Of a stretch of 64,000 bases of DNA, positions 1 to 64,000 are shown one piece after another (within the stretch, counting starts at the first letter, position 1; every line of letters begins with the position of its first letter). The notes under the pieces are model-generated. The model did no database searches, was not told where the DNA came from, and worked only from the letters and a program-made list of their open reading frames with translations. The stretch is taken from contig NZ_AUBG01000014.1 in the NCBI RefSeq assembly GCF_000429125.1, positions 62,001 through 126,000 of the forward strand, read 5' to 3'. The stretch comes from Aequorivita capsosiphonis DSM 23843. GTDB lineage: Bacteria; Bacteroidota; Bacteroidia; Flavobacteriales; Flavobacteriaceae. The translations under genes and the position numbers were made by a program.

Positions 1-530
1 AAGGAAACATTACATCCTCGCATTTTTCCAGAGAGCTCATTGGTGATTTTGTAGAGATTGCTCAGTGCGGGAACACGAATATTCCGGGTTCGTTTCTTTA
101 TTCCTTTGTCAAAAAAATTGAACTTAATTTTTTGTGAAGCGAATAGCTGTGGAAGAAACTCCTCTTGAATATTCACACGACTTCCAAAAAGATAAACATT
201 AGTTTCTGCCAATGCCTTGTGATCACGAATAAAATCCTTGTGCATTATGCAATCGCCATCTACTTGAACAATGTATTCACCTTTTGCTGCGGCAATGGCT
301 TTATTCAAAATAACAGCCTTCCGAAAACCTTTATCCTCGTGCCATAGGTGATGAATTGGCACGACCAACATTTTTTTAAATCGCTCGATAAGTTCTCGAG
401 TTGCTTCCGAAGAACCATCATCCGCAATCAATATCTCATTCGGCGGTTCAGACTGGTTACTAACACTAAGCAGAACAAGTTCCAATGCTTCCGGCCAGTT
501 ATATGTTGATATTAAAAGAGATGTTTTCAT
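1..530 (-). CDS. Glycosyltransferase family 2, 3' truncated by window edge
   Basis: The reverse strand from 530 reads open to the window edge. The protein begins MKTSLLISTYNWPEALELVL, a GT-A nucleotide-sugar fold start. About 30 residues in comes IADDGSS, and near residue 93 comes QVDGDCIMH, which holds the Asp pair expected to bind metal and UDP-sugar. GxxKAxxLN-like residues (GFRKAVILNKAIAAAKG) lie between them. Family 2 enzymes of this type build LPS, O-antigen or other surface glycans on the cytoplasmic face of the inner membrane; the sugar cannot be told. The C-terminus is off the window. It is transcribed divergently from the threonylcarbamoyl-AMP synthase gene. No partner glycan gene is visible here. 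Confidence 0.85.
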   Translation of the reverse strand, partial: MKTSLLISTYNWPEALELVLLSVSNQSEPPNEILIADDGSSEATRELIERFKKMLVVPIHHLWHEDKGFRKAVILNKAIAAAKGEYIVQVDGDCIMHKDFIRDHKALAETNVYLFGSRVNIQEEFLPQLFASQKIKFNFFDKGIKKRTRNIRVPALSNLYKITNELSGKMRGCNVS

Positions 531-885
531 AAAAATTTAAAGTATATTCCAAATTGTCATGGGTATATTAACCAATTTTCGATTCTACATTCCGAAATCT
601 ATTTTAGGATTAGCCTAGGTTTATTGCTGGCAGAAAAATTATAGGTATCAATTTTCGATACATTTCCCAAAATTGCTATTATGTTATATTTTCAACCCAC
701 AAAAAGAATGATTGGTCTCACAAATATATAGTAAATTTACCGACCATATCTTGAAGTAAATTCATTGATTATTGCGTCGTCGAGTCTTGTCCAAGATAAA
801 AAGCATTCCAAAAATAAAGATAATTAGTGAGTCGAGAAAAGGTTCATCCAATTCTAAAATCACGAATAAAAAACGAACCCTACAG
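531..885. promoter_or_regulatory. Divergent intergenic region
   Basis: These 355 bases separate the minus-strand GT2 gene from the plus-strand threonylcarbamoyl-AMP synthase gene and are strongly AT-rich. On the minus strand TATATTTG (728-721) fits the Bacteroidota -7 box TAnnTTTG and could serve the GT2 gene with a leader of about 190 nt; no clear -33 box lies upstream of it. A TTG at 772 opens the downstream frame earlier, but the 38 extra codons look unlike the enzyme family. No RNA gene or repeat is seen. Confidence 0.35.
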
Positions 886-1446
886 ATGAAAACTGAAATT
901 GAAAACGCCCTTACAACCCTAAAAAGAGGCGGTCTCATCCTCTACCCTACTGATACTGTTTGGGGAATAGGTTGTGATGCAACAAATGCCGAAGCTGTGG
1001 AAAAAGTTTTTCAGCTTAAAAACAGAAGCGATAAAAAATCTTTGATCTGCCTAGTAAGCGATTTCAAAATGCTCAACGAGTATATTGAAGATGTGCCGGA
1101 AGTGGCCTATGATATTCTGAAATACGCAAAAAAACCAACGACCATTATTTACGACGACCCCATTCGCGTAGCCGAGAACATTATTGCAGAAGATAATTCG
1201 CTAGCCATGCGAGTTGCAAAGGATGATTTCTGCAAGAAGTTGATAAAGAAATTTCGCAGACCTATTGTTTCCACCTCGGCAAATATTAGCGACGCCAAGA
1301 CTCCACAAAGCTTTGCCGAAATAGACCCTTTAATTTTGGAAGGCGTAGACTATGTTGTAAATTTGCACCACGAAAAAAAATCGGGAAAGCCCTCGGCGAT
1401 TATTAAGTTGAAAAATGATGGAAGCGTGAAGGTGATCCGGAAGTAA
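886..1446 (+). CDS. tsaC: L-threonylcarbamoyladenylate synthase (Sua5/YciO/YrdC family)
   Basis: Makes threonylcarbamoyl-AMP from threonine, bicarbonate and ATP, the first step of the universal t6A37 tRNA modification. The 186-residue protein is one YrdC domain: YPTDTVWGIGCD (20-31), the basic KNRSDKKSL patch (45-53) and STSANIS (129-135) are the family's nucleotide- and threonine-binding motifs. It lacks the extra Sua5 C-terminal domain. I chose ATG 886 over TTG 772 because the YrdC fold begins just after it and the upstream codons are low-complexity Lys/Ser. The next intact gene, CCA-adding enzyme, is also a tRNA maturation function. I infer a YrdC-type rather than YciO-type role; the two cannot be fully separated by eye. 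Confidence 0.9.
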   Translation: MKTEIENALTTLKRGGLILYPTDTVWGIGCDATNAEAVEKVFQLKNRSDKKSLICLVSDFKMLNEYIEDVPEVAYDILKYAKKPTTIIYDDPIRVAENIIAEDNSLAMRVAKDDFCKKLIKKFRRPIVSTSANISDAKTPQSFAEIDPLILEGVDYVVNLHHEKKSGKPSAIIKLKNDGSVKVIRK

Positions 1447-1450
1447 GTCA

Positions 1451-1467
1451 TGCCACAAATGCACGAA
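1451..1467 (-). repeat. Dispersed intergenic motif, copy 1
   Basis: On the minus strand this reads TTCGTGCATTTGTGGCA, matching consensus TTCGTGNATTNGTGGCA. Other copies are at 2147, 3823 and 12118 on the plus strand. All four lie between genes. Confidence 0.6.
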
Positions 1468-1626
1468 TGATTTTGGAGTATGTGGAATATTGAATACTCA
1501 CTAATGTTCAAAGATGAAAAAGCGAATAATGCATAAACGGTCTTGGAGAGTGAGTAGATAAGAATAAATAGGGATATTTAAAACGAGAATCGCCGAGAAT
1601 TATCGATCTTTTAAAATTAGAATATT

Positions 1627-1999
1627 ATGAACAACATAATCTATAAAAAAGAAAGTTATGATATAGTAGGATGCTTGTTTGATGCATAATAATCTTGGAG
1701 GTGGGTTTTCTGAAATAGTGTATAAAGATGCGTTGGAGTATGAGTTTAAATCATAAAACATCAATTACGAAAGAGAGAAAATGTATTCTGTGAAATATAA
1801 AGACATAGTTCTCCCCCATAAATTCTACGCAGATTTTGTGGTTATGGATAAAATTATTCTCGAAATAAAGTCGATAAAAACGTTCCACGACAAACATTTC
1901 GCCCAGTGTATAAACTATTTAAAAGTATCAGAATGTAAACTTGCACTTTTGATCAATTTTCATAGAGATTTTTTAAAATATAAAAGAATTGTACTCTAA
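1627..1999 (+). pseudogene. Decayed GxxExxY family gene
   Basis: ATG 1627 opens MNNIIYKKESYDIVGCLFDA and stops at 1687. Shifting frame at about 1684 restores HNNLGGGFSEIVYKDALEYE, which contains the family's Gly-Gly-Phe-x-Glu-x-x-Tyr signature. An in-frame TAA at 1754 then interrupts it, and from 1757 the frame stays open to 1999 with YADFVV, ILEIKSIK and QCINYLK, the conserved C-terminal half. One frameshift plus one nonsense codon therefore breaks an otherwise full-length gene of about 124 codons. GxxExxY proteins have a PD-(D/E)XK-like appearance but no settled function, and they occur as scattered single genes in flavobacteria. An ATG at 1781 could still express the last 72 codons, though I doubt it. 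Confidence 0.85.
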
Positions 2000-2146
2000 A
2001 TTTTAATAGTATAAAAAACCATTGCAATAATTAATGTGAATCCACTTAATTCAAAATAAACTCATCAAAAGTAAAAATATTATACATCTATTCTGGCGTA
2101 AAAGAGATTCGTGAAAATTCTCCTTTAAGCGGAGAATTATAAAATA

Positions 2147-2163
2147 TTCGTGCATTAGTGGCA
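2147..2163 (+). repeat. Dispersed intergenic motif, copy 2
   Basis: TTCGTGCATTAGTGGCA, immediately upstream of the CCA-adding enzyme gene. A possible GTG start at 2158 lies inside the motif, one reason to prefer the ATG at 2170. Confidence 0.6.
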
Positions 2164-2169
2164 AAACAA

Positions 2170-3669
2170 ATGACAAAACAAACTTACATATCCGCATTAG
2201 AAAACCCCATTTTTAGAACAATCTCCAAAGCCGCTTCAAACCTAAATCTTGAAAGCTATGTTATCGGCGGATACGTGCGTGACTTTATTTTGAAGCGCGG
2301 TGAAGCCAAGGATATTGATGTAGTAGCGGTGGGTAGCGGAATTGATCTCGCTCAGGAAGTTTCAAAACTCTTACCCGGAAAACCAAAAGTATCAATATTT
2401 AAGACTTATGGTACCGCCATGCTGAAAAGCGGTGGTGTAGAACTGGAATTCGTTGGTGCGAGAAAAGAATCCTATTCCGAAGAAAGTAGAAATCCTGCGG
2501 TGGAAAACGGTACTTTGGAAGACGATCAAAATCGAAGGGATTTCACTATAAATGCTTTGGCTCTCAGCCTGAGCAGTGAAAATTTTGGTGAATTGTTAGA
2601 TCCGTTCAACGGAATTGAAGATCTTCAGAAAAAAATAATCCGAACTCCACTAGATCCAAACATCACCTATAGCGACGATCCGTTGCGGATGATGCGCGCA
2701 ATTCGATTTGCAACGCAATTGGATTTTAAAATTGAACGTGAATCACTGGAAGCAATTACCAGAAACGCAGAACGCATAAAAATTATTTCCAAAGAACGAA
2801 TTGTAGATGAACTGAATAAGATTCTACTTTCAGAAGTGCCTTCAAAAGGCTTTTCCCTTCTTCATAAAACAGGATTATTGCCTTACATTTTACCAGAATT
2901 AGTGGCACTACAAGGTATTGACGAAAAGGAAGGGCAAACACATAAAGACAACTTTTGGCATACATTGGAAGTGGTTGATAATATTTCAAAAACTACAGAT
3001 GATCTGTGGTTGCGTTGGGCGGCTTTGCTTCACGACATTGGAAAAGCCCCCACAAAAAAGTTTGACAAGAAACTGGGGTGGACATTTCATACACATGAAT
3101 TTGTGGGCGCAAAAATGGTCTATAAACTTTTCAAACGCCTAAAAATGCCATTGAACGAAAAAATGAAATTCGTTCAAAAAATGGTATTGATGAGTTCGCG
3201 ACCCATCGTTTTGGCAAGTGATGTTACCGACAGTGCGGTGCGCAGATTAATATTTGACGCGGGGGAATTTGTGGAGGATTTAATGACCCTATGCGAAGCG
3301 GATATCACGACAAAAAACCCAAAGAAATATAAAAAATATCACGCTAATTTTCAGTTGGTCCGCAATAAGATTGTGGAAGTAGAAGAACGAGACCAAGTTC
3401 GAAATTTTCAACCTCCTGTTTCTGGGGAAGAGATAATGAACACATTTAACTTAAAACCTTCGAGAGAAATTGGAATCATTAAAGACGCGATTAAAGAAGC
3501 CATACTAGAAGGAAAAATCCCTAATGAATACGAAGCGGCAAAGGAGTTTATGGTGATTAAGGGAGAGGAACTCGGGTTAATTCCCCTGACCCCCAAAGGT
3601 GGGAAGTCGGACGGAAAAAAGAGAGAAAAGAAGAAAGATGAAAAAGAAAAGAAGAAAGAAAAAAGATGA
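2170..3669 (+). CDS. cca: CCA tRNA nucleotidyltransferase with HD domain
   Basis: Class II polymerase-beta-like enzyme that adds or repairs the 3' CCA (or CC/A) end of tRNA. The 499-residue protein has GGYVRD (33-38) and KDIDVV (47-52, the catalytic Asp pair), then RRDFTINA, the conserved RNA-binding segment, and an HD phosphohydrolase domain (HTLEVVDN, then LLHDIGKAP). The C-terminus is a very basic tail of about 25 residues rich in Lys-Glu runs, which may aid RNA binding. A GTG at 2158 would add four residues but sits in a dispersed repeat, so I start at ATG 2170. Fused HD domains in this family carry 2',3'-cyclic phosphodiesterase or phosphatase activity; whether this one does is inference. 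Confidence 0.9.
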
Positions 3670-3822
3670 AAGAGTAAAGAATTGTCAACACTTCGACTAA
3701 GCTTTGCTATTATATCTTAAAAAAGGCGAATATCAAAAGATCAATAAGAAGACATTTCAAATCTATGTGCTCTTGGTGCCTTTCATTATAAACTTTGTGT
3801 TTAAAAAAATATTAAAATCTAA

Positions 3823-3862
3823 TTTGTGAATTCGTGGCATACTTCGACAGGCTCAGTAACCT
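3823..3862 (+). repeat. Dispersed motif copy 3 and CTTCGAC-GCTCAG element
   Basis: TTTGTGAATTCGTGGCA (3823-3839) matches the TTCGTGNATTNGTGGCA family. It is followed directly by cttcgacaggctcagtaac (3843-3861), a second dispersed element with a relative at 17770-17790 and fragments near 3691 and 52003. Two unrelated elements abutting suggests repeated insertion in the same gap. Confidence 0.5.
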
Positions 3863-3925
3863 TTATATGATAGGCAACTTTCAGTATTTAAAAATAACAC
3901 CAAGAATAACAATAAAATTTATAAA

Positions 3926-4939
3926 GTGAAAGACAACAAAAAAGTAATCTATTGGCTCCTAACGGGCTGTTTTCTGATTTTTATAATGGTAGTGGTTGGC
4001 GGGATTACACGCCTTACTCATTCTGGACTTTCAATATCCAGTTATAAATTAATTTCCGGTACAATTCCGCCGCTTAACGAAGCGCAATGGATTGCCGAAT
4101 TTGAACATTATCAACAATTTCCGGAATATCAAAAACTCCACAATCACTTTGACCTAGAAGATTTTAAGGATATTTATTTTTGGGAATACATCCACAGAAT
4201 TTTGGGCAGACTATTGGGAATTGTTTTTATAATTCCTTTTTTCTATTTCCTTTTCAAAAAACAACTTACCAAACCAACCATTAAAAAGGCTATAATTCTT
4301 CTATTTCTTGGAGGTTTCCAAGGATTTTTGGGTTGGTATATGGTAAAAAGTGGCTTGATTGATAGGCCAAGCGTCAGCCATTATCGGCTTGCCATGCACT
4401 TAACGACCGCTTTTATCACTTTTGCTTATACTTTTTGGGTAGCCTTAGATTTATGGTATCCCATTAAAAAAGAGATTAATAAACATTTCAGAAACATAAT
4501 TAGAGTCGGTCTGGCAGTATTGTTAGTACAGATTGTTTGGGGTGCTTTTGTTGCTGGATTGGGTGCCGGTTGGATTCACAATTTCTGGCCCATGATGAGC
4601 GATAACCAATGGATTCATGAAACCGTAACTACCGAACAAGTGCCCGTTTGGAGGAATTTTGTGGAAGGGAAAAGCGGCGTACAGTTTATTCACCGGTATA
4701 TGGCTTATTTAGTAGTAGGAGTGATATTTTTTATTTGGTACAAAGCCAGAAAAATGCAGCTTACGCTTCCACAAAAGAATGGAATCAATTTATTGTTGCT
4801 CCTTGTATTGGTTCAGTTCACCTTAGGAGTTTTTACACTTTTATATCAGGTACCCGTAGTTTTGGGAGTGTTGCATCAAGTAACAGCGTTTTTCTTGCTT
4901 GCGGGAATGACTTTTGTGTTACACCGATTTTCTAAATAA
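3926..4939 (+). CDS. ctaA: Heme A synthase (COX15/CtaA family)
   Basis: Integral membrane enzyme that oxidises heme O to heme A for cytochrome c oxidase. 337 residues with about eight hydrophobic segments in two similar four-helix halves. Conserved His residues of the b-type heme sites are visible in ITRLTHSGLS, the EYIHRILGRLLG helix, HYRLAMHL, QFIHRYMAY and GVLHQVTAFF. The long polar segment after the first helix is typical of the COX15-like branch in Bacteroidota. I start at GTG 3926, since MKDNKKVIYWLL gives the usual short N-terminus before helix 1. It stands alone, with no ctaB or cox genes in the window. Confidence 0.92.
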   Translation: MKDNKKVIYWLLTGCFLIFIMVVVGGITRLTHSGLSISSYKLISGTIPPLNEAQWIAEFEHYQQFPEYQKLHNHFDLEDFKDIYFWEYIHRILGRLLGIVFIIPFFYFLFKKQLTKPTIKKAIILLFLGGFQGFLGWYMVKSGLIDRPSVSHYRLAMHLTTAFITFAYTFWVALDLWYPIKKEINKHFRNIIRVGLAVLLVQIVWGAFVAGLGAGWIHNFWPMMSDNQWIHETVTTEQVPVWRNFVEGKSGVQFIHRYMAYLVVGVIFFIWYKARKMQLTLPQKNGINLLLLLVLVQFTLGVFTLLYQVPVVLGVLHQVTAFFLLAGMTFVLHRFSK

Positions 4940-5019
4940 ATAGATTACCAAAACTGTAAACAGTCCCGAAAACTCTTTACTTTTTGATTAACTTTGCATT
5001 CCAAAAAAAAAACAAAAAA

Positions 5020-5538
5020 ATGATTTACCGTTTCAGAATAATCCTCGACACTCACGAAGACGTTTTCCGCGACATAGAAATTAAAGCATCGGCAACATTA
5101 GAAGATCTTCACAATGTTATTATCCAATCTTTCGGGTTTGACGGGCAAGAAATGGCTTCGTTTTATACCAGCAACGATTTATGGGAAGAAGGAGAAGAAA
5201 TTTCTCTATTCGACGTAAGTGATGAGCCTGGCGCCATCCGCGTTATGGCCGAAACTTATTTGGAAGATATTGTTGATGAACACAAAACACGACTACTATA
5301 CGTTTATGACTTTTTGAATATGTGGACTTTTATGGTTGAATTGGCAGATATCGCAGATTCCGAAGAAGGCGTATTATATCCAAATCTGATGTTTGTTCAA
5401 GGTCAAATTCCGGAAGAAGCTCCTGAAAAAGAATTCATTGCAGAAGATATTGATGACGATGATGACGATTTCGATGAAGAATACGATCTAGATCCCGAAG
5501 ACTATGACAGCCTCGATTTTGACGAAAATTGGAATTGA
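5020..5538 (+). CDS. pRiA4b ORF-3 family protein
   Basis: 172 residues starting MIYRFRIILDTHEDVFRDIE, the beginning of the ORF-3 (PF07929-like) fold, with the family's ASFYTSNDLWEEGEEISLFD segment and VYDFLNMWTFMVEL (W-F-x-V/I-E-L). The last 35 residues are almost entirely Asp/Glu. Names such as 'IS1096 TnpR family' are historical; nothing here suggests transposition. Function is unknown. An ATG 36 bases upstream (4984) lies beside a TAACTTTG -7-like box (4989-4996), so I start at 5020. Confidence 0.85.
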   Translation: MIYRFRIILDTHEDVFRDIEIKASATLEDLHNVIIQSFGFDGQEMASFYTSNDLWEEGEEISLFDVSDEPGAIRVMAETYLEDIVDEHKTRLLYVYDFLNMWTFMVELADIADSEEGVLYPNLMFVQGQIPEEAPEKEFIAEDIDDDDDDFDEEYDLDPEDYDSLDFDENWN

Positions 5539-5543
5539 TTCAT

Positions 5544-5578
5544 TGTTCAGTGTTCAGTGTTCAGTGTTTAGTGTTTAG
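5544..5578 (+). repeat. Tandem heptamer TGTTCAG/TGTTTAG, five units
   Basis: Three perfect TGTTCAG units followed by two TGTTTAG units begin six bases after a stop codon. A degenerate version (cagtg, ttcag words) recurs at 6767-6800 after the next gene. Confidence 0.8.
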
Positions 5579-5707
5579 TGAAAACAATTTTAAGATCTAT
5601 TCAATACAAGTTTTACACTAGTTATTTACTAATCATGATTTTATTGGCTAAACCTTTAAACTTTTAAACATCTCAACTCAAACATTAATAACTCATAACT
5701 AAAATAA

Positions 5708-6766
5708 ATGATCAACCTTTTCTCCACCCATATTGCATCTCTTTCCATTCACCGAGTGGGTAATAAAAGCCGCAACGAGGCTATTTTTCTTTCAGGAGCG
5801 CCATATAAAATGGACGATGAAATAACACCATTGTTAAAGGAGTTCTTTCTAAAACCGTTTCGCGAGAAGGAGGAAAACTATTTTAAATTTACCCATGAAG
5901 CAGATCTGGAATTTCACGAGCTCAATAACATTGCAACGAGGGTTTTTAACAATCCGGAGAACATTCATGAAGAAAGCAGGAAAATCGCTACCTATTTATA
6001 TAACCAGTCCGAACATCCACATATTAAAAGCGGAGAGGTATATATTGCATACCTAGAAAATGTTCAGTTGGACAATGTGAAAATGGATGCTCTCGGCATT
6101 TTTAAAAGTGAAGTAAAGCAAGATTTCCTTCAATTTTCGGAAGAAGGCAATCAATTGGATGCTATGTTACAACACGGGGTGAGCCTTAATAAACTTGACA
6201 AGGGTTGTCTTATTTTTAATACGGAAAAAGAAGAAGGCTATAAAATTCTTTCTGTTGACAGCAACCGTTATGACACACGCTATTGGCTGGAAAGTTTTCT
6301 TGGCGTAGATGCATTAGCAGATGATAATTTCCGCACTAAAAAGTATTTAAAATTTTGTCAAGATTTCGCAAAAGATGTAGTGCTACCTGCTGAAGATAAA
6401 AAGCAGGAGGTCATGTTTATGAATCGCGCCGTAAATCATTTTGCCAAGAATGACACTTTTGAGGAGACTGCATTTATGAATGATGTGATAGACAATCCAG
6501 ATTTATTACCAGAATTTCGGCACTACAAAACCGAAAAAGCACCTAAATATAGCATTGAGGATTTAACCACTTTCCCTATTGCAAACACAGCGGTTACAGC
6601 GGCCCGGAAGAAAATAAAGAATGTAATCAATTTAGATACAAACATTCAAATAAAACTGGATTTCATTAATCCTGAAAGCGCCGAAAAGTTTGTTGAAAAA
6701 GGTTGGGATGAGGAAAAGCAGATGTATTATTACCTAGTTTATTTCAACAAAGAACAGAAAAGTTAG
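5708..6766 (+). CDS. Nucleoid-associated protein, NdpA/YejK family
   Basis: 352 residues. The N-terminal part (SLSIHRVGNKSRNE, then FKFTHEADLEFHELNNIA) and SGEVYIAYLENVQLDNVKMD, IFKSEVK and LNKLDKGCLIFN match the NdpA family (PF04245). E. coli YejK is a low-abundance nucleoid protein reported to interact with topoisomerases; a similar role here is inferred from family only. No signal peptide or membrane segment. ATG 5708 gives the usual family N-terminus. The lipoprotein gene starts 49 bases downstream and may be cotranscribed. Confidence 0.85.
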   Translation: MINLFSTHIASLSIHRVGNKSRNEAIFLSGAPYKMDDEITPLLKEFFLKPFREKEENYFKFTHEADLEFHELNNIATRVFNNPENIHEESRKIATYLYNQSEHPHIKSGEVYIAYLENVQLDNVKMDALGIFKSEVKQDFLQFSEEGNQLDAMLQHGVSLNKLDKGCLIFNTEKEEGYKILSVDSNRYDTRYWLESFLGVDALADDNFRTKKYLKFCQDFAKDVVLPAEDKKQEVMFMNRAVNHFAKNDTFEETAFMNDVIDNPDLLPEFRHYKTEKAPKYSIEDLTTFPIANTAVTAARKKIKNVINLDTNIQIKLDFINPESAEKFVEKGWDEEKQMYYYLVYFNKEQKS

Positions 6767-6814
6767 TATTCAGTGATCAGTTCACAGTGTTCAGAAAACA
6801 GTAATTTGTTTATT

Positions 6815-7276
6815 ATGATGAAGACCAAGATTTTAGTTTTATTCTTTATCGCTGCTTGTGCTTTGAACTCTTGCAGCGTAGATAAATGTGATGTTGATTG
6901 TAATTCAGGACCTCTTAGTTTAAATTTTCAACTTTTAGATAAAACCATCGGCGAAAACCTATTTACAAACGGCACTTTTGATCCAACGGATATTCAAGTT
7001 TTAGATCTTGACAGTGAAAATAGTAATGTTCAATTCATCTTCAACACTGAAAATGATAGGAACATCATCAGCTTAGGCCCATTTGGTTGGGGGAATAATA
7101 ATGTAAACTATATTTTAAAAATTGAAGAAAGAGCGGTTTTTACATTGAAACTTGATGCCGAGCAAAAAACTGAAGACTGTTGCTCTTTTGTTGCAGTGAA
7201 TAACTTAGAAATCAAAAACACTGACTACGAACTCAACTCAGAAACTGGAATTTATGAAATTTTGGTAGCGTTGTAA
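6815..7276 (+). CDS. Small predicted lipoprotein, unknown function
   Basis: 153 residues. MMKTKILVLFFIAACALNSC is a lipoprotein signal peptide with the lipid Cys at about 20, followed by SVDKCDVDC. Further Cys residues (C-C in EDCCSFVAV) suggest disulfides in a secreted protein. No acidic export signal follows the Cys, so periplasmic rather than surface location is the default. The frame is open from 6773, but the upstream codons come from the degenerate TTCAG repeat, so I start at 6815 (6818 is equally possible). I recognise no domain. Confidence 0.65.
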   Translation: MMKTKILVLFFIAACALNSCSVDKCDVDCNSGPLSLNFQLLDKTIGENLFTNGTFDPTDIQVLDLDSENSNVQFIFNTENDRNIISLGPFGWGNNNVNYILKIEERAVFTLKLDAEQKTEDCCSFVAVNNLEIKNTDYELNSETGIYEILVAL

Positions 7277-7289
7277 ATTAAAAAAAATC

Positions 7290-7345
7290 CATCCAGACAG
7301 CTATCGGGATAAAGTACCAAACCCGCCTGCCGGTCGGGCGTGTTC
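7290..7345. repeat. GC-rich palindromic dispersed repeat
   Basis: cagctatcgggat is followed by cccgcctgccggtcgggcg (7322-7340), an imperfect GC-rich palindrome far above local GC content. Related palindromes lie at 18180-18203 and 57109-57128. It sits between two converging genes and may also act as a transcript end, but has no T-run. Confidence 0.6.
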
Positions 7346-7451
7346 CAAAAAATAGATTAAATTTCAATGCCTTTGTGCGCAAAACATCAAGGCGTTTAAT
7401 TCTTGGTAACTGCCCACTGTAACTGAATACTGCTACTTTTTCTACTAACCA

Positions 7452-9686
7452 CTAATTCCCTACTTCACTGATAAATTTAATTCGGTACAACCTCAACTCC
7501 TCTTCGTCATAATCGCCATCAAATTCCTCCATGGCTTCTTCTAAATTATCAGTTTTCGCCTCGAGAAAATAATCATGAATTTCTTCTTGTTGGTCTTCAT
7601 CAAGTACTTCGTCTATCCAATAATCAATATTGAGTTTTGTACCGCTGTAAACAATAGCTTCCATCTCTCTAATAAAATCGGTCATCTCAAGGCCTTTGGC
7701 ATTGGCAATATCAGGTAAAGATAGTTTTCTATCTACATTTTGGATAATATATAGCTTTAAGGAACTATTGGTCCCCGTAGATTTTACAACAAAATCCTCA
7801 GGTCTTATAATATCGTTTTCCTCAACATAATCTTGAATTAGCTTTAAAAACGATTTACCATATTTTTTAGCTTTCCCCTCTCCTACTCCGTGAACATTGG
7901 AAAGCTCCTCCATGGTAACTGGATATTTGAGGGCCATGTCTTCCAATGAAGGTTCTTGAAAAATAACGAATGGCGGCAAGTCTAAATCGTGAGCCACCTT
8001 TTTAAGCTGAGCTTTTAATAGTTTAAACAAGTTTTTATCAACTACATCGCCTCCTTGGCTTACATTGACTATCACATCATCATTCGCATCTTTAAAGGAA
8101 TGATCTTCAGTCATCATAAAAGTAGTTGGTGATTTAATAAATTCTTTTCCTGCATCCGTCAAATGGATAACGCCATAAGTTTCAATGTCTTTTTTAAGAT
8201 AACCAGCAACCAGTAGTTGACGTAAAAGAGCCATCCAGTAAGCCGGTTCTTTAGAAGCGCCAGTTCCAAAATATTCTTGAGTATCGGTTCGATGAGACTT
8301 GATAAGTGCATTCGCTTTGCCCACTAATACATTTACAATTTCTTTACTTTTGTAATGTTCATTGGTTTTTGCAACCACTTCCAAAAGCTTTTTGGCGCTA
8401 TCTTTTGCTTCGTTTTTCTTTTTTGGATGACGCATATTGTCGTCCATCATGCCGCCCTCTCCAGTTTCTGTATCAAATTCTTCACCAAAATAATGGAGAA
8501 TAAATTTCCTACGAGACATAGAAGTTTCAGCAAAAGCGACTACTTCTTGTAATAGTGCATGCCCTATTTCCTGTTCGGCCACAGGCTTGCCACTCATAAA
8601 TTTTTCTAATTTCTCTATATCCTTATAACTGTAAAAAGCAAGACAATGTCCTTCGCCACCATCTCTACCAGCACGTCCAGTTTCTTGGTAATAGCTTTCA
8701 ATACTTTTTGGAATATCATTATGGATAACAAAACGCACATCTGGTTTGTCTATTCCCATTCCGAAGGCAATGGTCGCCACCACAACATCTGCATCTTCCA
8801 TCAAAAACATATCTTGATGTTTTACGCGGGTCTTCCCATCGAGGCCAGCATGATATGGAACGGCTTTTATCCCGTTTACCTGTAATGCTTGCGCAAGTTG
8901 TTCTACTCTTTTTCGGCTTAAACAGTAAATAATTCCGCTTTTTCCCTCGTTCTGTTTTACGAAACGAATAACATCAGCATCAACGCTTTTTGTTTTCGGC
9001 CTTATTTCATAATAAAGATTTGGGCGATTAAACGAAGCCTTAAAGGTGTTGGCATCTGGCATGCCTAAGTTTTTAAGGATATCTTCCTGAACTTTCGGTG
9101 TGGCAGTAGCGGTTAGACCAATAATTGCAATATCGTCGCCTATGCGTTGAATAATACTTTTAAGATTTCTATATTCTGGCCTAAAGTCGTGACCCCATTC
9201 GCTTATGCAATGCGCTTCGTCTATGGCCAAAAAAGAAATTTTCTGCGTTTGAAGAAAATTAACATATTCTTCCTTAGTCAGTGACTCGGGTGCTACATAG
9301 AGCAATTTTGTTATTCCCGAAGCGATATCGCTTTTCACTTTTTTCACTTCCGTTTTATTTAGGGAAGAGTTTAAAACATGAGCCACTCCTTCTTCAGAAG
9401 AAAGTGCCCTCAGTGCATCCACCTGATTTTTCATCAATGCAATTAGCGGAGAAACCACGATCGCAGTTCCCTCCTGCATAAGAGCCGGAAGTTGATAACA
9501 AAGTGATTTTCCTCCTCCGGTAGGCATAACCACAAAAGTATTTTTACCTTCAAGAATGCTTTTGATAACATCTTCTTGTAAGCCTTTAAACCGGGTGAAT
9601 CCAAAATATTTTTTTAGGGACGCGTAAATATCAATTTCTGCCACGCTAGTAGATTTTTTTGTGTGTAATTCAGTTTTAGCCAACAA
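7452..9686 (-). CDS. recQ: ATP-dependent DNA helicase RecQ
   Basis: 3'-5' DNA helicase of recombination and fork repair. 744 residues: Q-motif region FGFTRFKGLQEDVI (28-41), Walker A MPTGGGKS (54-61), DEAH box (156-159) followed by the aromatic-rich loop CISEWGHDFRPEYRNL, then helicase C with ATIAFGMGIDKPDVRFV and YYQETGRAGRDG. The usual zinc-binding Cys residues are absent: the segment after AGRDG carries MSRRKFILHYFGE instead of Cys motifs, as in one flavobacterial RecQ branch. An HRDC-like segment (LSNVHGVGEGKAKKYG) and an acidic C-terminal helical region follow. The start at 9686 gives a short polar N-terminus. Divergent from kdsD. Confidence 0.95.
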   Translation of the reverse strand: MLAKTELHTKKSTSVAEIDIYASLKKYFGFTRFKGLQEDVIKSILEGKNTFVVMPTGGGKSLCYQLPALMQEGTAIVVSPLIALMKNQVDALRALSSEEGVAHVLNSSLNKTEVKKVKSDIASGITKLLYVAPESLTKEEYVNFLQTQKISFLAIDEAHCISEWGHDFRPEYRNLKSIIQRIGDDIAIIGLTATATPKVQEDILKNLGMPDANTFKASFNRPNLYYEIRPKTKSVDADVIRFVKQNEGKSGIIYCLSRKRVEQLAQALQVNGIKAVPYHAGLDGKTRVKHQDMFLMEDADVVVATIAFGMGIDKPDVRFVIHNDIPKSIESYYQETGRAGRDGGEGHCLAFYSYKDIEKLEKFMSGKPVAEQEIGHALLQEVVAFAETSMSRRKFILHYFGEEFDTETGEGGMMDDNMRHPKKKNEAKDSAKKLLEVVAKTNEHYKSKEIVNVLVGKANALIKSHRTDTQEYFGTGASKEPAYWMALLRQLLVAGYLKKDIETYGVIHLTDAGKEFIKSPTTFMMTEDHSFKDANDDVIVNVSQGGDVVDKNLFKLLKAQLKKVAHDLDLPPFVIFQEPSLEDMALKYPVTMEELSNVHGVGEGKAKKYGKSFLKLIQDYVEENDIIRPEDFVVKSTGTNSSLKLYIIQNVDRKLSLPDIANAKGLEMTDFIREMEAIVYSGTKLNIDYWIDEVLDEDQQEEIHDYFLEAKTDNLEEAMEEFDGDYDEEELRLYRIKFISEVGN

Positions 9687-9690
9687 TATA

Positions 9691-9720
9691 TTGTTTTAAA
9701 GATTAACAGTTGTAATTTTG
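9691..9720 (+). promoter_or_regulatory. Predicted kdsD-tatC promoter
   Basis: TTG (9691-9693) and TAATTTTG (9713-9720) fit the Bacteroidota -33 and -7 boxes with 19 bp between them. The transcript would have a leader of about 120 nt before the TTG start of kdsD. Confidence 0.5.
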
Positions 9721-9847
9721 CAACCGTTTTAAGTTGACTGCATCTTAAAAAGAGAACCATTTATATTAAGATTGTGAATTGGATTTAATTCTCTTCTAAA
9801 TATACTAATTTCTGAAACAGTTACAAACATTCAAAAGGATTAAAATT

Positions 9848-10812
9848 TTGAACCAGCAAGATAGAATTATTTCCATAGCGAAAAAAACCATAGAGACTGA
9901 AAGTAAAGCAATTGCAAACCTCATAGATTTAGTGGATAAAGAGTTTGCCGGAGCGGTTGACCATATTTATCATTCTAAAGGAAGAGTTATTGTTACCGGA
10001 ATAGGCAAAAGCGCCAATATCGCCACCAAAATAGTGGCCACTTTAAACTCTACAGGAACTCCTTCCATATTTATGCACGCCGCAGATGCAATTCACGGAG
10101 ACCTGGGAACTATTCAAGAGAATGATACTGTAATCTGTATTTCTAAAAGTGGAAACACCCCAGAAATAAAAGTTCTTGTACCTTTAATAAAGGGTATGGA
10201 GATTAAATTAATTGCCATTACGGGTAACGGCGATTCTTTTTTAGGACAACAGGCCGACTTTGTGCTGAATGCCTATGTAGAGAAAGAAGCTTGTCCAAAT
10301 AACCTGGCGCCAACAACAAGCACCACTGCACAATTAGTTATTGGTGATGCCTTGGCCATGTGTCTTTTGGATCTACGCGGGTTCTCCAGTAAAGATTTTG
10401 CACGGTTCCATCCCGGTGGCTCCTTGGGGAAAAAGCTCTATTTACGCGTTAGCAATCTAACTTCACTAAATGAAAAGCCACAAGTAAGTCCCGATACCGA
10501 TGTAAAGAAAGTAATTATAGAAATCTCCGAAAAAATGCTTGGTGTAACAGCCGTTGTTGAAGACGGAGTGATTGTAGGTATTATTACTGACGGTGATTTG
10601 CGTAGAATGTTGACAAAATCGGATACCTTTACGGGATTAACTGCTAAAGACATCATGACACGTAACCCAAAAAGAATAGCAAACAACGCCATGGCAGTGG
10701 AGGCTATCGAAATGATGGATAAATACGGTATAACACAGATTCTCGCTGAAGATAAAGGTAGGTACAGCGGCGTGGTCCACATTCACAATCTTACCAAAGA
10801 AGGAATTATTTA

Positions 10813-10813
<1 letters not shown>
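9848..10813 (+). CDS. kdsD: Arabinose-5-phosphate isomerase, KpsF/GutQ family
   Basis: Interconverts ribulose-5-phosphate and arabinose-5-phosphate, the first step of KDO synthesis for LPS. 321 residues: SIS domain (about 35-175) with GIGKSANIATK, SKSGNTPEIK and ACPNNLAPTTSTT, then two CBS domains (about 205-321). The family's HAADAIHGDLG sugar-phosphate segment is intact. It starts at TTG 9848; no in-frame ATG or GTG precedes the SIS fold, so a weak start codon is likely real. The stop overlaps the tatC start by one base (TAATG), implying coupled translation. No other KDO gene is nearby, though lptB lies 1.3 kb downstream. Confidence 0.92.
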
Positions 10814-11702
<889 letters not shown>

Positions 11703-11730
11703 ATCTATAATTTCTTAAACACAGAAAATT

Positions 11731-12084
11731 ATGACAAACAATCAAATTGAAGAATTTAATGCATATCGCGAAAAGATGAATGCAACCATGCTTGCGGATA
11801 ACAACAAAATCATCAAGCGTATTTTTAACTTGGACACTAACGCCTATATGGAAGGTGCGCTTTCCAAAAAAACAAAAGAGCTTTTAGGCCTAGGTAATTC
11901 GTTGGTTTTAAGATGTGACGACTGTGTGCGTTATCATCTGGAAGAATGTCATAAAATGGGGCTTACAAAAGAAGAAGTGGTTGAAGGCATGAGCATTTCG
12001 TTACTTATTGGTGGAACGATTGTAATTCCACATTTAAGAAGAGCTTTTGAGTATTGGGAAGCATTGGATGCTCAGGTTAAATAA
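11731..12084 (+). CDS. Carboxymuconolactone decarboxylase / AhpD-like protein
   Basis: 117 residues, single CMD domain. LRCDDCVRYHLEECHKMGLT carries the CxxC plus His arrangement of AhpD-like thiol reductases, and EEVVEGMSISLLIGGTIVIPH is the conserved second helix. AhpD-type proteins reduce peroxiredoxin partners; a redox role is inferred from CxxC and no partner is adjacent. All-alpha, no signal peptide. Confidence 0.85.
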   Translation: MTNNQIEEFNAYREKMNATMLADNNKIIKRIFNLDTNAYMEGALSKKTKELLGLGNSLVLRCDDCVRYHLEECHKMGLTKEEVVEGMSISLLIGGTIVIPHLRRAFEYWEALDAQVK

Positions 12085-12117
12085 AAATTTACCACTAAGA
12101 CATGGATAATTAATATA

Positions 12118-12134
12118 TTCGTGAATTAGAGGCA
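12118..12134 (+). repeat. Dispersed intergenic motif, copy 4
   Basis: TTCGTGAATTAGAGGCA, one mismatch to consensus TTCGTGNATTNGTGGCA, ending 17 bases before the lptB start. Confidence 0.6.
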
Positions 12135-12151
12135 AAAACTTAAATCAAATA

Positions 12152-12892
12152 ATGAAACTAAAAGCCGAAAATCTTATAAAATCCTATAAAGGCCGAAAGG
12201 TCGTAAAAGGCATCACTGTAGAAGTAAATCAAGGTGAAATCGTCGGTTTACTAGGGCCCAACGGTGCCGGAAAAACCACTTCTTTTTATATGATTGTAGG
12301 CCTAATAAAACCAAATGGCGGCAGGATATTTTTGGAAGGAACCGAAATCACCAAATATCCAATGTACAAACGCGCGCAGAACGGAATTGGTTATTTGGCC
12401 CAGGAAGCATCTGTTTTCAGAAAATTAAGCGTTGAGGACAATATTTTAAGTGTATTGCAACTCACAAAACTTTCAAAAAAAGAACAGCGCCACAAGATGG
12501 AAACGCTTATTGAAGAGTTCGGTCTAGGCCATATCCGCAAAAGTCGTGGCGACCTCTTGAGTGGTGGGGAAAGACGTAGAACCGAAATTGCCCGTGCTCT
12601 TGCAACCGATCCACATTTTATCTTGCTAGATGAACCTTTTGCGGGTGTAGATCCCGTGGCTGTTGAAGATATTCAGCGCATTGTGGCCCAGCTTAAAGAT
12701 AAAAACATCGGCATTCTCATAACAGATCACAACGTACAGGAAACACTTGCAATCACAGATAGAACCTACTTAATGTTTGAAGGAAGCATCCTAAAACACG
12801 GAGTTCCCGAAGAACTAGCCGCAGATGAAATGGTCCGGAAAGTATATTTAGGCCAGAACTTTGAACTTCGGAAGAAAAAACTGGAGTTTTAA
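12152..12892 (+). CDS. lptB: LPS export ABC transporter ATP-binding protein LptB
   Basis: Cytoplasmic ATPase that drives extraction of LPS from the inner membrane with LptF/G. 246 residues with every ABC motif: Walker [10 protein letters not shown] (about 35-43), Q-loop ([13 protein letters not shown]), signature [15 protein letters not shown], Walker [13 protein letters not shown], and H-loop ITDHNV. The segment [16 protein letters not shown] is characteristic of LptB rather than other ABC ATPases. LptF/G/C are not in the window. Together with kdsD it makes this stretch LPS-related, though not one operon. Confidence 0.95.
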
Positions 12893-12972
12893 AATTTGTT
12901 TTATACTAAAACTGGTAAATTAATGGCAAAAAATCTTTGTTGAAAACCTCCGAAAAAATTCCACATTAACAC

Positions 12973-13004
12973 TTGACCCAACTTATATATTTAAAGTATT
13001 TTTG
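12973..13004 (+). promoter_or_regulatory. Predicted guaA promoter, almost no leader
   Basis: TTG (12973-12975) and TATTTTTG (12997-13004) fit -33 and -7 boxes with 21 bp between them. The -7 box ends only three bases before the guaA ATG at 13008. Bacteroidota transcripts usually start about 4-8 bases after this box, so the mRNA would begin at or near the start codon. Confidence 0.6.
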
Positions 13005-13007
13005 CCT

Positions 13008-14537
13008 ATGCAAAACAACGTCCTCATTTTAGATTTTGGTTCACAGTACACCCAATTGATCGCCAGACGCGTACGGGAACTGAACATTTACTGCGAAATC
13101 CATCCTTATAACAAAATTCCAGAAAACCTTGAACCATTCAAGGCCGTAATTCTTTCAGGCAGTCCTTTTTCGGTTCGTGCCGAAGATGCGCCACATCCGG
13201 ATCTTTCACAAATTCGTGGTCACAAACCTCTTTTGGCGGTTTGTTACGGTGCGCAGTATTTAGCGCATTTTAACGGCGGAAGCGTTGAAGCTTCAGACAT
13301 TCGTGAATTCGGAAGAGCGAAACTTTCTATGATTAAAGCTGAGGAAGATTTCTTTAAAGATATTCCCGAAAACACCAACGTTTGGATGAGTCACGGTGAT
13401 ACCATCGCTAAACTCCCGGAAAACGCAGTGCGATTGGCAAGCACCACAGATGTACTAAACGCGGCATATAGAATTGAAGGGGAAGAAACCTATGCCATAC
13501 AATTCCACCCCGAAGTTTATCACTCAACTCACGGCAAACAATTACTCGAGAATTTCTTGGTAAATATTGCCAACGTTGAACAATCCTGGACCCCCGCAGC
13601 TTTTGTAGACACGACGGTTGCATCTTTAAAGGAACAAATTGGCGATGGTAAAGTTGTTCTTGGTTTAAGTGGCGGTGTAGATTCTACTGTTGCAGCGATC
13701 CTTCTGAATAAAGCAATCGGCAAAAATCTTTACTGTATTTTTGTAAACAACGGTTTGCTTCGGAAAAACGAGTTTGAAAGTGTTCTTCATCAATATAAGG
13801 ATATGGGGCTTAACGTGAAAGGCGTTGATGCTTCAGAACGTTTTCTAAAAGCTTTAAAAGACGAAAGCGATCCCGAAAGAAAACGCAAGGCCATTGGAAA
13901 TGCATTTATTGAGGTTTTTGATGATGAAGCGCATCAAGTATCTGATGTAGATTGGCTTGCACAGGGAACCATTTATCCAGATGTTATTGAAAGTGTTTCG
14001 GTAAACGGGCCTTCGGTAACTATAAAGAGTCATCATAATGTTGGTGGATTGCCAGATTTTATGAAACTAAAAATCGTTGAACCCCTAAGAATGCTTTTTA
14101 AAGATGAAGTGCGCCGTGTAGGGAAGGAAATGGGTATTGATCCAGAATTATTGGGTAGACATCCGTTCCCCGGACCTGGACTTGCTATCAGAATTTTAGG
14201 AGATATTACCGCGGAAAAAGTCCGTATTCTGCAAGAAGTTGACGCCATCTTTATCAATGGATTGAGAAAGTGGGAACTTTACGATAAAGTGTGGCAAGCT
14301 GGAGCGATTTTACTTCCCGTGAACAGCGTTGGAGTAATGGGCGACGAGCGAACTTATGAAAAGGTGGTCGCTTTACGCGCCGTAGAATCTACCGATGGAA
14401 TGACTGCTGATTGGGTAAACCTTCCGTACGAATTTCTACAAGAAGTGAGTAATCATATAATAAACCGTGTGAAAGGCGTTAATAGAGTAGTCTATGACAT
14501 TAGCTCTAAACCGCCAGCAACCATTGAATGGGAATAA
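13008..14537 (+). CDS. guaA: GMP synthase (glutamine-hydrolysing)
   Basis: Converts XMP to GMP using glutamine and ATP. 509 residues: class I glutamine amidotransferase domain with nucleophile Cys in AVCYGAQ and the HPEVYHS His-Glu; ATP pyrophosphatase domain with P-loop [11 protein letters not shown]-terminal dimerisation domain with [16 protein letters not shown] and the terminal [10 protein letters not shown] start at ATG 13008 ([15 protein letters not shown]); a TTG six bases earlier is in frame but lies in the -7 box. The LysM lipoprotein gene begins 88 bases downstream. Confidence 0.97.
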
Positions 14538-14625
14538 GGCATCGATATTAATTTCAGCATTGCTCTGCATGTTGAAATTGGCTTCACCACCTTATTGCAG
14601 CCGTTTTTAAACCGAAATTGAGATT

Positions 14626-16560
14626 ATGTTTACAAAATCTAAAAAATCGATTATCCATATGTTGAAATGTTTCATCTATGTTTCTGTGATTATACTTTTC
14701 ACAGTTAGTTGTGGCTCTGTAGCACAGCAGCAATACAAAAGCCACGCCGTACAAAAAGGTGAAACGGTTTACAGCATTGCCATGGATTATGGTGTTTCTG
14801 AAGAAACCATTTACAATCTTAATCCGGATACACGTAAAGGATTAAAAGTAAACAGCATCCTTATTGTTCCTTCCAATAACCTGATTAGCTCTGGCTCAAG
14901 CAATAAAAACATCCGTGAACACAGGGTTAAGGGAAAGGAAACTCTTTATGGAATTGCTCAAATTTACAATGTTAGCGTTGACGATATTAAAAAACTCAAC
15001 AAGGAATTGTACTCTCGAGGTCTTCGGAAAGGAGAGCGTTTATTTATTCCCCCAGCTACCAAAAGTACAGAAACAAATGGCACAGGTTCTGGTGATGTTA
15101 TGCCTGGAACGAAGCTATATACGGTGCAAGCAAAAGAAACCAAGTTCGGAATTGCAAGAAAATTTGGTATTACCATTGCTGAGCTGGAAGATTTAAATCC
15201 AGATTTAAAGGAGGGGCTTAAAGTAGGTGCAACCATTGTAGTTCCCGAAAAAACCGTGATTGATGAAGCAGAAATTGACGATGCTGATTTTCAGTATTAC
15301 GAAGTAAAGCCTAAAGAAGGTTTTTATAGATTGAAAGTGAAATTTGGCCTTTCAGAAGAAGAAATAGTTGCACTAAATCCGTATGCCAAAGACGGCCTTA
15401 TAGAAGGAATGATTCTGAAGTTGCCCAAGAATGGAACTTTTACTGCAACTGAGGATTATTCTGTAGTTGATCTTGAAGATAGAATAGCCAACAAAAAAAT
15501 GAAAACGGTGGCCTTAATGCTTCCTTTCCGATTAGAGCGCAGTACGGGGGATTCTGAACAAGACGACAAAGATTTAGTTAAAAAAGATCCAACCCTTCGT
15601 GTAGCTCTAGATTTCTATAGCGGTGCCTTGATGGCTGCAGAATTCGCCAAAGACAAAGGCATTCCGGTAACTCTAAATGTATATGACACAGAAAACAGCG
15701 ATAGTAAAGTAGCCTCAATTCTGTCAAATGGCAACTTTAAAAAAGTAGATGCAGTAATTGGCCCACTACTTCAAAAGAACGTTGAAAAAGCTTCGAATGT
15801 GTTGAAAAGAGATGAGATTCCAGTCTTTTCCCCTTTGAGCAATCGAGATATGGCCATGAACGAAAATCTTTTCCAAACCCTACCAACAAATGCCGTGCTT
15901 GAGAAAACCATGATTCAATATTTGGCGCAACACGCTATGGGAAAAAACATCATTATTATTTCAGATTCCAAAAGAACAAAGCAAAGAGAAATGATAAAAG
16001 CTGCGATTCCTTCAGCAAAAACAGTTTCACCACGTAGTGGAGGCTATATTCAAGCCAGCGACATTACTGCTGTAGCTTCTGATGGAATGGACAATTGGGT
16101 AATTCTTGAGTCTGAAAACCCTATTATGGTAAGTAGTGCAGTAAATGTATTAGCAGCAATGCCTGGAAGTTATAAAATTCGTTTATTCACTTTAGATAGA
16201 AATGAAGCTTATGAATGGCATGAAGTTTCGAGCAGCAGACTTGCAAAACTGAACTTCACATTTCCCTCGGTAAATAGAAGTTTATCTGAAGACGATCGAG
16301 GACCATTTTTAACAAGCTATAAAAATAAATATGGCGTCTTGCCCAATCGATATGCAATTCGCGGTTTCGATGTAACCTATGATGTTTTGTTGCGTTTAGC
16401 TTCAGAAAAAGACATCTATGATGCTATACTTCCGGAAAATGAAACGGTTTATATCGAAAATAAATTTCGTTATGAAAAATCGGATACACAAGGATACTGC
16501 AATGAAGCGGCTTATATTTTAAAGTATAACGACGAACTTAAATTTGAAGAAGTAAAATGA
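14626..16560 (+). CDS. LysM lipoprotein with periplasmic-binding-like domain
   Basis: 644 residues. The N-terminal segment ends in a lipobox FTVSC (Cys29). Four LysM-type repeats follow at about 40-83, 98-142, 163-207 and 223-270, each with a GETVYSIA- or KETLYGIA-like start and an LNP segment; LysM binds peptidoglycan. From about 300 (MKTVALMLPFRLE) to the end is a type I periplasmic-binding fold like amino-acid receptor or LpoA-type proteins. The combination suggests an envelope lipoprotein bridging peptidoglycan and the outer membrane; any ligand is unknown. Its stop overlaps the OsmC start (ATGA), so the two are probably cotranslated. Confidence 0.88.
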   Translation: MFTKSKKSIIHMLKCFIYVSVIILFTVSCGSVAQQQYKSHAVQKGETVYSIAMDYGVSEETIYNLNPDTRKGLKVNSILIVPSNNLISSGSSNKNIREHRVKGKETLYGIAQIYNVSVDDIKKLNKELYSRGLRKGERLFIPPATKSTETNGTGSGDVMPGTKLYTVQAKETKFGIARKFGITIAELEDLNPDLKEGLKVGATIVVPEKTVIDEAEIDDADFQYYEVKPKEGFYRLKVKFGLSEEEIVALNPYAKDGLIEGMILKLPKNGTFTATEDYSVVDLEDRIANKKMKTVALMLPFRLERSTGDSEQDDKDLVKKDPTLRVALDFYSGALMAAEFAKDKGIPVTLNVYDTENSDSKVASILSNGNFKKVDAVIGPLLQKNVEKASNVLKRDEIPVFSPLSNRDMAMNENLFQTLPTNAVLEKTMIQYLAQHAMGKNIIIISDSKRTKQREMIKAAIPSAKTVSPRSGGYIQASDITAVASDGMDNWVILESENPIMVSSAVNVLAAMPGSYKIRLFTLDRNEAYEWHEVSSSRLAKLNFTFPSVNRSLSEDDRGPFLTSYKNKYGVLPNRYAIRGFDVTYDVLLRLASEKDIYDAILPENETVYIENKFRYEKSDTQGYCNEAAYILKYNDELKFEEVK

Positions 16561-16958
16561 GCACATCAAAAGTAACTTACCTTGGAAATCTTCGTACCGA
16601 AAACGAACATCTAAAATCTGGAAATAAATTTATTACCGATGCTCCTACCGATAACAACGGAAAGGGTGAAGCATTTTCACCTACGGACACTGTAGCAACA
16701 GGTTTAGCAAATTGTATGATTACGGTTATGGGAATCAAGGCTCGCAATATGGACGTAAACATGGATGGTACAACTGCTATGGTCACCAAAACTATGGCTG
16801 CAGATCCACGACGTATTTCAAAAATTGAAATTATCCTGAATTTCCCTTCCGGAATAGATGCCAAGTCAAGAAAAATCTTGGAAAACACCGGCAGAACTTG
16901 TCCTGTCTTTTTCAGTCTTCATCCAGATATTGAAAAGGTGATTGAGTTTAATTGGTAA
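16557..16958 (+). CDS. OsmC family protein
   Basis: 133 residues, one OsmC/Ohr-type domain. The two catalytic Cys of peroxidatic OsmC proteins are present: one in GLANCMITVMG (with a nearby helix) and one in NTGRTCPVFFSLHPD. Such proteins reduce organic hydroperoxides with dihydrolipoyl or similar thiols. Overlaps the preceding lipoprotein gene by four bases. Cytoplasmic; no signal peptide. Confidence 0.88.
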   Translation: MSTSKVTYLGNLRTENEHLKSGNKFITDAPTDNNGKGEAFSPTDTVATGLANCMITVMGIKARNMDVNMDGTTAMVTKTMAADPRRISKIEIILNFPSGIDAKSRKILENTGRTCPVFFSLHPDIEKVIEFNW

Positions 16959-16991
16959 AGCCTCCCCCAACCCCACCAAAGGAGGGGCTTA
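16958..16991. repeat. C-rich/G-rich dispersed repeat, possible terminator
   Basis: cctcccccaaccccacc (16961-16977) faces ggaggggctt (16981-16990), giving an imperfect hairpin directly after the osmC-like stop and followed by A's. Similar C-run/G-run elements are common in Bacteroidota gaps. It may end transcription on the minus side, but no minus gene is present. Confidence 0.5.
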
Positions 16992-17022
16992 AAAAAGGTA
17001 TCGTTTTTGATATTTCATAAAT

Positions 17023-17553
17023 ATGAAATTACTTCTTGTCTTTATATTTTCCTTTTTGCTCTTTCCGCAAAGTGATTCTGAAAAAATACTGTGGAATGAA
17101 AATCGAAAACTTACTTGGGAAGATTTTCGCGGGAAACCCATTCCCAGCGCAAGTTTTGTGGCTAGCACAAATACCGGCATCAATTTTCAATATTCCTATT
17201 CATTAAAAAACGGGGAAGTAACTGTAGAATATTCCGTGGCTAGCTTTTTTTATCCTGAGAAGTCTTGGTTTCAACCGGGGAAAGTCAATCAGTATATTTT
17301 AAACCATGAACAGGCGCATTTCGATATTTCGGAATTACACGCACGGATGCTTCGAAAGAATCTCGAAGGAAAGAAATTCTCAAAAAGGGTTAAGCTTGAA
17401 ATTAAAAGAATCTATCATCAAACAGAACAAAAACGACGCGCCATGCAAGTAAAGTTCGATGTTGAGACAGACCATTCCCGAAACGAAATTCAAGAAGCTA
17501 TATGGGAAAAACAAATCGCAAAACAGCTCAAAAGTTATGAACCTTGGAAGTAG
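17023..17553 (+). CDS. DUF922 family secreted protein
   Basis: 176 residues. MKLLLVFIFSFLLFPQSDS is a signal peptide without a lipobox. ENRKLTWEDFRGKPIP is the DUF922 opening, and NHEQAHFDISELHARMLRK carries the HExxHF-D metal-site-like motif that led to predictions of a Zn-dependent protease; activity is unproven. Hydrophilic, predicted periplasmic. The next gene starts inside its last codons in another frame. Confidence 0.8.
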   Translation: MKLLLVFIFSFLLFPQSDSEKILWNENRKLTWEDFRGKPIPSASFVASTNTGINFQYSYSLKNGEVTVEYSVASFFYPEKSWFQPGKVNQYILNHEQAHFDISELHARMLRKNLEGKKFSKRVKLEIKRIYHQTEQKRRAMQVKFDVETDHSRNEIQEAIWEKQIAKQLKSYEPWK

Positions 17554-17767
17554 CCCGGATCCCAATCACTTGATTGAACTTGCCAACTATAAAATGCCCT
17601 TCGGTAAATATGAAGATTATTATTTGGCGAATATTCCCGAATATTATTATGTCTGGTTTAAGCAAAAAGGCTTCCCCGAAGGAAAATTGGGAAGGATGAT
17701 GGCCGAAATGTATGAACTGAAATTGAACGGACTTGAAGGTTTGCTTAAGAAACTAATAAAGAAGTAG
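17537..17767 (+). CDS. DUF3820 family protein
   Basis: 76 residues starting at ATG 17537, overlapping the DUF922 gene by 17 bases. MPFGKYEDYYLANIPEYYYV, WFKQKGFPEGKLG and MYELKLNGLEGLLKKL match DUF3820, a small cytoplasmic family of unknown function with a resemblance to the QDPRR/exonuclease-associated K-Y-x-G fold. The frame is open from 17459, but those codons lie deep within the DUF922 gene and lack the family's sequence. Confidence 0.8.
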   Translation: MNLGSSPDPNHLIELANYKMPFGKYEDYYLANIPEYYYVWFKQKGFPEGKLGRMMAEMYELKLNGLEGLLKKLIKK

Positions 17768-17769
17768 TG

Positions 17770-17790
17770 CTTCGGCTCCGCTCAGCAACC
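17770..17790. repeat. CTTCGGC-GCTCAG dispersed element
   Basis: cttcggctccgctcagcaacc fills the gap between two genes. It resembles cttcgacaggctcagtaac at 3843 and a partial copy at 52003. Confidence 0.5.
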
Positions 17791-17794
17791 GATA

Positions 17795-18466
17795 ATGTCG
17801 AAAAAATTTCTAAGTTACATCTGGCCTATTACACGACGTTTTTCTTCGGAAGTAAACGGGACTTTGGAAGTAACTTACGTCAATGGAAAAAAGATTTTGG
17901 ACACTGAAAATGCCAACTATTCCTATGGTTCACTTCAAAAAATCTTAGAAATTGGATTAACAAAGGTTGATTTAAAATCAGTCGAAAACTTGTTGATTTT
18001 AGGAATGGGTGGTGGCAGCGTCATTAAATCGCTTCGGGAAACTTTTGAGTATCAAGAAAACATTGTTACAGTGGAGATTGACCCCGAAATCATAAAACTT
18101 GCTAAAGACGAATTCGGAATTTCCACTTCAGAAAACCTTCAAATCATTCAAGAAGATGCTTTTGAATACGTAAAGACTTCCGACCTGTCCGCCGGGGCGG
18201 AAGAGAGATTTCAACTAATTATTATCGATCTTTTTATTGATATAAACGTCCCTCCTATTTTTTACGAAAAGGAATTCTGTGATAATGTTTCTTCACTTCT
18301 TCAGAAAAATGGTTTTATTATTTTTAATGTAGGGCTGAATCTGGAAAAAAAATCTAACATCGTTGAAACCATTATCTCCAATTTCGGGAATGGTTTCCAG
18401 TTTGAAATCCTTTCAAAAGTAAATAGAACAAACACTTTGCTCATTGCACAAAAATTGATGTCTTGA
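17795..18466 (+). CDS. Spermidine synthase-like methyltransferase-fold protein
   Basis: 223 residues. LLILGMGGGSVIKSLRE (about 66-82) is the glycine-rich AdoMet/dcAdoMet loop, VEIDPEIIKLAKDEFG the acidic second strand motif and IQEDAFEYV the third. It lacks the N-terminal beta-barrel of true spermidine synthases, so it is better read as a SpeE-like Rossmann protein of unknown substrate. Residues 129-137 (SDLSAGAEE) are encoded by a GC-rich palindrome of the same kind as the intergenic ones at 7322 and 57109, inserted in frame in the loop before the strand LIIIDLF. The rest of the gene is at local base composition. Confidence 0.75.
   Translation: MSKKFLSYIWPITRRFSSEVNGTLEVTYVNGKKILDTENANYSYGSLQKILEIGLTKVDLKSVENLLILGMGGGSVIKSLRETFEYQENIVTVEIDPEIIKLAKDEFGISTSENLQIIQEDAFEYVKTSDLSAGAEERFQLIIIDLFIDINVPPIFYEKEFCDNVSSLLQKNGFIIFNVGLNLEKKSNIVETIISNFGNGFQFEILSKVNRTNTLLIAQKLMS
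18180..18203. repeat. GC-rich palindromic element inside a coding region
   Basis: gacctgtccgccggggcgg (18182-18200) is a GC-rich near-palindrome within the spermidine-synthase-like gene. It keeps the frame and adds about eight residues. Sister elements sit between genes at 7322-7340 and 57109-57128. Confidence 0.6.
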
Positions 18467-18533
18467 TCGGTTTTACTCCACTTCATTTAAGGCGAAACAA
18501 ATAACGAATATACCTTCCCCCTTTCCACAATAA

Positions 18534-20198
<1,665 letters not shown>

Positions 20199-20336
20199 GA
20201 CAATATGGCGTATTGCCAAAAAAGGCGGGATTGTTGTTTACTTGAATCCACCTTCTAATTGAAATAAAAATCAACCTTTCGAAAGAAATTTTTCGGAATT
20301 CATTAAAACGATTGTGGATCAAGTCCGCGACATAGT

Positions 20337-22220
20337 ATGGAACAAAAGAAATTCGACTTTAACTCACTTATAGGCTTTGTATTAATTGGTGGAATCCTAA
20401 TTTGGATGCTTTACCTCAACAAACCAAGCGAGGAGGAAATTCAAGCCGAAAAGGCCAAAACTGAAGCCGCGGCAAAAGGAGAGGCAGCTGCAAATGAAAA
20501 GAAATCAGAAGAAATAAGCTTATCTGAAGCGACTTCCGATACTATGAATGGCTTAAAACCGGGCGATTCTTTGGCTATGGAACAACTAAAGAACAAATTG
20601 GGTTCTTTTGCTTATTCCGGAACGCTTCCTTCTGCAACCGATGAAAGTACCGTTTTTGAAAATGATGTGCTTTATCTAAAAGTGAGCAACAAAGGAGGTT
20701 ATATTTCCGAAGCGCGACTAAAGAATTTTACAAAATTCGATTCTATTCCTGTTTATCTAATTAAAGATGGAAATGCTTCGTTTAACCTTCAGTTTTCTGC
20801 AGAAAACAGAACCTTAAACTCCCAAGATCTATATTTTGAGCCTACGTTAAGCAAAAATGGTGAAGACCAAGTGCTCTCCATGAAGCTTAAAACTTCGGAA
20901 AATGGATACATTGAATATCGCTACACCTTGCATCCTGGAGAGTACATGATGGATTTCAGCATCAATAGCCAAGGTTTAGATAACATTCTTAGTACTTCAA
21001 CTCCCATGTATTTAGACTCGCAGTTGAAAGGGTATCGTCACGCAAAGAGTATTTCGTATGAAAACCGATATACACGTCTAACTTATGAATATGACGGGGA
21101 GAAACATTCAAAACTCTCCGCAGGTAGTGACGACACAGAAGTGGAAAAAGATGTTGCTTGGATGAACTTTCGTCAGCATTTCTTTAGTTCCATGTTGTTG
21201 ACGGACACTCCTTTTAAAGAGGTTACCCTTAGTTCTGAAAACCTTGTTCACGACGAAGAAATTGACACGGTTTACACAAAAAAATACGGCGCAAAAATAC
21301 TTTTGGAGCCTAAAGGTGGAGGGATATCTTATGATATGAATATGTATTACGGTCCATCAGACTATCAGATATTCAAAAAATATGGACGTAACCTTGATGA
21401 GGCGATGCCATTAGGATGGGGTATTTTTGGAGTTATAAACAAGTATCTTATTATTCCTTTGTTTGCATTTTTGACGGATTTCCTTCCTGCCGGAATTGCC
21501 ATTATCGTATTGACCATTCTTATAAAACTTTTACTGTCTCCTGTACAATACAAACAGTATTTGTCTCAAGCAAAAATGAAGGTTTTAAAACCTGAAATGG
21601 ACGAGATCAAGGAGAAGTATAAAGACAATAAACTTAAGATTCAGCAAGAAACCATGAAGTTGCAAAACTCCGCTGGCGCCAGTCCGCTCAAGGGATGTTT
21701 ACCGGCTATATTGCAGATTCCGGTGTTTTATGCGCTGTTTACGTTCTTCCCATCGGCCTTTGATTTGCGACAGAAGAGTTTCCTTTGGGCAGATGACCTT
21801 TCCAGTTATGACAGCATTGCGGAACTACCATTCCACATACCATTTTACGGAAGTCACGTGAGTTTGTTCCCAATTTTGGCCTCTATCGCCATCTTTATTT
21901 ATATGATGATGACTACTGGACAAAGTATGCAACAAAACCAACAACCGGGAATGCCAAACATGAAGTTCATCATGTATCTTTCACCGTTGTTTATGTTGAT
22001 ATTCTTCAACAACTATGCGAGCGGACTTTCGTTGTACTATTTTATTTCAAACTTGATTACCATTGGGATTATGCTTGTAATCAAAAACTTCATTATTGAT
22101 GAAGACAAGATTCACGCTAAAATTCAGGTGAAAAAGGCAAAACCTAAGAAACAGAACAAGTTTCAGCGTAAAATGGCTGAAATGATGGAACAGGCTGAAG
22201 AGCAGAAAAAGAAGAAATAA
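20337..22220 (+). CDS. yidC: Membrane protein insertase YidC
   Basis: Inserts and folds inner-membrane proteins, alone or with Sec. 627 residues: one N-terminal transmembrane segment (about 8-25), a large periplasmic beta-supersandwich domain (about 80-350), then the conserved core from about 375 with PLGWGIFGVINKYLIIPLF, the cytoplasmic helical hairpin (QAKMKVLKPEMDEIKEKY) and GCLPAILQIPVFYALF. The C-terminus is a basic tail (KKAKPKKQNKFQRKMAE), which helps ribosome binding in related proteins. The Ala/Glu/Lys-rich linker after helix 1 is normal for the family. Confidence 0.96.
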   Translation: MEQKKFDFNSLIGFVLIGGILIWMLYLNKPSEEEIQAEKAKTEAAAKGEAAANEKKSEEISLSEATSDTMNGLKPGDSLAMEQLKNKLGSFAYSGTLPSATDESTVFENDVLYLKVSNKGGYISEARLKNFTKFDSIPVYLIKDGNASFNLQFSAENRTLNSQDLYFEPTLSKNGEDQVLSMKLKTSENGYIEYRYTLHPGEYMMDFSINSQGLDNILSTSTPMYLDSQLKGYRHAKSISYENRYTRLTYEYDGEKHSKLSAGSDDTEVEKDVAWMNFRQHFFSSMLLTDTPFKEVTLSSENLVHDEEIDTVYTKKYGAKILLEPKGGGISYDMNMYYGPSDYQIFKKYGRNLDEAMPLGWGIFGVINKYLIIPLFAFLTDFLPAGIAIIVLTILIKLLLSPVQYKQYLSQAKMKVLKPEMDEIKEKYKDNKLKIQQETMKLQNSAGASPLKGCLPAILQIPVFYALFTFFPSAFDLRQKSFLWADDLSSYDSIAELPFHIPFYGSHVSLFPILASIAIFIYMMMTTGQSMQQNQQPGMPNMKFIMYLSPLFMLIFFNNYASGLSLYYFISNLITIGIMLVIKNFIIDEDKIHAKIQVKKAKPKKQNKFQRKMAEMMEQAEEQKKKK

Positions 22221-22295
22221 AATCTCCAAAGCCTACTTCAACAAGCTTAGTATAATTTAAAAGGCTGGGGAAAAAAGAAAGGATTTTCCTGCAAG

Positions 22296-22325
22296 GTGTC
22301 ATTGCGAGGCACGAAGCAATCTCCT
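22296..22325 (+). repeat. GTCATTGCGAGGC-type dispersed repeat
   Basis: gtcattgcgaggcacgaagc followed by aatctc, a short intergenic repeat known from many bacterial genomes. Single copy in this window, 50-60 bases upstream of the MORN-repeat protein gene. Confidence 0.6.
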
Positions 22326-22386
22326 TGTAGGTTTAAAAATAGGTTCTAAATTTCTTCGTTGTCTGTATTGACAAATGATTAAAACA

Positions 22387-23079
22387 ATGAAAAAACTAAG
22401 TCTTCTTTTTTTCTTCGGAATAGTTTTCTGTTGCGTAGATGCGCACTCACAAAGTGATATCAACCAGATGGATGCTCAAGGTGAGCGCCATGGAGCCTGG
22501 CAAAAAACATATCCCGGAAGCAAGCAAGTGCGCTATGAAGGCACTTTTGAACACGGAAAGGAAGTTGGAGAATTCAAATTTTATTGCGCAGATTGTAAGG
22601 ACAAGCCTTCCGTGATAAAAATCTTTAACGACAAAGACGCTATCGCCGATGTAAAATACTTTACTGCTAAAGGAAAATTAGTCAGCGAAGGGAAAATGAA
22701 AGCGAAAGACCGAATTGGCGAATGGGTTTATTATCACAAAAACGCTAATGAAGTTATGACTCGTGAGTATTACGAAAATGGTAAGCTTCACGGAAAAGTG
22801 ACCACCTACTATCCCAACGGTAAAATAACCGAAGAAACCGATTATAAAAACGGTATCAAGGAGGGCGAAGACAATTACTATTCGCCTGACGGCGTGTTAT
22901 TAAAAAAACTCCTTTATAAAAACGACGAACTCCACGGTGAAGCTACCTATTTTGATGCATTTGGAAATGTAATAATTGAAGGGTATTATAAAAACGGAAA
23001 AAAATACGGTCTTTGGAAATATTACAAAGATGGAAAACTGATCTTGGAAGAGACTTTTCCGAAAAATAAAGGGAAATAG
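22387..23079 (+). CDS. Secreted MORN-type repeat protein (YwqK-like)
   Basis: 230 residues from ATG 22387; an ATG at 22375 is also in frame. MKKLSLLFFFGIVFCCVDAH is a signal peptide. The rest is built of about seven 20-25 residue units of the form Y-x-N-G-K-x-H-G (for example REYYENGKLHGKVTTYYPNG), the MORN_2 variant. Databases label such proteins 'YwqK family antitoxin', but a secreted MORN protein is unlikely to be an antitoxin; MORN sheets are scaffolds. It ends exactly where the converging hepT gene ends. Confidence 0.75.
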   Translation: MKKLSLLFFFGIVFCCVDAHSQSDINQMDAQGERHGAWQKTYPGSKQVRYEGTFEHGKEVGEFKFYCADCKDKPSVIKIFNDKDAIADVKYFTAKGKLVSEGKMKAKDRIGEWVYYHKNANEVMTREYYENGKLHGKVTTYYPNGKITEETDYKNGIKEGEDNYYSPDGVLLKKLLYKNDELHGEATYFDAFGNVIIEGYYKNGKKYGLWKYYKDGKLILEETFPKNKGK

Positions 23080-23460
23080 TTACATATCTGAATTGCTTCC
23101 GCTGGGAGGCAATTGTTCTTTAATTATTTTTTTTATTGATACCTCTAGCTTTGGAATATCCACCGAACAAACCTTCCAAATCAAACCTATGCTTATCCCG
23201 AAATATTGATGGACAACAACATCTCTCATTCCAGCCATTTCGCGCCAAGGAATATCAGTATTTTTATTTCTGACATTTTTTGAGATATGCTTAACGGCCT
23301 CCCCTATTATTTCCAACCTCCGAATAACTGCATCTTGCTTTTCGATATTGATTTCAAAATCTTGTTCGGATACTTCCTCAATATATTCATTTATTTTTAT
23401 AATGCACTCCAAGATATCCTCAAGAAAAACTAGGTCATCACGCATTTCTTTACTATCCAT
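23080..23460 (-). CDS. hepT: HepT-like ribonuclease toxin
   Basis: 126 residues, all-alpha HEPN fold. RDVVVHQYF contains the R-x4-H-x-Y catalytic motif of HepT RNases. It is the second gene of a two-gene unit; its start overlaps the mntA stop by eight bases. In type VII systems MntA adenylylates HepT on the Tyr of this motif. Its stop directly abuts that of the converging MORN-repeat gene with no spacer. Confidence 0.9.
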   Translation of the reverse strand: MDSKEMRDDLVFLEDILECIIKINEYIEEVSEQDFEINIEKQDAVIRRLEIIGEAVKHISKNVRNKNTDIPWREMAGMRDVVVHQYFGISIGLIWKVCSVDIPKLEVSIKKIIKEQLPPSGSNSDM

Positions 23461-23737
23461 AAATTCTTAATTCTTCAGATAATATACGGTTTTTCAATCT
23501 TGGCTTTAATGCTCTATATTCTACTAAATCTACCTTTTTATTAAGTAAACTTTCAAGATCCAGTTTAATCCTAACAAAATCCAATAGACTCATATTTTCT
23601 CCCAATTCAACCAAAATATCTATATCACTATCCTCGGAGTTTATACCTTTTGCATATGAACCAAATATTCCTGCACGAGTAATGCTGTTCCTTTTTAACA
23701 AAGGAATAACGTGTTTCTTAATACTTTCTATTGTCAT
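23453..23737 (-). CDS. mntA: MntA-like nucleotidyltransferase antitoxin
   Basis: 94 residues, minimal nucleotidyltransferase fold. GSYAKGINSEDSDIDILVEL carries the GS-x10-D-x-D motif of MntA antitoxins, which neutralise HepT by adenylylating it with ATP. First gene of the pair; the overlap with hepT implies coupled translation. No obvious operator is seen in the 107-base gap before mnmA. Confidence 0.9.
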   Translation of the reverse strand: MTIESIKKHVIPLLKRNSITRAGIFGSYAKGINSEDSDIDILVELGENMSLLDFVRIKLDLESLLNKKVDLVEYRALKPRLKNRILSEELRIYG

Positions 23738-23829
23738 CTGAAAAATCTTTTATGCTTCCTTAAAATTAATCTATTTTATACGTAATGACACATTTAAACA
23801 TAAAAAATAAGGAAAACGTTTTATTATTG

Positions 23830-23837
23830 TAATTTTG
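23830..23837 (+). promoter_or_regulatory. Predicted mnmA -7 box
   Basis: TAATTTTG matches TAnnTTTG and ends eight bases before the mnmA ATG at 23845, again implying a very short leader. No clear -33 box. Confidence 0.45.
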
Positions 23838-23844
23838 CAGAACT

Positions 23845-25035
23845 ATGAAAAAACGAGTAGTTGTTGGTTTGAGTGGAGGCGTTGATTCTAGCGTTGCAGC
23901 CTATCTTTTGAAGGAACAAGGCTATGATGTTATTGGCCTGTTTATGAAAAACTGGCATGATGATTCCGTAACCATATCTAATGAATGCCCTTGGCTGGAA
24001 GACAGTAACGATGCCATGCTTGTAGCTGAAAAACTAGGCATTCCTTTTCAAACGGTAGATCTAAGTGAAGAATACAAAGAGCGTATTGTAGATTATATGT
24101 TTAGTGAATACAAAATGGGCCGCACACCAAACCCAGATATATTGTGCAATCGCGAGATAAAATTTGATGTTTTTCTGAAAATCGCTCTTAGTTTAGGAGC
24201 AGATTTCGTTGCTACTGGACATTATTGCCGTAAAGGAACGATTGAAAAAGATGGGAAAGAAATATATCAGCTTCTCGCTGGGAAAGATCCCAATAAAGAT
24301 CAATCCTATTTTCTGTGTCAACTTTCACAGGAACAGCTTTCAAAAACACTTTTTCCTATTGGGGAATTATTAAAATCTGAAGTGCGAAAAATTGCTGCCG
24401 AACAAAACTTGATTACCGCCGAAAAACGCGATTCCCAAGGTTTATGTTTTATCGGAAAAGTAAGGCTTCCCGAGTTTCTTCAACAGAAATTGGCGCCAAA
24501 AGACGGAGTTATCATAGAAGTTCCTGCAAGTTTTTCAGAATATAAGAGAAGTCAACCAGCCTTTGCTTCCGAAGAAGATAAGCTTAGCTATCTTTCAACT
24601 AAACGAAAATACTCCAAAGTTGATGGCAAACAAGTGGGAATACATCACGGAGCCCATTATTTCACAAATGGGCAGCGTAAAGGCCTTGCCGTTGGAGGGA
24701 CCAAAGAGCCACTTTTTGTAATTGCTACAGATGTTGAAGAAAACGTGATTTATACTGGTCAAGGTAAGGATCATCCAGGATTATTTGGTCGCGGGGTATT
24801 TGTTAAAAAAGATGAGATTCATTGGGTTCAGGAGGACTTGGCGCTTGCCGAAGATGAAAAAATGGAAGTTATGGCTCGAATTCGTTATAGGCAGCCCTTA
24901 GAAAAAGCAACATTACACCGTACATTTTCAGGACTTTATATTATCTTTGAAAATCCGCAATCCGCGATAACTGAAGGTCAGTTCGTTGCATGGTACAAAG
25001 GTTCGGAATTACTAGGAAGTGGTGTTATTTCTTAA
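23845..25035 (+). CDS. mnmA: tRNA 2-thiouridine(34) synthase MnmA
   Basis: Thiolates U34 of Lys, Glu and Gln tRNAs. 396 residues: PP-loop [17 protein letters not shown] (6-22), catalytic Cys101 in [14 protein letters not shown] and the second Cys in [10 protein letters not shown]. The inserted segment [19 protein letters not shown] is the Bacteroidota form. Full length and apparently intact. A decayed copy of its last 35 codons lies at 27004-27101, carried there by duplication of the neighbouring protease gene. Confidence 0.96.
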
Positions 25036-25130
25036 ACTAACTTTTATGGTGAATGCTTATATCTATCTCAGATTAATGGGCTATTAACGATAAAACATTA
25101 CATCTTTCTAAAACCAAACACTATACACTG

Positions 25131-26759
25131 ATGAAAAAACTACTCCTATTAGCTATCATTTTTATTTCTTTTTTTAGTTTCGCTCAAAATCAAGAGGCCC
25201 TTGTATTGCTTGAAGCTAAAGACCCAGCCGTTGTTGCTGCAGCCCTGGCAAACCCAATTTCGATCATGACGCAAGCAGCCATTGATAGAAAAATGGCTCA
25301 AGGTACTGCGATTGATAATCGGGACGTTCCTTTGAACGAGGTTCAAAAAGCTGCTATTTCCGCTTCTACCGGAATTACAGTTTTGGCAAAGTCTAAATGG
25401 CTAAACGGCGTTTATGTTCGCGGTACTATAAACAATATTGATAATCTTCTGAATCTTGGTTTTGTTACCGATATTGAGTTTGCCGATAAAAGTTTAAACA
25501 GACCTGCTGCTAGACAGTTTACAAAAGACAAGTTTGAGATTGAAAACCAATCCAGAACTAATTATAATTATAATTACGGAAGTGCCACAAATCAAACAGA
25601 AATGATTAACGTAGATTATCTTCACGATAATGGTTATAATGGTGAAGACATTCTTGTTGCATTTATGGATAATGGCTATCCTGGTGTTTTAACAAATCCC
25701 GCCTATGCAAATTTGCGCAATGAGGGGAGATTACTTGGATATTATGATTTTGTTGATCGTGTAGAGAGCCCAAATGGAACAGGAAGTCACGGATCATCAA
25801 CCTTTAGTGATGCCGCTGGATTTTTGGATGGTCAGTTCGTTGGTACTGCACCTGGTGCTTCTTATTATTTGTTTATAACTGAAGATGGCAGAGGGGAATC
25901 TCCTGCTGAAGAGGCCTATTGGGTAGAAGCCTTAGAACGTGCAGATAGCTTAGGGGTTTATGTAACAAATACTTCTTTAGGCTACCAGCAGTTTGACAGA
26001 TCTGCGTATGATCATACCTACGCAGATCTTGATGGACAAACAACAATTGGTGCTCGCGGTGCTAATGCAGGTTTTGACAAAGGAATGATTAACGTTGTTT
26101 CAGCTGGAAATGACGCACAAGGTTTTGGATATGTTAATACTCCTGCTGATGCTCCTGGTTCTCTTACTATAGGCGCAGTTGATTTTCAAAAGAACTATGT
26201 ATATTTCAGTTCCTACGGACCAAACTCTGCCGGCGTTATCAAACCAGATGTAATGGCCAAAGGTCTTGATGCAGCGGTAGTAAATCGATTTGGTAATGTT
26301 ACTACTTCAAATGGAACTTCTTTTAGTTCTCCTATTACAGCAGGAGCGGTTGCTTCTTTATGGCAAGCGGCTCCAAACTTAACAAATGATGTAATTATGC
26401 AAGCTATCCGTGAATCTGCAGATAGATATACTAATCCAACTGATTTATATGGATATGGTGTTCCAGATTTTGGCGAGGCCCTTAATTCCATTTTGACAAT
26501 TGGGATAGAAGATCAACTTTTGGACAAGCACTTTGCGTTATATCCAAACCCGGTTACAACCCAAATAAATATATCTTTCCCGAAATGGGCAGAAAGAGCT
26601 GAACTTGTATTGTTTAATATTTTAGGAGAAAAAATTCTTCAAAAAAATATTAGTCCGCTGAAAAACAGTGTAGATGTTTCTGAGCTTGCCTCAGGAATGT
26701 ATATTGCTTCTATAACTTCAAACAACAAAACAACAAGTTATAAAATCATTAAGCAGTAG
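25131..26759 (+). CDS. Secreted S8 subtilisin-like protease with T9SS domain, copy 1
   Basis: 542 residues. Signal peptide MKKLLLLAIIFISFFSFAQ, a propeptide-like region to about 130, then the subtilase domain: Asp180 in VAFMDNGYPG, His220 in GTGSHGSS, Asn327 in VSAGNDAQGFG (oxyanion hole) and Ser397 in NGTSFSSPITAG. The last 75 residues are a type A T9SS sorting domain (ALYPNPVTTQINISFP to KIIKQ), so the protein should cross the outer membrane through PorU/SprA-type machinery and be released or surface-bound. The repeat of Asn-Tyr at 144-149 marks a two-residue difference from copy 2. Confidence 0.93.
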   Translation: MKKLLLLAIIFISFFSFAQNQEALVLLEAKDPAVVAAALANPISIMTQAAIDRKMAQGTAIDNRDVPLNEVQKAAISASTGITVLAKSKWLNGVYVRGTINNIDNLLNLGFVTDIEFADKSLNRPAARQFTKDKFEIENQSRTNYNYNYGSATNQTEMINVDYLHDNGYNGEDILVAFMDNGYPGVLTNPAYANLRNEGRLLGYYDFVDRVESPNGTGSHGSSTFSDAAGFLDGQFVGTAPGASYYLFITEDGRGESPAEEAYWVEALERADSLGVYVTNTSLGYQQFDRSAYDHTYADLDGQTTIGARGANAGFDKGMINVVSAGNDAQGFGYVNTPADAPGSLTIGAVDFQKNYVYFSSYGPNSAGVIKPDVMAKGLDAAVVNRFGNVTTSNGTSFSSPITAGAVASLWQAAPNLTNDVIMQAIRESADRYTNPTDLYGYGVPDFGEALNSILTIGIEDQLLDKHFALYPNPVTTQINISFPKWAERAELVLFNILGEKILQKNISPLKNSVDVSELASGMYIASITSNNKTTSYKIIKQ

Positions 26760-27192
26760 AGAAGAATAGTATATGCGCCAACTATTTAATTTTTAATATC
26801 CCAAAAATAAGTTGGAATAATTTGAAGCAGCAATAGAAGCCTTGCCTATGCTGTTTCAGATACTAGCGAAATGGGACTCTATTAAGCACTGACTTTTATA
26901 TTTTCAGAATTCTCTCAGTTTAAATCTGTCTAACTTCTATCCCCCATATATAAAGTCATAGAAGTCAGTAGTTAAATGTCTATGCTAAATAAACTGTAAG
27001 TTATTCGGACTTTATATTATCTTTGAAAACGCGCAAATTTCAATAATTGAAAATCAGTTTATTGCATGTTCATAAGTTCTGAAGTACTCAAAAGCAGTGT
27101 TTTTTTTGCGTAAAATATTTTATATTTATTTTGAGTCAATGAAGTTTAATCAATAGAGAATCCACTTTTTTAAAAACAAATATTATATCCCT
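26760..27192 (+). pseudogene. Intergenic region with decayed mnmA 3' end
   Basis: Bases 27007-27029 are identical to the mnmA segment 24931-24953, and the match continues without gaps, at roughly 70-75 percent by eye, to about 27101. It is still open for 22 codons in the mnmA frame (GLYIIFEN, then QFIA) before a TAA. It sits upstream of protease copy 2 just as the true mnmA end sits upstream of copy 1. The first 245 bases of the gap hold nothing I recognise. Confidence 0.85.
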
Positions 27193-28815
27193 ATGAAAAA
27201 ATTATTCCTATTAACTACTATTTTTATTTCAACATTAAGCTATGCGCAAGTAGAAGACGCCCTTATATTTCTTGAGGCTAAAGACCCTGCAGTAGTTGCT
27301 GCAGCTTTGGCCAATCCAATCTCCATAATGACTCAAGCAGCCATTGACAGGAAAATGGCACATAGTATTGCAATTGACGATCGTGACGTTCCTCTGAACG
27401 AAACACAGAAAGCTGCTATTTCGGCTTCTACAGGAATTACAGTTAAGGCGAAATCAAAATGGTTAAACGCAGTATATGTTCGCGGCACTAAAAACAACAT
27501 CGATAATCTTCTGAACCTTTCTTTTGTTTCGGAAATTGAGTTCGCGGATAAGAGTTTTAATAGGCCTACCGGAAGACAATTTACGAAGGATAAGTTTGAA
27601 ATTGAGAATCAATCACGACCTAATTATAATTACGGAAGTGCTACCAATCAAACCGAAATGATTAACGTAAATTATCTTCACGATAATGGATACAATGGCG
27701 AAGATATTCTTGTGGCCTTTATGGACGATGGTTATCCAGGAGCTTTAACAAATCCTGCATATACCGAATTACGTAACGAAGACAGATTACTTGGCTATTA
27801 TGATTTTATTGAGCGCGTAGAGGATCTTAATGGTAGTGGAAGTCACGGTTCTCTAACATTTAGTGATGCTGCTGGACTTTTGGATGGACAGTTTGTTGGC
27901 ACCGCCCCGAAAGCCGCCTATTACTTATTTATTACGGAAGATGGCAATGAAGAGTCACCAGCCGAAGAAGCTTATTGGGTAGAGGCTTTAGAAAGAGCGG
28001 ATAGTTTAGGCGTGTATGTAACCAATACTTCTTTGACATATCAAGCTTTTGATAAAAATAGATACGATCATAATTATCAAGATCTTGACGGCCAAACTAC
28101 TATTGGAGCCCGAGGCGCAAATGCAGGTTTTGATAAAGGTATGATAAATGTAGTTGCTGCCGGAAATGATGCGCAAGGTTTTGGTTTCGTTACCACGCCT
28201 GCAGATGCACCTGGCTCACTTACAGTTGGTGCTGTTGATTTTCAAGAGAACTATGTATATTTCAGTTCATTTGGCCCTAATTCTGCGGGGGTAATTAAAC
28301 CAGACGTAATGGCAAAAGGACTTGATGCTGCTGTTGTTGACCAATATGGTTCAGTTATAACTGCAAATGGTACCTCTTTCAGTTCTCCAATTACTGCGGG
28401 TGCTGTAGCAGCTTTATGGAGTGCAGTTCCCAATTTAAAAAATGATGTGGTTATGCAAGCCATTCGTGAATCTGCAGATAGATATAATAATCCAACGAGC
28501 TTATACGGTTACGGCGTGCCAGATTTTGGTGATGCCCTAAATAATCTTTTAACAATCGGTGTAGAAGAGCAAATGTTGGAAAATAATTTTGCATTATATC
28601 CAAACCCTGTAACTACACAAATAAACATATCCTTTCCAAAATCGGCAGAAAAAGCTAATTTCGCCTTGTTTAATATTTTAGGAGAAAGAGTTCTTCAAAA
28701 TAGCATCAGTCCTCTAAAGAATAATATAGATGTTTCTGAGCTTGCTTCGGGAATGTATATTGCGTCTATCACTTCAAATAATAAAACAACAAGTTATAAA
28801 ATTATTAAGCAGTAA
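27193..28815 (+). CDS. Secreted S8 subtilisin-like protease with T9SS domain, copy 2
   Basis: 540 residues, paralog of the protease at 25131 and alignable end to end. Catalytic Asp178 (VAFMDDGYPG), His218 (GSGSHGS), Asn325 and Ser395 (NGTSFSSP) are all present, so both copies should be active. Signal peptide MKKLFLLTTIFISTLSYAQ and T9SS sorting domain ending SYKIIKQ. Differences cluster in the propeptide and in surface loops (for example TYQAFDKNRYDH versus GYQQFDRSAYDH), which could change substrate preference. The stop overlaps the nitronate monooxygenase start by one base (TAATG). Confidence 0.93.
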   Translation: MKKLFLLTTIFISTLSYAQVEDALIFLEAKDPAVVAAALANPISIMTQAAIDRKMAHSIAIDDRDVPLNETQKAAISASTGITVKAKSKWLNAVYVRGTKNNIDNLLNLSFVSEIEFADKSFNRPTGRQFTKDKFEIENQSRPNYNYGSATNQTEMINVNYLHDNGYNGEDILVAFMDDGYPGALTNPAYTELRNEDRLLGYYDFIERVEDLNGSGSHGSLTFSDAAGLLDGQFVGTAPKAAYYLFITEDGNEESPAEEAYWVEALERADSLGVYVTNTSLTYQAFDKNRYDHNYQDLDGQTTIGARGANAGFDKGMINVVAAGNDAQGFGFVTTPADAPGSLTVGAVDFQENYVYFSSFGPNSAGVIKPDVMAKGLDAAVVDQYGSVITANGTSFSSPITAGAVAALWSAVPNLKNDVVMQAIRESADRYNNPTSLYGYGVPDFGDALNNLLTIGVEEQMLENNFALYPNPVTTQINISFPKSAEKANFALFNILGERVLQNSISPLKNNIDVSELASGMYIASITSNNKTTSYKIIKQ

Positions 28816-29756
28816 TGCAAAATCGTATTACCGAACTTTTTAAAATAGATTATCCCATAATTCAAGCTGGAATGATTTGGAACAGTGGTTGGCGACTTGC
28901 CAGTGCTGTTTCAAATGCTGGCGGATTAGGCCTTTTGGGGGCAGGTTCTATGTATCCTGAAATTCTTCGTGAACACATCGTTAAATGTAAAAAAGCAACC
29001 GCTAAACCCTTCGGTGTAAACGTGCCCATGCTTTACCCAGATATTGATAAAATAATCGATATCATTATTGAAGAAGGAGTAAAAATTGTTTTCACCTCAG
29101 CAGGGAATCCAAAAACTTACACTTCAAAATTAAAGGAAAATGGAATTACAGTCGTTCACGTTGTTAGCAGTGTAAAGTTTGCGCTGAAAGCACAAGATGC
29201 TGGTGTGGATGCTGTTGTTGCTGAAGGTTTTGAAGCGGGCGGACATAACGGCCGTGAGGAAACGACTACGTTTACATTAATTCCAATGGTGAAAGAGCAA
29301 TTGGAAATTCCTCTAATAGCTGCTGGAGGAATTGCTACAGGACGCGGAATGTTGGCAGCAATGGTTTTAGGAGCGGACGCTGTGCAAGTGGGAAGTCGTT
29401 TTGTAGCTTCGGAAGAGGCATCCTCACATCGTGCATTTAAGCAGATGGTAGTAGATGCCAAAGAAGGCGACACCCATCTAACTTTAAAAGAACTGGCACC
29501 GGTGCGAATGTTGAAAAACAAATTCTTCGAAAGTGTAATTCAACTTTATACCACCAATCCAACAAAGGAAGATCTACAAAACCATCTAGGTCGAGCTAGA
29601 GCCAAACGCGGCATGTTTGAAGGTGATTTGGAAGAAGGCGAATTAGAAATTGGTCAAATTGCAGGACTTATTCACGATATAAAACCAGCCGCGCAAATTC
29701 TAGAAGAGATACTTATAGATTTTGAAAGCGCTAAAAATGAGGTTGCTAATTTTTAA
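28815..29756 (+). CDS. Nitronate monooxygenase family protein
   Basis: 313 residues, FMN-dependent TIM barrel of the NPD/2-nitropropane dioxygenase family: DYPIIQAGMIWNSG, SNAGGLGLLGAG, EGFEAGGHNGREE (with the family's catalytic-region His) and GADAVQVGSRF, the phosphate-binding loop. Oxidises alkyl nitronates such as propionate 3-nitronate, or acts on related substrates. It overlaps the S8 protease by one base, which implies coupled translation although the products act in different compartments. Confidence 0.9.
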   Translation: MQNRITELFKIDYPIIQAGMIWNSGWRLASAVSNAGGLGLLGAGSMYPEILREHIVKCKKATAKPFGVNVPMLYPDIDKIIDIIIEEGVKIVFTSAGNPKTYTSKLKENGITVVHVVSSVKFALKAQDAGVDAVVAEGFEAGGHNGREETTTFTLIPMVKEQLEIPLIAAGGIATGRGMLAAMVLGADAVQVGSRFVASEEASSHRAFKQMVVDAKEGDTHLTLKELAPVRMLKNKFFESVIQLYTTNPTKEDLQNHLGRARAKRGMFEGDLEEGELEIGQIAGLIHDIKPAAQILEEILIDFESAKNEVANF

Positions 29757-29798
29757 AGAATTTTAAAAAACTATTCCTTAAAATATTCCTAGAAAACG

Positions 29799-29830
29799 AA
29801 AACCCTTCCTTTTAAAAAAGGAAGGGTTTT
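29799..29830. terminator. Bidirectional rho-independent terminator
   Basis: aaaacccttcc and ggaagggtttt form a strong hairpin with A/T flanks on both sides, between the converging nitronate monooxygenase and M36 protease genes. Confidence 0.9.
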
Positions 29831-29853
29831 GATTTTGAACTAAAATTTAAAAC

Positions 29854-32800
29854 TTATTCCTTAATAAGTTTTTTCGTTATCTGGCCATTGTTACCTTGAA
29901 TTAAAATAAAGTAGATAGAAGAAGCCATTTCAGAAACGTCAATGGATTTTTCAAGTCCCATAGTATGCATATCAATTGTTTTTATCAACCTTCCTCTCAT
30001 ATCATAGATATTCAAATTATCTAATGAAAGCTGCTGCGGATTCGTAATGGAAATTTTGTCCTTAGTAGGATTCGGATACATTTGTATGCTTGCGAAATCA
30101 GCGTCATGATCCCCTATCCCTGCTGTGATATCTACCGTAAGTTCAAATGTACAAGTAGTATTATTTCCAGATTCATCTTCAGCAGTTAAAGTAACAGTAT
30201 AAACCCCATTGTCTAGCTCTGTGCCCGCAACAGGAACTTGCGTAGTCATGGTTATAGGATCTGTACAGTTATCTGTAGCAGTTGCCTCACCATTAACGAA
30301 ATAATCCGGAACTACATACAAATTGCCAGCTCCAGGATCTTGAGTTTGATCTACTGGACAAGTAAGATCAGGAGCAATAGTATCTTCTACCGTAACAACG
30401 GCAACACAAGTTGCTGAGTTTCCATTAACATCTGTTATCGTTAACGTAATATCATTATCGCCTAAATCATCACAAGTAAAGGAATCTGACGATATGCTCA
30501 TGGAATCGATGGCACAGTTGTCAGTACTTCCATTTTCTACTTCTGCGACGGTTATAGAAGCATTTCCTGATGCATCCAACTGAACACTAATATTCTGGCA
30601 AACGGCCGCTGGCAGTTCTGTATCATTTATAGTTACGTCAAATGAACAAGTTTGCACAGGGTTTACACCATCGTCATACTCAAAAGTATTGGTGGTGGTT
30701 CCAACTGGAAAAGTGCTACCACTAACCAGACCTTCTGTCTGTGTTAAGGTTCCACCGCTACAACCCACTGGAGAATCCACTATGTAGGATATCTCTGCAC
30801 CACATAATCCTGGGTCATTATCTTGAGAGATATCACCTGGACAGCTCAGGGTTCCACCACCACCTCCGCCAATTACGTTAACAATAGCAGCACATGTGGC
30901 GGTTGCTCCATTATCATTTTTAGCTTCAACAGCTATAGTATTGTTTCCAACATCTGCACAAGTAAAACTCACTGTTGCCGCCAATGGATCTCCTGCCAAT
31001 ACCGAATAGTCCCCACAATCAATTGAAGCGCTAAAAAGCAAATCCTCAGCATTTATAGTGGCGTTTCCATTGCTGTCTAAGACAACATCTAATATTGGAG
31101 CAGAAATTTCATAATCATAATCTAAGCCCCAACTATTTAGTGTACCTGTTAATGCATAAGCGACATCTGCAACTGTAAGTTCCCAAACGCCTAAAGTACT
31201 TTCACCATCAAATACTGATAATGGGTTGTTAGGAATAAATGTTCCGTCTATTGCTGGTGTAGTCGAAGCACACTCATTCTCCACTGGAGTGGCAGCTTCA
31301 TCATCCAAAGTAGCCAAAATATCATCACCTGAACAACCATAACCAGAGGAAGTTCGTCCTGGTCGATCTATTATTGTTGCAGTAGTTCCTGAAGGCGACT
31401 TTATCTTGACTATTAGATCGCCCACCCATCCATGGGTTATGTTTACATTGACATCTAAATCTGTTATGCTAACATTTTCCGTTACGTCCATAGTTACCGT
31501 TACTCCTGAAGCATTCCCATCTGGGATAGAGACTCCAGCATTACTTGATTGTGAACCGGACATTGGAATTAATCCAGAACCAACACATATAATTTCTGGA
31601 GGATTGTTGGTTACATCAATATCGTCTGTTAAGGTTGTAGGGGCGCCAGTACAAAAATCATTTACCATATAAGTAACAGTCACAAGACCTTCTCCTCCAA
31701 CACTAGGATCAAAAGTAAATGTAGAACCATTGCCATCATCTGTTACGCCGGGCCCACTGTAAACACCACCTTCCGGGTTTCCTCCTGAAAGTCCGGTCTG
31801 AATTCCGTCGGCAAGACACACTTCATCAACAACATTTAAACTGGAAAAAGTAGGCGGTAAATCAAAAGCTTCCGTACCGTCACTTTTGCTACCTGATGAA
31901 CCTTGACTTGCACTATAACCTAAACCTCTTCTAGCAAATGCTTCCCATATTGCACAAATATGTGCGCCACCATACAATGCTTGGTCTGCTGCTAAAATCG
32001 CATCCCGACCATCTACAAACCCTGGACTACAAGGCTGTAGTTTTAACCCTTCCGTTACTAGAGCAAGGGCAACGTTATTTCCTCCTGTTCCATTATAAAC
32101 ATCAGGATCAAAAGATTCTGTAGCCATAATTTCCCAAGTCATCTCCCAAAGCATGGTAGCCCAAATCTCTCCTACTCCGTGGGGTGCTACAGCAGTTTTA
32201 ATATTATCATAAGTATGAGGGTTTACACCAAAATTAGTACTGTATGGATGCACTCTAATACCTGGTCCACCAGGACCTTCCCCAATAAGCCAAGTCCCTA
32301 CACCTCTGGAATCTGCTCCTGAGTCTCCTGGTTCCATGGTAAGCATCAAACCATAAAAATCACTCCAGCCTTCACCCATTTGTTCCTGATTTTGAAGACA
32401 GTTAACCTGCGAAGGACCTCCGGTTAATCTAATTGAAATACCATGACTATATTCATGAAGTATAACACTATTGTCTAAATCCCCATCGCGGTCGCTACAA
32501 ACGTACATTTGCATTCTAGGTCGACTGCCATCTGGAGGCGTGGAAAAATTGGCATTACATGTTCCTGAACCATCTTGAGCCTCTGCATTTACAGGATCAT
32601 TCCCAGCACCACCTTTTCCATAATTATTATGTTGGAAGTTTCCACCAACTTCATCGAAACCATACTGATATGCAACATCGTGAAGAATGTTTGTCCAGTA
32701 AAAAAGATTCGTTACGGCCGCATCTTCAGATTGGTCAGCATTACTGTAATTAAGATTTAAAGGAAAGTCAAATATCAAATTACCTCCAGGACTGAAGGCA

Positions 32801-33777
32801 TATTTTCCATCAGGATTATTATTTGCATTATCATCATCATACGCATCGGCATTATTACCTCGTGTGTTGGTGTATTCAGCACCTTCTACCCCATTTGTAT
32901 CATGCCATCCATAAGGTGATGCCAATAGATTCTCTGGATTTGTAACCAACGTTCTTGTTCCATAGTTCGGGTTTTCAGTAGGCATAGCGAAAACATTATA
33001 GCTTGCTGCAGGAGGTGCAGTACTTAAACTTGCCTCAGTGTTATTACGAACTGGTTCCCTCATTGGCCCAACGAAGGGAACTGCAGCTGAAGAAGCAGCG
33101 TGCAAATGATCACGATGATCCCCTAAAATGTTACAGGAAACGGTCCAGTTATCCTTATCCAATATTCTACCTGTAGAAGCATCCACAAGGAAGTTCCACC
33201 AATCTGAAGAAGTCTTTTCGGCAATAGAAAGCTCCCAAATCAACTGGGTACCGACTCCTTCCTTATAGTAATACATTAATTTTGTTGGAATATCTTCTGA
33301 AGAGATATTGGCTTTATTAAAAACCACTGATTTATTTTTACCACCAATATTTTTAATTTCCTGAAGATTGGAAACTTTGTATCCCATTTGGTTCGCCACA
33401 GAAACTATAGCTTGTTTCGCGGTAATTCCTTGTGAACTATTTTTAAGTGTGGCCGGGGCATCTGCCAAAAATTTATTGTGGACCACCAAAACCTTTCCGG
33501 TTTTATCAAAATGCACACTGGATTCGGTTCCGTAAATTTCCAGGCCATTAATAGCCTGGCGTAAATAAACATTGCGAACTTCACTAACTCGGCTTATATT
33601 CTCATTTGTAATTACATAAGAGCCGTTATTTACTTTTATAAGTTCTTCTAAGGATATAGTTGAAGATTTTGAAGCCATCTGTGCGGCTTTCTCTTCCCTT
33701 TCCCGCTCCTGATCTTGGGCGGAGAGCTGAATTGTAAGAAAACATAACACCATTAAGGCTAATGTAGATTTTTTCAT
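29854..33777 (-). CDS. Secreted M36 (fungalysin) metalloprotease with T9SS domain
   Basis: 1307 residues. Signal peptide (1-20), FTP/PepSY-like propeptide (about 40-205), then the M36 catalytic domain with zinc motif HEYSH (441-445) and the third ligand Glu469 in MGEGWSDFYG. After about 640 come a beta-sandwich segment, a proprotein-convertase P domain (ITDLDVNVNITHGWVGDLIV to WGLDYDYE), several HYR/Ig-like repeats rich in paired Cys (SCPGDIS, LTCPVDQTQ) and a T9SS type A sorting domain (QMYPNPTKDKISI to KKLIKE). It should be an extracellular protease; P and HYR domains often aid substrate or glycan adhesion. Confidence 0.95.
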   Translation of the reverse strand: MKKSTLALMVLCFLTIQLSAQDQEREREEKAAQMASKSSTISLEELIKVNNGSYVITNENISRVSEVRNVYLRQAINGLEIYGTESSVHFDKTGKVLVVHNKFLADAPATLKNSSQGITAKQAIVSVANQMGYKVSNLQEIKNIGGKNKSVVFNKANISSEDIPTKLMYYYKEGVGTQLIWELSIAEKTSSDWWNFLVDASTGRILDKDNWTVSCNILGDHRDHLHAASSAAVPFVGPMREPVRNNTEASLSTAPPAASYNVFAMPTENPNYGTRTLVTNPENLLASPYGWHDTNGVEGAEYTNTRGNNADAYDDDNANNNPDGKYAFSPGGNLIFDFPLNLNYSNADQSEDAAVTNLFYWTNILHDVAYQYGFDEVGGNFQHNNYGKGGAGNDPVNAEAQDGSGTCNANFSTPPDGSRPRMQMYVCSDRDGDLDNSVILHEYSHGISIRLTGGPSQVNCLQNQEQMGEGWSDFYGLMLTMEPGDSGADSRGVGTWLIGEGPGGPGIRVHPYSTNFGVNPHTYDNIKTAVAPHGVGEIWATMLWEMTWEIMATESFDPDVYNGTGGNNVALALVTEGLKLQPCSPGFVDGRDAILAADQALYGGAHICAIWEAFARRGLGYSASQGSSGSKSDGTEAFDLPPTFSSLNVVDEVCLADGIQTGLSGGNPEGGVYSGPGVTDDGNGSTFTFDPSVGGEGLVTVTYMVNDFCTGAPTTLTDDIDVTNNPPEIICVGSGLIPMSGSQSSNAGVSIPDGNASGVTVTMDVTENVSITDLDVNVNITHGWVGDLIVKIKSPSGTTATIIDRPGRTSSGYGCSGDDILATLDDEAATPVENECASTTPAIDGTFIPNNPLSVFDGESTLGVWELTVADVAYALTGTLNSWGLDYDYEISAPILDVVLDSNGNATINAEDLLFSASIDCGDYSVLAGDPLAATVSFTCADVGNNTIAVEAKNDNGATATCAAIVNVIGGGGGGTLSCPGDISQDNDPGLCGAEISYIVDSPVGCSGGTLTQTEGLVSGSTFPVGTTTNTFEYDDGVNPVQTCSFDVTINDTELPAAVCQNISVQLDASGNASITVAEVENGSTDNCAIDSMSISSDSFTCDDLGDNDITLTITDVNGNSATCVAVVTVEDTIAPDLTCPVDQTQDPGAGNLYVVPDYFVNGEATATDNCTDPITMTTQVPVAGTELDNGVYTVTLTAEDESGNNTTCTFELTVDITAGIGDHDADFASIQMYPNPTKDKISITNPQQLSLDNLNIYDMRGRLIKTIDMHTMGLEKSIDVSEMASSIYFILIQGNNGQITKKLIKE

Positions 33778-34089
33778 ATTTAAATTTGGTTTTAGTTAGG
33801 CCACTAAAATTACAATTAAAATATAATTATCAAGCATCTATCATTGATTAATTCCGCAGGTTATTTTTTATAACGAAAATAAACTGCTCTGGACTAAAGC
33901 CTTATCTTTTTAAAACAGACTGAAAGCGCTGGATTCGGGAAATAGCTAGTGAATTATTTCTCCCCATGTTTTCAGAGGAACAAGTGAGCTTAAACGTCGG
34001 GAGTGGAAAATTTCTAGCGACGAGTGGCTCGGGGGAGTGCGAGATGCACCAAATTGCATCGTTTTAACGCTATTTGAGGTTAACACAAT
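33778..34089. other. Intergenic region with a GC-richer block of unknown nature
   Basis: Bases 33778-33890 are AT-rich and probably contain the M36 protease promoter. From about 33900 to 34075 GC content rises clearly and one plus-strand frame is open and protein-like (RGTSELKRREWK, then SSDEWLGGVRDAPNC) but has no good start and runs into the cspA terminator. It could be a dispersed repeat, a decayed gene or a structured RNA; I cannot decide. Confidence 0.3.
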
Positions 34090-34117
34090 AAAAAAAGCCT
34101 CCCGATTGGGAGGCTTT
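34090..34117 (-). terminator. cspA terminator
   Basis: On the minus strand aaagcctccc, a four-base loop and gggaggcttt are followed by a run of seven T, directly downstream of cspA. Confidence 0.92.
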
Positions 34118-34138
34118 GACTTAAAAAAATTGTGTGTA

Positions 34139-34330
34139 TTAAAGTACTTTTACGTTAACCGCGTTCAATCCTTTTTTTCCTTCTTGAAGATCAAATTCTA
34201 CTTCATCACCTTCACGAACTTCGTCGATTAGGCCTGAAATGTGTACAAAATGTTCTTTGTTGGTTCCTTCTTCAGTGATAAAACCAAAACCTTTGGTGTC
34301 GTTGAAGAATTTTACTGTTCCTTTGTTCAT
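34139..34330 (-). CDS. cspA: Cold-shock domain protein
   Basis: 63 residues, one cold-shock domain. MNKGTVKFFNDTKGFGFITE carries the RNP1 motif (KGFGFI) and HFVHIS the RNP2 motif; both bind single-stranded nucleic acid, so the protein is a probable RNA chaperone. TATCTTTG on the minus strand (34369-34362) fits the -7 box and gives a leader of about 25-30 nt, much shorter than the long regulated leader of E. coli cspA. Confidence 0.95.
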   Translation of the reverse strand: MNKGTVKFFNDTKGFGFITEEGTNKEHFVHISGLIDEVREGDEVEFDLQEGKKGLNAVNVKVL

Positions 34331-34459
34331 TGTATTTAAATAAAATAATTAATATAAGCCGCAAAGATAGCATAAACATCGACATTACACACTTTTATAT
34401 CACTTTATTTTATAAAATTTAAGAATAGCTATAAATAATAGAATAGTTACCGCTCTAGA

Positions 34460-36142
34460 TCATCGTACAAAGACTTTCCTTTTTTTTGATTCAATCTTGT
34501 TAATCAACCATTGCGGATAGTTTGAAGAATCTTCGGCATCATAAAGTTGTATATTTTGATCGCCATTGGCTTCTAAAAGTTCAGCTTGTTTCTTATTTAA
34601 AATTTCTCCAGCCGTTTGCACTCCAGAATACCCTGCTCCTGCAACACCATGGCTGGCAATACTAGCGCCGCATAGGTACAAATTACTGATCTCGCTTTTG
34701 GCTTTATAGGCAAAAGGACCAATTTGAGTGAGTTTTTTTTCGGTACCGTAAACGCTTCCGCGAGTAGCATTTATATAGTATTCGTTGGTGATTGGCGTGC
34801 CCAATTCACAATGGACAATATGATCACGGATATTAGGGATAATTTTTTCTATTGTTTTGATCATCTTTTCAGTAAGTAGTTCTTTTAGTTGAAGATATGC
34901 TGGGGAACGCGAATCCTTTTCATTTTGAAATTTTTCAAAAATATCATAATCCAAATAAGTAATAGCTTCAATACTGTGATGCAAACCATCAAAACTGGAA
35001 GGATCTTTTAAAGTTGTGCAGCTAAAGAACATTCCCTGAAAGGCTTCATCATTCGTTATGTCTGGAAGCATCATCTTTTTGTAAACGGTATCCAGGTCTT
35101 CATTTGGCATTAACCATATATTGCCAGAATCTATGCCTGCCGCTTTTAAATCCATGGCAACGGTGAGAAAAAGCATTAGTGATGTACAGGAATAGGTGGT
35201 TTTATTTAGTTTCCGCTTTAATTTACTGCTCAGGTTTTCTTCACCTATCAAATTTAAATAGGTAGTATTCGGATCAGCATTTGATATAATTCGTTTTGCA
35301 AAAATCTTCTCTCCACTTTCCAGCTCAACGCCTATCGCAGATTTCTTCTTTTGCCCTTTTAAGAGAATCCTTTTTACATTTTGTTGTGTTTTTACGACAC
35401 CATTATTCTCATTTATTGCATTAGTCATAGCCTTAACAATTGCACCGCCACCGCCACACGGATAGTAACCACCGTTAAAATAATGATCCATAACTGCAGC
35501 ATGCAGAGGAAAACTAGCTTTTGAAGGCGCAAGTCCGTGGTCTCCAAACTGAATGTTGAGGATTTTTTTAAGAAGCGGGTCTTTAATATGCCAATCAATT
35601 ACGCGCCTCAAACTGAATAAGGCGTACTTCCCCATATTTTTGGTGCGAAACGGAATAGCAACATGTTGCCAAAAACCTTCCACATTTGGAAGCAATTGCA
35701 ATTCGGCACTTACATTTCTAACCAGGTTTAAATATTTTTTGATGTTTTTTTCCTCCTTCGGAAATCTTTCTATTAGCTTTTCAACCAATTCACCAAAGTT
35801 TCCTGGAAAGTCAAACCGCTCTTCTCCTATATATGCGTGTTCATAGGCCGAAGGATTCATTCTAAAGAAAGTCAAGTTTTCAGCAATACCTAATCCCTCG
35901 TAAAGCTGTGCTGTGGATTGCCCTTTTCCCAATAGACCAACGTAATGTACTCCAGGCGTAAATCGATGTCCGTTTAAATAAAAACTATGACACCAACCTC
36001 CCGGAACATCGTGTTGTTCTAAAACCAAAACCTTTTTCCCTGCTTTAGCCAAACATATTGCGGCAGAAAGACCACCAACACCGCTCCCTATAATAATGAT
36101 ATCAAAATTTTCTTTGGCAGAATTAGGGCTTTTATTTTTCAA
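34460..36142 (-). CDS. FAD-dependent desaturase/isomerase-like oxidoreductase
   Basis: 560 residues. The N-terminal Rossmann motif IIIIGSGVGGLSAAICLAKA with VLVLEQHDVPGG is the FAD-binding signature of the phytoene desaturase, carotenoid isomerase and retinol saturase superfamily; ASIASHGVAGAGYSGVQTAG near the C-terminus is its second FAD contact. The segment GGWCHSFYLNGHRFTPGVHY looks closest to the CrtISO/RetSat branch. Substrate unknown: carotenoid or another polyene is possible, but no crt gene is nearby. Flavobacteria often make carotenoids, so the assignment is by family only. Confidence 0.8.
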   Translation of the reverse strand: MKNKSPNSAKENFDIIIIGSGVGGLSAAICLAKAGKKVLVLEQHDVPGGWCHSFYLNGHRFTPGVHYVGLLGKGQSTAQLYEGLGIAENLTFFRMNPSAYEHAYIGEERFDFPGNFGELVEKLIERFPKEEKNIKKYLNLVRNVSAELQLLPNVEGFWQHVAIPFRTKNMGKYALFSLRRVIDWHIKDPLLKKILNIQFGDHGLAPSKASFPLHAAVMDHYFNGGYYPCGGGGAIVKAMTNAINENNGVVKTQQNVKRILLKGQKKKSAIGVELESGEKIFAKRIISNADPNTTYLNLIGEENLSSKLKRKLNKTTYSCTSLMLFLTVAMDLKAAGIDSGNIWLMPNEDLDTVYKKMMLPDITNDEAFQGMFFSCTTLKDPSSFDGLHHSIEAITYLDYDIFEKFQNEKDSRSPAYLQLKELLTEKMIKTIEKIIPNIRDHIVHCELGTPITNEYYINATRGSVYGTEKKLTQIGPFAYKAKSEISNLYLCGASIASHGVAGAGYSGVQTAGEILNKKQAELLEANGDQNIQLYDAEDSSNYPQWLINKIESKKRKVFVR

Positions 36143-36495
36143 TTTTGAAGTCTTGTTTAAATTTTAATTGTCCAATTTAAACAAAACCATGTTCTTTTTG
36201 CGAAATTAGAACGGCAATTTTAAAAGACTACAAGTCAATTGAAATTTGATTTTTCAGAATATCCTCAAAAGTTTCCCTTTTTCTAATTAAAATCTCAGCC
36301 TCCAGCCAGATCATTTCCCCAATGGAAAAATGTATCTTCGGTTTATATTGCTTTTCAAATTTTATTTTTCAATAGTTCCCTAGAAGTATAAAATAGGAAT
36401 GCCAAAAAACATTAGTCCATTCCTGTTACATTTGTTATTTTTGCAGTCCATAAACAAAACTGCCCACCAAACGGGTAGGTTAGAAAACCGCTATT
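36143..36495. promoter_or_regulatory. Divergent intergenic region with sucC -7 box
   Basis: 353 AT-rich bases between two divergent genes. TATTTTTG (36436-36443) fits the -7 box, 53 bases before sucC. I see no repeat, RNA gene or clear -33 box in the remainder. Confidence 0.45.
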
Positions 36496-37686
36496 ATGAA
36501 TTTACACGAATATCAAGGAAAAGAAATCTTAAACAGTTTTGGCGTTGAAATCCAGCGAGGTATCGTGGCCACCACTCCAAAAGAGGCAGTGGAAGCCGCA
36601 AAAAAGCTTACCGAAGAAACTGGAACAAGCTGGCACGTAATTAAGGCCCAAGTTCACGCTGGTGGCCGTGGAAAAGGTGGCGGTGTAAAAATTGCAAAAA
36701 GCCTTCAAGAAGTTGAAGAAATTTCTGGAAACATAATAGGAATGAACCTTGTAACTCCACAAACTTCTTCGGAAGGAAAAAAGGTACACCAAGTTTTAAT
36801 CGCCGAAGACGTTTATTACCCCGGTGATAATGAGCCAGAAGAATATTATATGAGCGTTCTTTTAAACCGCTCTACAGGAAGAAACATGATCATGTATTCT
36901 ACCGAAGGAGGAATGGATATTGAAACTGTTGCTGAAGAAACTCCACATTTAATTTTTACCGAAGAAATTGATCCTGCAGTTGGTCTTTTAGGTTTTCAAG
37001 CGCGAAGAGTAGCTTTCAACTTGGGATTGAGCGGAAAAGCTTTTAAGGAAATGACAAAGTTTGTTACAGCGCTTTATAAAGCTTATAACGAGTCTGATTC
37101 TTCATTGTTCGAAATCAATCCTGTTCTAAAAACAAGTGACGATAAGATTATTGCAGTTGATGCAAAAGTAAGTCTTGATGACAATGCACTTTTCCGTCAT
37201 AAAGACTATATGGAAATGCGCGACAAGCGTGAGGAAAATCCTGTAGAAGTTGAAGCAATGGAGAAAGGCCTAAACTATGTGGACCTAGACGGAAACGTTG
37301 GCTGTATGGTTAATGGTGCCGGACTTGCCATGGCGACTATGGATCTTATTAAACAAGCTGGTGGCGAACCTGCAAACTTCCTTGATGTTGGGGGAACAGC
37401 AGATGCCGAGCGTGTTGAAGCTGCTTTTAAACTGATCTTAAAGGACCCTAGCGTAAAAGCGATTTTAGTTAATATTTTTGGAGGAATTGTTCGTTGTGAC
37501 CGTGTGGCACAGGGAATTGTTGATGCCTATAAAAATATGGGAACTATTGAAGTACCAATCATTGTTCGCTTACAAGGAACCAATGCAGACATTGCAAAAG
37601 AATTAATAGACAACAGCGGACTTGACGTTCAAAGTGCTATTGAATTTCAAGAAGCTGCAGATAAAGTTAAAGCAGTACTTGCTTAA
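36496..37686 (+). CDS. sucC: Succinyl-CoA ligase (ADP-forming), beta subunit
   Basis: TCA-cycle enzyme coupling succinyl-CoA cleavage to ATP synthesis. 396 residues: ATP-grasp domain opening MNLHEYQGKEILNSFGVEI, with VIKAQVHAGGRGKGGGVKIA as the nucleotide-binding strand-loop, then the ligase/CoA domain with FLDVGGTADAERV and VNIFGGIVRCDRVAQGI, the power-helix and phosphate-site segment. Full length. The alpha subunit gene sucD is not adjacent, as in many Bacteroidota. A strong terminator follows. Confidence 0.96.
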   Translation: MNLHEYQGKEILNSFGVEIQRGIVATTPKEAVEAAKKLTEETGTSWHVIKAQVHAGGRGKGGGVKIAKSLQEVEEISGNIIGMNLVTPQTSSEGKKVHQVLIAEDVYYPGDNEPEEYYMSVLLNRSTGRNMIMYSTEGGMDIETVAEETPHLIFTEEIDPAVGLLGFQARRVAFNLGLSGKAFKEMTKFVTALYKAYNESDSSLFEINPVLKTSDDKIIAVDAKVSLDDNALFRHKDYMEMRDKREENPVEVEAMEKGLNYVDLDGNVGCMVNGAGLAMATMDLIKQAGGEPANFLDVGGTADAERVEAAFKLILKDPSVKAILVNIFGGIVRCDRVAQGIVDAYKNMGTIEVPIIVRLQGTNADIAKELIDNSGLDVQSAIEFQEAADKVKAVLA

Positions 37687-37711
37687 TTAACAATTAAGAA
37701 TAATCATTTTT

Positions 37712-37746
37712 AAAGCCTTCCTAAAATATTTTGGAAGGCTTTTTTT
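37712..37746. terminator. sucC terminator, also covers the converging gene
   Basis: aaagccttcc, an AT loop and ggaaggctttttttatt. The stop codon of the converging DUF2254 gene (37745-37747) lies in the T-run. Confidence 0.92.
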
Positions 37747-39037
37747 ATTCTACCCTTTCCATCCCAGCCAATTTTCTCAGAACCTGCACGTCTTTGTCAG
37801 AATCAAAATCCATCCCATCGATTAAAACCTCCAATTCTTCATTAATAGCTTCTTTATAGGAAGTGTCCTCGACATTTTGTTCTGCTAAATACTTGAGCAT
37901 CAAGATTAGTTTCTGCATCACGATGGGATCGTGTTTACAGTAAGTACGTAATGAAGCCATGACATTATAGAGCAATTCCTTGAATTGAATTATAGCAATT
38001 TTCACGTGTCTTTCCCCATTATAGGTAACAACACCTGAATCATTTTTCTTCATTCGCAACGCAAAAAGTTCCGTCAAGTAGTCAATTGCATTTATTGTAG
38101 TTCCCGGATCATTAATCCCGGGAGACATAGCTTTTACAGCTATTTCGGTAATCTGTTTAAAAGCGAGAATATAATTATCTCCAATATATTCACCACGGGC
38201 AAAGTTAATATTAGAAAAAATGTTCTTCACAATATCCTCTTCCAACAACTTATCTGTCTTTAAAATAGAGTTGTTTTTATTGATAAAAATCCCTTTGGGT
38301 ATTGTAACATAAACACGCACATCATTTTTTTTACAGATATCGGCTATATTCTCAATAGAAATATTCTGAAAATAACCGCTTTTAGGAGATGAATACTTGT
38401 GCCAATTGGAGGTGTCCGGAAAATAAGGAGTTGGCATTTTACTAGATTTCTCTTCCGCATCAACAATTTTATTTAGACGATTTATGGCCTCCATATAAAT
38501 TCCATCCATGATATTGTTGATCTGAATACTTTGTGAAATATTATGGATAAAAAATATAAAAGCAGAAAGACAAACGATGGTAAAAAATACACCCAATAAT
38601 ATTGAAAATCCAGGCAGAGTATATTTTTCCTCACTCGGTTCAATTGAAAATAAAGTAAAGATATTATAGACTATTGAAGCCAAAAAGATACCTAAAATTA
38701 TTTGATGCTTTTTGTCAGAAATAAGTCCGGGAAGCAATCTTGGCGAGAAATTACTGGAGGCTTGGCTTAAAAGTAGCATCACCATAGAAAAACTAAATAC
38801 CATCATGCTAATCAAACCTCCAACACAAGTATTCATAAGGTTTATAGCAGTACTCCCATCCTCTACCATCAAAAGTGGAAATATTTTAATAATCTTCCGA
38901 GAAACACCGTCTTGCTCTAAAACTATCATTAATAGAGAAAACGCAAAACCAAAAATCGCAAAAAGAGTGGGATAAAAGGCAATATTACCTTTGATGACAC
39001 TAAAGAATGTGGAAATACGAACAATGAATTGTTTCAT
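37745..39037 (-). CDS. DUF2254 membrane protein
   Basis: 430 residues. Four hydrophobic segments in the first 185 residues (around 20-40, 70-95, 115-135 and 145-170), including GLISMMVFSFSMVMLLLSQA and SSNFSPRLLPG, the signature stretch of DUF2254. The rest is a cytoplasmic region with AFKQITEIAVKAMSPGINDP, also conserved in the family. Function unknown; a channel-like or transport role has been suggested from topology only. Confidence 0.85.
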   Translation of the reverse strand: MKQFIVRISTFFSVIKGNIAFYPTLFAIFGFAFSLLMIVLEQDGVSRKIIKIFPLLMVEDGSTAINLMNTCVGGLISMMVFSFSMVMLLLSQASSNFSPRLLPGLISDKKHQIILGIFLASIVYNIFTLFSIEPSEEKYTLPGFSILLGVFFTIVCLSAFIFFIHNISQSIQINNIMDGIYMEAINRLNKIVDAEEKSSKMPTPYFPDTSNWHKYSSPKSGYFQNISIENIADICKKNDVRVYVTIPKGIFINKNNSILKTDKLLEEDIVKNIFSNINFARGEYIGDNYILAFKQITEIAVKAMSPGINDPGTTINAIDYLTELFALRMKKNDSGVVTYNGERHVKIAIIQFKELLYNVMASLRTYCKHDPIVMQKLILMLKYLAEQNVEDTSYKEAINEELEVLIDGMDFDSDKDVQVLRKLAGMERVE

Positions 39038-39175
39038 AAAATGTAATTAATATTCAGACCGCCAAAATGGCATTTAAAAAAAATTAAATCCAGACACAAT
39101 GTCTGCTTTTTAGCAATGGAATTGTTATTGCTTTTGAATGATTGAAATTAGTAAAAAATAAAACAATATATAGTT

Positions 39176-39613
39176 ATGAAAACACTTAATAAAAACAATA
39201 TTTGGTTCTCCGGTCTTTTAGATAATTTGTCCGTTGAAAATAGGCTTGACGCCCTAAATAATTATGAAACATTTAGCACTCCGGCAGTAAATATCACTGA
39301 AAATTTGACGAATTTTGTAGTCGAATTAGCAGTTCCAGGATTAGAGAAAAAAGATTTTACCATTGAGGTTGAAGAAGATACACTTAAAATCGCTTCAAAG
39401 AAGGTAACAAATAAAGAAATTGACAAGGAGGGCGAAAGTTCTCGATTTACGAAAAGAGAGTTTAATTACGCAAGTTTTAAGCGCTCTTTTAAACTTCCTG
39501 AGAATATTGAATCTGAAGCGATTCAGGCTAATTACGAAAATGGGATCCTTCAGGTTACACTCCCAAAAATGGAAGAAAAGAAAGTTTTGAAGAAAATGGT
39601 TGAGATTTCATAA
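39176..39613 (+). CDS. Small heat-shock protein, Hsp20/alpha-crystallin family
   Basis: 145 residues. The alpha-crystallin domain (about 38-130) opens PAVNITENLTNFVVELAVPG and closes with the family's A-x-x-x-N-G-I/V-L motif (ANYENGILQVTLPK). A short N-terminal arm and C-terminal tail allow oligomers; the usual I-x-I tail motif is not obvious. ATP-independent holdase for unfolding proteins. Followed by its own terminator. Confidence 0.93.
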   Translation: MKTLNKNNIWFSGLLDNLSVENRLDALNNYETFSTPAVNITENLTNFVVELAVPGLEKKDFTIEVEEDTLKIASKKVTNKEIDKEGESSRFTKREFNYASFKRSFKLPENIESEAIQANYENGILQVTLPKMEEKKVLKKMVEIS

Positions 39614-39646
39614 TTGAAATTTAATTTGGTTAGTTAGTTGAAAATG

Positions 39647-39679
39647 ACCGCGTGCTACTCAATCGGTGCGCGGTTTTTC
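39647..39679. terminator. Terminator between hsp20 and rluF
   Basis: accgcg and cgcggt pair around a 16-19 base loop, followed by ttttt on the plus strand. The stem is short but GC-rich. Confidence 0.75.
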
Positions 39680-39686
39680 TTTGGTG

Positions 39687-40538
39687 CTAATTAGGCCCTC
39701 TTCTCCTTCTTCCCCCTGTGCTTTGTTGCTCCCGATTTGCTTTTCGTTCTTCACGTCTCTTTACTTCTGGCTTTACTTCTTCTGGTTTCTCTCGACCTAC
39801 ATTTCCATAAGCTTTTGGCAGGCCATCGCTATCTTTTACTGAATCTTTTAAAGCCTTTAGTTCTTCGGAAGTAAGATCACGCCACTCGCCCACTGGCAAA
39901 TCACCTAATTCTAAATTCATAATTCGTATCCGCTGTAAAGCCACAACTTCATAGCCTAAATATTCACACATTCTTCTAATTTGTCTATTTAGACCCTGAA
40001 CTAGAAAAATTCGAAATTCAAATCGGCTGATTCGCTCTACCTTACAACGTTTGGTTACCGTATCTAAAATAGGGATTCCAGAACCCATTCTTTTTAAAAA
40101 TTCATCTGTAATGTGTCGATCCACTTTTACTATATACTCCTTTTCGTGGGCGTTTCCAGCGCGAAGAATTTTATTTACAATATCACCTTCATTCGTTAAT
40201 AAAAGTAAGCCTTCACTGGGTTTATCCAATCTTCCAACAGGGAAAATACGTTCGGGATGGTTTATAAAATCCACCACATTATCATCAAATCGCCGGTCCG
40301 TAGTACAGGTAATTCCGACAGGTTTATTCAACATTATATAAACCAGATTTTCATTTTCTGTAATAAGTTTTCCATCAACGCGAACCTCATCTCCAGGCAT
40401 AACCCGATCGCCCAATGTACTTTTTTCACCATTGATGGTAACACGGCCTTTTTCGATTATTGAATCGGCTTCACGACGGGAACAAAATCCACTGTCACTG
40501 ATGGCTTTATTTATTCTAACGGAATCTGGATGATGCAT
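39687..40538 (-). CDS. rluF: 23S rRNA pseudouridine synthase, RluF-like
   Basis: 283 residues. S4 RNA-binding domain (about 6-60: [19 protein letters not shown]), then the RsuA-family catalytic domain with [19 protein letters not shown], where the Asp is the catalytic residue, and EKEYIVKVD and [32 protein letters not shown] is typical of the RluF/RluB branch (U2604/U2605). Like the E. coli protein it has a charged C-terminal tail, here about 50 residues rich in Lys, Glu and Arg. RluF versus RluB cannot be fully settled by eye. Confidence 0.88.
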
Positions 40539-40655
40539 AAATTTCTTTTTTTGTAAAGATACTGCTAGGTATCCGAAATCAAAAAGGTTAAAATTGATTT
40601 AAACATACTTTTCATAAAGTTGAAAAATTGTAATTTCCACAAAACTTAATTTTAT

Positions 40656-42182
40656 ATGGCAATACTCGGTTCCATTATCAAAACTGCAATAGATCTTCGC
40701 GGCGCTATTGTCTCAGATAAATCTCCCATAGAATCCCAAAAAGAAGTACTTGAGCATTTACTGGAAAAAGCAAAAGATACTGCATTCGGTAAATATTATG
40801 GATTTTCAAAAATTTTAGAAGCTGAGGATATCCAAAAAACATTTTCGGAAAAATTACCGTATTTCGACTATCACCAAATGGAAACCGAATGGTGGAATAA
40901 AACCCAAGAAGGCTTAGAAGATATAGCCTGGCCGGGCTGTCCAACCTATTTTGCTCGCAGCAGTGGCACTACTGGGAAAACATCCAAAAAAATTCCTGTT
41001 ACCGACGATATGATTGAAGCCATCCGCACCACTGGAATTAAACAAGTAGGAGCGCTTACAAACTTTGATGTCCCTTCAGATTTCTACGAAAAGGAAATTA
41101 TGATGCTCGGCAGCAGCACCGATCTTCAAGAACAAAACCAATTTTTAGAAGGAGAAATAAGTGGAATTAGTGCGAGTAATATTCCTTTTTGGTTTCGCGG
41201 TTTTTATAAACCGGGTCAAGAAATTGCGTTAATGGAAGATTGGGACGAAAAAGTGGACACCATCGCCAAACGCGCATTAGATTGGGATATTGGAGCACTA
41301 AGTGGGATTCCATCGTGGATGGAATTGATGCTTAAAAAAGTAATTGAACATCACAACGTAAAAAACATTCACGAAATCTGGCCTAATTTACAGGTTTACA
41401 CCACTGGTGGAGTTGCTTTTCAGCCTTATGAAAAAAGTTTTAATCAATTACTCGCCCATCCAATAACTGTTATAGATACCTATTTGGCTTCGGAAGGATT
41501 TTTAGCATTTCAAAATAGACCTGAAACTACCTCGATGAAATTAGTGACAGACAACGGAATCTATTTTGAGTTTGTTCCTTTTCTACCAGAATATATTAAC
41601 GAAGACGGCTCGCTTTCGCAAGACGCTCCTGCCTTAACGCTAGCTGAAGTTGAACTGGATACAGATTACGTATTAATAATAAGTACCGTTTCGGGCGCTT
41701 GGCGCTATTTGATTGGTGATACCATCGCCTTTACTGATGTTGAAAGGGCAGAAATCAAAATAACCGGTAGGACCAAATTCTTTTTAAATGTTGTTGGCTC
41801 ACAGCTTTCAGTCAATAAAATGGAAGTCGCTTTGCAGGAAATGGAAGAAAAGTTTGATATTAAAGTTCCTGAGTTTACTTTGGCGGCAGTTAAGGTTGAT
41901 GGTGAATTCTATCATCATTGGTATTTGGGCTCGGAAACGGAAATCAATTCCGAAGAAATCGCGAACGCATTGGATGAATCTCTTAAAGAAGCAAATAATA
42001 ATTACGCGGTGGCAAGATCAAAGGCATTAAAAGGTGTTAAGGTAACAACCATCAATCCCGATATTTTCCACGAATGGAATGCCAGAAATAAAAAGAAAGG
42101 CGGACAGGTAAAAATGGAAAAGGTGATGGACGAGGAGAAATTTGCAGAATGGGAAGAATTTGTTGAATCACAAGCTAATTAA
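40656..42182 (+). CDS. GH3 family protein
   Basis: 508 residues matching the GH3 (auxin-responsive) family of acyl-adenylating enzymes: ARSSGTTGKTSKKIPVT is the ATP-binding P-loop-like motif, VYTTGGVAFQPYEKSF the second, and GAWRYLIGDTIAFTDVERAEI the third with the conserved Asp. Plant GH3 proteins join amino acids to hormones; bacterial substrates are unknown. Its stop codon overlaps that of the converging protease-like gene (TTAA), so the two have no terminator between them. Confidence 0.88.
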   Translation: MAILGSIIKTAIDLRGAIVSDKSPIESQKEVLEHLLEKAKDTAFGKYYGFSKILEAEDIQKTFSEKLPYFDYHQMETEWWNKTQEGLEDIAWPGCPTYFARSSGTTGKTSKKIPVTDDMIEAIRTTGIKQVGALTNFDVPSDFYEKEIMMLGSSTDLQEQNQFLEGEISGISASNIPFWFRGFYKPGQEIALMEDWDEKVDTIAKRALDWDIGALSGIPSWMELMLKKVIEHHNVKNIHEIWPNLQVYTTGGVAFQPYEKSFNQLLAHPITVIDTYLASEGFLAFQNRPETTSMKLVTDNGIYFEFVPFLPEYINEDGSLSQDAPALTLAEVELDTDYVLIISTVSGAWRYLIGDTIAFTDVERAEIKITGRTKFFLNVVGSQLSVNKMEVALQEMEEKFDIKVPEFTLAAVKVDGEFYHHWYLGSETEINSEEIANALDESLKEANNNYAVARSKALKGVKVTTINPDIFHEWNARNKKKGGQVKMEKVMDEEKFAEWEEFVESQAN

Positions 42183-42829
42183 TCCTTCTCTCCAACAATT
42201 TCAGGTTCTTCGTGGACTTTATTTTCATTTATAAGTTCCATTACCTCTTCAGGAGAAATATACAATCTGCGGATTCGCTCTTTGTACTTTTCGGAAAGAT
42301 CGGCATTATCTAAAATGAAGTTCTTGGTTTTTAAGATATAATCTCCCATTCCGTGAGCGATAGCGAACGTATCGGCCGCGCGCTCCACTTCCTTAATATG
42401 TGCTGACGAAAAGAGATATTTTAACCCAAAAATAAGCATCCCCATATTGGTTCGGTGACTGTAATCTACCACATGCCCCAATTCGTGACCGATCCATCCA
42501 ATTTTTACGTCGGAAGGAATATCATCCATCGTAAACCGCTCTCCTTCAATCTGAATATTTCGACTGATAAGAATTACATACTCTCGATTCTCTTTTCGCT
42601 TAAAGAAACTGGCAAATCGCGGCTGCGCCTGCATCGTAGATTTTTTAATATTATCCTTAAACTTAAATTCAATAGCAGTTTCGGCAAGTTCTGGATAAAA
42701 TGAGAGCGCCTCTAATGCTTCTTGTTCTATATTCTTGGGAATAATTTTATTATCCAAATCAATGTTTTGTGCTGTAGCCATAGAAAGGGTAAAATACAAA
42801 ATAGGTTTTATGAAGGACGTTAACAACAT
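42179..42829 (-). CDS. Predicted secreted zinc metalloprotease-like protein
   Basis: 216 residues. A hydrophobic N-terminus ending SMATAQ looks like a signal peptide. HELGH (115-119) is a gluzincin zinc motif and EVERAADTFAIAHG (147-160) offers the third ligand Glu and the second conserved Asp, as in M48-type peptidases, although no M48 transmembrane helices are seen. Function inferred from motifs only. It converges on the GH3 gene with overlapping stops. Confidence 0.7.
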   Translation of the reverse strand: MLLTSFIKPILYFTLSMATAQNIDLDNKIIPKNIEQEALEALSFYPELAETAIEFKFKDNIKKSTMQAQPRFASFFKRKENREYVILISRNIQIEGERFTMDDIPSDVKIGWIGHELGHVVDYSHRTNMGMLIFGLKYLFSSAHIKEVERAADTFAIAHGMGDYILKTKNFILDNADLSEKYKERIRRLYISPEEVMELINENKVHEEPEIVGEKD

Positions 42830-42915
42830 TATAAAGTTATAAGTGTGGAGTTATGAGTTATGAGTTTTTCAAGTAATTATTATTTAGTAAATCTTGAATT
42901 TTGAACCTTGATTTT

Positions 42916-44913
42916 TTAAACCGCCTCCAACTGTTTTTGAAAGGTTTTTATCTTATCCCGAAGCTTCGCAGCCATCATAAAATCAAGTTCTTTCGCGGCT
43001 TTTTCCATAGCTTTTCTACTGTCGCGAATTTTCTTTTCTATCTGCGGTTTGGTTAAATATTCCACTTCCGACTCTGCCGCTAAGCTTTCTGCAGTTTCAA
43101 AAGTGTATGCAGCTTGTTTGGATTTTGTCAACGAGTTTTCAAAGGATTTTTTAATTGCAGTTGGTGTAATGCCGTGTTTTACATTGTACTCCATCTGTTT
43201 TTCCCTCTTATAATTTGTGCTGTCAATAGTTTTCTGCATACTGTTGGTCATTTTATCAGCATACATAATTGCTTTACCATTCAAGTTTCGTGCAGCACGA
43301 CCAACGGTTTGAGTAAGCGATCTTTCACTTCTCAAGAAACCTTCTTTATCGGCATCCAAGATTGCAACTAAGGAAACTTCCGGTAAATCAAGTCCTTCCC
43401 GTAATAGGTTTACTCCCACCAAAACATCAAAAAGACCTAAACGTAAATCCTGCATGATTTCCACACGTTCCAAAGTATCTACATCGCTGTGGATATAGCG
43501 GGTGCGAACTTGAACACGTATTAAATATTTCGTGAGCTCTTCTGCCATTCTTTTGGTTAACGTGGTCACTAAAATACGTTCGTCCTTTTCTATACGAAGA
43601 TGAATTTCCTCTAGCAAATCGTCAATTTGGTTTAAGCTTGGTCGCACCTCAATTGGTGGATCCAATAAACCAGTAGGACGAATAATTTGCTCCACATAAA
43701 CTCCACCACTTTTTTCCAGTTCGTAGTCTGCAGGAGTTGCGCTAACATAAACCACTTGGTTTTGCAGGGCCTCAAATTCTTCAAATTTCAGTGGTCGATT
43801 ATCCATGGCAGCTGGTAAGCGGAAACCATAATCCACCAAGTTCTCCTTTCGGGAACGGTCGCCTCCATACATCGCACTCACTTGCGGAATGGAAACGTGG
43901 CTTTCATCTACAACCATTAAATAATCCTTCGGAAAATAATCTAAAAGACAGAACGGTCGCGTTCCTGGCAAACGTTGATCCAAATAACGCGAGTAGTTTT
44001 CAATTCCGCTACAATAGCCAAGCTCGCGAATCATTTCAAGATCAAAATTGGTACGTTCTTCCAAACGTTTCGCCTCCAAATGCTTTCCTATTTCTTTAAA
44101 ATACTCTATTTGTAAAACCAAATCATCCTGAATACCCCTAATCGCTCCCTGTAAAACATCCGGTGACGTAACGAACATATTTGCAGGATAAATATTCAAT
44201 CGCTCGTATTTTTCTTCTACATGGTTATTTAGAGGGTCGAAAACCTCAATTTCCTCAATTTCATCTCCGAAGAAATGAATTCTAAATGCATTATCAGCAT
44301 AACCAGGAAAGACATCAACAGTATCTCCTTTTATTCGGAAACGACCATGGTTAAACTCAGCTTCCGTTCGAGAATAAAGACTTTGTACCAAACGGTGCAA
44401 CAACTTTGTACGGGAAAGAACTTGTCCCTTTTCCAAACTTATTACATTCTTCTGAAATTCCACAGGGTTTCCAATACCGTACAAACAGGAAACTGAGGAA
44501 ACTACAAGCACATCCCTCCTACCTGAAAGCAATGAAGAGGTTGTACTAAGTCGCATTTTTTCGATTTCTTCATTGATAGAAAGATCCTTCTCAATGTAGG
44601 TTCCGCTACTGGGTATAAAAGCTTCCGGCTGATAATAATCGTAGTAGGACACAAAATACTCCACCGCATTTTCTGGAAACAGATTTTTAAACTCGGTGTA
44701 AAGCTGGGCAGCCAAGGTTTTGTTATGCGCTAAAACGATTGTGGGTTTTTGAACTTGCTCGACCACATTTGCCATGGTAAAAGTTTTCCCAGAGCCCGTA
44801 ACCCCCAAGAGTGTTTGATATTTTTCTTCGGAATTGAGCCCTTCTACTAATGATTTTATCGCCCCAGGTTGGTCGCCTGTAGGTTGAAATTCTGAGGATA
44901 TTTTGAAATTCAT
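42916..44913 (-). CDS. uvrB: Excinuclease ABC subunit B
   Basis: DNA-damage verification helicase-like subunit of nucleotide excision repair. 665 residues: [11 protein letters not shown] opening, Walker A GVTGSGKT (38-45), [20 protein letters not shown] as the beta-hairpin for strand insertion, then helicase motifs including [20 protein letters not shown] and QTVGRAARN, and a C-terminal UVR domain ([19 protein letters not shown]-like, ending [10 protein letters not shown]) that contacts UvrA/UvrC. Full length; uvrA and uvrC are not in the window. Confidence 0.97.
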
Positions 44914-45203
44914 AGATTCTTTTTCAATGCTTTACAAAAGTAATGAAAATAGAGGTGAGTCGGAGAGCTCAAGGCGTTTTGGTTTTAATGCTTTCCCATA
45001 GTATTTAGCAACTTGAATAAATAATAAACAGTATTCTTGAACTCCAACTCGTTTTAAAAATCGCAACAAGCCTTGAGAACCAAATTTTATATGTTTTCTT
45101 CAAAACATTAACAATTGTATTTTAAATCATAATTTTTTCTTAATTTTAATGTCTTTTAAAATCAACTGAACGCTTATTCATAATAAATTACCCAAATCAT
45201 TAT

Positions 45204-46592
45204 ATGAAATCTATTGTATTCCGAATATGTTTTCTGATGTTTTCTTTCATTGCTTTCTACGCGTGTAAGGACGATGAAGACTCAGGCTACGTTCCTTTAA
45301 ATATTATTGCCAATGCAGATATTGGAGAGGTCTTTCAAAATTCTTCCCTGGAAATCGCTGTTTTTGATAACGACTCCAATATTCCCGCCAACGGGGAAAT
45401 AACAGTTACAGCTCCCCATAGTGGAACGGTGACTATAAAAAATAATGGAACTCCAACAAATATTCTAGATGACTCTATGCACTATACCCCTAATGAAACT
45501 TTTGTAGGGGAAGTAACTTTTGAATATACTGTTTGTGATCCTACGGGACAAAGTTGCGCCACTGCAACTGTGACCATTAAGGTTTTGCCTTTTTCCCCAG
45601 TGAATTTTGATATTAATACCGTTCCGTTTGAGAAGCTTTCCGATTATAATTTCTTTGAAGGAAACTTAGCTCAGTTATCTCCTGTATATGGTGTTTTACC
45701 CTATGAGCCCATAAACCCTTTGTTTTCAGATTACGCACATAAAAAGCGTTTTATTTGGATGCCCTATAATGTAAAAGCAACATATGTGAGTGATGGCAAC
45801 GTCTTAAACTTTCCTACTGGGAGTGTTTTGATTAAAAGCTTCTTTTATGAAAATGTTTTACCTAATAACACCACTCAAAATATCGAAACCCGTTTGTTAA
45901 TTAAAAAAGATGAAGCTTGGATTTTTGCAAATTATATTTGGAATGAAGAGCAACAAGAAGCCATTCTTAATACAACCGGATACGGCTTTAATGTTCCAGT
46001 TGAATGGGTGGAAAATGGGGTCACAAAATCGGTTAACTACAGAATCCCTTCAGATTTAGAATGCTTTATTTGTCATAAATCCAACGACGTAGTTTTCCCT
46101 ATCGGGCCAAAGCCGCAAAACTTAAATGCTATTTATGAATATGCCGACGGAATTGAAAATCAACTTCACAAATGGGAAGAAATAGGATATCTTTCAAATA
46201 CAAATATTCCCGCTACCATTGAAACAGTACCAAGTTGGAAAGACATTTCACAGAGTTTGGAAGTAAGAGTACGTTCCTATTTTGATATGAATTGCGCCCA
46301 TTGTCATATAGATGGCGGTCATTGTGGCGCACGTTCGTTGCGATTGGCGTTTAGAGAAAGCCACGATCACGATAATTTAGGCATTTGCACAGATCCCGAT
46401 CTTCAGATTCCCGGGTATGATGGTGCAAAACTCATTATACCGGGTGATGCCGAAAATTCAATTCTGTATTTTAGAGTTGCCACCACATTAGAAGAGTATG
46501 CCATGCCCATGATTGGGCGATCATTAGCGGATGAAGCGTTTCTTCCTGTTTTAGAAGAATGGATTAACTCCCTCAATATACCATGCGACTAA
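45204..46592 (+). CDS. Diheme c-type cytochrome-like surface lipoprotein (SO2930/TIGR03806 type)
   Basis: 462 residues. Lipoprotein signal ending AFYAC (Cys21) followed by KDDED, an acidic surface-export signal typical of Bacteroidota. An Ig-like domain (about 32-130) precedes the family domain, which carries two heme-binding motifs, CFICH (287-291) and CAHCH (364-368). The Met in AMPMIGRS near the end is a possible axial ligand. Related proteins are multiheme or diheme electron carriers of unknown partner. The FG-GAP/UnbV T9SS gene follows 18 bases later, so both probably form one transcript. Confidence 0.82.
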   Translation: MKSIVFRICFLMFSFIAFYACKDDEDSGYVPLNIIANADIGEVFQNSSLEIAVFDNDSNIPANGEITVTAPHSGTVTIKNNGTPTNILDDSMHYTPNETFVGEVTFEYTVCDPTGQSCATATVTIKVLPFSPVNFDINTVPFEKLSDYNFFEGNLAQLSPVYGVLPYEPINPLFSDYAHKKRFIWMPYNVKATYVSDGNVLNFPTGSVLIKSFFYENVLPNNTTQNIETRLLIKKDEAWIFANYIWNEEQQEAILNTTGYGFNVPVEWVENGVTKSVNYRIPSDLECFICHKSNDVVFPIGPKPQNLNAIYEYADGIENQLHKWEEIGYLSNTNIPATIETVPSWKDISQSLEVRVRSYFDMNCAHCHIDGGHCGARSLRLAFRESHDHDNLGICTDPDLQIPGYDGAKLIIPGDAENSILYFRVATTLEEYAMPMIGRSLADEAFLPVLEEWINSLNIPCD

Positions 46593-46610
46593 CCAATTAA
46601 ATCTATTGAT

Positions 46611-48221
46611 ATGAAAAAAACATTTACACTAATCTTAATAATGGCGTTTTTTGGAATTGCAAATGCGCAGGTTTCATTTACATTTTCCCCTATTTCAACA
46701 ACTGGCGCAGAACGTGCTGTAGTTGACATGAACGGTGATTTTTTAGATGATGTGGTTTCGGTAACCGCCAACAATATTCAAATACATTATCAACGACCGA
46801 ACGGTGGTTTTTTAGAAACAAATATCCCTACCACGTATGCAGACCATACCCCTTCTTGGAGTCTAGCAGCTGCAGACTATGACAAAAATGGGTTTACCGA
46901 TTTACTTTACGGAGGAGCTAACGGTGTTACTTTTATGAAAGCAAATGATACAGGTACTGGCTTTGAAGAAGTTTCATTTCCGCAATATGTATTTTCGCAA
47001 CGTTCCAACTTTGTAGATATCAATAATGATGGCCATTTAGATGCTTTTGTATGCCACGATGTTGCTCCAAGCGTTTATTATATTAATAACGGAGACGGAA
47101 GCTTTACGTTTCATCAAGGGGATATAGGCGATTTTGATTCGGGAGGAAATTATGGATCCGTTTGGATAGATTATGATAATGACGGCGATATGGATGCGTT
47201 TATCGCAAAATGCAATGTGAACGGAGATGTGAATGAAAGAAGTGAAAATCAACTATACGAAAATGATGGAGCGGGTAATTTTGTAGAAGTAGGTGAAGCT
47301 ACCGGACTAAAAGACAATATGCAAACTTGGTCTGCCACTTGGGCAGATTTTGATAATGATGGCTATTTGGATGTTTTTATTGGAAGTAGCGATGGCAATT
47401 TCACCCATAAATTAAATAGGAATAATGGCGATGGAACTTTTACAGATATTTCGGAAACTACAGGAATACACGCATTAACTATTACTGGAATTGAAAATTG
47501 CAGCTATGATTTCAATAATGATGGTTATGTTGATATTTTATCTAATGGAAATATTCTTCTAAACAATGGCGACTTAACCTTCACTTTAATTCCTTACGCA
47601 TTGCCTAATAACAATGGCTCTTTAGGCGATTTAAATAATGACGGATTTATCGATTGTTTTACGGGCGGATATATTTATTATAATGATGCCAACGCAAATC
47701 ATTGGATAACCATTAACACGATAGGTGTAGAAAGTAATATAAACGGTATTGGGGCTCGAGTTGCCATCACGTCAGACTTAGGAACACAAATTCGTGAGGT
47801 GCGAAGTGGCGAAGGTTTTAAATACATGAGCACCCTGAACACCCATTTTGGTTTAGGGGCAGATACCGAGATTACTTCGCTTACAATTACTTGGCCTTCC
47901 GGTACCATAGATACTTTAGAAAATGTAGCTGTCGATCAAGTGATTTCTGTGGTTGAAGGCTCTACAATTCTCAGTTTAAATGATAATTTAGTAAGCAATC
48001 TTATTCTTTATCCCAATCCAACTCAAGAAACTCTAAACCTTGGCAACTTAACAGGTTTTAAAAACCCAGCATATTCAATTTTTGATATTCAAGGCAGAAA
48101 AGTGATGGACGCTAAAGTTGACCTAAGTCATATTGAGGTTTCAAATTTGCCAACAGGAAGTTACATTCTTAAAATTCAAGATAGTAATACAATAAAAACG
48201 CAGCGGTTTATTAAAAAGTAG
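46611..48221 (+). CDS. FG-GAP/VCBS repeat protein with ASPIC/UnbV and T9SS domains
   Basis: 536 residues. Signal peptide (MKKTFTLILIMAFFGIANAQ). Six or more FG-GAP/VCBS blades with Ca-binding D-x-N/D-x-D-G loops (DYDNDGDMD, DFDNDGYLD, DFNNDGYVD, DLNNDGFID) form a beta-propeller; the ASPIC/UnbV domain (about 372-440, REVRSGEGFKYMSTLN, FGLGAD, ITWPSG) follows, then a T9SS sorting domain (LYPNPTQETLNL to RFIKK). It should be cell-surface or secreted and bind Ca2+. Pairing with a cytochrome-like lipoprotein suggests a joint surface role, untested. Confidence 0.9.
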   Translation: MKKTFTLILIMAFFGIANAQVSFTFSPISTTGAERAVVDMNGDFLDDVVSVTANNIQIHYQRPNGGFLETNIPTTYADHTPSWSLAAADYDKNGFTDLLYGGANGVTFMKANDTGTGFEEVSFPQYVFSQRSNFVDINNDGHLDAFVCHDVAPSVYYINNGDGSFTFHQGDIGDFDSGGNYGSVWIDYDNDGDMDAFIAKCNVNGDVNERSENQLYENDGAGNFVEVGEATGLKDNMQTWSATWADFDNDGYLDVFIGSSDGNFTHKLNRNNGDGTFTDISETTGIHALTITGIENCSYDFNNDGYVDILSNGNILLNNGDLTFTLIPYALPNNNGSLGDLNNDGFIDCFTGGYIYYNDANANHWITINTIGVESNINGIGARVAITSDLGTQIREVRSGEGFKYMSTLNTHFGLGADTEITSLTITWPSGTIDTLENVAVDQVISVVEGSTILSLNDNLVSNLILYPNPTQETLNLGNLTGFKNPAYSIFDIQGRKVMDAKVDLSHIEVSNLPTGSYILKIQDSNTIKTQRFIKK

Positions 48222-48467
48222 GTTTTAAGAGAAGATTTAAATACATTCATTCCTTATATTTTTACTAGCTTCATCTATGAGAAATGCAGTAAAAAAGACA
48301 ACCATTTTTGCGATTGTGTCGAGGTAAACCTTTTGCCTTTTATTTTCTCTAATATTCCAGTTGCCAAAAAATTTTAGCAATTGGAAAATATAAAACTGTT
48401 TTGGGATTAAGCAAGAAGCAAGAGCTTCTTTTAGTTCTTTTGGCTCTTTGTGGTGTTTTGGTTACTT

Positions 48468-48752
48468 CTAAATCGTTTTTAATTCTATTGACAATCCCAA
48501 GGCGTTGGCCAATAAAGCGAAATTAGACAAGCGAATATCCTCACCGTTTTCAATTCGTGAGATATAAGGTCTTTTTTTGCCAACTTTTTCAGCTAGATTT
48601 TGTTGACTCATATTTAATTCCTTTCTGCGATTTTTTATAATCTCTCCAAAATAAAAAGAAAAAGCACCTTCGCGGAATTTTTCACGTTCTTGAGTTCCTT
48701 CTTCTCCATATCTTTTGGCAATTAATTCCCTTGCATTTAATGACTTTCCCAT
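48468..48752 (-). CDS. higA: HigA-like antitoxin, XRE-type helix-turn-helix
   Basis: 94 residues. The C-terminal half is an XRE/Cro helix-turn-helix (LNMSQQNLAEKVGKKRPYIS, then RIENGEDIRLSN). The N-terminal half, rich in charged residues, likely contacts the toxin. Second gene of a toxin-first pair, starting two bases after the toxin stop. HigA-type antitoxins bind their own promoter; a perfect palindrome lies directly upstream of the toxin gene. Confidence 0.85.
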   Translation of the reverse strand: MGKSLNARELIAKRYGEEGTQEREKFREGAFSFYFGEIIKNRRKELNMSQQNLAEKVGKKRPYISRIENGEDIRLSNFALLANALGLSIELKTI

Positions 48753-48754
48753 AA

Positions 48755-49072
48755 TTACTTCTCTTTTAAGTACTCTTTTAATATTTTTTCAGCCTGCTTT
48801 ATCGCTCTTTTGTAATCTTTCGTTGATTTTTTTAGAAAACCACAAAGGCATACTGCTTTGGTGCATTCAGCAAAATTTATAACGCGATATTCATTACCAG
48901 CTTTAATTCGCAATTCATAAAATTGTGTTGATTGCAGTCTTTTCAGAAAGTTTGAGTTTACGACTTTTATTTCTCCGATAACTTCGATAAGCTGAAAGAA
49001 TTTCAACGAAACCCGTTCGTCTTGGCTGTCTATAAAGCTCAGACATTCTTCCGTTATATCGACTTCTCTCAT
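48755..49072 (-). CDS. higB: HigB/RelE-type toxin
   Basis: 105 residues with the RelE/HigB-like fold: FFQLIEVIGEIKVVNSNFLK, then LRIKAGNEYRVINF and FLKKSTKDYKRAIKQAEKIL, the terminal helix typical of phage-Gp49/HigB-type mRNA interferases. No exact catalytic triad can be assigned by eye, but basic residues and Tyr are well placed. Toxin-first order is typical of HigBA. Its ATG is only four bases from the palindromic operator. Confidence 0.85.
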   Translation of the reverse strand: MREVDITEECLSFIDSQDERVSLKFFQLIEVIGEIKVVNSNFLKRLQSTQFYELRIKAGNEYRVINFAECTKAVCLCGFLKKSTKDYKRAIKQAEKILKEYLKEK

Positions 49073-49075
49073 AGC

Positions 49076-49103
49076 ACAAATGTAACGAATTAGTTACATT
49101 TGT
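49076..49103 (-). promoter_or_regulatory. higBA operator with embedded -7 box
   Basis: Perfect inverted repeat: acaaatgtaac, a six-base spacer, gttacatttgt. Each arm carries TACATTTG on one strand, which fits the -7 box; the minus-strand copy (49084-49077) ends five bases before the toxin ATG. Antitoxin binding here would block RNA polymerase directly. The transcript would have almost no leader. Confidence 0.8.
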
Positions 49104-49137
49104 ACTGTTCAAATTAAAAATTTTCGAAAGCTAATTT

Positions 49138-49713
49138 TTACTTCTCAATTTTTATCTGATACTTATCCAAAAGCCCTACAACTTCAGGCATCGAAAACCT
49201 AGCCCCTTTTATTCGGTTTTGCTCGGGGTCTATAGAATAATTGGTGGCATTCCGTAAATCTGTCATTTCTAGATTTGTATTTTGGAATGTTGCCTCTAGC
49301 AAGTTACAGCCAATGAATTTTGATTTTTTTAAATCTGTTTCCGTAAAATCGACGCCTTTCAATTGCGAATTAGAAAAGGAGCTTCTGTTCAATTTCATTT
49401 TAAAGAAAATGGAGTGATCCAATTGACATGCATCAAAGCTTGCAGCAAAACCAAATTGACTACAGGAGTCAAATTGTAATCCCAACATTTTGCAATTTTT
49501 AAACTTAACATCCTGAAATGATACGTTTACCAAATTAGCATTACTGAAGTTGCAATCAAAAAATTCACACTCCAAAAATCTAATTTCAGAAAGAATGGTG
49601 TTCGAAAAATTACAATTTATAAATGTACAATATTCGTACTCGGCTATATCTAAAGATTTTTCAGCATAATTAATATTAGTAAACGTCTGTTCGTCAATAT
49701 ATTTAATATCCAT
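49138..49713 (-). CDS. Pentapeptide-repeat protein
   Basis: 191 residues with A/S-(D/N)-L/F-x-x repeats (CTFINCNFSN, NFSNANLVNVSFQDVKF, FQNTNLEMTDLRNA), forming a right-handed quadrilateral beta-helix like Qnr or McbG. Those proteins mimic DNA and protect gyrase, but the Qnr loops cannot be recognised here, so a resistance role is not supported. No signal peptide. It starts seven bases after the SanA-like gene ends, so they are likely cotranscribed. Confidence 0.85.
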   Translation of the reverse strand: MDIKYIDEQTFTNINYAEKSLDIAEYEYCTFINCNFSNTILSEIRFLECEFFDCNFSNANLVNVSFQDVKFKNCKMLGLQFDSCSQFGFAASFDACQLDHSIFFKMKLNRSSFSNSQLKGVDFTETDLKKSKFIGCNLLEATFQNTNLEMTDLRNATNYSIDPEQNRIKGARFSMPEVVGLLDKYQIKIEK

Positions 49714-49719
49714 TTTTCA

Positions 49720-50424
49720 TTACTTTTTTTGTAGGTTATCAACTTCTAAACTATCGATTTTTAAAATTGTGTCCACCTTTTCAAATTTTTTAATTTCAAT
49801 TTTATCACCATAAAATTTGGGTTCAACATTGAATACGATATCTAGAAACGCCTTCGTTCTTGCAAAATATTCACGGAGTTTTACCTTAAACCCATTCGTT
49901 CCTTCAACATCTTGCGCATTAAAACCAATGGCATTGATTCCTTTTTTCTCTGCGATATAAATTGCCCTTTCATTATGAAATTGCTGCGAAATGATTGTAA
50001 ATTCATTTTGACCAAAAACAGCCTCAGCACGTACGACGGAATCCAAGGTTCGAAATCCAGCGTAATCTAAAAAGATAACCTCTTCTGGAATACCTCGTTT
50101 TATAAGTTCCTTTTTGAATGTCATCGGCTCGTTATAATATTGCGAGCCATTATCGCCACTAACCAAAATAAAATCAATCTTATCCTTTCTATAAAGTTCA
50201 ACAGCAGCGTCGATTCTATATTTAAAATAAAGGTTTATTCCTCCTTCCTTATAATATTTCGCAGTTCCCAAGAGCAGACCGACCCTATTCTTTTTTATAG
50301 TGGAGCTATTTGAAAATGTCTTGCCTTTGGTAGAATTTGTTATGGTGTAATTTGAATAAAAAATCAACAATAGTACCCCAAAAACCAATAAGCCAATAAT
50401 TTGAATGAATCTCTTTTTAATCAT
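49720..50424 (-). CDS. SanA/YdcF-like envelope protein (DUF218)
   Basis: 234 residues with one N-terminal transmembrane segment (about 7-26), then a DUF218 domain: VGLLLGTAKYYKEGGINLYF, KDKIDFILVSGDNG, RTLDSVVRAEAVFG and IISQQFHNERAIYIA, all conserved in SanA. E. coli SanA supports the envelope barrier to vancomycin at high temperature; its activity is unknown. The domain faces the periplasm. Confidence 0.85.
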   Translation of the reverse strand: MIKKRFIQIIGLLVFGVLLLIFYSNYTITNSTKGKTFSNSSTIKKNRVGLLLGTAKYYKEGGINLYFKYRIDAAVELYRKDKIDFILVSGDNGSQYYNEPMTFKKELIKRGIPEEVIFLDYAGFRTLDSVVRAEAVFGQNEFTIISQQFHNERAIYIAEKKGINAIGFNAQDVEGTNGFKVKLREYFARTKAFLDIVFNVEPKFYGDKIEIKKFEKVDTILKIDSLEVDNLQKK

Positions 50425-50618
50425 GTTTTGAGAAGGGTAAAACTTGTTTTAGCTGCGATAAAGCAAAGTCTGTTTCAGAAAAAATGCTTTTAAAGGAAGA
50501 CTTGTTTTAGTATTGATAGCCCACGAGACAAAGCTACGGAACGGATTTTATCTTGACTTATATTTTCAAGGGAAATAACTTCGGAAGTAAAAAAACAGGA
50601 TTAATAAATAGCAAAGTA

Positions 50619-51347
50619 TTATACCGTCGGATCTCTTCTGAAAACTTCTGCCAAATTAAATAGAAGAATACAGAAAAACACCCATATCAACCCAGCAATA
50701 TATCCGCCAGCAATATCTGAAGGAAAATGAACGCCTAAGTAGATACGGCTCATACCAATGCTAAAGATTACAGTTATTAACAGTAGAATAACAACAAATT
50801 TAAGGAAGACGTTTATTTTAAATCTGGAAAAGAGGTAGATTAAAAACCCATAAAATGCCATGGCACCCATGGCATGGCCACTGGGATAGCTCAAGGTTTC
50901 TACCACAACCAAATGTTCCACTCCCGGCCGTGCGCGATTTACCAATCTTTTTAATAAAACGTTTGATATTGAAGATAATAGCAGTACGAAGACTGTTTGA
51001 AGAATATATTTCCAATTTTTAAAATACAGGGCAGTTACAACTATGGCGAGGGCTAGCACAATTAAGTAGCCATAAACATCCCCTACATCTGTTATAAAAA
51101 TAAAATAGTCGGTGAGCAATGGTGAGCGAAAAGAAACCACATATTCTGAAATCTGTTGGTCGTATTGGGCCAACAGGTCATCCTTTAAAAACTCGGTTAG
51201 TTCTATAAAGATGTTTATTCCGGCAACTACAATAATAAGAGCTACTAGAACAATAATTATATAAGGTAGTTTGGGATTGTCTTTCCTAAAATGGTGTTTT
51301 AAGAAATCTCTAAAATTTCGTATTAATTCAAATAGGGTTTGCCTCAT
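50619..51347 (-). CDS. PAP2-family phosphatase
   Basis: 242 residues, six hydrophobic segments. The three acid-phosphatase motifs are present: KRLVNRARP (C1), YPSGH (C2) and SRIYLGVHFPSD (C3). Lipid phosphatases of this kind act on phosphatidate, phosphatidylglycerol-phosphate or undecaprenyl pyrophosphate; which one cannot be told. The extended N-terminus before the first motif (about 100 residues) carries two extra segments. Confidence 0.92.
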   Translation of the reverse strand: MRQTLFELIRNFRDFLKHHFRKDNPKLPYIIIVLVALIIVVAGINIFIELTEFLKDDLLAQYDQQISEYVVSFRSPLLTDYFIFITDVGDVYGYLIVLALAIVVTALYFKNWKYILQTVFVLLLSSISNVLLKRLVNRARPGVEHLVVVETLSYPSGHAMGAMAFYGFLIYLFSRFKINVFLKFVVILLLITVIFSIGMSRIYLGVHFPSDIAGGYIAGLIWVFFCILLFNLAEVFRRDPTV

Positions 51348-51518
51348 TTCTAAAGGAAAAACTTTAAAGATAAGTTCATTTTAGGAAGTAGCGATAATTT
51401 TTAGATTATAAATTTTAGGAACTTAAGTGGGCTCTGACTTTAAACCTCAACAACGTAAATTGCAGATTTTATTTTGAAGTATCCCTAATACTATTACGAT
51501 TGTGAAATTTGAGTTTCC

Positions 51519-51989
51519 TTATTCTATGGCTATATAAATTTCCACTTCAGAATTTTCTCCGTTTTGTGAGTTTTCGCCATACACCTCGAAATCATAAGTA
51601 TAACTTCGGTTTAATTCGGAGTCATTTCCCCAAATCTCCTGCCATTTATCGGCTACAGCTTTGGGCATTTCTCCCTTGGCAAGAAACTTTTTAAAGTTTC
51701 CAGCTTTAAACTCACGACCTATTAATCCTTTTGGAATTTCGTCAAGCGAATTTACTTTTTGACCGATTATCGTTTTATAGCTTCCTCTATAATCCGATTC
51801 GTAATCGGTATAAATGGAATATACTTCTTCGCTGGTTTTATTAGGAATTTGAGCAGGAATATTTTCGGTATAAAAACGCCCCCACAACTTTCCCAAATCC
51901 ACTGCCGATTTCCCGGCTTCATTGGTGGTTTCTATTTCAATTCCTATTATTTTAAAACTTTCAATTGTTGTCATTTGGAGTTTTTTCAT
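51519..51989 (-). CDS. GyrI-like / AraC effector-binding domain protein
   Basis: 156 residues, stand-alone effector-binding domain of the GyrI/BmrR type: LGKLWGRFYTE, EVYSIYTDYESDYRGSYKTI (the conserved acidic binding-site region) and VADKWQEIWGNDSELNRSYT, then YDFEVY and EVEIYIAIE. Related proteins bind cationic drugs or gyrase. No DNA-binding part. Start at 51989; MTTIESFKIIG six codons in is an alternative. Confidence 0.8.
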   Translation of the reverse strand: MKKLQMTTIESFKIIGIEIETTNEAGKSAVDLGKLWGRFYTENIPAQIPNKTSEEVYSIYTDYESDYRGSYKTIIGQKVNSLDEIPKGLIGREFKAGNFKKFLAKGEMPKAVADKWQEIWGNDSELNRSYTYDFEVYGENSQNGENSEVEIYIAIE

Positions 51990-52082
51990 CTATATCTTAT
52001 GCACCTAGACAAGCTCAGCAAAGCGCCTACCAGTAAAATTCAATCTAGGCAATATAGTTAAAGTAAACCAAGAACCACTGAT

Positions 52083-52469
52083 TTAAGATTCTGAATGCAC
52101 ACCAATCATATTTCCTTCGGTATCACTTCCCAAAACCATAAATCCATATTCTCCAATCGATTGCTTTGGTTTAATAACTTTTCCACCAGCGTCTTTTATT
52201 CGCTTTTCTTCAATACTACAGTCGTCGCTGCCAAAATACACTACGGTAGAATTACCACCGGGATTAACATCTTTCATTTTTACCAAGGCACCGGCGGCTC
52301 CATCTCCGTTCATTTCCATCGGAAAAAAGAGCATTTGCATCTCCTCTCCAGTGTCTGGCATTGGTAATTCACTTAATTCGAGTTTAAGTACCGTTTCATA
52401 AAATTTCTTGGCTCTTTTTAAATCGTTTACATAAATTTCGAACCATACTACAGGATTGCTAGTTTTCAT
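52083..52469 (-). CDS. VOC family (glyoxalase-like) protein
   Basis: 128 residues, one VOC fold: VVWFEIYVNDLKRAKKFYE opening and GGKVIKPKQSIGEYGFMVLG closing strand with the metal-site Glu. Members include glyoxalases, dioxygenases and resistance proteins; no substrate inferable. Followed upstream by a Crp/Fnr regulator. Confidence 0.88.
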   Translation of the reverse strand: MKTSNPVVWFEIYVNDLKRAKKFYETVLKLELSELPMPDTGEEMQMLFFPMEMNGDGAAGALVKMKDVNPGGNSTVVYFGSDDCSIEEKRIKDAGGKVIKPKQSIGEYGFMVLGSDTEGNMIGVHSES

Positions 52470-52544
52470 AATTTTTAGTTTTTTAGTTGAACATAACCAA
52501 AACTAACATCTTTAATCCTGAATTTTCTTGCCTTAGGACAAGGT

Positions 52545-53126
52545 TTAAGGATTTATGGAGATTTCCTTTCTAATTCGGCTTAAGGAAGTATCGGTAACAC
52601 CCAGATAAGAAGCTATATATTTTAAAGGAACTTGCTTAATAATCTCAGGCTGATCTTTTATGAGATCTAAATATCTTTCTGTAGCGCTTTGGGTGAGCAT
52701 ATTTACCGCGCGTTGTTTGGAAATAAACAATTGGTTGGACATCCACGTTCTTCCCCATTCCGTAAAACCGGCAATGCTGCTGAACAACTTTTGAAAATCA
52801 GAAAATTCTATTTTCCATGCAGTGCCGTTTGTCAGGGCTTGTAAATTTTCTTTGGAAGGTATTCTTAGGAATAGTGAAGGAACTTCAATCAATATTTCGT
52901 TGGGGCCAAAAAATGCTGTAGTTATTTCATTGCCCTTAAAATCGATTACAAAGGAACGAAGCAATCCAGTTTCAATTAAATAATACGAATTACTGATTTT
53001 TCCTTCATTCAATATAAGTTCATTCTTTGAAAACTCAATCTTTGTATGCGAAGCGATCAGCTCTTTATAATCTTCTTTGTTAAGAGAAGGATGCGCGTAT
53101 ATTTTTTCAAAAAAGAGATGATCCAT
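52545..53126 (-). CDS. Crp/Fnr family transcription regulator
   Basis: 193 residues: cyclic-nucleotide-binding-like beta-barrel (about 20-125, with LILNEGKISNSYYLIETGLL) and a C-terminal helix-turn-helix (VPLKYIASYLGVTDTSLSRI, then RKEI). The cAMP-contact motif is not conserved and no Fe-S Cys is seen, so it may be ligand-independent or sense something else. It is the only regulator in this stretch of small genes and may control them; that is inference. Confidence 0.9.
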   Translation of the reverse strand: MDHLFFEKIYAHPSLNKEDYKELIASHTKIEFSKNELILNEGKISNSYYLIETGLLRSFVIDFKGNEITTAFFGPNEILIEVPSLFLRIPSKENLQALTNGTAWKIEFSDFQKLFSSIAGFTEWGRTWMSNQLFISKQRAVNMLTQSATERYLDLIKDQPEIIKQVPLKYIASYLGVTDTSLSRIRKEISINP

Positions 53127-53270
53127 AGTTTAAGTGTTTGCTTATTAAATTATTGCAAATAAAAATAAGCTAAAAATTTAAGAATATTTAGGAGTTGAAA
53201 TATTTAAGCACAAATAATTATTGTCTAAAAGAAGTTTCAAAAATAAAGCATCAGCATATCTGTCAAAAGC

Positions 53271-53296
53271 AAAAAAGACCCCAAATGGAGTCTTTC
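53271..53296 (-). terminator. Terminator of the heme-binding protein gene
   Basis: On the minus strand aaagactcc, loop, ggggtctttttt: an eight-base stem then T-rich tail, downstream of the gene at 53318. Confidence 0.8.
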
Positions 53297-53317
53297 TTAG
53301 TCGATTTTAAAGGAAGC

Positions 53318-53716
53318 TTATAATGCTTCTGAGCCTGCAGTTGCAACGGCGTGATCATTTTCTACAACGCTTCCACTTACGCCAACAGCACCAATTATGT
53401 CGCCATTCTTGTTCTTTATCAACACACCTCCGGGAAAGGAGATTAACCCACCGTTGGAATGTTCAATATTATATAGCGATTCGCCAGGTTGCGAGAGTTT
53501 TCCTATTTCTCCAGAAGGCATATCGAAGAATCTAGCAGTTTTCGCTTTCTTTAGTGCGATATCTGCAGAACCCAGCCACGCGCCATCCATACGAACGAAG
53601 GCCACTTGATTTGCTCCACCATCTACTACACAGATGTTCATTTTAGTGTCTATTTCTTTTGCTTTTTTCTTGGCTGCGGCAATTACTTTTTCCGCTTGTT
53701 CTAATGTGATATTCAT
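53318..53716 (-). CDS. GlcG/HbpS-family heme-binding protein
   Basis: 132 residues, single GlcG/HbpS domain (DUF336): [19 protein letters not shown] helix, [20 protein letters not shown] and [20 protein letters not shown]-like core. HbpS binds heme and senses oxidative stress; others have unknown cofactors. No signal peptide is present, so it is cytoplasmic. Preceded upstream by an AT-rich simple repeat. Confidence 0.88.
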
Positions 53717-53787
53717 TGTTATAATTATTTATTGTTATTCAGTATTATTATTTATTGCTATTCTTTATTATTATTATTTATTATTGA
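53717..53787. repeat. AT-only simple repeat TTATTATTATT
   Basis: About 70 bases of imperfect TTA/TTTA/TTG units (tattattatttattg recurs) immediately upstream of the GlcG-like gene, spanning its expected promoter and leader. Slipped-strand length change is plausible. Confidence 0.7.
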
Positions 53788-53796
53788 GTTGCTCCT

Positions 53797-54090
53797 TTAC
53801 TTTGAAGAGAGTATGTCAAGCTTTTGAATTTTTGGATCTTCAGAAAGTAGTTTGCTAGCATTTTCCATTAAGGCTTTGGCTATATCACCATTTAAATGTG
53901 CTTCGCGGCCTTCTTCATTTTCAAAAGTATCAAAAATGCCAAAGGTGTTGTTATCTATCTTAAAACTGTACCAAGTAAGGGTTTTGTCTTCCTGCTGGGC
54001 AAGATTTATTGCACCTCTTATAAAAGATTCCACATCAGTTTCTTTTCCGCTTTTGGCCTTTAACCTAACTAATAATCCTAACTTTTTCAT
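53797..54090 (-). CDS. Antibiotic biosynthesis monooxygenase-fold protein
   Basis: 97 residues, ABM/dimeric alpha-beta barrel. GLLVRLKAKSGKETDVESF opening, LTWYSFKIDNNTFGIFDTFE and ALMENASKLLSEDPKIQKLD closing helix. Family members are cofactor-free quinone monooxygenases or heme-degrading-like proteins; the role here is unknown. Faces the same way as the GlcG-like gene. Confidence 0.85.
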   Translation of the reverse strand: MKKLGLLVRLKAKSGKETDVESFIRGAINLAQQEDKTLTWYSFKIDNNTFGIFDTFENEEGREAHLNGDIAKALMENASKLLSEDPKIQKLDILSSK

Positions 54091-54300
54091 CTTGTTTTTT
54101 TTTGAAATTTCTATTTCATAAATATAACTTGTTGAAATTTAAAAGTAGTGAAGATTGTGTTAAGCTTAGGGTTAACACGGATTTATAAATTTATCTAAAT
54201 TGGAAAATTGAAAAATAGCCACACTATAAAAGGGAATCAACTTACAGGACTAAATTTTTTTGCAAAAATTATTCTTTTCAGCCCGATTATAAAATTGAAC

Positions 54301-55632
54301 TCATTTGTAATCATCCCGAACCTCATCGGTATTGGCAAAACAAACTGGAGAAGTGTTTTGCGAAGTTGCGTTTTTCGCTTCAATCCACTTACTCATATAT
54401 TTTGTGCCTTGTAGCGTGTGATATTGTAATATTTGTCCAACAAAGTTTTCTTTACGATGTGCGTCAAGGTTGGCCAAAAGATCAGCGATACGCGATTTAA
54501 ATTCTTCAGAAAAAAGATCTTTTTGAAAACGTTCCTGAATAATTCTAAAACCATTTTTCTGCGCATCTTGCCAGCGGATTTCTTCGGAATATAATTGCAC
54601 TGAGTTTTTGATGAAATCTTCCTTAGAAGAAGTAATGGCACCGCCAAAAGGAAGTTTACCGCATAAACCTTCCGCACCTATTTCTGTTGTTACCGAAGGT
54701 AAGCCAAAGTGCATCGCATCTAAAAGTTTACCTTTAAGCCCCGCACCAAAACGGATTGGAGCCAAAAGCACACGATAGCTTTTTAAAGTTTTCTCCAAAT
54801 CTTCTGCCCATCCCTTTATAATAAAATCTTCCTTTTTATTGTTAAGCTGAAGGATTTGCTGTGGGGCATAAGCGCCGTAAATATGCAGTTCTGCCTTGGG
54901 AATCGGTTTTCTTATTTCAGACCAAATTTTCTTTAACTGCAATACTGAATCTATATTTGGTGCGTGAAGCAAATTGCCAATGGTCATAAAGTTTTGTCGT
55001 TCTTTAAAGGATGGAATCGTAGTTTCTTCTGAAAAAATTTCAACCAAAAAAGGTAAGTAATAAAGTAATTGTGGAGCTATTTTAAAGGTATTCTGAAGCA
55101 ACTCCATTTCATATTCCGAAATGATCAGCGAAAGATCACAGCGTAAAATACTTGCAAGTTCCCGTTTGGCAATTTCTGAAAAGAGGTTTGCATCAGAAAC
55201 CAATACGTCTTTTTTTATTGCCCCTTCCCTAGCCTTCCTTAAAAAGTGTAAATCTTCGGTGTCGAGGATTTTTAAAGTATTTGGACAGGTTTCAGAAACA
55301 CGCCAACCAAATTGTTCTTCCGTAATATAACGGTCAAAAATGACGATTTCTGGATTTAGTGGTTTTAAGAATTCATCAAAAGAAGAATCATTCAGCAGAA
55401 TACTTTTTACTGAAATATTTCGAGTTTCCAGATTGAAAGTTCGCTCAGAAATTGCCGCAGTACTAGCAAAAGTGATTTGGTAATTATCTTCTTTAAACAA
55501 TTCAATAAGCTGCATCATTCTGCTTCCCGCAGCTGTGGTGCTCGGTTCGGGGAAAGTATGGCCAATGATGAGAAGATTTTTCAATTGTATTTTTTTCAAA
55601 GATACGGATTTGCCAGAAGCACAAAATTCCAT
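54301..55632 (-). CDS. Glycosyltransferase, GT4-type
   Basis: 443 residues. NLLIIGHTFPEPSTTAAGSR is the N-terminal GT-B fold, and ILDTEDLHFLRKAREGAI its acceptor side. IGNLLHAPNIDSV, GWAEDLEKTLKSYRVLLAPI and GAGLKGKLLDAMHFGLPSV carry the group-1 nucleotide-sugar motif with the conserved E-x7-E-like region near GLCGKL. Its ATG overlaps the sialidase-like gene stop (TAATG), so the two are translationally coupled. Sugar unknown. Confidence 0.83.
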   Translation of the reverse strand: MEFCASGKSVSLKKIQLKNLLIIGHTFPEPSTTAAGSRMMQLIELFKEDNYQITFASTAAISERTFNLETRNISVKSILLNDSSFDEFLKPLNPEIVIFDRYITEEQFGWRVSETCPNTLKILDTEDLHFLRKAREGAIKKDVLVSDANLFSEIAKRELASILRCDLSLIISEYEMELLQNTFKIAPQLLYYLPFLVEIFSEETTIPSFKERQNFMTIGNLLHAPNIDSVLQLKKIWSEIRKPIPKAELHIYGAYAPQQILQLNNKKEDFIIKGWAEDLEKTLKSYRVLLAPIRFGAGLKGKLLDAMHFGLPSVTTEIGAEGLCGKLPFGGAITSSKEDFIKNSVQLYSEEIRWQDAQKNGFRIIQERFQKDLFSEEFKSRIADLLANLDAHRKENFVGQILQYHTLQGTKYMSKWIEAKNATSQNTSPVCFANTDEVRDDYK

Positions 55633-56888
55633 TACAAACTCTTAATAGAAATAGATGCGGTTTTAATAGAATTATTGTCTCCATCAACATTTGTCCAAGC
55701 TGCATAAAGTGAATCTCCTACAATTTCCAATTGCGGAAAACCACTTGCTCGCTCAAAACTTGTTTTTGAAATGGTAACAGGAAACGCTTTAGCGCCATCT
55801 TTGGAAACCCGCATTGCCCGAATCAGGGTTTCGTCTCCTATATTTTCCACCCAACTTACAATAGCAGTATTTTCTGATGTCATAACAACATCAACCCTAC
55901 CCATAGTTTTGTTTTCATTTACTTGAATAGGTGCTCCAAAAGTTTTGCCTTTATCCTTCGAAAAAGCAAGCTGAACTTTAGAAATGTTATTAACAGCGGT
56001 AAACCACGCAACCGCCGCATTATTTTTATAAGCATCAATTACCGGCCCATTAACTGGACAGCCAGAAATTTTCCAATTATCATTATAAACTGGATGCGGG
56101 GCCGAAAATGAATCTTCAAAAAGCCCGATGCGAGCAATGTCTCTTACTTCGGCAGCAGACCTGTCTCTATAAACCAATAATGGGGCACCGTCTATGGAAG
56201 TCATTCCTGTTTGGCAGCAGTCACAAACACGATTATCTAGTTCTACAGCAGGTTCCATGCTGCCATCTGCGTGAACCACACGCCCTCGAAGCGACATAGG
56301 CGGACCACCGTGAGCTTCATGGCCATCTGCTCCCGCTACGGTATTTCTTCCATCTAACCAGATTGCATAAAAAGAAGATTTACCGTAAGGAACCACCGAA
56401 ACAAAACCATGTTCACTGGCAGTTCCGTCATTATGCAATAGAATATCCTTTTTCCATGTCTTGGTTTCTGCTGAGAAAAGATCCATTTTTACATCATAAG
56501 TATATTTGTCTTCCGCTGATTTCTGAAGATGGCTTACAAGAATATTCCCATTGTTTTCAGCAATAGTGGGAAAATCTGCCCAATTAATAAACCAATCATT
56601 TCCCGAATTTACTTCGAAAGGCTTTGTCCATTTTCCATTTTCAAGCGTCGAAAAATATAATACTGAAATGGAATCTTTCTCTTCCACCCAAGACATAAAA
56701 AGTTGATTCTCCGTTCCAAAAAGCCTAGGTAAAGAACTATTGCCCGAGCTTGGATTTTCTAATAATGCTACAATTTCCGAAGTTGCATCAATTTTGGAAG
56801 GGGTTATGGCTTTCTTTTTTACGTTTTTACAAGAAACCAGTATTGCTACACCTACAAAAAGTATAGGAATTAATTTTAAAAACTTCAT
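55632..56888 (-). CDS. Sialidase-fold lipoprotein
   Basis: 418 residues. Lipoprotein signal ending AILVSC (Cys20). The body is a six-bladed beta-propeller with BNR-like Asp-box repeats (SKDKGKTFG, and ASP-box-like SWVEEKDSI, GRNTVAG). No Arg triad of true sialidases can be identified, so 'exo-alpha-sialidase' names would be over-claims. The CDCCQTGM segment (around residue 225) is striking and could bind metal. Coupled to a GT4 gene by overlapping start and stop. Confidence 0.75.
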   Translation of the reverse strand: MKFLKLIPILFVGVAILVSCKNVKKKAITPSKIDATSEIVALLENPSSGNSSLPRLFGTENQLFMSWVEEKDSISVLYFSTLENGKWTKPFEVNSGNDWFINWADFPTIAENNGNILVSHLQKSAEDKYTYDVKMDLFSAETKTWKKDILLHNDGTASEHGFVSVVPYGKSSFYAIWLDGRNTVAGADGHEAHGGPPMSLRGRVVHADGSMEPAVELDNRVCDCCQTGMTSIDGAPLLVYRDRSAAEVRDIARIGLFEDSFSAPHPVYNDNWKISGCPVNGPVIDAYKNNAAVAWFTAVNNISKVQLAFSKDKGKTFGAPIQVNENKTMGRVDVVMTSENTAIVSWVENIGDETLIRAMRVSKDGAKAFPVTISKTSFERASGFPQLEIVGDSLYAAWTNVDGDNNSIKTASISIKSL

Positions 56889-56989
56889 TTGCTAAATATT
56901 TTTACTAGGTGTGGGTAAGGTGTGATCAATGATTTAAGAGTTATTTCAAGTTTAAGGTTTGCTGTTGAACTTCTGCTTGTGGTGAAAAA

Positions 56990-57140
56990 ATAACCTCGGA
57001 GGCGCAGAGGGCGCAGAGTTTTAGTTGCTTTTCTAGCTTTAAAATATTATAAATTTGTTTTTTCTCTAAAATGAGTAATAGAATTATATTCTTTGCGGCC
57101 TTCGCGCCCCTGCCTGTCGGCAGGCAGGTCTGCGGTGAAT
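56990..57140. repeat. Two dispersed repeats, one carrying a nested palindrome
   Basis: ggaggcgcagagggcgcaga (56998-57017) and tctttgcggccttcgcgccc (57090-57109) with tctgcggtgaa (57129-57139) are pieces of a CGCAGAG/CTTTGCG element. A perfect palindrome, cctgcctg tcgg caggcagg (57109-57128), splits the second one. It is of the same type as those at 7322 and 18180. Confidence 0.65.
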
Positions 57141-57166
57141 ACTAACTTCAGAGTTTTATTTCCTAA

Positions 57167-57472
57167 TTAAAATCCATAAATCTCACACATCAAACCCAGA
57201 TTGAAAAAAGCGGAAATCGCTCCCATAACGAGCATGGCACTGACAAACAAGGTAGCAAAAATCACAATTTTTCTATTTGAATGATAATTGACGTAATTCA
57301 AAATTACTTGAAAAACCAAGGCTAAAGATTGAGCCACCAACATTCTTTTCGCGCAAACTATAACGGGTTCTTTAAAATATAGAAAGTATGTAGCCAGCAT
57401 TAAGATTATATACAATGCAGTTATTCCAAACAACACAGTTTTTGGAAATTTAAATCTTTGAGAGTTTATCAT
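57167..57472 (-). CDS. Small membrane protein, unknown function
   Basis: 101 residues with three predicted transmembrane segments (about 14-32, 44-62 and 69-90) joined by short basic loops. I recognise no family. Single gene, no clear operon partner; good start MINSQRFKFPKT and ordinary codon use support a real gene. Confidence 0.6.
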   Translation of the reverse strand: MINSQRFKFPKTVLFGITALYIILMLATYFLYFKEPVIVCAKRMLVAQSLALVFQVILNYVNYHSNRKIVIFATLFVSAMLVMGAISAFFNLGLMCEIYGF

Positions 57473-57556
57473 GGTGGCAGTTTTATCTCAAAGATAGTGA
57501 ATCGAAGAATAAGGATTCACGCGTTTATTGAGGTATTGGATTTACGTCTTGTAATC

Positions 57557-57595
57557 AAAAAAGTCTTCCCTTAGAATAAATTCTTTAGGAAGACT
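57557..57595 (-). terminator. Terminator left from a lost T9SS gene
   Basis: On the minus strand agtcttcc and ggaagact enclose an 18-base loop and are followed by a T-run. It lies downstream of the sorting-domain fragment at 57707 and no intact gene ends here. Confidence 0.75.
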
Positions 57596-57706
57596 CTTAA
57601 CTTGGTTAATTAGCGAAGGGCGTTAGTTTACCTCCGACACTCTTAATTTTGGAAAACATAAGCTTTTATTTCGAAAAGCCCGATTTTCGCAAATCTTGGT
57701 TCCTAC

Positions 57707-57802
57707 TTAATTCCATATTGGAGAACCAGATTGGCCATTCACTTCAACCTTCATCACATATACCCCTAATGCTGGTGATGAAAAGTTGAAGGATGGACTT
57801 TA
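57707..57802 (-). pseudogene. C-terminal sorting-domain remnant of a T9SS protein
   Basis: On the minus strand the frame reads SPSFNFSSPALGVYVMKVEV, then NGQSG and a stop. It is the same T9SS tail as in the intact gene at 62857 (SPSINVSSLAPGVYVMKVKV). The homology ends at about 57801, and upstream there is immediately a stop and then a promoter of this gene group. The rest of the gene appears deleted; the usual terminal KIIKK is also gone. Confidence 0.85.
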
Positions 57803-57839
57803 TATATTTTTAAAGAAATAACATTTTTAAATTTAACAA

Positions 57840-57909
57840 CAAACATAGAAGTAAGAAAACTAACCTGAAACCTCTACTTAGAATTTGGATAGTTTGGATT
57901 AGTATTCGG
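57840..57909 (-). promoter_or_regulatory. Shared direct-repeat promoter, orphan copy
   Basis: -7 box TATGTTTG (57847-57840), GTTT 20 bp upstream in the -33 place, and two 11-bp direct repeats at 57878-57888 and 57899-57909 (plus strand ttagaatttgg and ttagtattcgg) exactly 21 bp apart. The gap from -7 box to repeat is 30 bp, as in the other copies. It is orphaned: it leads into a sorting-domain fragment. Confidence 0.8.
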
Positions 57910-57950
57910 TAAAAATGATGATCTCTTCTTTATATTTAAGTTTATAAATT

Positions 57951-57989
57951 TAAAACAAAGAGAAGAGCCACAGTTACGTAGCTCTTCTC
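57951..57989 (-). terminator. Terminator of the first surface lipoprotein gene
   Basis: gagaagagc and gctcttctc enclose cacagttacgta; on the minus strand a T-rich tail follows. The stem-loop closely resembles that at 62800-62827. Confidence 0.82.
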
Positions 57990-58046
57990 CATACCAATCA
58001 AACAATCGCTTTTCCATTTTTTAATGAATTTATAAAAGAAAAAGTT

Positions 58047-59240
58047 TTAACCTCTTTCAAATAACTCTGTACAAGGCGTATTAATAAATGTAAGGTTTGA
58101 TGATGAATAATTTGGGTTTTCTGATTGTCCCACTCGTAAATAACCATATACACCACAAGAAGCTAAATCTTTAAACTCGGTATCATGGATATTAAGCTTT
58201 GTATTAGTCCAAAGAATGACTGCCCCCTTATTGTTTTCAGGGTCTTGACCGGCATCACTTATTTTGGCAAAACCTATTTCGTTCATTGGGTTGATTGTGC
58301 CAAGACCGATACCTAACCATGATCCTGGACCAGATTGTACACCACGGACTACAATAGGCAAATCTGGAGTTCCCACCATTTTAAAACCTCCTTCATTTAT
58401 ATCGAAACGAGTTCCAGGCTCCATCTCAATAATAGTTCCTGGTTCAATAGTAAGGCTGCCGAGCCTCGATACACCTACATTTCCTGTAACTCGGAAGGGT
58501 ACATTTATATTTTGCCAAACAACATTTTCCTCTATTGCGGAAGGGTTTGAAATTATTTGAACTCTATCTAGTTCATTTCCACTAAAATCATTGGTAGCGG
58601 AAGCCTTATGTGCGAGTTGAAGACTAATATTTAAAGGCTGAATGTTTTCCGTAAATGTGTTATTTTCCAAAGTTACGTCTGAATCTCTATATCTGGCGTC
58701 AAAAGCTGATTTCTCACTATGTTTAATAGTACTGTTTTTCATTATAAGACCTGCTCCAGAATATACAACAACACTCGTTGGACCATCGCCGTTAACAATT
58801 TGGCTTCCGCCATAGCTTATGTCTACATGTTCCATAATATTAGTGTTACTACCACTATGGACTACAATTCCTTTCCACCAACCAGGGCTTAACTCTGTTC
58901 CGGTCATAACAATGGGCTTATCAGGTGTACCCACCGCATGAATTGAAGATTGTGGTTTAAAATTAAGACCTGCATGTTCAGTAAAATGTACAACAACGCC
59001 AGGTTCAATTGTCAGTTTCTTTTCAACAGAGGCATAGCAGCTTATAATATAATCTACTGGTGCATCTGGATTATCAACAAGCAATACATCTTCCCCAAAG
59101 ATATCACAACTAAGCTCTATTGGTGGGGCTAGGCCTGATGGATCATCTCCAGGGCCATCATCGTCACTGGAGCAGGAAACTACTAGTAGTGAAATTGTAA
59201 AAGTTGCTAAAAACAACAGCTTATTGAATTGATTTTTCAT
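58047..59240 (-). CDS. Surface lipoprotein, predicted parallel beta-helix, paralog A
   Basis: 397 residues from ATG 59240, matching paralog B. An ATG at 59300 is in frame but lies in the -7 box, so it cannot be used. Lipoprotein signal to Cys23, then SSDDDGPGDDP, an acidic surface-export signal. The body has two similar halves, each of the form LTIEPG, VGTPDxPIV, SPGWWKGI/GPGSWLGI, then NxM and I-S-x-x-G, suggesting a right-handed beta-helix. Four Cys outside the lipobox are shared with paralog B (ELSC, IISC, LASC, NTPC). Function unknown; could bind glycan or matrix. Confidence 0.78.
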   Translation of the reverse strand: MKNQFNKLLFLATFTISLLVVSCSSDDDGPGDDPSGLAPPIELSCDIFGEDVLLVDNPDAPVDYIISCYASVEKKLTIEPGVVVHFTEHAGLNFKPQSSIHAVGTPDKPIVMTGTELSPGWWKGIVVHSGSNTNIMEHVDISYGGSQIVNGDGPTSVVVYSGAGLIMKNSTIKHSEKSAFDARYRDSDVTLENNTFTENIQPLNISLQLAHKASATNDFSGNELDRVQIISNPSAIEENVVWQNINVPFRVTGNVGVSRLGSLTIEPGTIIEMEPGTRFDINEGGFKMVGTPDLPIVVRGVQSGPGSWLGIGLGTINPMNEIGFAKISDAGQDPENNKGAVILWTNTKLNIHDTEFKDLASCGVYGYLRVGQSENPNYSSSNLTFINTPCTELFERG

Positions 59241-59297
59241 AATACGTTTCATAAATTTAAATTTTAGGTTTGATTTGAATTTGTAGGATTCTGCTGA

Positions 59298-59366
59298 CAA
59301 AGATACTTAGAGCAAGATTTTTTAAAACCTATAATTAGTATTTGGTAGGTTTCACTTAGAATTCAG
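59298..59366 (-). promoter_or_regulatory. Shared direct-repeat promoter of lipoprotein A
   Basis: -7 box TATCTTTG (59305-59298), AGGTTT in the -33 place 19 bp upstream, then direct repeats at 59335-59345 and 59356-59366 (ttagtatttgg, ttagaattcag) with a 21-bp period. The -7 to repeat gap is 29 bp. Confidence 0.8.
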
Positions 59367-59410
59367 TCGAAAACCGTAAATAAAATGCCTTTTACTTTGT
59401 TAAACATTTT

Positions 59411-59442
59411 AAAAAAGAAAAGAGCCTTATACGGGCTCTTTT
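59411..59442 (-). terminator. Terminator of lipoprotein B gene
   Basis: aaaagagcc and ggctctttt pair around a seven-base loop; the minus strand continues in T's. Confidence 0.82.
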
Positions 59443-59495
59443 CTCTGGTAATAAAACAATTGTTCTTTATTTTTGATAATCTATAAGTCTTAGTC

Positions 59496-60674
59496 TTACT
59501 CGAATGCTTCATTACAAGGCGTATTTATGAATGTGAGGTTTGATGATGTATAATTTGGATTAGATGATTGCGAATGGAGCAATTTACCATATACACCACA
59601 AGAAGCTAAGTCTTTAAATTCCGTATCATGGATGTTAAGTTGTGCACTATAATAGAGAAAAACTGCCCCCTTATTGGTGTCCGGATTTTCTCCGGCGCCA
59701 CTTATTTTTGCATAAGCAATCTCGTTCATACCATTGGTACCTGAGATAGAAATATCCTTCCAAAATCCGGGGCCAGGATTTTCCCCTCGGATTATTATGG
59801 GTAATGCTTCGGTACCTACAATCTTTAAGCCTCCGCTCTCAACGTTAATATTACTTCCAGTAGCCATCTCTATTTCTACTCCTGGTTCTATTGTAACTGA
59901 ACCTCCAGTGACAACACGTAAAGTTCCCTGAATGAGGTAAGGAACATTGATGTTCTGCCAGACATGATTTTCACCCACGGCTCCGTCACTTATTGTAACT
60001 TTATCTATTTCATTACCTGTAAAATCATTGGATGCAGATATTTTATCGGCATTCTTACATGTCATTGTCATTGGCGCTACATTTTCAGTAAAGGTATTAT
60101 TCTCTAAACTTACTTTTGAACCGCTCACCGCCGTATAGGCAGTTCCCTCACTATGACGAATGCTAGAGTTATTCATGATAAGTGCACCTCTATTATATAC
60201 TATTATACTGGACTCACCAATCCCATTATAAGTTTGACCGCCACTATAGCTGATATCAACATATTCCATAATACCGGTATTGTTAGTAGTTATGAAATTT
60301 AAGCCGCTCCACCATCCAGGACTAGATTCTGTTCCTCTCATAATTATTCGTTCATCAGCCGTACCCATAGCATGGATAGAAGAGGTTCCATGGAAAGAAA
60401 GTCCAACATCGGGGCCGAATTCAATAACCACTCCGGGCTCGATAGTCAGTTTGCCCTTTACTTGGCCATTACAGTTTATAATATAGTCTACTGGTGCGTC
60501 TGGGTTGTTCACGAGGGTTAAATCGTCCGCGAAAAGTGAGCAATCTAGCTCGATTGGTGGCGCGTCACCTACTGGATCCCCCCCAGGTCCATCATCGTCA
60601 CTGGAGCAGGAAACCACTAGTAGTGACATTGTACATATTGTTAACAGTAACATTTTCTTTAATTGATTTTTCAT
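59496..60674 (-). CDS. Surface lipoprotein, predicted parallel beta-helix, paralog B
   Basis: 392 residues, same layout as paralog A: MKNQ start, lipobox Cys23, SSDDDGPGGDP export signal, two similar halves with LTIEPGVVIEFG and VTIEPGVEIEMA, and the four shared Cys (ELDC, IINC, LASC, NTPC). The last 40 residues are nearly the same as in A. Divergence is greatest in the loops of the second half, where ligand contact would be expected if it binds anything. Confidence 0.78.
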   Translation of the reverse strand: MKNQLKKMLLLTICTMSLLVVSCSSDDDGPGGDPVGDAPPIELDCSLFADDLTLVNNPDAPVDYIINCNGQVKGKLTIEPGVVIEFGPDVGLSFHGTSSIHAMGTADERIIMRGTESSPGWWSGLNFITTNNTGIMEYVDISYSGGQTYNGIGESSIIVYNRGALIMNNSSIRHSEGTAYTAVSGSKVSLENNTFTENVAPMTMTCKNADKISASNDFTGNEIDKVTISDGAVGENHVWQNINVPYLIQGTLRVVTGGSVTIEPGVEIEMATGSNINVESGGLKIVGTEALPIIIRGENPGPGFWKDISISGTNGMNEIAYAKISGAGENPDTNKGAVFLYYSAQLNIHDTEFKDLASCGVYGKLLHSQSSNPNYTSSNLTFINTPCNEAFE

Positions 60675-60729
60675 AATATTTTTTTTGTGAATTAAATTAA
60701 GTTTGTTCGAATTTGTAAGATTCTAGAGA

Positions 60730-60799
60730 CAAACATACCTATCACAATAAAGCTTTTAAACCCCCAGTTAGAATTTGGTGTATATCAATTAGTATTTGG
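60730..60799 (-). promoter_or_regulatory. Shared direct-repeat promoter of lipoprotein B
   Basis: -7 box TATGTTTG (60737-60730), GGTTT 20 bp upstream, and direct repeats at 60768-60778 and 60789-60799 (ttagaatttgg, ttagtatttgg), period 21 bp, gap 30 bp. The leader to ATG 60674 is about 50 nt. Confidence 0.8.
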
Positions 60800-60902
60800 T
60801 ATAAAAGTTAATTAACTAGTATTAATTTTTTGGATAAAAATGCTTTTATAATGAATTGGGCACAGGTCAGTAAGCCCTTTCTTAATTAAACAAACACTAT
60901 TT

Positions 60903-62573
60903 TTATTCTTTTATAATTTTATAAGCACCTATTTGACCATCTATTTCGACTTTCATTGTATAAATTCCGGTAGCGAGTGCAGAAATAGTGATAGACTGAC
61001 TTTTCTGCTGTGGAGAAAATTGCATGACTTCTTGTCCCAATTGAGAAAAAATTGCAACTTTTTGAATGCGGCTTTTTGCTAAAATATTTAAAACATCTTC
61101 AGTTGGGTTGGGAAATACGGTAACACTGTCTGTATTATTTTCTTCTACATTCACCGTTTCCGTCATAGCATCAAAATAAACATTTTCCGCATACTCCCCA
61201 TTGATTTTGTCTCCTGCAAATACCATGCAAGGCTGATGATCTGAAGTTTCAGCAATAATAGATCGAGCGCCGCTATAAACATTGATACCACTATCTGAAA
61301 CCCTATGAGCCCAATCAAACCCGTCATCGCCATTATAGGTTCGGGAATAATTTCTATTGTTTTCAAAATTATATATATTAACAAATGATGTTCGTATGAT
61401 ATCTACGTCATCTTCTCTTCGCACCCAGCTATTAACGTATATGTAGTGACCATCATTAGATGGAGTAATCGCACCTATTGTAGTGTAATCATCGCTGTTT
61501 TTTCTCACAAATGATCTATAAATAAACTTCTCACTATAGGATGGTTTAGAAGATATCCCAATTAAAACATGATCATCGGCTGGGGCTTTTCTCGCAGCCC
61601 GAATGGTTGGACTCCACAGTTGGGCATTTGTCCCAGACCACACATTTTCATTTGTTTCCCAAGATCCTGGATCGTTATAATTTGGGTTAGCAGTGGCATA
61701 TAAATCTCCTGAAGCACTATCTACAAATGTAGTATAGCATCCACCATCTCTTCCGTATGCAAAAGCAACTCCTTCAATATTTGTTTGTATTTCGGTTTCA
61801 TCCACCCAATCCAATCCATAACTGCCTGCTGTACTTCGGGCGGAATACAACGTAGTTATATTATTTTGTTCTTTTATATAGGTCGCAAAAACGCTTTGGT
61901 TTGAAGTGATTTCTGGATAATTTCGATCCACACTAAAGTCGATCACATCGTCAGAGATTCCTTGCATTTCAAAATCATTCGTGGCCACTTTGATTTTCAT
62001 CGCAAAAAAGGAGTAATACGTATTCATATAGGCGAGTAAATAGTCATCCCCATTTCCATCAATAGAAATCGTCTCTATTTTCCATAATTCCGCATCAAAA
62101 ATAATAAAGCTTCTCCAAAGGTTAAAGGTGCCTCCGTTATTGGTACTGCGATATACAAGTAAATTTGCATCACCATTGGTATCATTTTCAATAACACTTA
62201 TATAGATTATACCTTCAATTGTTACACTCATATCAAATCCGTCAATGATACCTTCATGAACCATCTTGTCCGTATCCCAATATTCTGGAGATCTTGACTC
62301 TTCATAACTCCCCTCAACTACTGTCGGTGCTATTATTGGAGTAAGTGGACGGTACAGTGCTGCCATGCGTGGATCTACTTCCTGCCAGGCATATTTAATG
62401 GCAAGCCGATTGCTATTAATCTCGGCAGCGGTACCAGTGTTTTCCAATTGCTTGGCCTGTTCATAAAGAGCCTTGAGTTCTGGAGTCACCACTTGGTTTC
62501 CAGTGGAATTTATTTGTGACATCCCTTTAAGGATACAAAGTGTACACATTAGTAAAGTAATTACATTTTTCAT
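60903..62573 (-). CDS. T9SS-secreted repeat (predicted beta-propeller) protein C
   Basis: 556 residues. Signal peptide MKNVITLLMCTLCILKGMSQ, an acidic and helical N-terminal region to about 70, then a body of BNR-like strands (YRSTNNGGTFNLW, YSARSTAGSYGLDWVDETE, AYMNTYYSFFAMKIK, PSYSEKFIYRSFV) suggesting a beta-propeller, and a T9SS sorting domain from about 478 (VFPNPTEDVLNIL to YKIIKE). Close paralog of the protein at 62857. Substrate or partner unknown. Its leader is about 130 nt, longer than in the lipoprotein genes. Confidence 0.78.
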   Translation of the reverse strand: MKNVITLLMCTLCILKGMSQINSTGNQVVTPELKALYEQAKQLENTGTAAEINSNRLAIKYAWQEVDPRMAALYRPLTPIIAPTVVEGSYEESRSPEYWDTDKMVHEGIIDGFDMSVTIEGIIYISVIENDTNGDANLLVYRSTNNGGTFNLWRSFIIFDAELWKIETISIDGNGDDYLLAYMNTYYSFFAMKIKVATNDFEMQGISDDVIDFSVDRNYPEITSNQSVFATYIKEQNNITTLYSARSTAGSYGLDWVDETEIQTNIEGVAFAYGRDGGCYTTFVDSASGDLYATANPNYNDPGSWETNENVWSGTNAQLWSPTIRAARKAPADDHVLIGISSKPSYSEKFIYRSFVRKNSDDYTTIGAITPSNDGHYIYVNSWVRREDDVDIIRTSFVNIYNFENNRNYSRTYNGDDGFDWAHRVSDSGINVYSGARSIIAETSDHQPCMVFAGDKINGEYAENVYFDAMTETVNVEENNTDSVTVFPNPTEDVLNILAKSRIQKVAIFSQLGQEVMQFSPQQKSQSITISALATGIYTMKVEIDGQIGAYKIIKE

Positions 62574-62709
62574 GATTTTGTGTTTTTAAAATTAATTTTC
62601 GTTCGTTTAAATAATTGAGGAGTAATTAATAAGGAATTGAAAATAATCTTAATCGGTAACTAGACATTTTTTAAACTATATGTTATTTAGGCTTTATAAG
62701 CCTGCAAAA

Positions 62710-62779
62710 CAAACATATAAGAAAGAAACCTACTACGAAACATACAATTAGAATTCGGTTAGCATGAATTAGTATTCAG
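62710..62779 (-). promoter_or_regulatory. Shared direct-repeat promoter of T9SS protein C
   Basis: -7 box TATGTTTG (62717-62710), GTTT 20 bp upstream, and direct repeats at 62748-62758 and 62769-62779 (ttagaattcgg, ttagtattcag), period 21 bp, gap 30 bp. Confidence 0.8.
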
Positions 62780-62799
62780 TAAGAAAGAAGCAATTTATA

Positions 62800-62827
62800 A
62801 AGAAAGGAGCCGCAGTTAAGCAGCTCC
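62800..62827 (-). terminator. Terminator of T9SS protein D gene
   Basis: On the minus strand ggagc, tgcttaactgcg, gctcc, then tttctttat. It resembles the terminator at 57951-57989. Confidence 0.78.
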
Positions 62828-62856
62828 ATTTCTTTACTAATCAAACAATCATTCTT

Positions 62857-64000
62857 CTATTTTTTAATGATTTTATAAGTTCCTAATTGACCATCTACTT
62901 TAACTTTCATCACATAAACACCCGGGGCAAGTGATGAAACATTGATGGATGGACTTTTTTGTTCTGGTGAAATCTGCATCACCTCCTGCCCAAGCAAGGA
63001 ATAGATAGAAATATTCTCAACTTTGTTTTCCGAAGCAATATTTAAAGTTTCTCTTACAGGGTTTGGATAAAAAGTAAAACCTTCCAATAGGTTCTCTTCT
63101 ATACCCACCAAATCGGTCTTTGCATCAAAGTATAGATTATACCCGTAAGAACCGGCGCTACTAGACCCTGCGAATGCCATACAAGGCAAACCGTCTCCTG
63201 TTTCAGCAATTGCTGCGGGAAAGCCTGCATAAACATCTTTGTCAGTATCTGCCACAGGTTCCAATGGGTCAAAGTCATTTCCATTGTATGTAAGTGACCT
63301 ATTGGCATTATTTTCAGAGCCATCAATATTTTCACGAATATAAGATGTACGAATGGTTTCAACACCACCTACTCTTCGTATCCAAGAATCAGGTTTAACT
63401 ATGTTCCAATCACCTCCGCCGCCAGCGGAATAAGAAGTAAACTCAGCAAAATTTCCACTATTTACACGTTTATAACCTTTTGCGTTATAATGACCTGTAG
63501 ATCCAGCATCTCTGCTGGATGTAAAAATAATAACATTATCTTCTGATGGAGTATTTCTAGCAGCCCGGATGGTTGGGTTGCGAACTTCAATATCCGTTCC
63601 ATAGGTCACATATTCGGCCAGGCTTCCCCATGAGCCGGGATCATTATAGTCAGTGTTTGGACGGGCATATAAATTTCCACTACCAAGCCCAAGATAAGTG
63701 GTGTAACACATACCCAGCCTACCGTAAGCAAAGGCAATTTGACCTAAGTTGGCTCCGGGAACTGGTGTTTCATCGACCCAGTCAAACCCATAGCTTCCTG
63801 ATGTGCTTCTCGCAGAATAAATTTTTGGAGAAGCGGACTCTTTTGTGTAAATAGCGTAAACTCGGGTTGCATTTGTGTTTCCGGGCCAATCACGGTCCAA
63901 GCTGAATTCGGTTACATCGTTGGCTATTCCCTCTGATTCAAAATCGCCAGTGGCCATATTAATTCGAATTCCAAAAAACGATGTATCGGTATTCATATAG
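62857..64000 (-). CDS. T9SS-secreted repeat protein D, 5' end off window
   Basis: At least 381 codons; the frame stays open through the window edge and the Met at 63996 aligns with an internal Met of protein C (LAYMNTYYSFF), so the true start is outside. Shared features with C include YSARSTSGSYGFDWVDETP, NDPGSW, PTIRAARNTPSEDNVII and the T9SS sorting domain (TFYPNPVRETLNI to YKIIKK). Gene D lies directly upstream of C on the same strand, head-to-tail, but the promoter and terminator in between suggest separate transcripts. Confidence 0.8.
   Translation of the reverse strand, partial: YMNTDTSFFGIRINMATGDFESEGIANDVTEFSLDRDWPGNTNATRVYAIYTKESASPKIYSARSTSGSYGFDWVDETPVPGANLGQIAFAYGRLGMCYTTYLGLGSGNLYARPNTDYNDPGSWGSLAEYVTYGTDIEVRNPTIRAARNTPSEDNVIIFTSSRDAGSTGHYNAKGYKRVNSGNFAEFTSYSAGGGGDWNIVKPDSWIRRVGGVETIRTSYIRENIDGSENNANRSLTYNGNDFDPLEPVADTDKDVYAGFPAAIAETGDGLPCMAFAGSSSAGSYGYNLYFDAKTDLVGIEENLLEGFTFYPNPVRETLNIASENKVENISIYSLLGQEVMQISPEQKSPSINVSSLAPGVYVMKVKVDGQLGTYKIIKK

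Follow-up and report, generated by a model that had tools for sequence, protein, structure and literature searches.

We describe four promoters whose 11-bp direct repeats are, with a probability of roughly 0.9, the operators of an autoregulated LytTR regulon, the regulator of which would be encoded beyond the end of the window (the whole stretch of DNA analysed, 64 kb in length) and would act in a rigid activator geometry. This reading comes from sequence comparison. In the proposed mechanism, two regulator subunits would occupy the two half-sites, which lie two helical turns apart on the same side of the helix, immediately upstream of the -33 element, and the bound regulator would recruit or position RNA polymerase at TAnnTTTG, the Bacteroidota-type -7 box, at a fixed distance of 29–30 nt. 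Because the same site is found upstream of the sensor gene, the system would also be autoregulatory. We infer binding, control by phosphorylation, and activation rather than repression.

Promoter sites in the window and the genes below them

A pattern search with TTAGWATTYRG-N10-TTAGWATTYRG returned exactly four exact matches in the window, at the places where the initial annotation had reported four copies of a direct repeat (Table 1). At up to three mismatches there are six matches in the 64 kb versus 0.05 expected (100 shuffles, none reaching six); the two additional ones, at 5547 and 6763, appear to be CAGTATT-type low-complexity runs, and therefore the earlier statement that the window holds no further copy stands. 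Each site consists of 11-nt half-sites separated by a 10-nt spacer (period 21) and is located upstream of a -33 TTG/TTT, and the gap of 29–30 bp to the -7 box that had been noted was recovered in all four promoters. The surrounding bases differ, as had also been observed: pairwise identity among the four promoters is 0.73–1.00 in the half-sites versus 0.20–0.50 upstream, 0.30–0.60 in the 10-bp spacer, 0.37–0.63 between the repeat and the -7 box, and 0.28–0.42 downstream.

Table 1. Promoters, genes and related features (window numbering; distances to -7 boxes are counted from the repeat)
Feature	Position	Strand	Description
Promoter 1	57840..57909	-	half-sites 57899-57909 and 57878-57888; exact match 57878-57909
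Promoter 1 -7 box	57840-57847	-	TATGTTTG; 30 nt
Promoter 2	59298..59366	-	half-sites 59356-59366 and 59335-59345; exact match 59335-59366
Promoter 2 -7 box	59298-59305	-	TATCTTTG; 29 nt
Promoter 3	60730..60799	-	half-sites 60789-60799 and 60768-60778; exact match 60768-60799
Promoter 3 -7 box	60730-60737	-	TATGTTTG; 30 nt
Promoter 4	62710..62779	-	half-sites 62769-62779 and 62748-62758; exact match 62748-62779
Promoter 4 -7 box	62710-62717	-	TATGTTTG; 30 nt
T9SS C-terminal tail remnant below promoter 1	57730..57801	-	broken frame
Gene below promoter 2	58047..59252	-	401-aa lipoprotein-like right-handed beta-helix protein
Gene below promoter 3	59496..60674	-	probable beta-helix protein; 59% identity to its paralog, gene 58047
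Gene below promoter 4	60903..62573	-	556-aa protein with T9SS sorting tail
Next T9SS-tail protein, in-window part	62857..63996	-	open past window end; Por_Secre_tail E = 1.1e-13
Repeat of gene 62857	64742-64773		just outside window; genome pattern search
Sensor/LytTR pair	64868-67651		L031:10868-13651; 0.9-3.7 kb past window end

Promoter 1 is an orphan promoter before a T9SS remnant, with no intact surface gene. The remnant lies 39–110 nt below the -7 box and matches the tail of gene 62857 at 78% identity across 72 nt, and the 101-aa ORF at 57167-57472, 405 nt below the repeat, gave no significant match in a Pfam search. The ORF below promoter 2 starts 82 nt below the repeat, and its Beta_helix match (E = 5.5e-5, 23.3 bits) falls slightly under the family cut-off of 25.9. 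Its paralog below promoter 3 had no significant match in a Pfam search (Beta_helix E = 0.08); the AlphaFold2 model of this protein (mean pLDDT 81) consists almost entirely of strands and has weak matches in the PDB to beta-helix-type enzymes (best E = 1.9e-3, none at 0.001 or better; TM at most 0.41 among the best 50 matches listed), and it is probably a beta-helix protein. The tail of the gene below promoter 4 is recognized by both Por_Secre_tail PF18962 (E = 7e-12) and TIGR04183 (E = 2.9e-12). The T9SS tails of the window genes are related to each other.

The sensor and regulator genes and their proposed regulon

The gene pair beyond the window end is a LytTR response-regulator system, i.e., a protein with REC and LytTR domains adjacent to a PF06580 membrane sensor. 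The LytS-type kinase gene comes first and ends 3 bp before the REC-LytTR regulator gene. In profile searches the 673-aa sensor matched 7TMR-DISMED2, 7TMR-DISM_7TM and His_kinase (PF06580, PF07695, PF07696), and the 252-aa regulator scored 74.1 bits for Response_reg and 69.3 bits for LytTR (cut-off 22.6 bits), both above cut-off, with residue D55 invariant across 12 aligned orthologs. The outer domain of the sensor is of the 7TMR-DISMED2 type. The sensor gene's own promoter has the exact repeat and a degenerate -7 box; with these genes found and their promoter so equipped, the earlier guess of a LytTR-type regulator appears to have been sound. Membership in the LytTR Regulatory Systems, where the regulator comes first and is accompanied by a membrane inhibitor, is ruled out by the kinase-then-response-regulator order; the autoregulatory layout of the two kinds of system is similar.

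The initial annotation had proposed searching the whole genome with the pattern, and in the 4.04-Mb genome this search located 11 repeat-bearing loci (8 exact, 2 with one mismatch, and an array on contig 15 with four tandem half-sites and 2–3 mismatches per pair), the sites standing 29–30 nt from -7 boxes of exported-protein genes. Each site is upstream of an ORF, except for promoter 1 with its remnant. A search at three mismatches alone is noisy (92 matches, against 11 with the pattern reversed; arrays of the heptamers TCAGTAT and TTAGAGT and TTGGAATTTGG-like runs make up most of the 92), and therefore patterns with 0–1 mismatch or with a linked -7 box were used for whole-genome counts. The targets of the site-bearing promoters are exported or envelope proteins, including two T9SS-tail genes, beta-helix lipoprotein-like proteins, an outer-membrane barrel, a lipocalin-like protein, a 287-aa exported protein that is weakly GLPGLI-like, a small lipoprotein-like protein and an fn3/GEVED protein. 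Modelling of the 287-aa target, which is conserved, gave a structure of too low confidence for use (mean pLDDT 51). The correction to the proposal that the sites serve a group of surface proteins concerns promoter 1. The regulon does not consist specifically of T9SS genes: of the 11 loci, two stand before intact T9SS-tail genes and a third before a T9SS remnant, a count in which the tail of the contig-15 gene is unseen because the gene runs off the contig.

The four promoters could also be alike simply as recent copies of genes together with their promoters, an explanation that the initial annotation had itself named as one that would undo its reading if conservation in relatives were lacking. 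The genes below promoters 2 and 3 are indeed paralogs, and the T9SS tails are related. Across 10 promoters of the genome, however, the half-sites are alike (mean pairwise identity 0.85 and 0.92) while the remainder is not: mean identity falls to 0.31 in the upstream flank and 0.33 in the downstream one, to 0.41 in the spacer and to 0.39 between the repeat and the -7 box. On other contigs, as well as in other genera, the same site stands before genes that are unrelated. Duplication alone, contradicted by unrelated flanks, non-homologous genes and occurrence in other genera, retains almost no probability.

Conservation in relatives and the probable identity of the regulator

Conservation in relatives, the other check that had been proposed, was found. 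Orthologs of the regulator (at least 73% identity) are present in 17 of 28 Aequorivita genomes; a site with at most one mismatch occurs in all 17 of these and in 2 of the 11 others, where both sites are low-complexity by eye. The association gives a Fisher value of 8e-6 with the low-complexity two counted; the relatives share ancestry, and the genomes are therefore not independent tests. At the family level, 3 of 199 genomes have an ortholog (E <= 1e-90), two of them with the exact pattern and the third with a one-mismatch site, versus 3 exact-pattern genomes among the 196 without an ortholog (two low-complexity by eye). With duplicates set aside, 39 loci representing at least 13 genera were compared, and the repeat precedes the sensor gene in 38 of them. 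For 36 orthologs from named genomes (69–84% identity), the site before the sensor gene is found at up to three mismatches in 34, and the remaining two have four mismatches (L144) or a degenerate site (L129).

The distance to the -7 box is also constant. In a non-redundant set of 44 target promoters, TAnnTTTG, which has a background density of 0.0007 per position, is located 29–30 nt from the repeat in 43 (30 nt in 37, 29 in 6 and 13 in 1). Of 121 sites, 32 were excluded from this count because no TAnnTTTG came within 50 nt of them: 10 sensor promoters with another box, 12 upstream-register copies in tandem arrays, about 5 near-miss boxes near +30 and 5 apparent chance matches.

The genome G224 lacks the ortholog. 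It has an exact site to which a third half-site is added, and a TAGGTTTA box stands at +29; another protein may therefore read the same code. The sites could also belong to a different direct-repeat regulator, for example of the AraC type, with the LytTR system merely one of its targets. AraC-type subunits are also able to sit 21 bp apart, a profile search found 24 HTH_18 matches in the genome, and the G224 site is directly downstream of an ORF that resembles an AraC-type regulator by eye. Contigs 11 and 15 contain none of these 24, those closest on contigs 10 and 14 are more than 50 kb from the sites there, and this genome-wide HTH_18 search thus placed no AraC-type regulator beside the regulon. 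The presence of the site tracks the LytTR ortholog across genus and family, the site before the sensor gene is almost always kept, and a related repeat is found at the operon of a distant LytTR paralog. We consider a different direct-repeat regulator, for example an AraC-type protein encoded elsewhere in the genome, very unlikely.

In 7 genomes, a related direct repeat, linked to a -7 box, lies roughly 2 kb upstream of this paralogous LytTR regulator (35–36% identity); five of the paralogs aligned to the regulator of the present organism are 34% identical in REC and 42–45% in LytTR, and the one paralog operon examined (G006) has a TPR-type kinase. Among 44 LytTR relatives of 40–49% identity, no comparable repeat was found within 330 nt: the best repeats agree at 12–17 of 22 positions, and those of 4 of the 44 relatives beat shuffles at p <= 0.05 (for 8 of the 44, where no kinase ORF could be located, the start of the regulator itself served instead). 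These 44 relatives gave no sign of a LytTR code reaching deeper into the Bacteroidota. In the LytTR domain, the identity of the five paralogs with a related half-site (42–45%) overlaps that of six distant relatives without one (40–49%), and the comparison therefore did not discriminate specificity.

At somewhat less than even odds, a broader interpretation is that flavobacterial LytTR two-component systems with 7TMR-DISM or TPR sensors share a code (CCRAATWCTAA-like, 21-bp period, rigid 29–30 nt register to the -7 box) in at least two, perhaps three, clades, combined with a switch at the regulator's own operon. There, a degenerate -7 box, in which TTAG or TTGG stands in place of TTTG, a nearly leaderless sensor mRNA and two back-to-back operators 17–21 bp apart would make a positive-feedback switch of low basal activity.

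Relation to known LytTR systems

AgrA of Staphylococcus aureus is part of a quorum-sensing system. As described in the cited part of PMC4227749, it binds as a dimer to two direct repeats upstream of promoters with over-long spacers, as proposed here, and its signature FhRhHRS is matched by FLRVHQS in our regulator; its box and promoter type are different.

The repeats have the layout of LytTR operators in being direct, in their spacing and in their position upstream of -35. The cited portions of the literature give 9-bp repeats 10–13 apart (PMC11347149) or 9–11 nt repeats 11–13 apart (PMC4847170), the 10-nt spacer being one short of the latter. The initial annotation had doubted the assignment, as the half-site did not match the published LytTR box well. 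By eye, the half-site resembles the classical box loosely and no published LytTR box closely, which counts against the assignment. According to the cited part of PMC4847170, LytTR sites share a layout and no common consensus, and the doubt may therefore weigh little.

The LytTR regulator might bind here and repress, as the LytTR protein CoxC can from an operator overlapping the -35 box (PMC11347149, in the part cited). Unlike that site, the repeat is located upstream of -33 in a constant register; according to the same part, LytTR regulators are for the most part activators with binding sites upstream of -35; and the degenerate -7 box of the sensor's promoter is as expected if help is needed. 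Repression is accordingly unlikely.

Two further related layouts are described in the cited sections of PMC6193735. The 'LRS-like' operons of Bacteroides thetaiotaomicron and B. ovatus also have a LytTR protein and direct repeats of 11 bp with a two-turn period (TCCGGTATTCA-11bp-ACCGGAAATCA; Table 3 there), which precede a TATCTTTG promoter, with presumed autoregulation. They differ in that the LytTR protein itself contains transmembrane segments and its membrane partner is of the NfeD/DUF2154 type, with no kinase/response-regulator pair, and in a period of 22 and a repeat-to-box distance of about 34 nt (11+4+19, summed here) versus 29–30; the prediction given there concerns the operon itself, with no regulon described. 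HdrRM/BrsRM of Streptococcus mutans share direct repeats just upstream of -35 (9-bp, with 12-bp spacers, period 21) and autoregulation, along with bacteriocin target promoters, but consist of a regulator and a membrane inhibitor without a kinase and use a ACCNCTTAN-kind half-site. The YpdA/YpdB system of E. coli is, in the cited part of PMC4847170, likewise a LytS/LytTR two-component pair, in which two YpdB molecules bind in sequence to the direct repeat GGCATTTCAT; its half-site is different, and one target promoter, yhjX, is named in that part.

The largely open-access literature covered, partly as excerpts, holds no defined operator or regulon for a Bacteroidota LytTR two-component system, the LytTR repeats given there for Bacteroidota being only the predicted ones of two Bacteroides operons (PMC6193735). 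The present analysis yields a precise and searchable operator with a fixed promoter register and names its probable regulator, along with surface-protein targets that can be listed for at least 13 genera, and with operator, regulator and targets in hand the specificity of LytTR regulators in Bacteroidota becomes directly testable.

Direct-repeat promoters in the window and in the rest of the genome

The four minus-strand promoters of the initial annotation lie where it had placed them, and all match TTAGWATTYRG-N10-TTAGWATTYRG exactly; even with three mismatches allowed, the window is expected to hold 0.05 such sites by chance. In the promoter direction each reads CYRAATWCTAA-N10-CYRAATWCTAA, followed after 29 or 30 nt by TAnnTTTG. 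Among ten promoters of this genome, the half-sites have mean pairwise identities of 0.85 and 0.92, the sequences flanking and separating them 0.31–0.41. The whole-genome search that the annotation had proposed (4.04 Mb, 26 contigs; the window is contig 11, 62001-126000) yields eleven loci, mostly before genes for exported or envelope-type proteins: eight are exact, two have a single mismatch, and one, on contig 15, is an array of four half-sites at 21-bp steps, with 2–3 mismatches per pair. The operator of promoter 1 has outlived its gene and is a natural "orphan" test promoter.

Repeat sites, downstream genes and other features (window numbering unless a handle is given: L031, own genome past the window end; L192, locus in genome G224; G000, own genome; "lipoprotein-like" and "exported" are our reading of N termini)
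Feature	Coordinates	Description
Site 1 (-)	57840-57909	
Site 2 (-)	59298-59366	
Site 3 (-)	60730-60799	
Site 4 (-)	62710-62779	
Downstream of site 1 (-)	57680-57850	Broken T9SS tail (remnant), then 101-aa ORF without family, starting 405 nt below repeat
Downstream of sites		Two beta-helix, lipoprotein-like proteins
Downstream of sites		Two T9SS-tail proteins
Downstream of a site		Lipocalin-like protein, Lipocalin_4
Downstream of a site		Exported protein of 287 aa with weak similarity to GLPGLI (NCBIfam: 24 bits against a cut-off of 50, E 2.8e-5)
Downstream of site, contig 10		Small lipoprotein-like protein without Pfam match
Downstream of site, contig 14		Barrel, OMP_b-brl_2
Downstream of array, contig 15		Protein truncated at the contig end, at least 1000 aa long; fn3, PPC, GEVED domains
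Back-to-back operators	L031:10742-10823	Sensor and neighbour
Start of sensor gene	L031:10824-10868	TATTTTAG box, ATG 7 nt after
Sensor-regulator pair downstream of sixth site	L031:10868-13651	Sensor, 673 aa (7TMR-DISMED2, 7TMR-DISM_7TM, His_kinase), then REC-LytTR regulator, 252 aa
Exact operator in G224	L192:7600-7631	Third half-site upstream, TAGGTTTA at +29
Tandem half-site targets	L115:6920-6983, L117:12131-12194, L035:9205-9278	
7-bp arrays	5547-5578, 6763-6794; G000:C11:41993-42143, C12:96273-96409, C6:138103-138176	TCAGTAT and TTAGAGT units; mimic the motif at many places in this genome
cNMP-binding-domain protein adjoining HbpS-like haem-degrading protein (-)	52545-53126, 53318-53716	Unrelated to the repeat sites

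A linked REC-LytTR regulator and its orthologs

A candidate for the activator postulated in the annotation lay out of its sight: the kilobases next to the window hold a sensor gene and the gene of a REC-LytTR regulator, whose operators the repeats very probably are. A fifth site precedes a T9SS-tail gene running off the window end, and a sixth, 18 bp beyond it in the opposite orientation, lies directly before the sensor gene. Such back-to-back operators are 17–21 bp apart in 43 of the 47 divergent pairs listed at ortholog loci, some genomes being counted twice. The LytTR signature, given as FhRhHRS (PMC4227749), is FLRVHQS in this regulator.

Conservation in relatives, another check proposed, shows that the sites follow the ortholog. 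This is present at 73% identity or more in 17/28 genus genomes (own included), other LytTR regulators reaching at most 43%, and all 17 have a site with no more than one mismatch. Two of the eleven genus genomes without it have matches (G010 one, G013 three), by eye CAGTATT/TAGTATT-like runs. Summed by hand, the genus has 60 matches, several being simple repeats, versus 12 for the reversed pattern. In a family sample of 199 genomes from 198 genera (up to 13 ortholog candidates scored per genome), three have the ortholog at E 1e-90 and five an exact site, namely two of these three, G094 and G119 (both low-complexity runs) and G224; the reversed pattern matches, as read from the table, in two (G046, G083). 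G224 lacks the ortholog; a 3-mismatch site there, right at the end of the gene for a different LytTR regulator (29% identity), is only suggestive.

The best 80 of 326 loci from a genome scan include 36 orthologs (69–84% identity) from Aequorivita, Gelidibacter, Marixanthomonas, Winogradskyella, Confluentibacter, Oceanihabitans, Tamlana, Psychroflexus, Flagellimonas, Maribacter, Xanthomarina, Arenibacter, Bizionia and several MAGs. In 34 of them the repeat precedes the sensor gene with at most three mismatches, in L144 with four; in L129 (Winogradskyella epiphytica) it is degenerate, the TATTTTAG box still being present. With each genome counted once (17 of the genus and 22 others, loci L126 and L135 included), it is kept in 38/39. 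The remaining 44 of the best 80 loci (40–49% identity) showed no comparable repeat in the 330 nt examined. Targets in the relatives, mostly identified by eye from sequence and only in part searched, resemble those of this genome in kind (OMP barrels, lipocalin-like, beta-helix and T9SS-tail proteins, the 283–287-aa protein), with DUF4412 proteins added in Psychroflexus and a MAG.

In seven genomes (G006, G011, G013, G014, G017, G024, G025) a -7-linked match with no more than three mismatches lies about 2 kb from a second LytTR regulator (35–36% identity); the reversed -7-linked pattern gives 0–5 matches per genome. The one operon read out, in G006, encodes TPR-His_kinase and REC-LytTR proteins; its kinase gene is preceded by two copies of CAAATTCTAA 21 bp apart.

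Promoter geometry

The 121 pooled sites (at most three mismatches) comprise 26 promoters of the sensor type, 63 sites that have TAnnTTTG within 50 nt and 32 with neither. Keeping only promoters less than 85% alike leaves 44 of the 63, selected for a box within 50 nt and not for its place; 37 of these have the box at 30 nt, six at 29 and one at 13, so the shared spacing to the -7 box holds in 43/44. About 20 nt before the box lies a TTG/TTT element, two T of which are invariant in the 37. Some targets have three or four tandem half-sites in 21-bp steps, the last 29–30 nt from a -7-like box.

Sensor promoters have the box, which reads TAnnTTAG, TATATTGG or, once, TATTTTTG, at 29 nt (19) or 30 nt (12) in 31/36. 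The ATG follows the repeat by 41–46 nt in 24/36 sensor loci, that is, 4–8 nt past the box, so that the mRNA would be nearly leaderless; that of our own sensor gene probably is almost so. In nine of eleven Flagellimonas/Maribacter/Xanthomarina-type loci (L136–L146) the first ATG is 85–100 nt away.

Probable regulator family and proposed mode of action

AraC-type proteins are the other regulator family considered that has half-sites spaced by 21 bp. An HTH_18 search found no linked AraC-type regulator on contigs 11 and 15 or within 50 kb of the sites on contigs 10 and 14. For LytTR proteins, two subunits bind direct repeats two helical turns apart, at sites without a common consensus (PMC4847170, PMC11347149); the layout is described as 9–11 nt repeats with 11–13 nt between (PMC4847170) or 9-bp repeats 10–13 bp apart (PMC11347149), a period that 11 nt plus a 10-nt spacer fits. 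The literature searched, partly as abstracts and passages, yielded no operator of a Bacteroidota LytTR two-component system. The closest published likeness among these sources is the LRS-like operons of Bacteroides, whose 11-bp repeats, predicted from sequence, have a 22-bp period and precede TGTA-19 bp-TATCTTTG (PMC6193735 Table 3).

Because the repeats keep a fixed distance to the -7 box and stand upstream of -33, activation seems likely, in which the REC-LytTR regulator would contact RNA polymerase. Over-long spacers are common to these promoters and to those activated by AgrA (PMC4227749).
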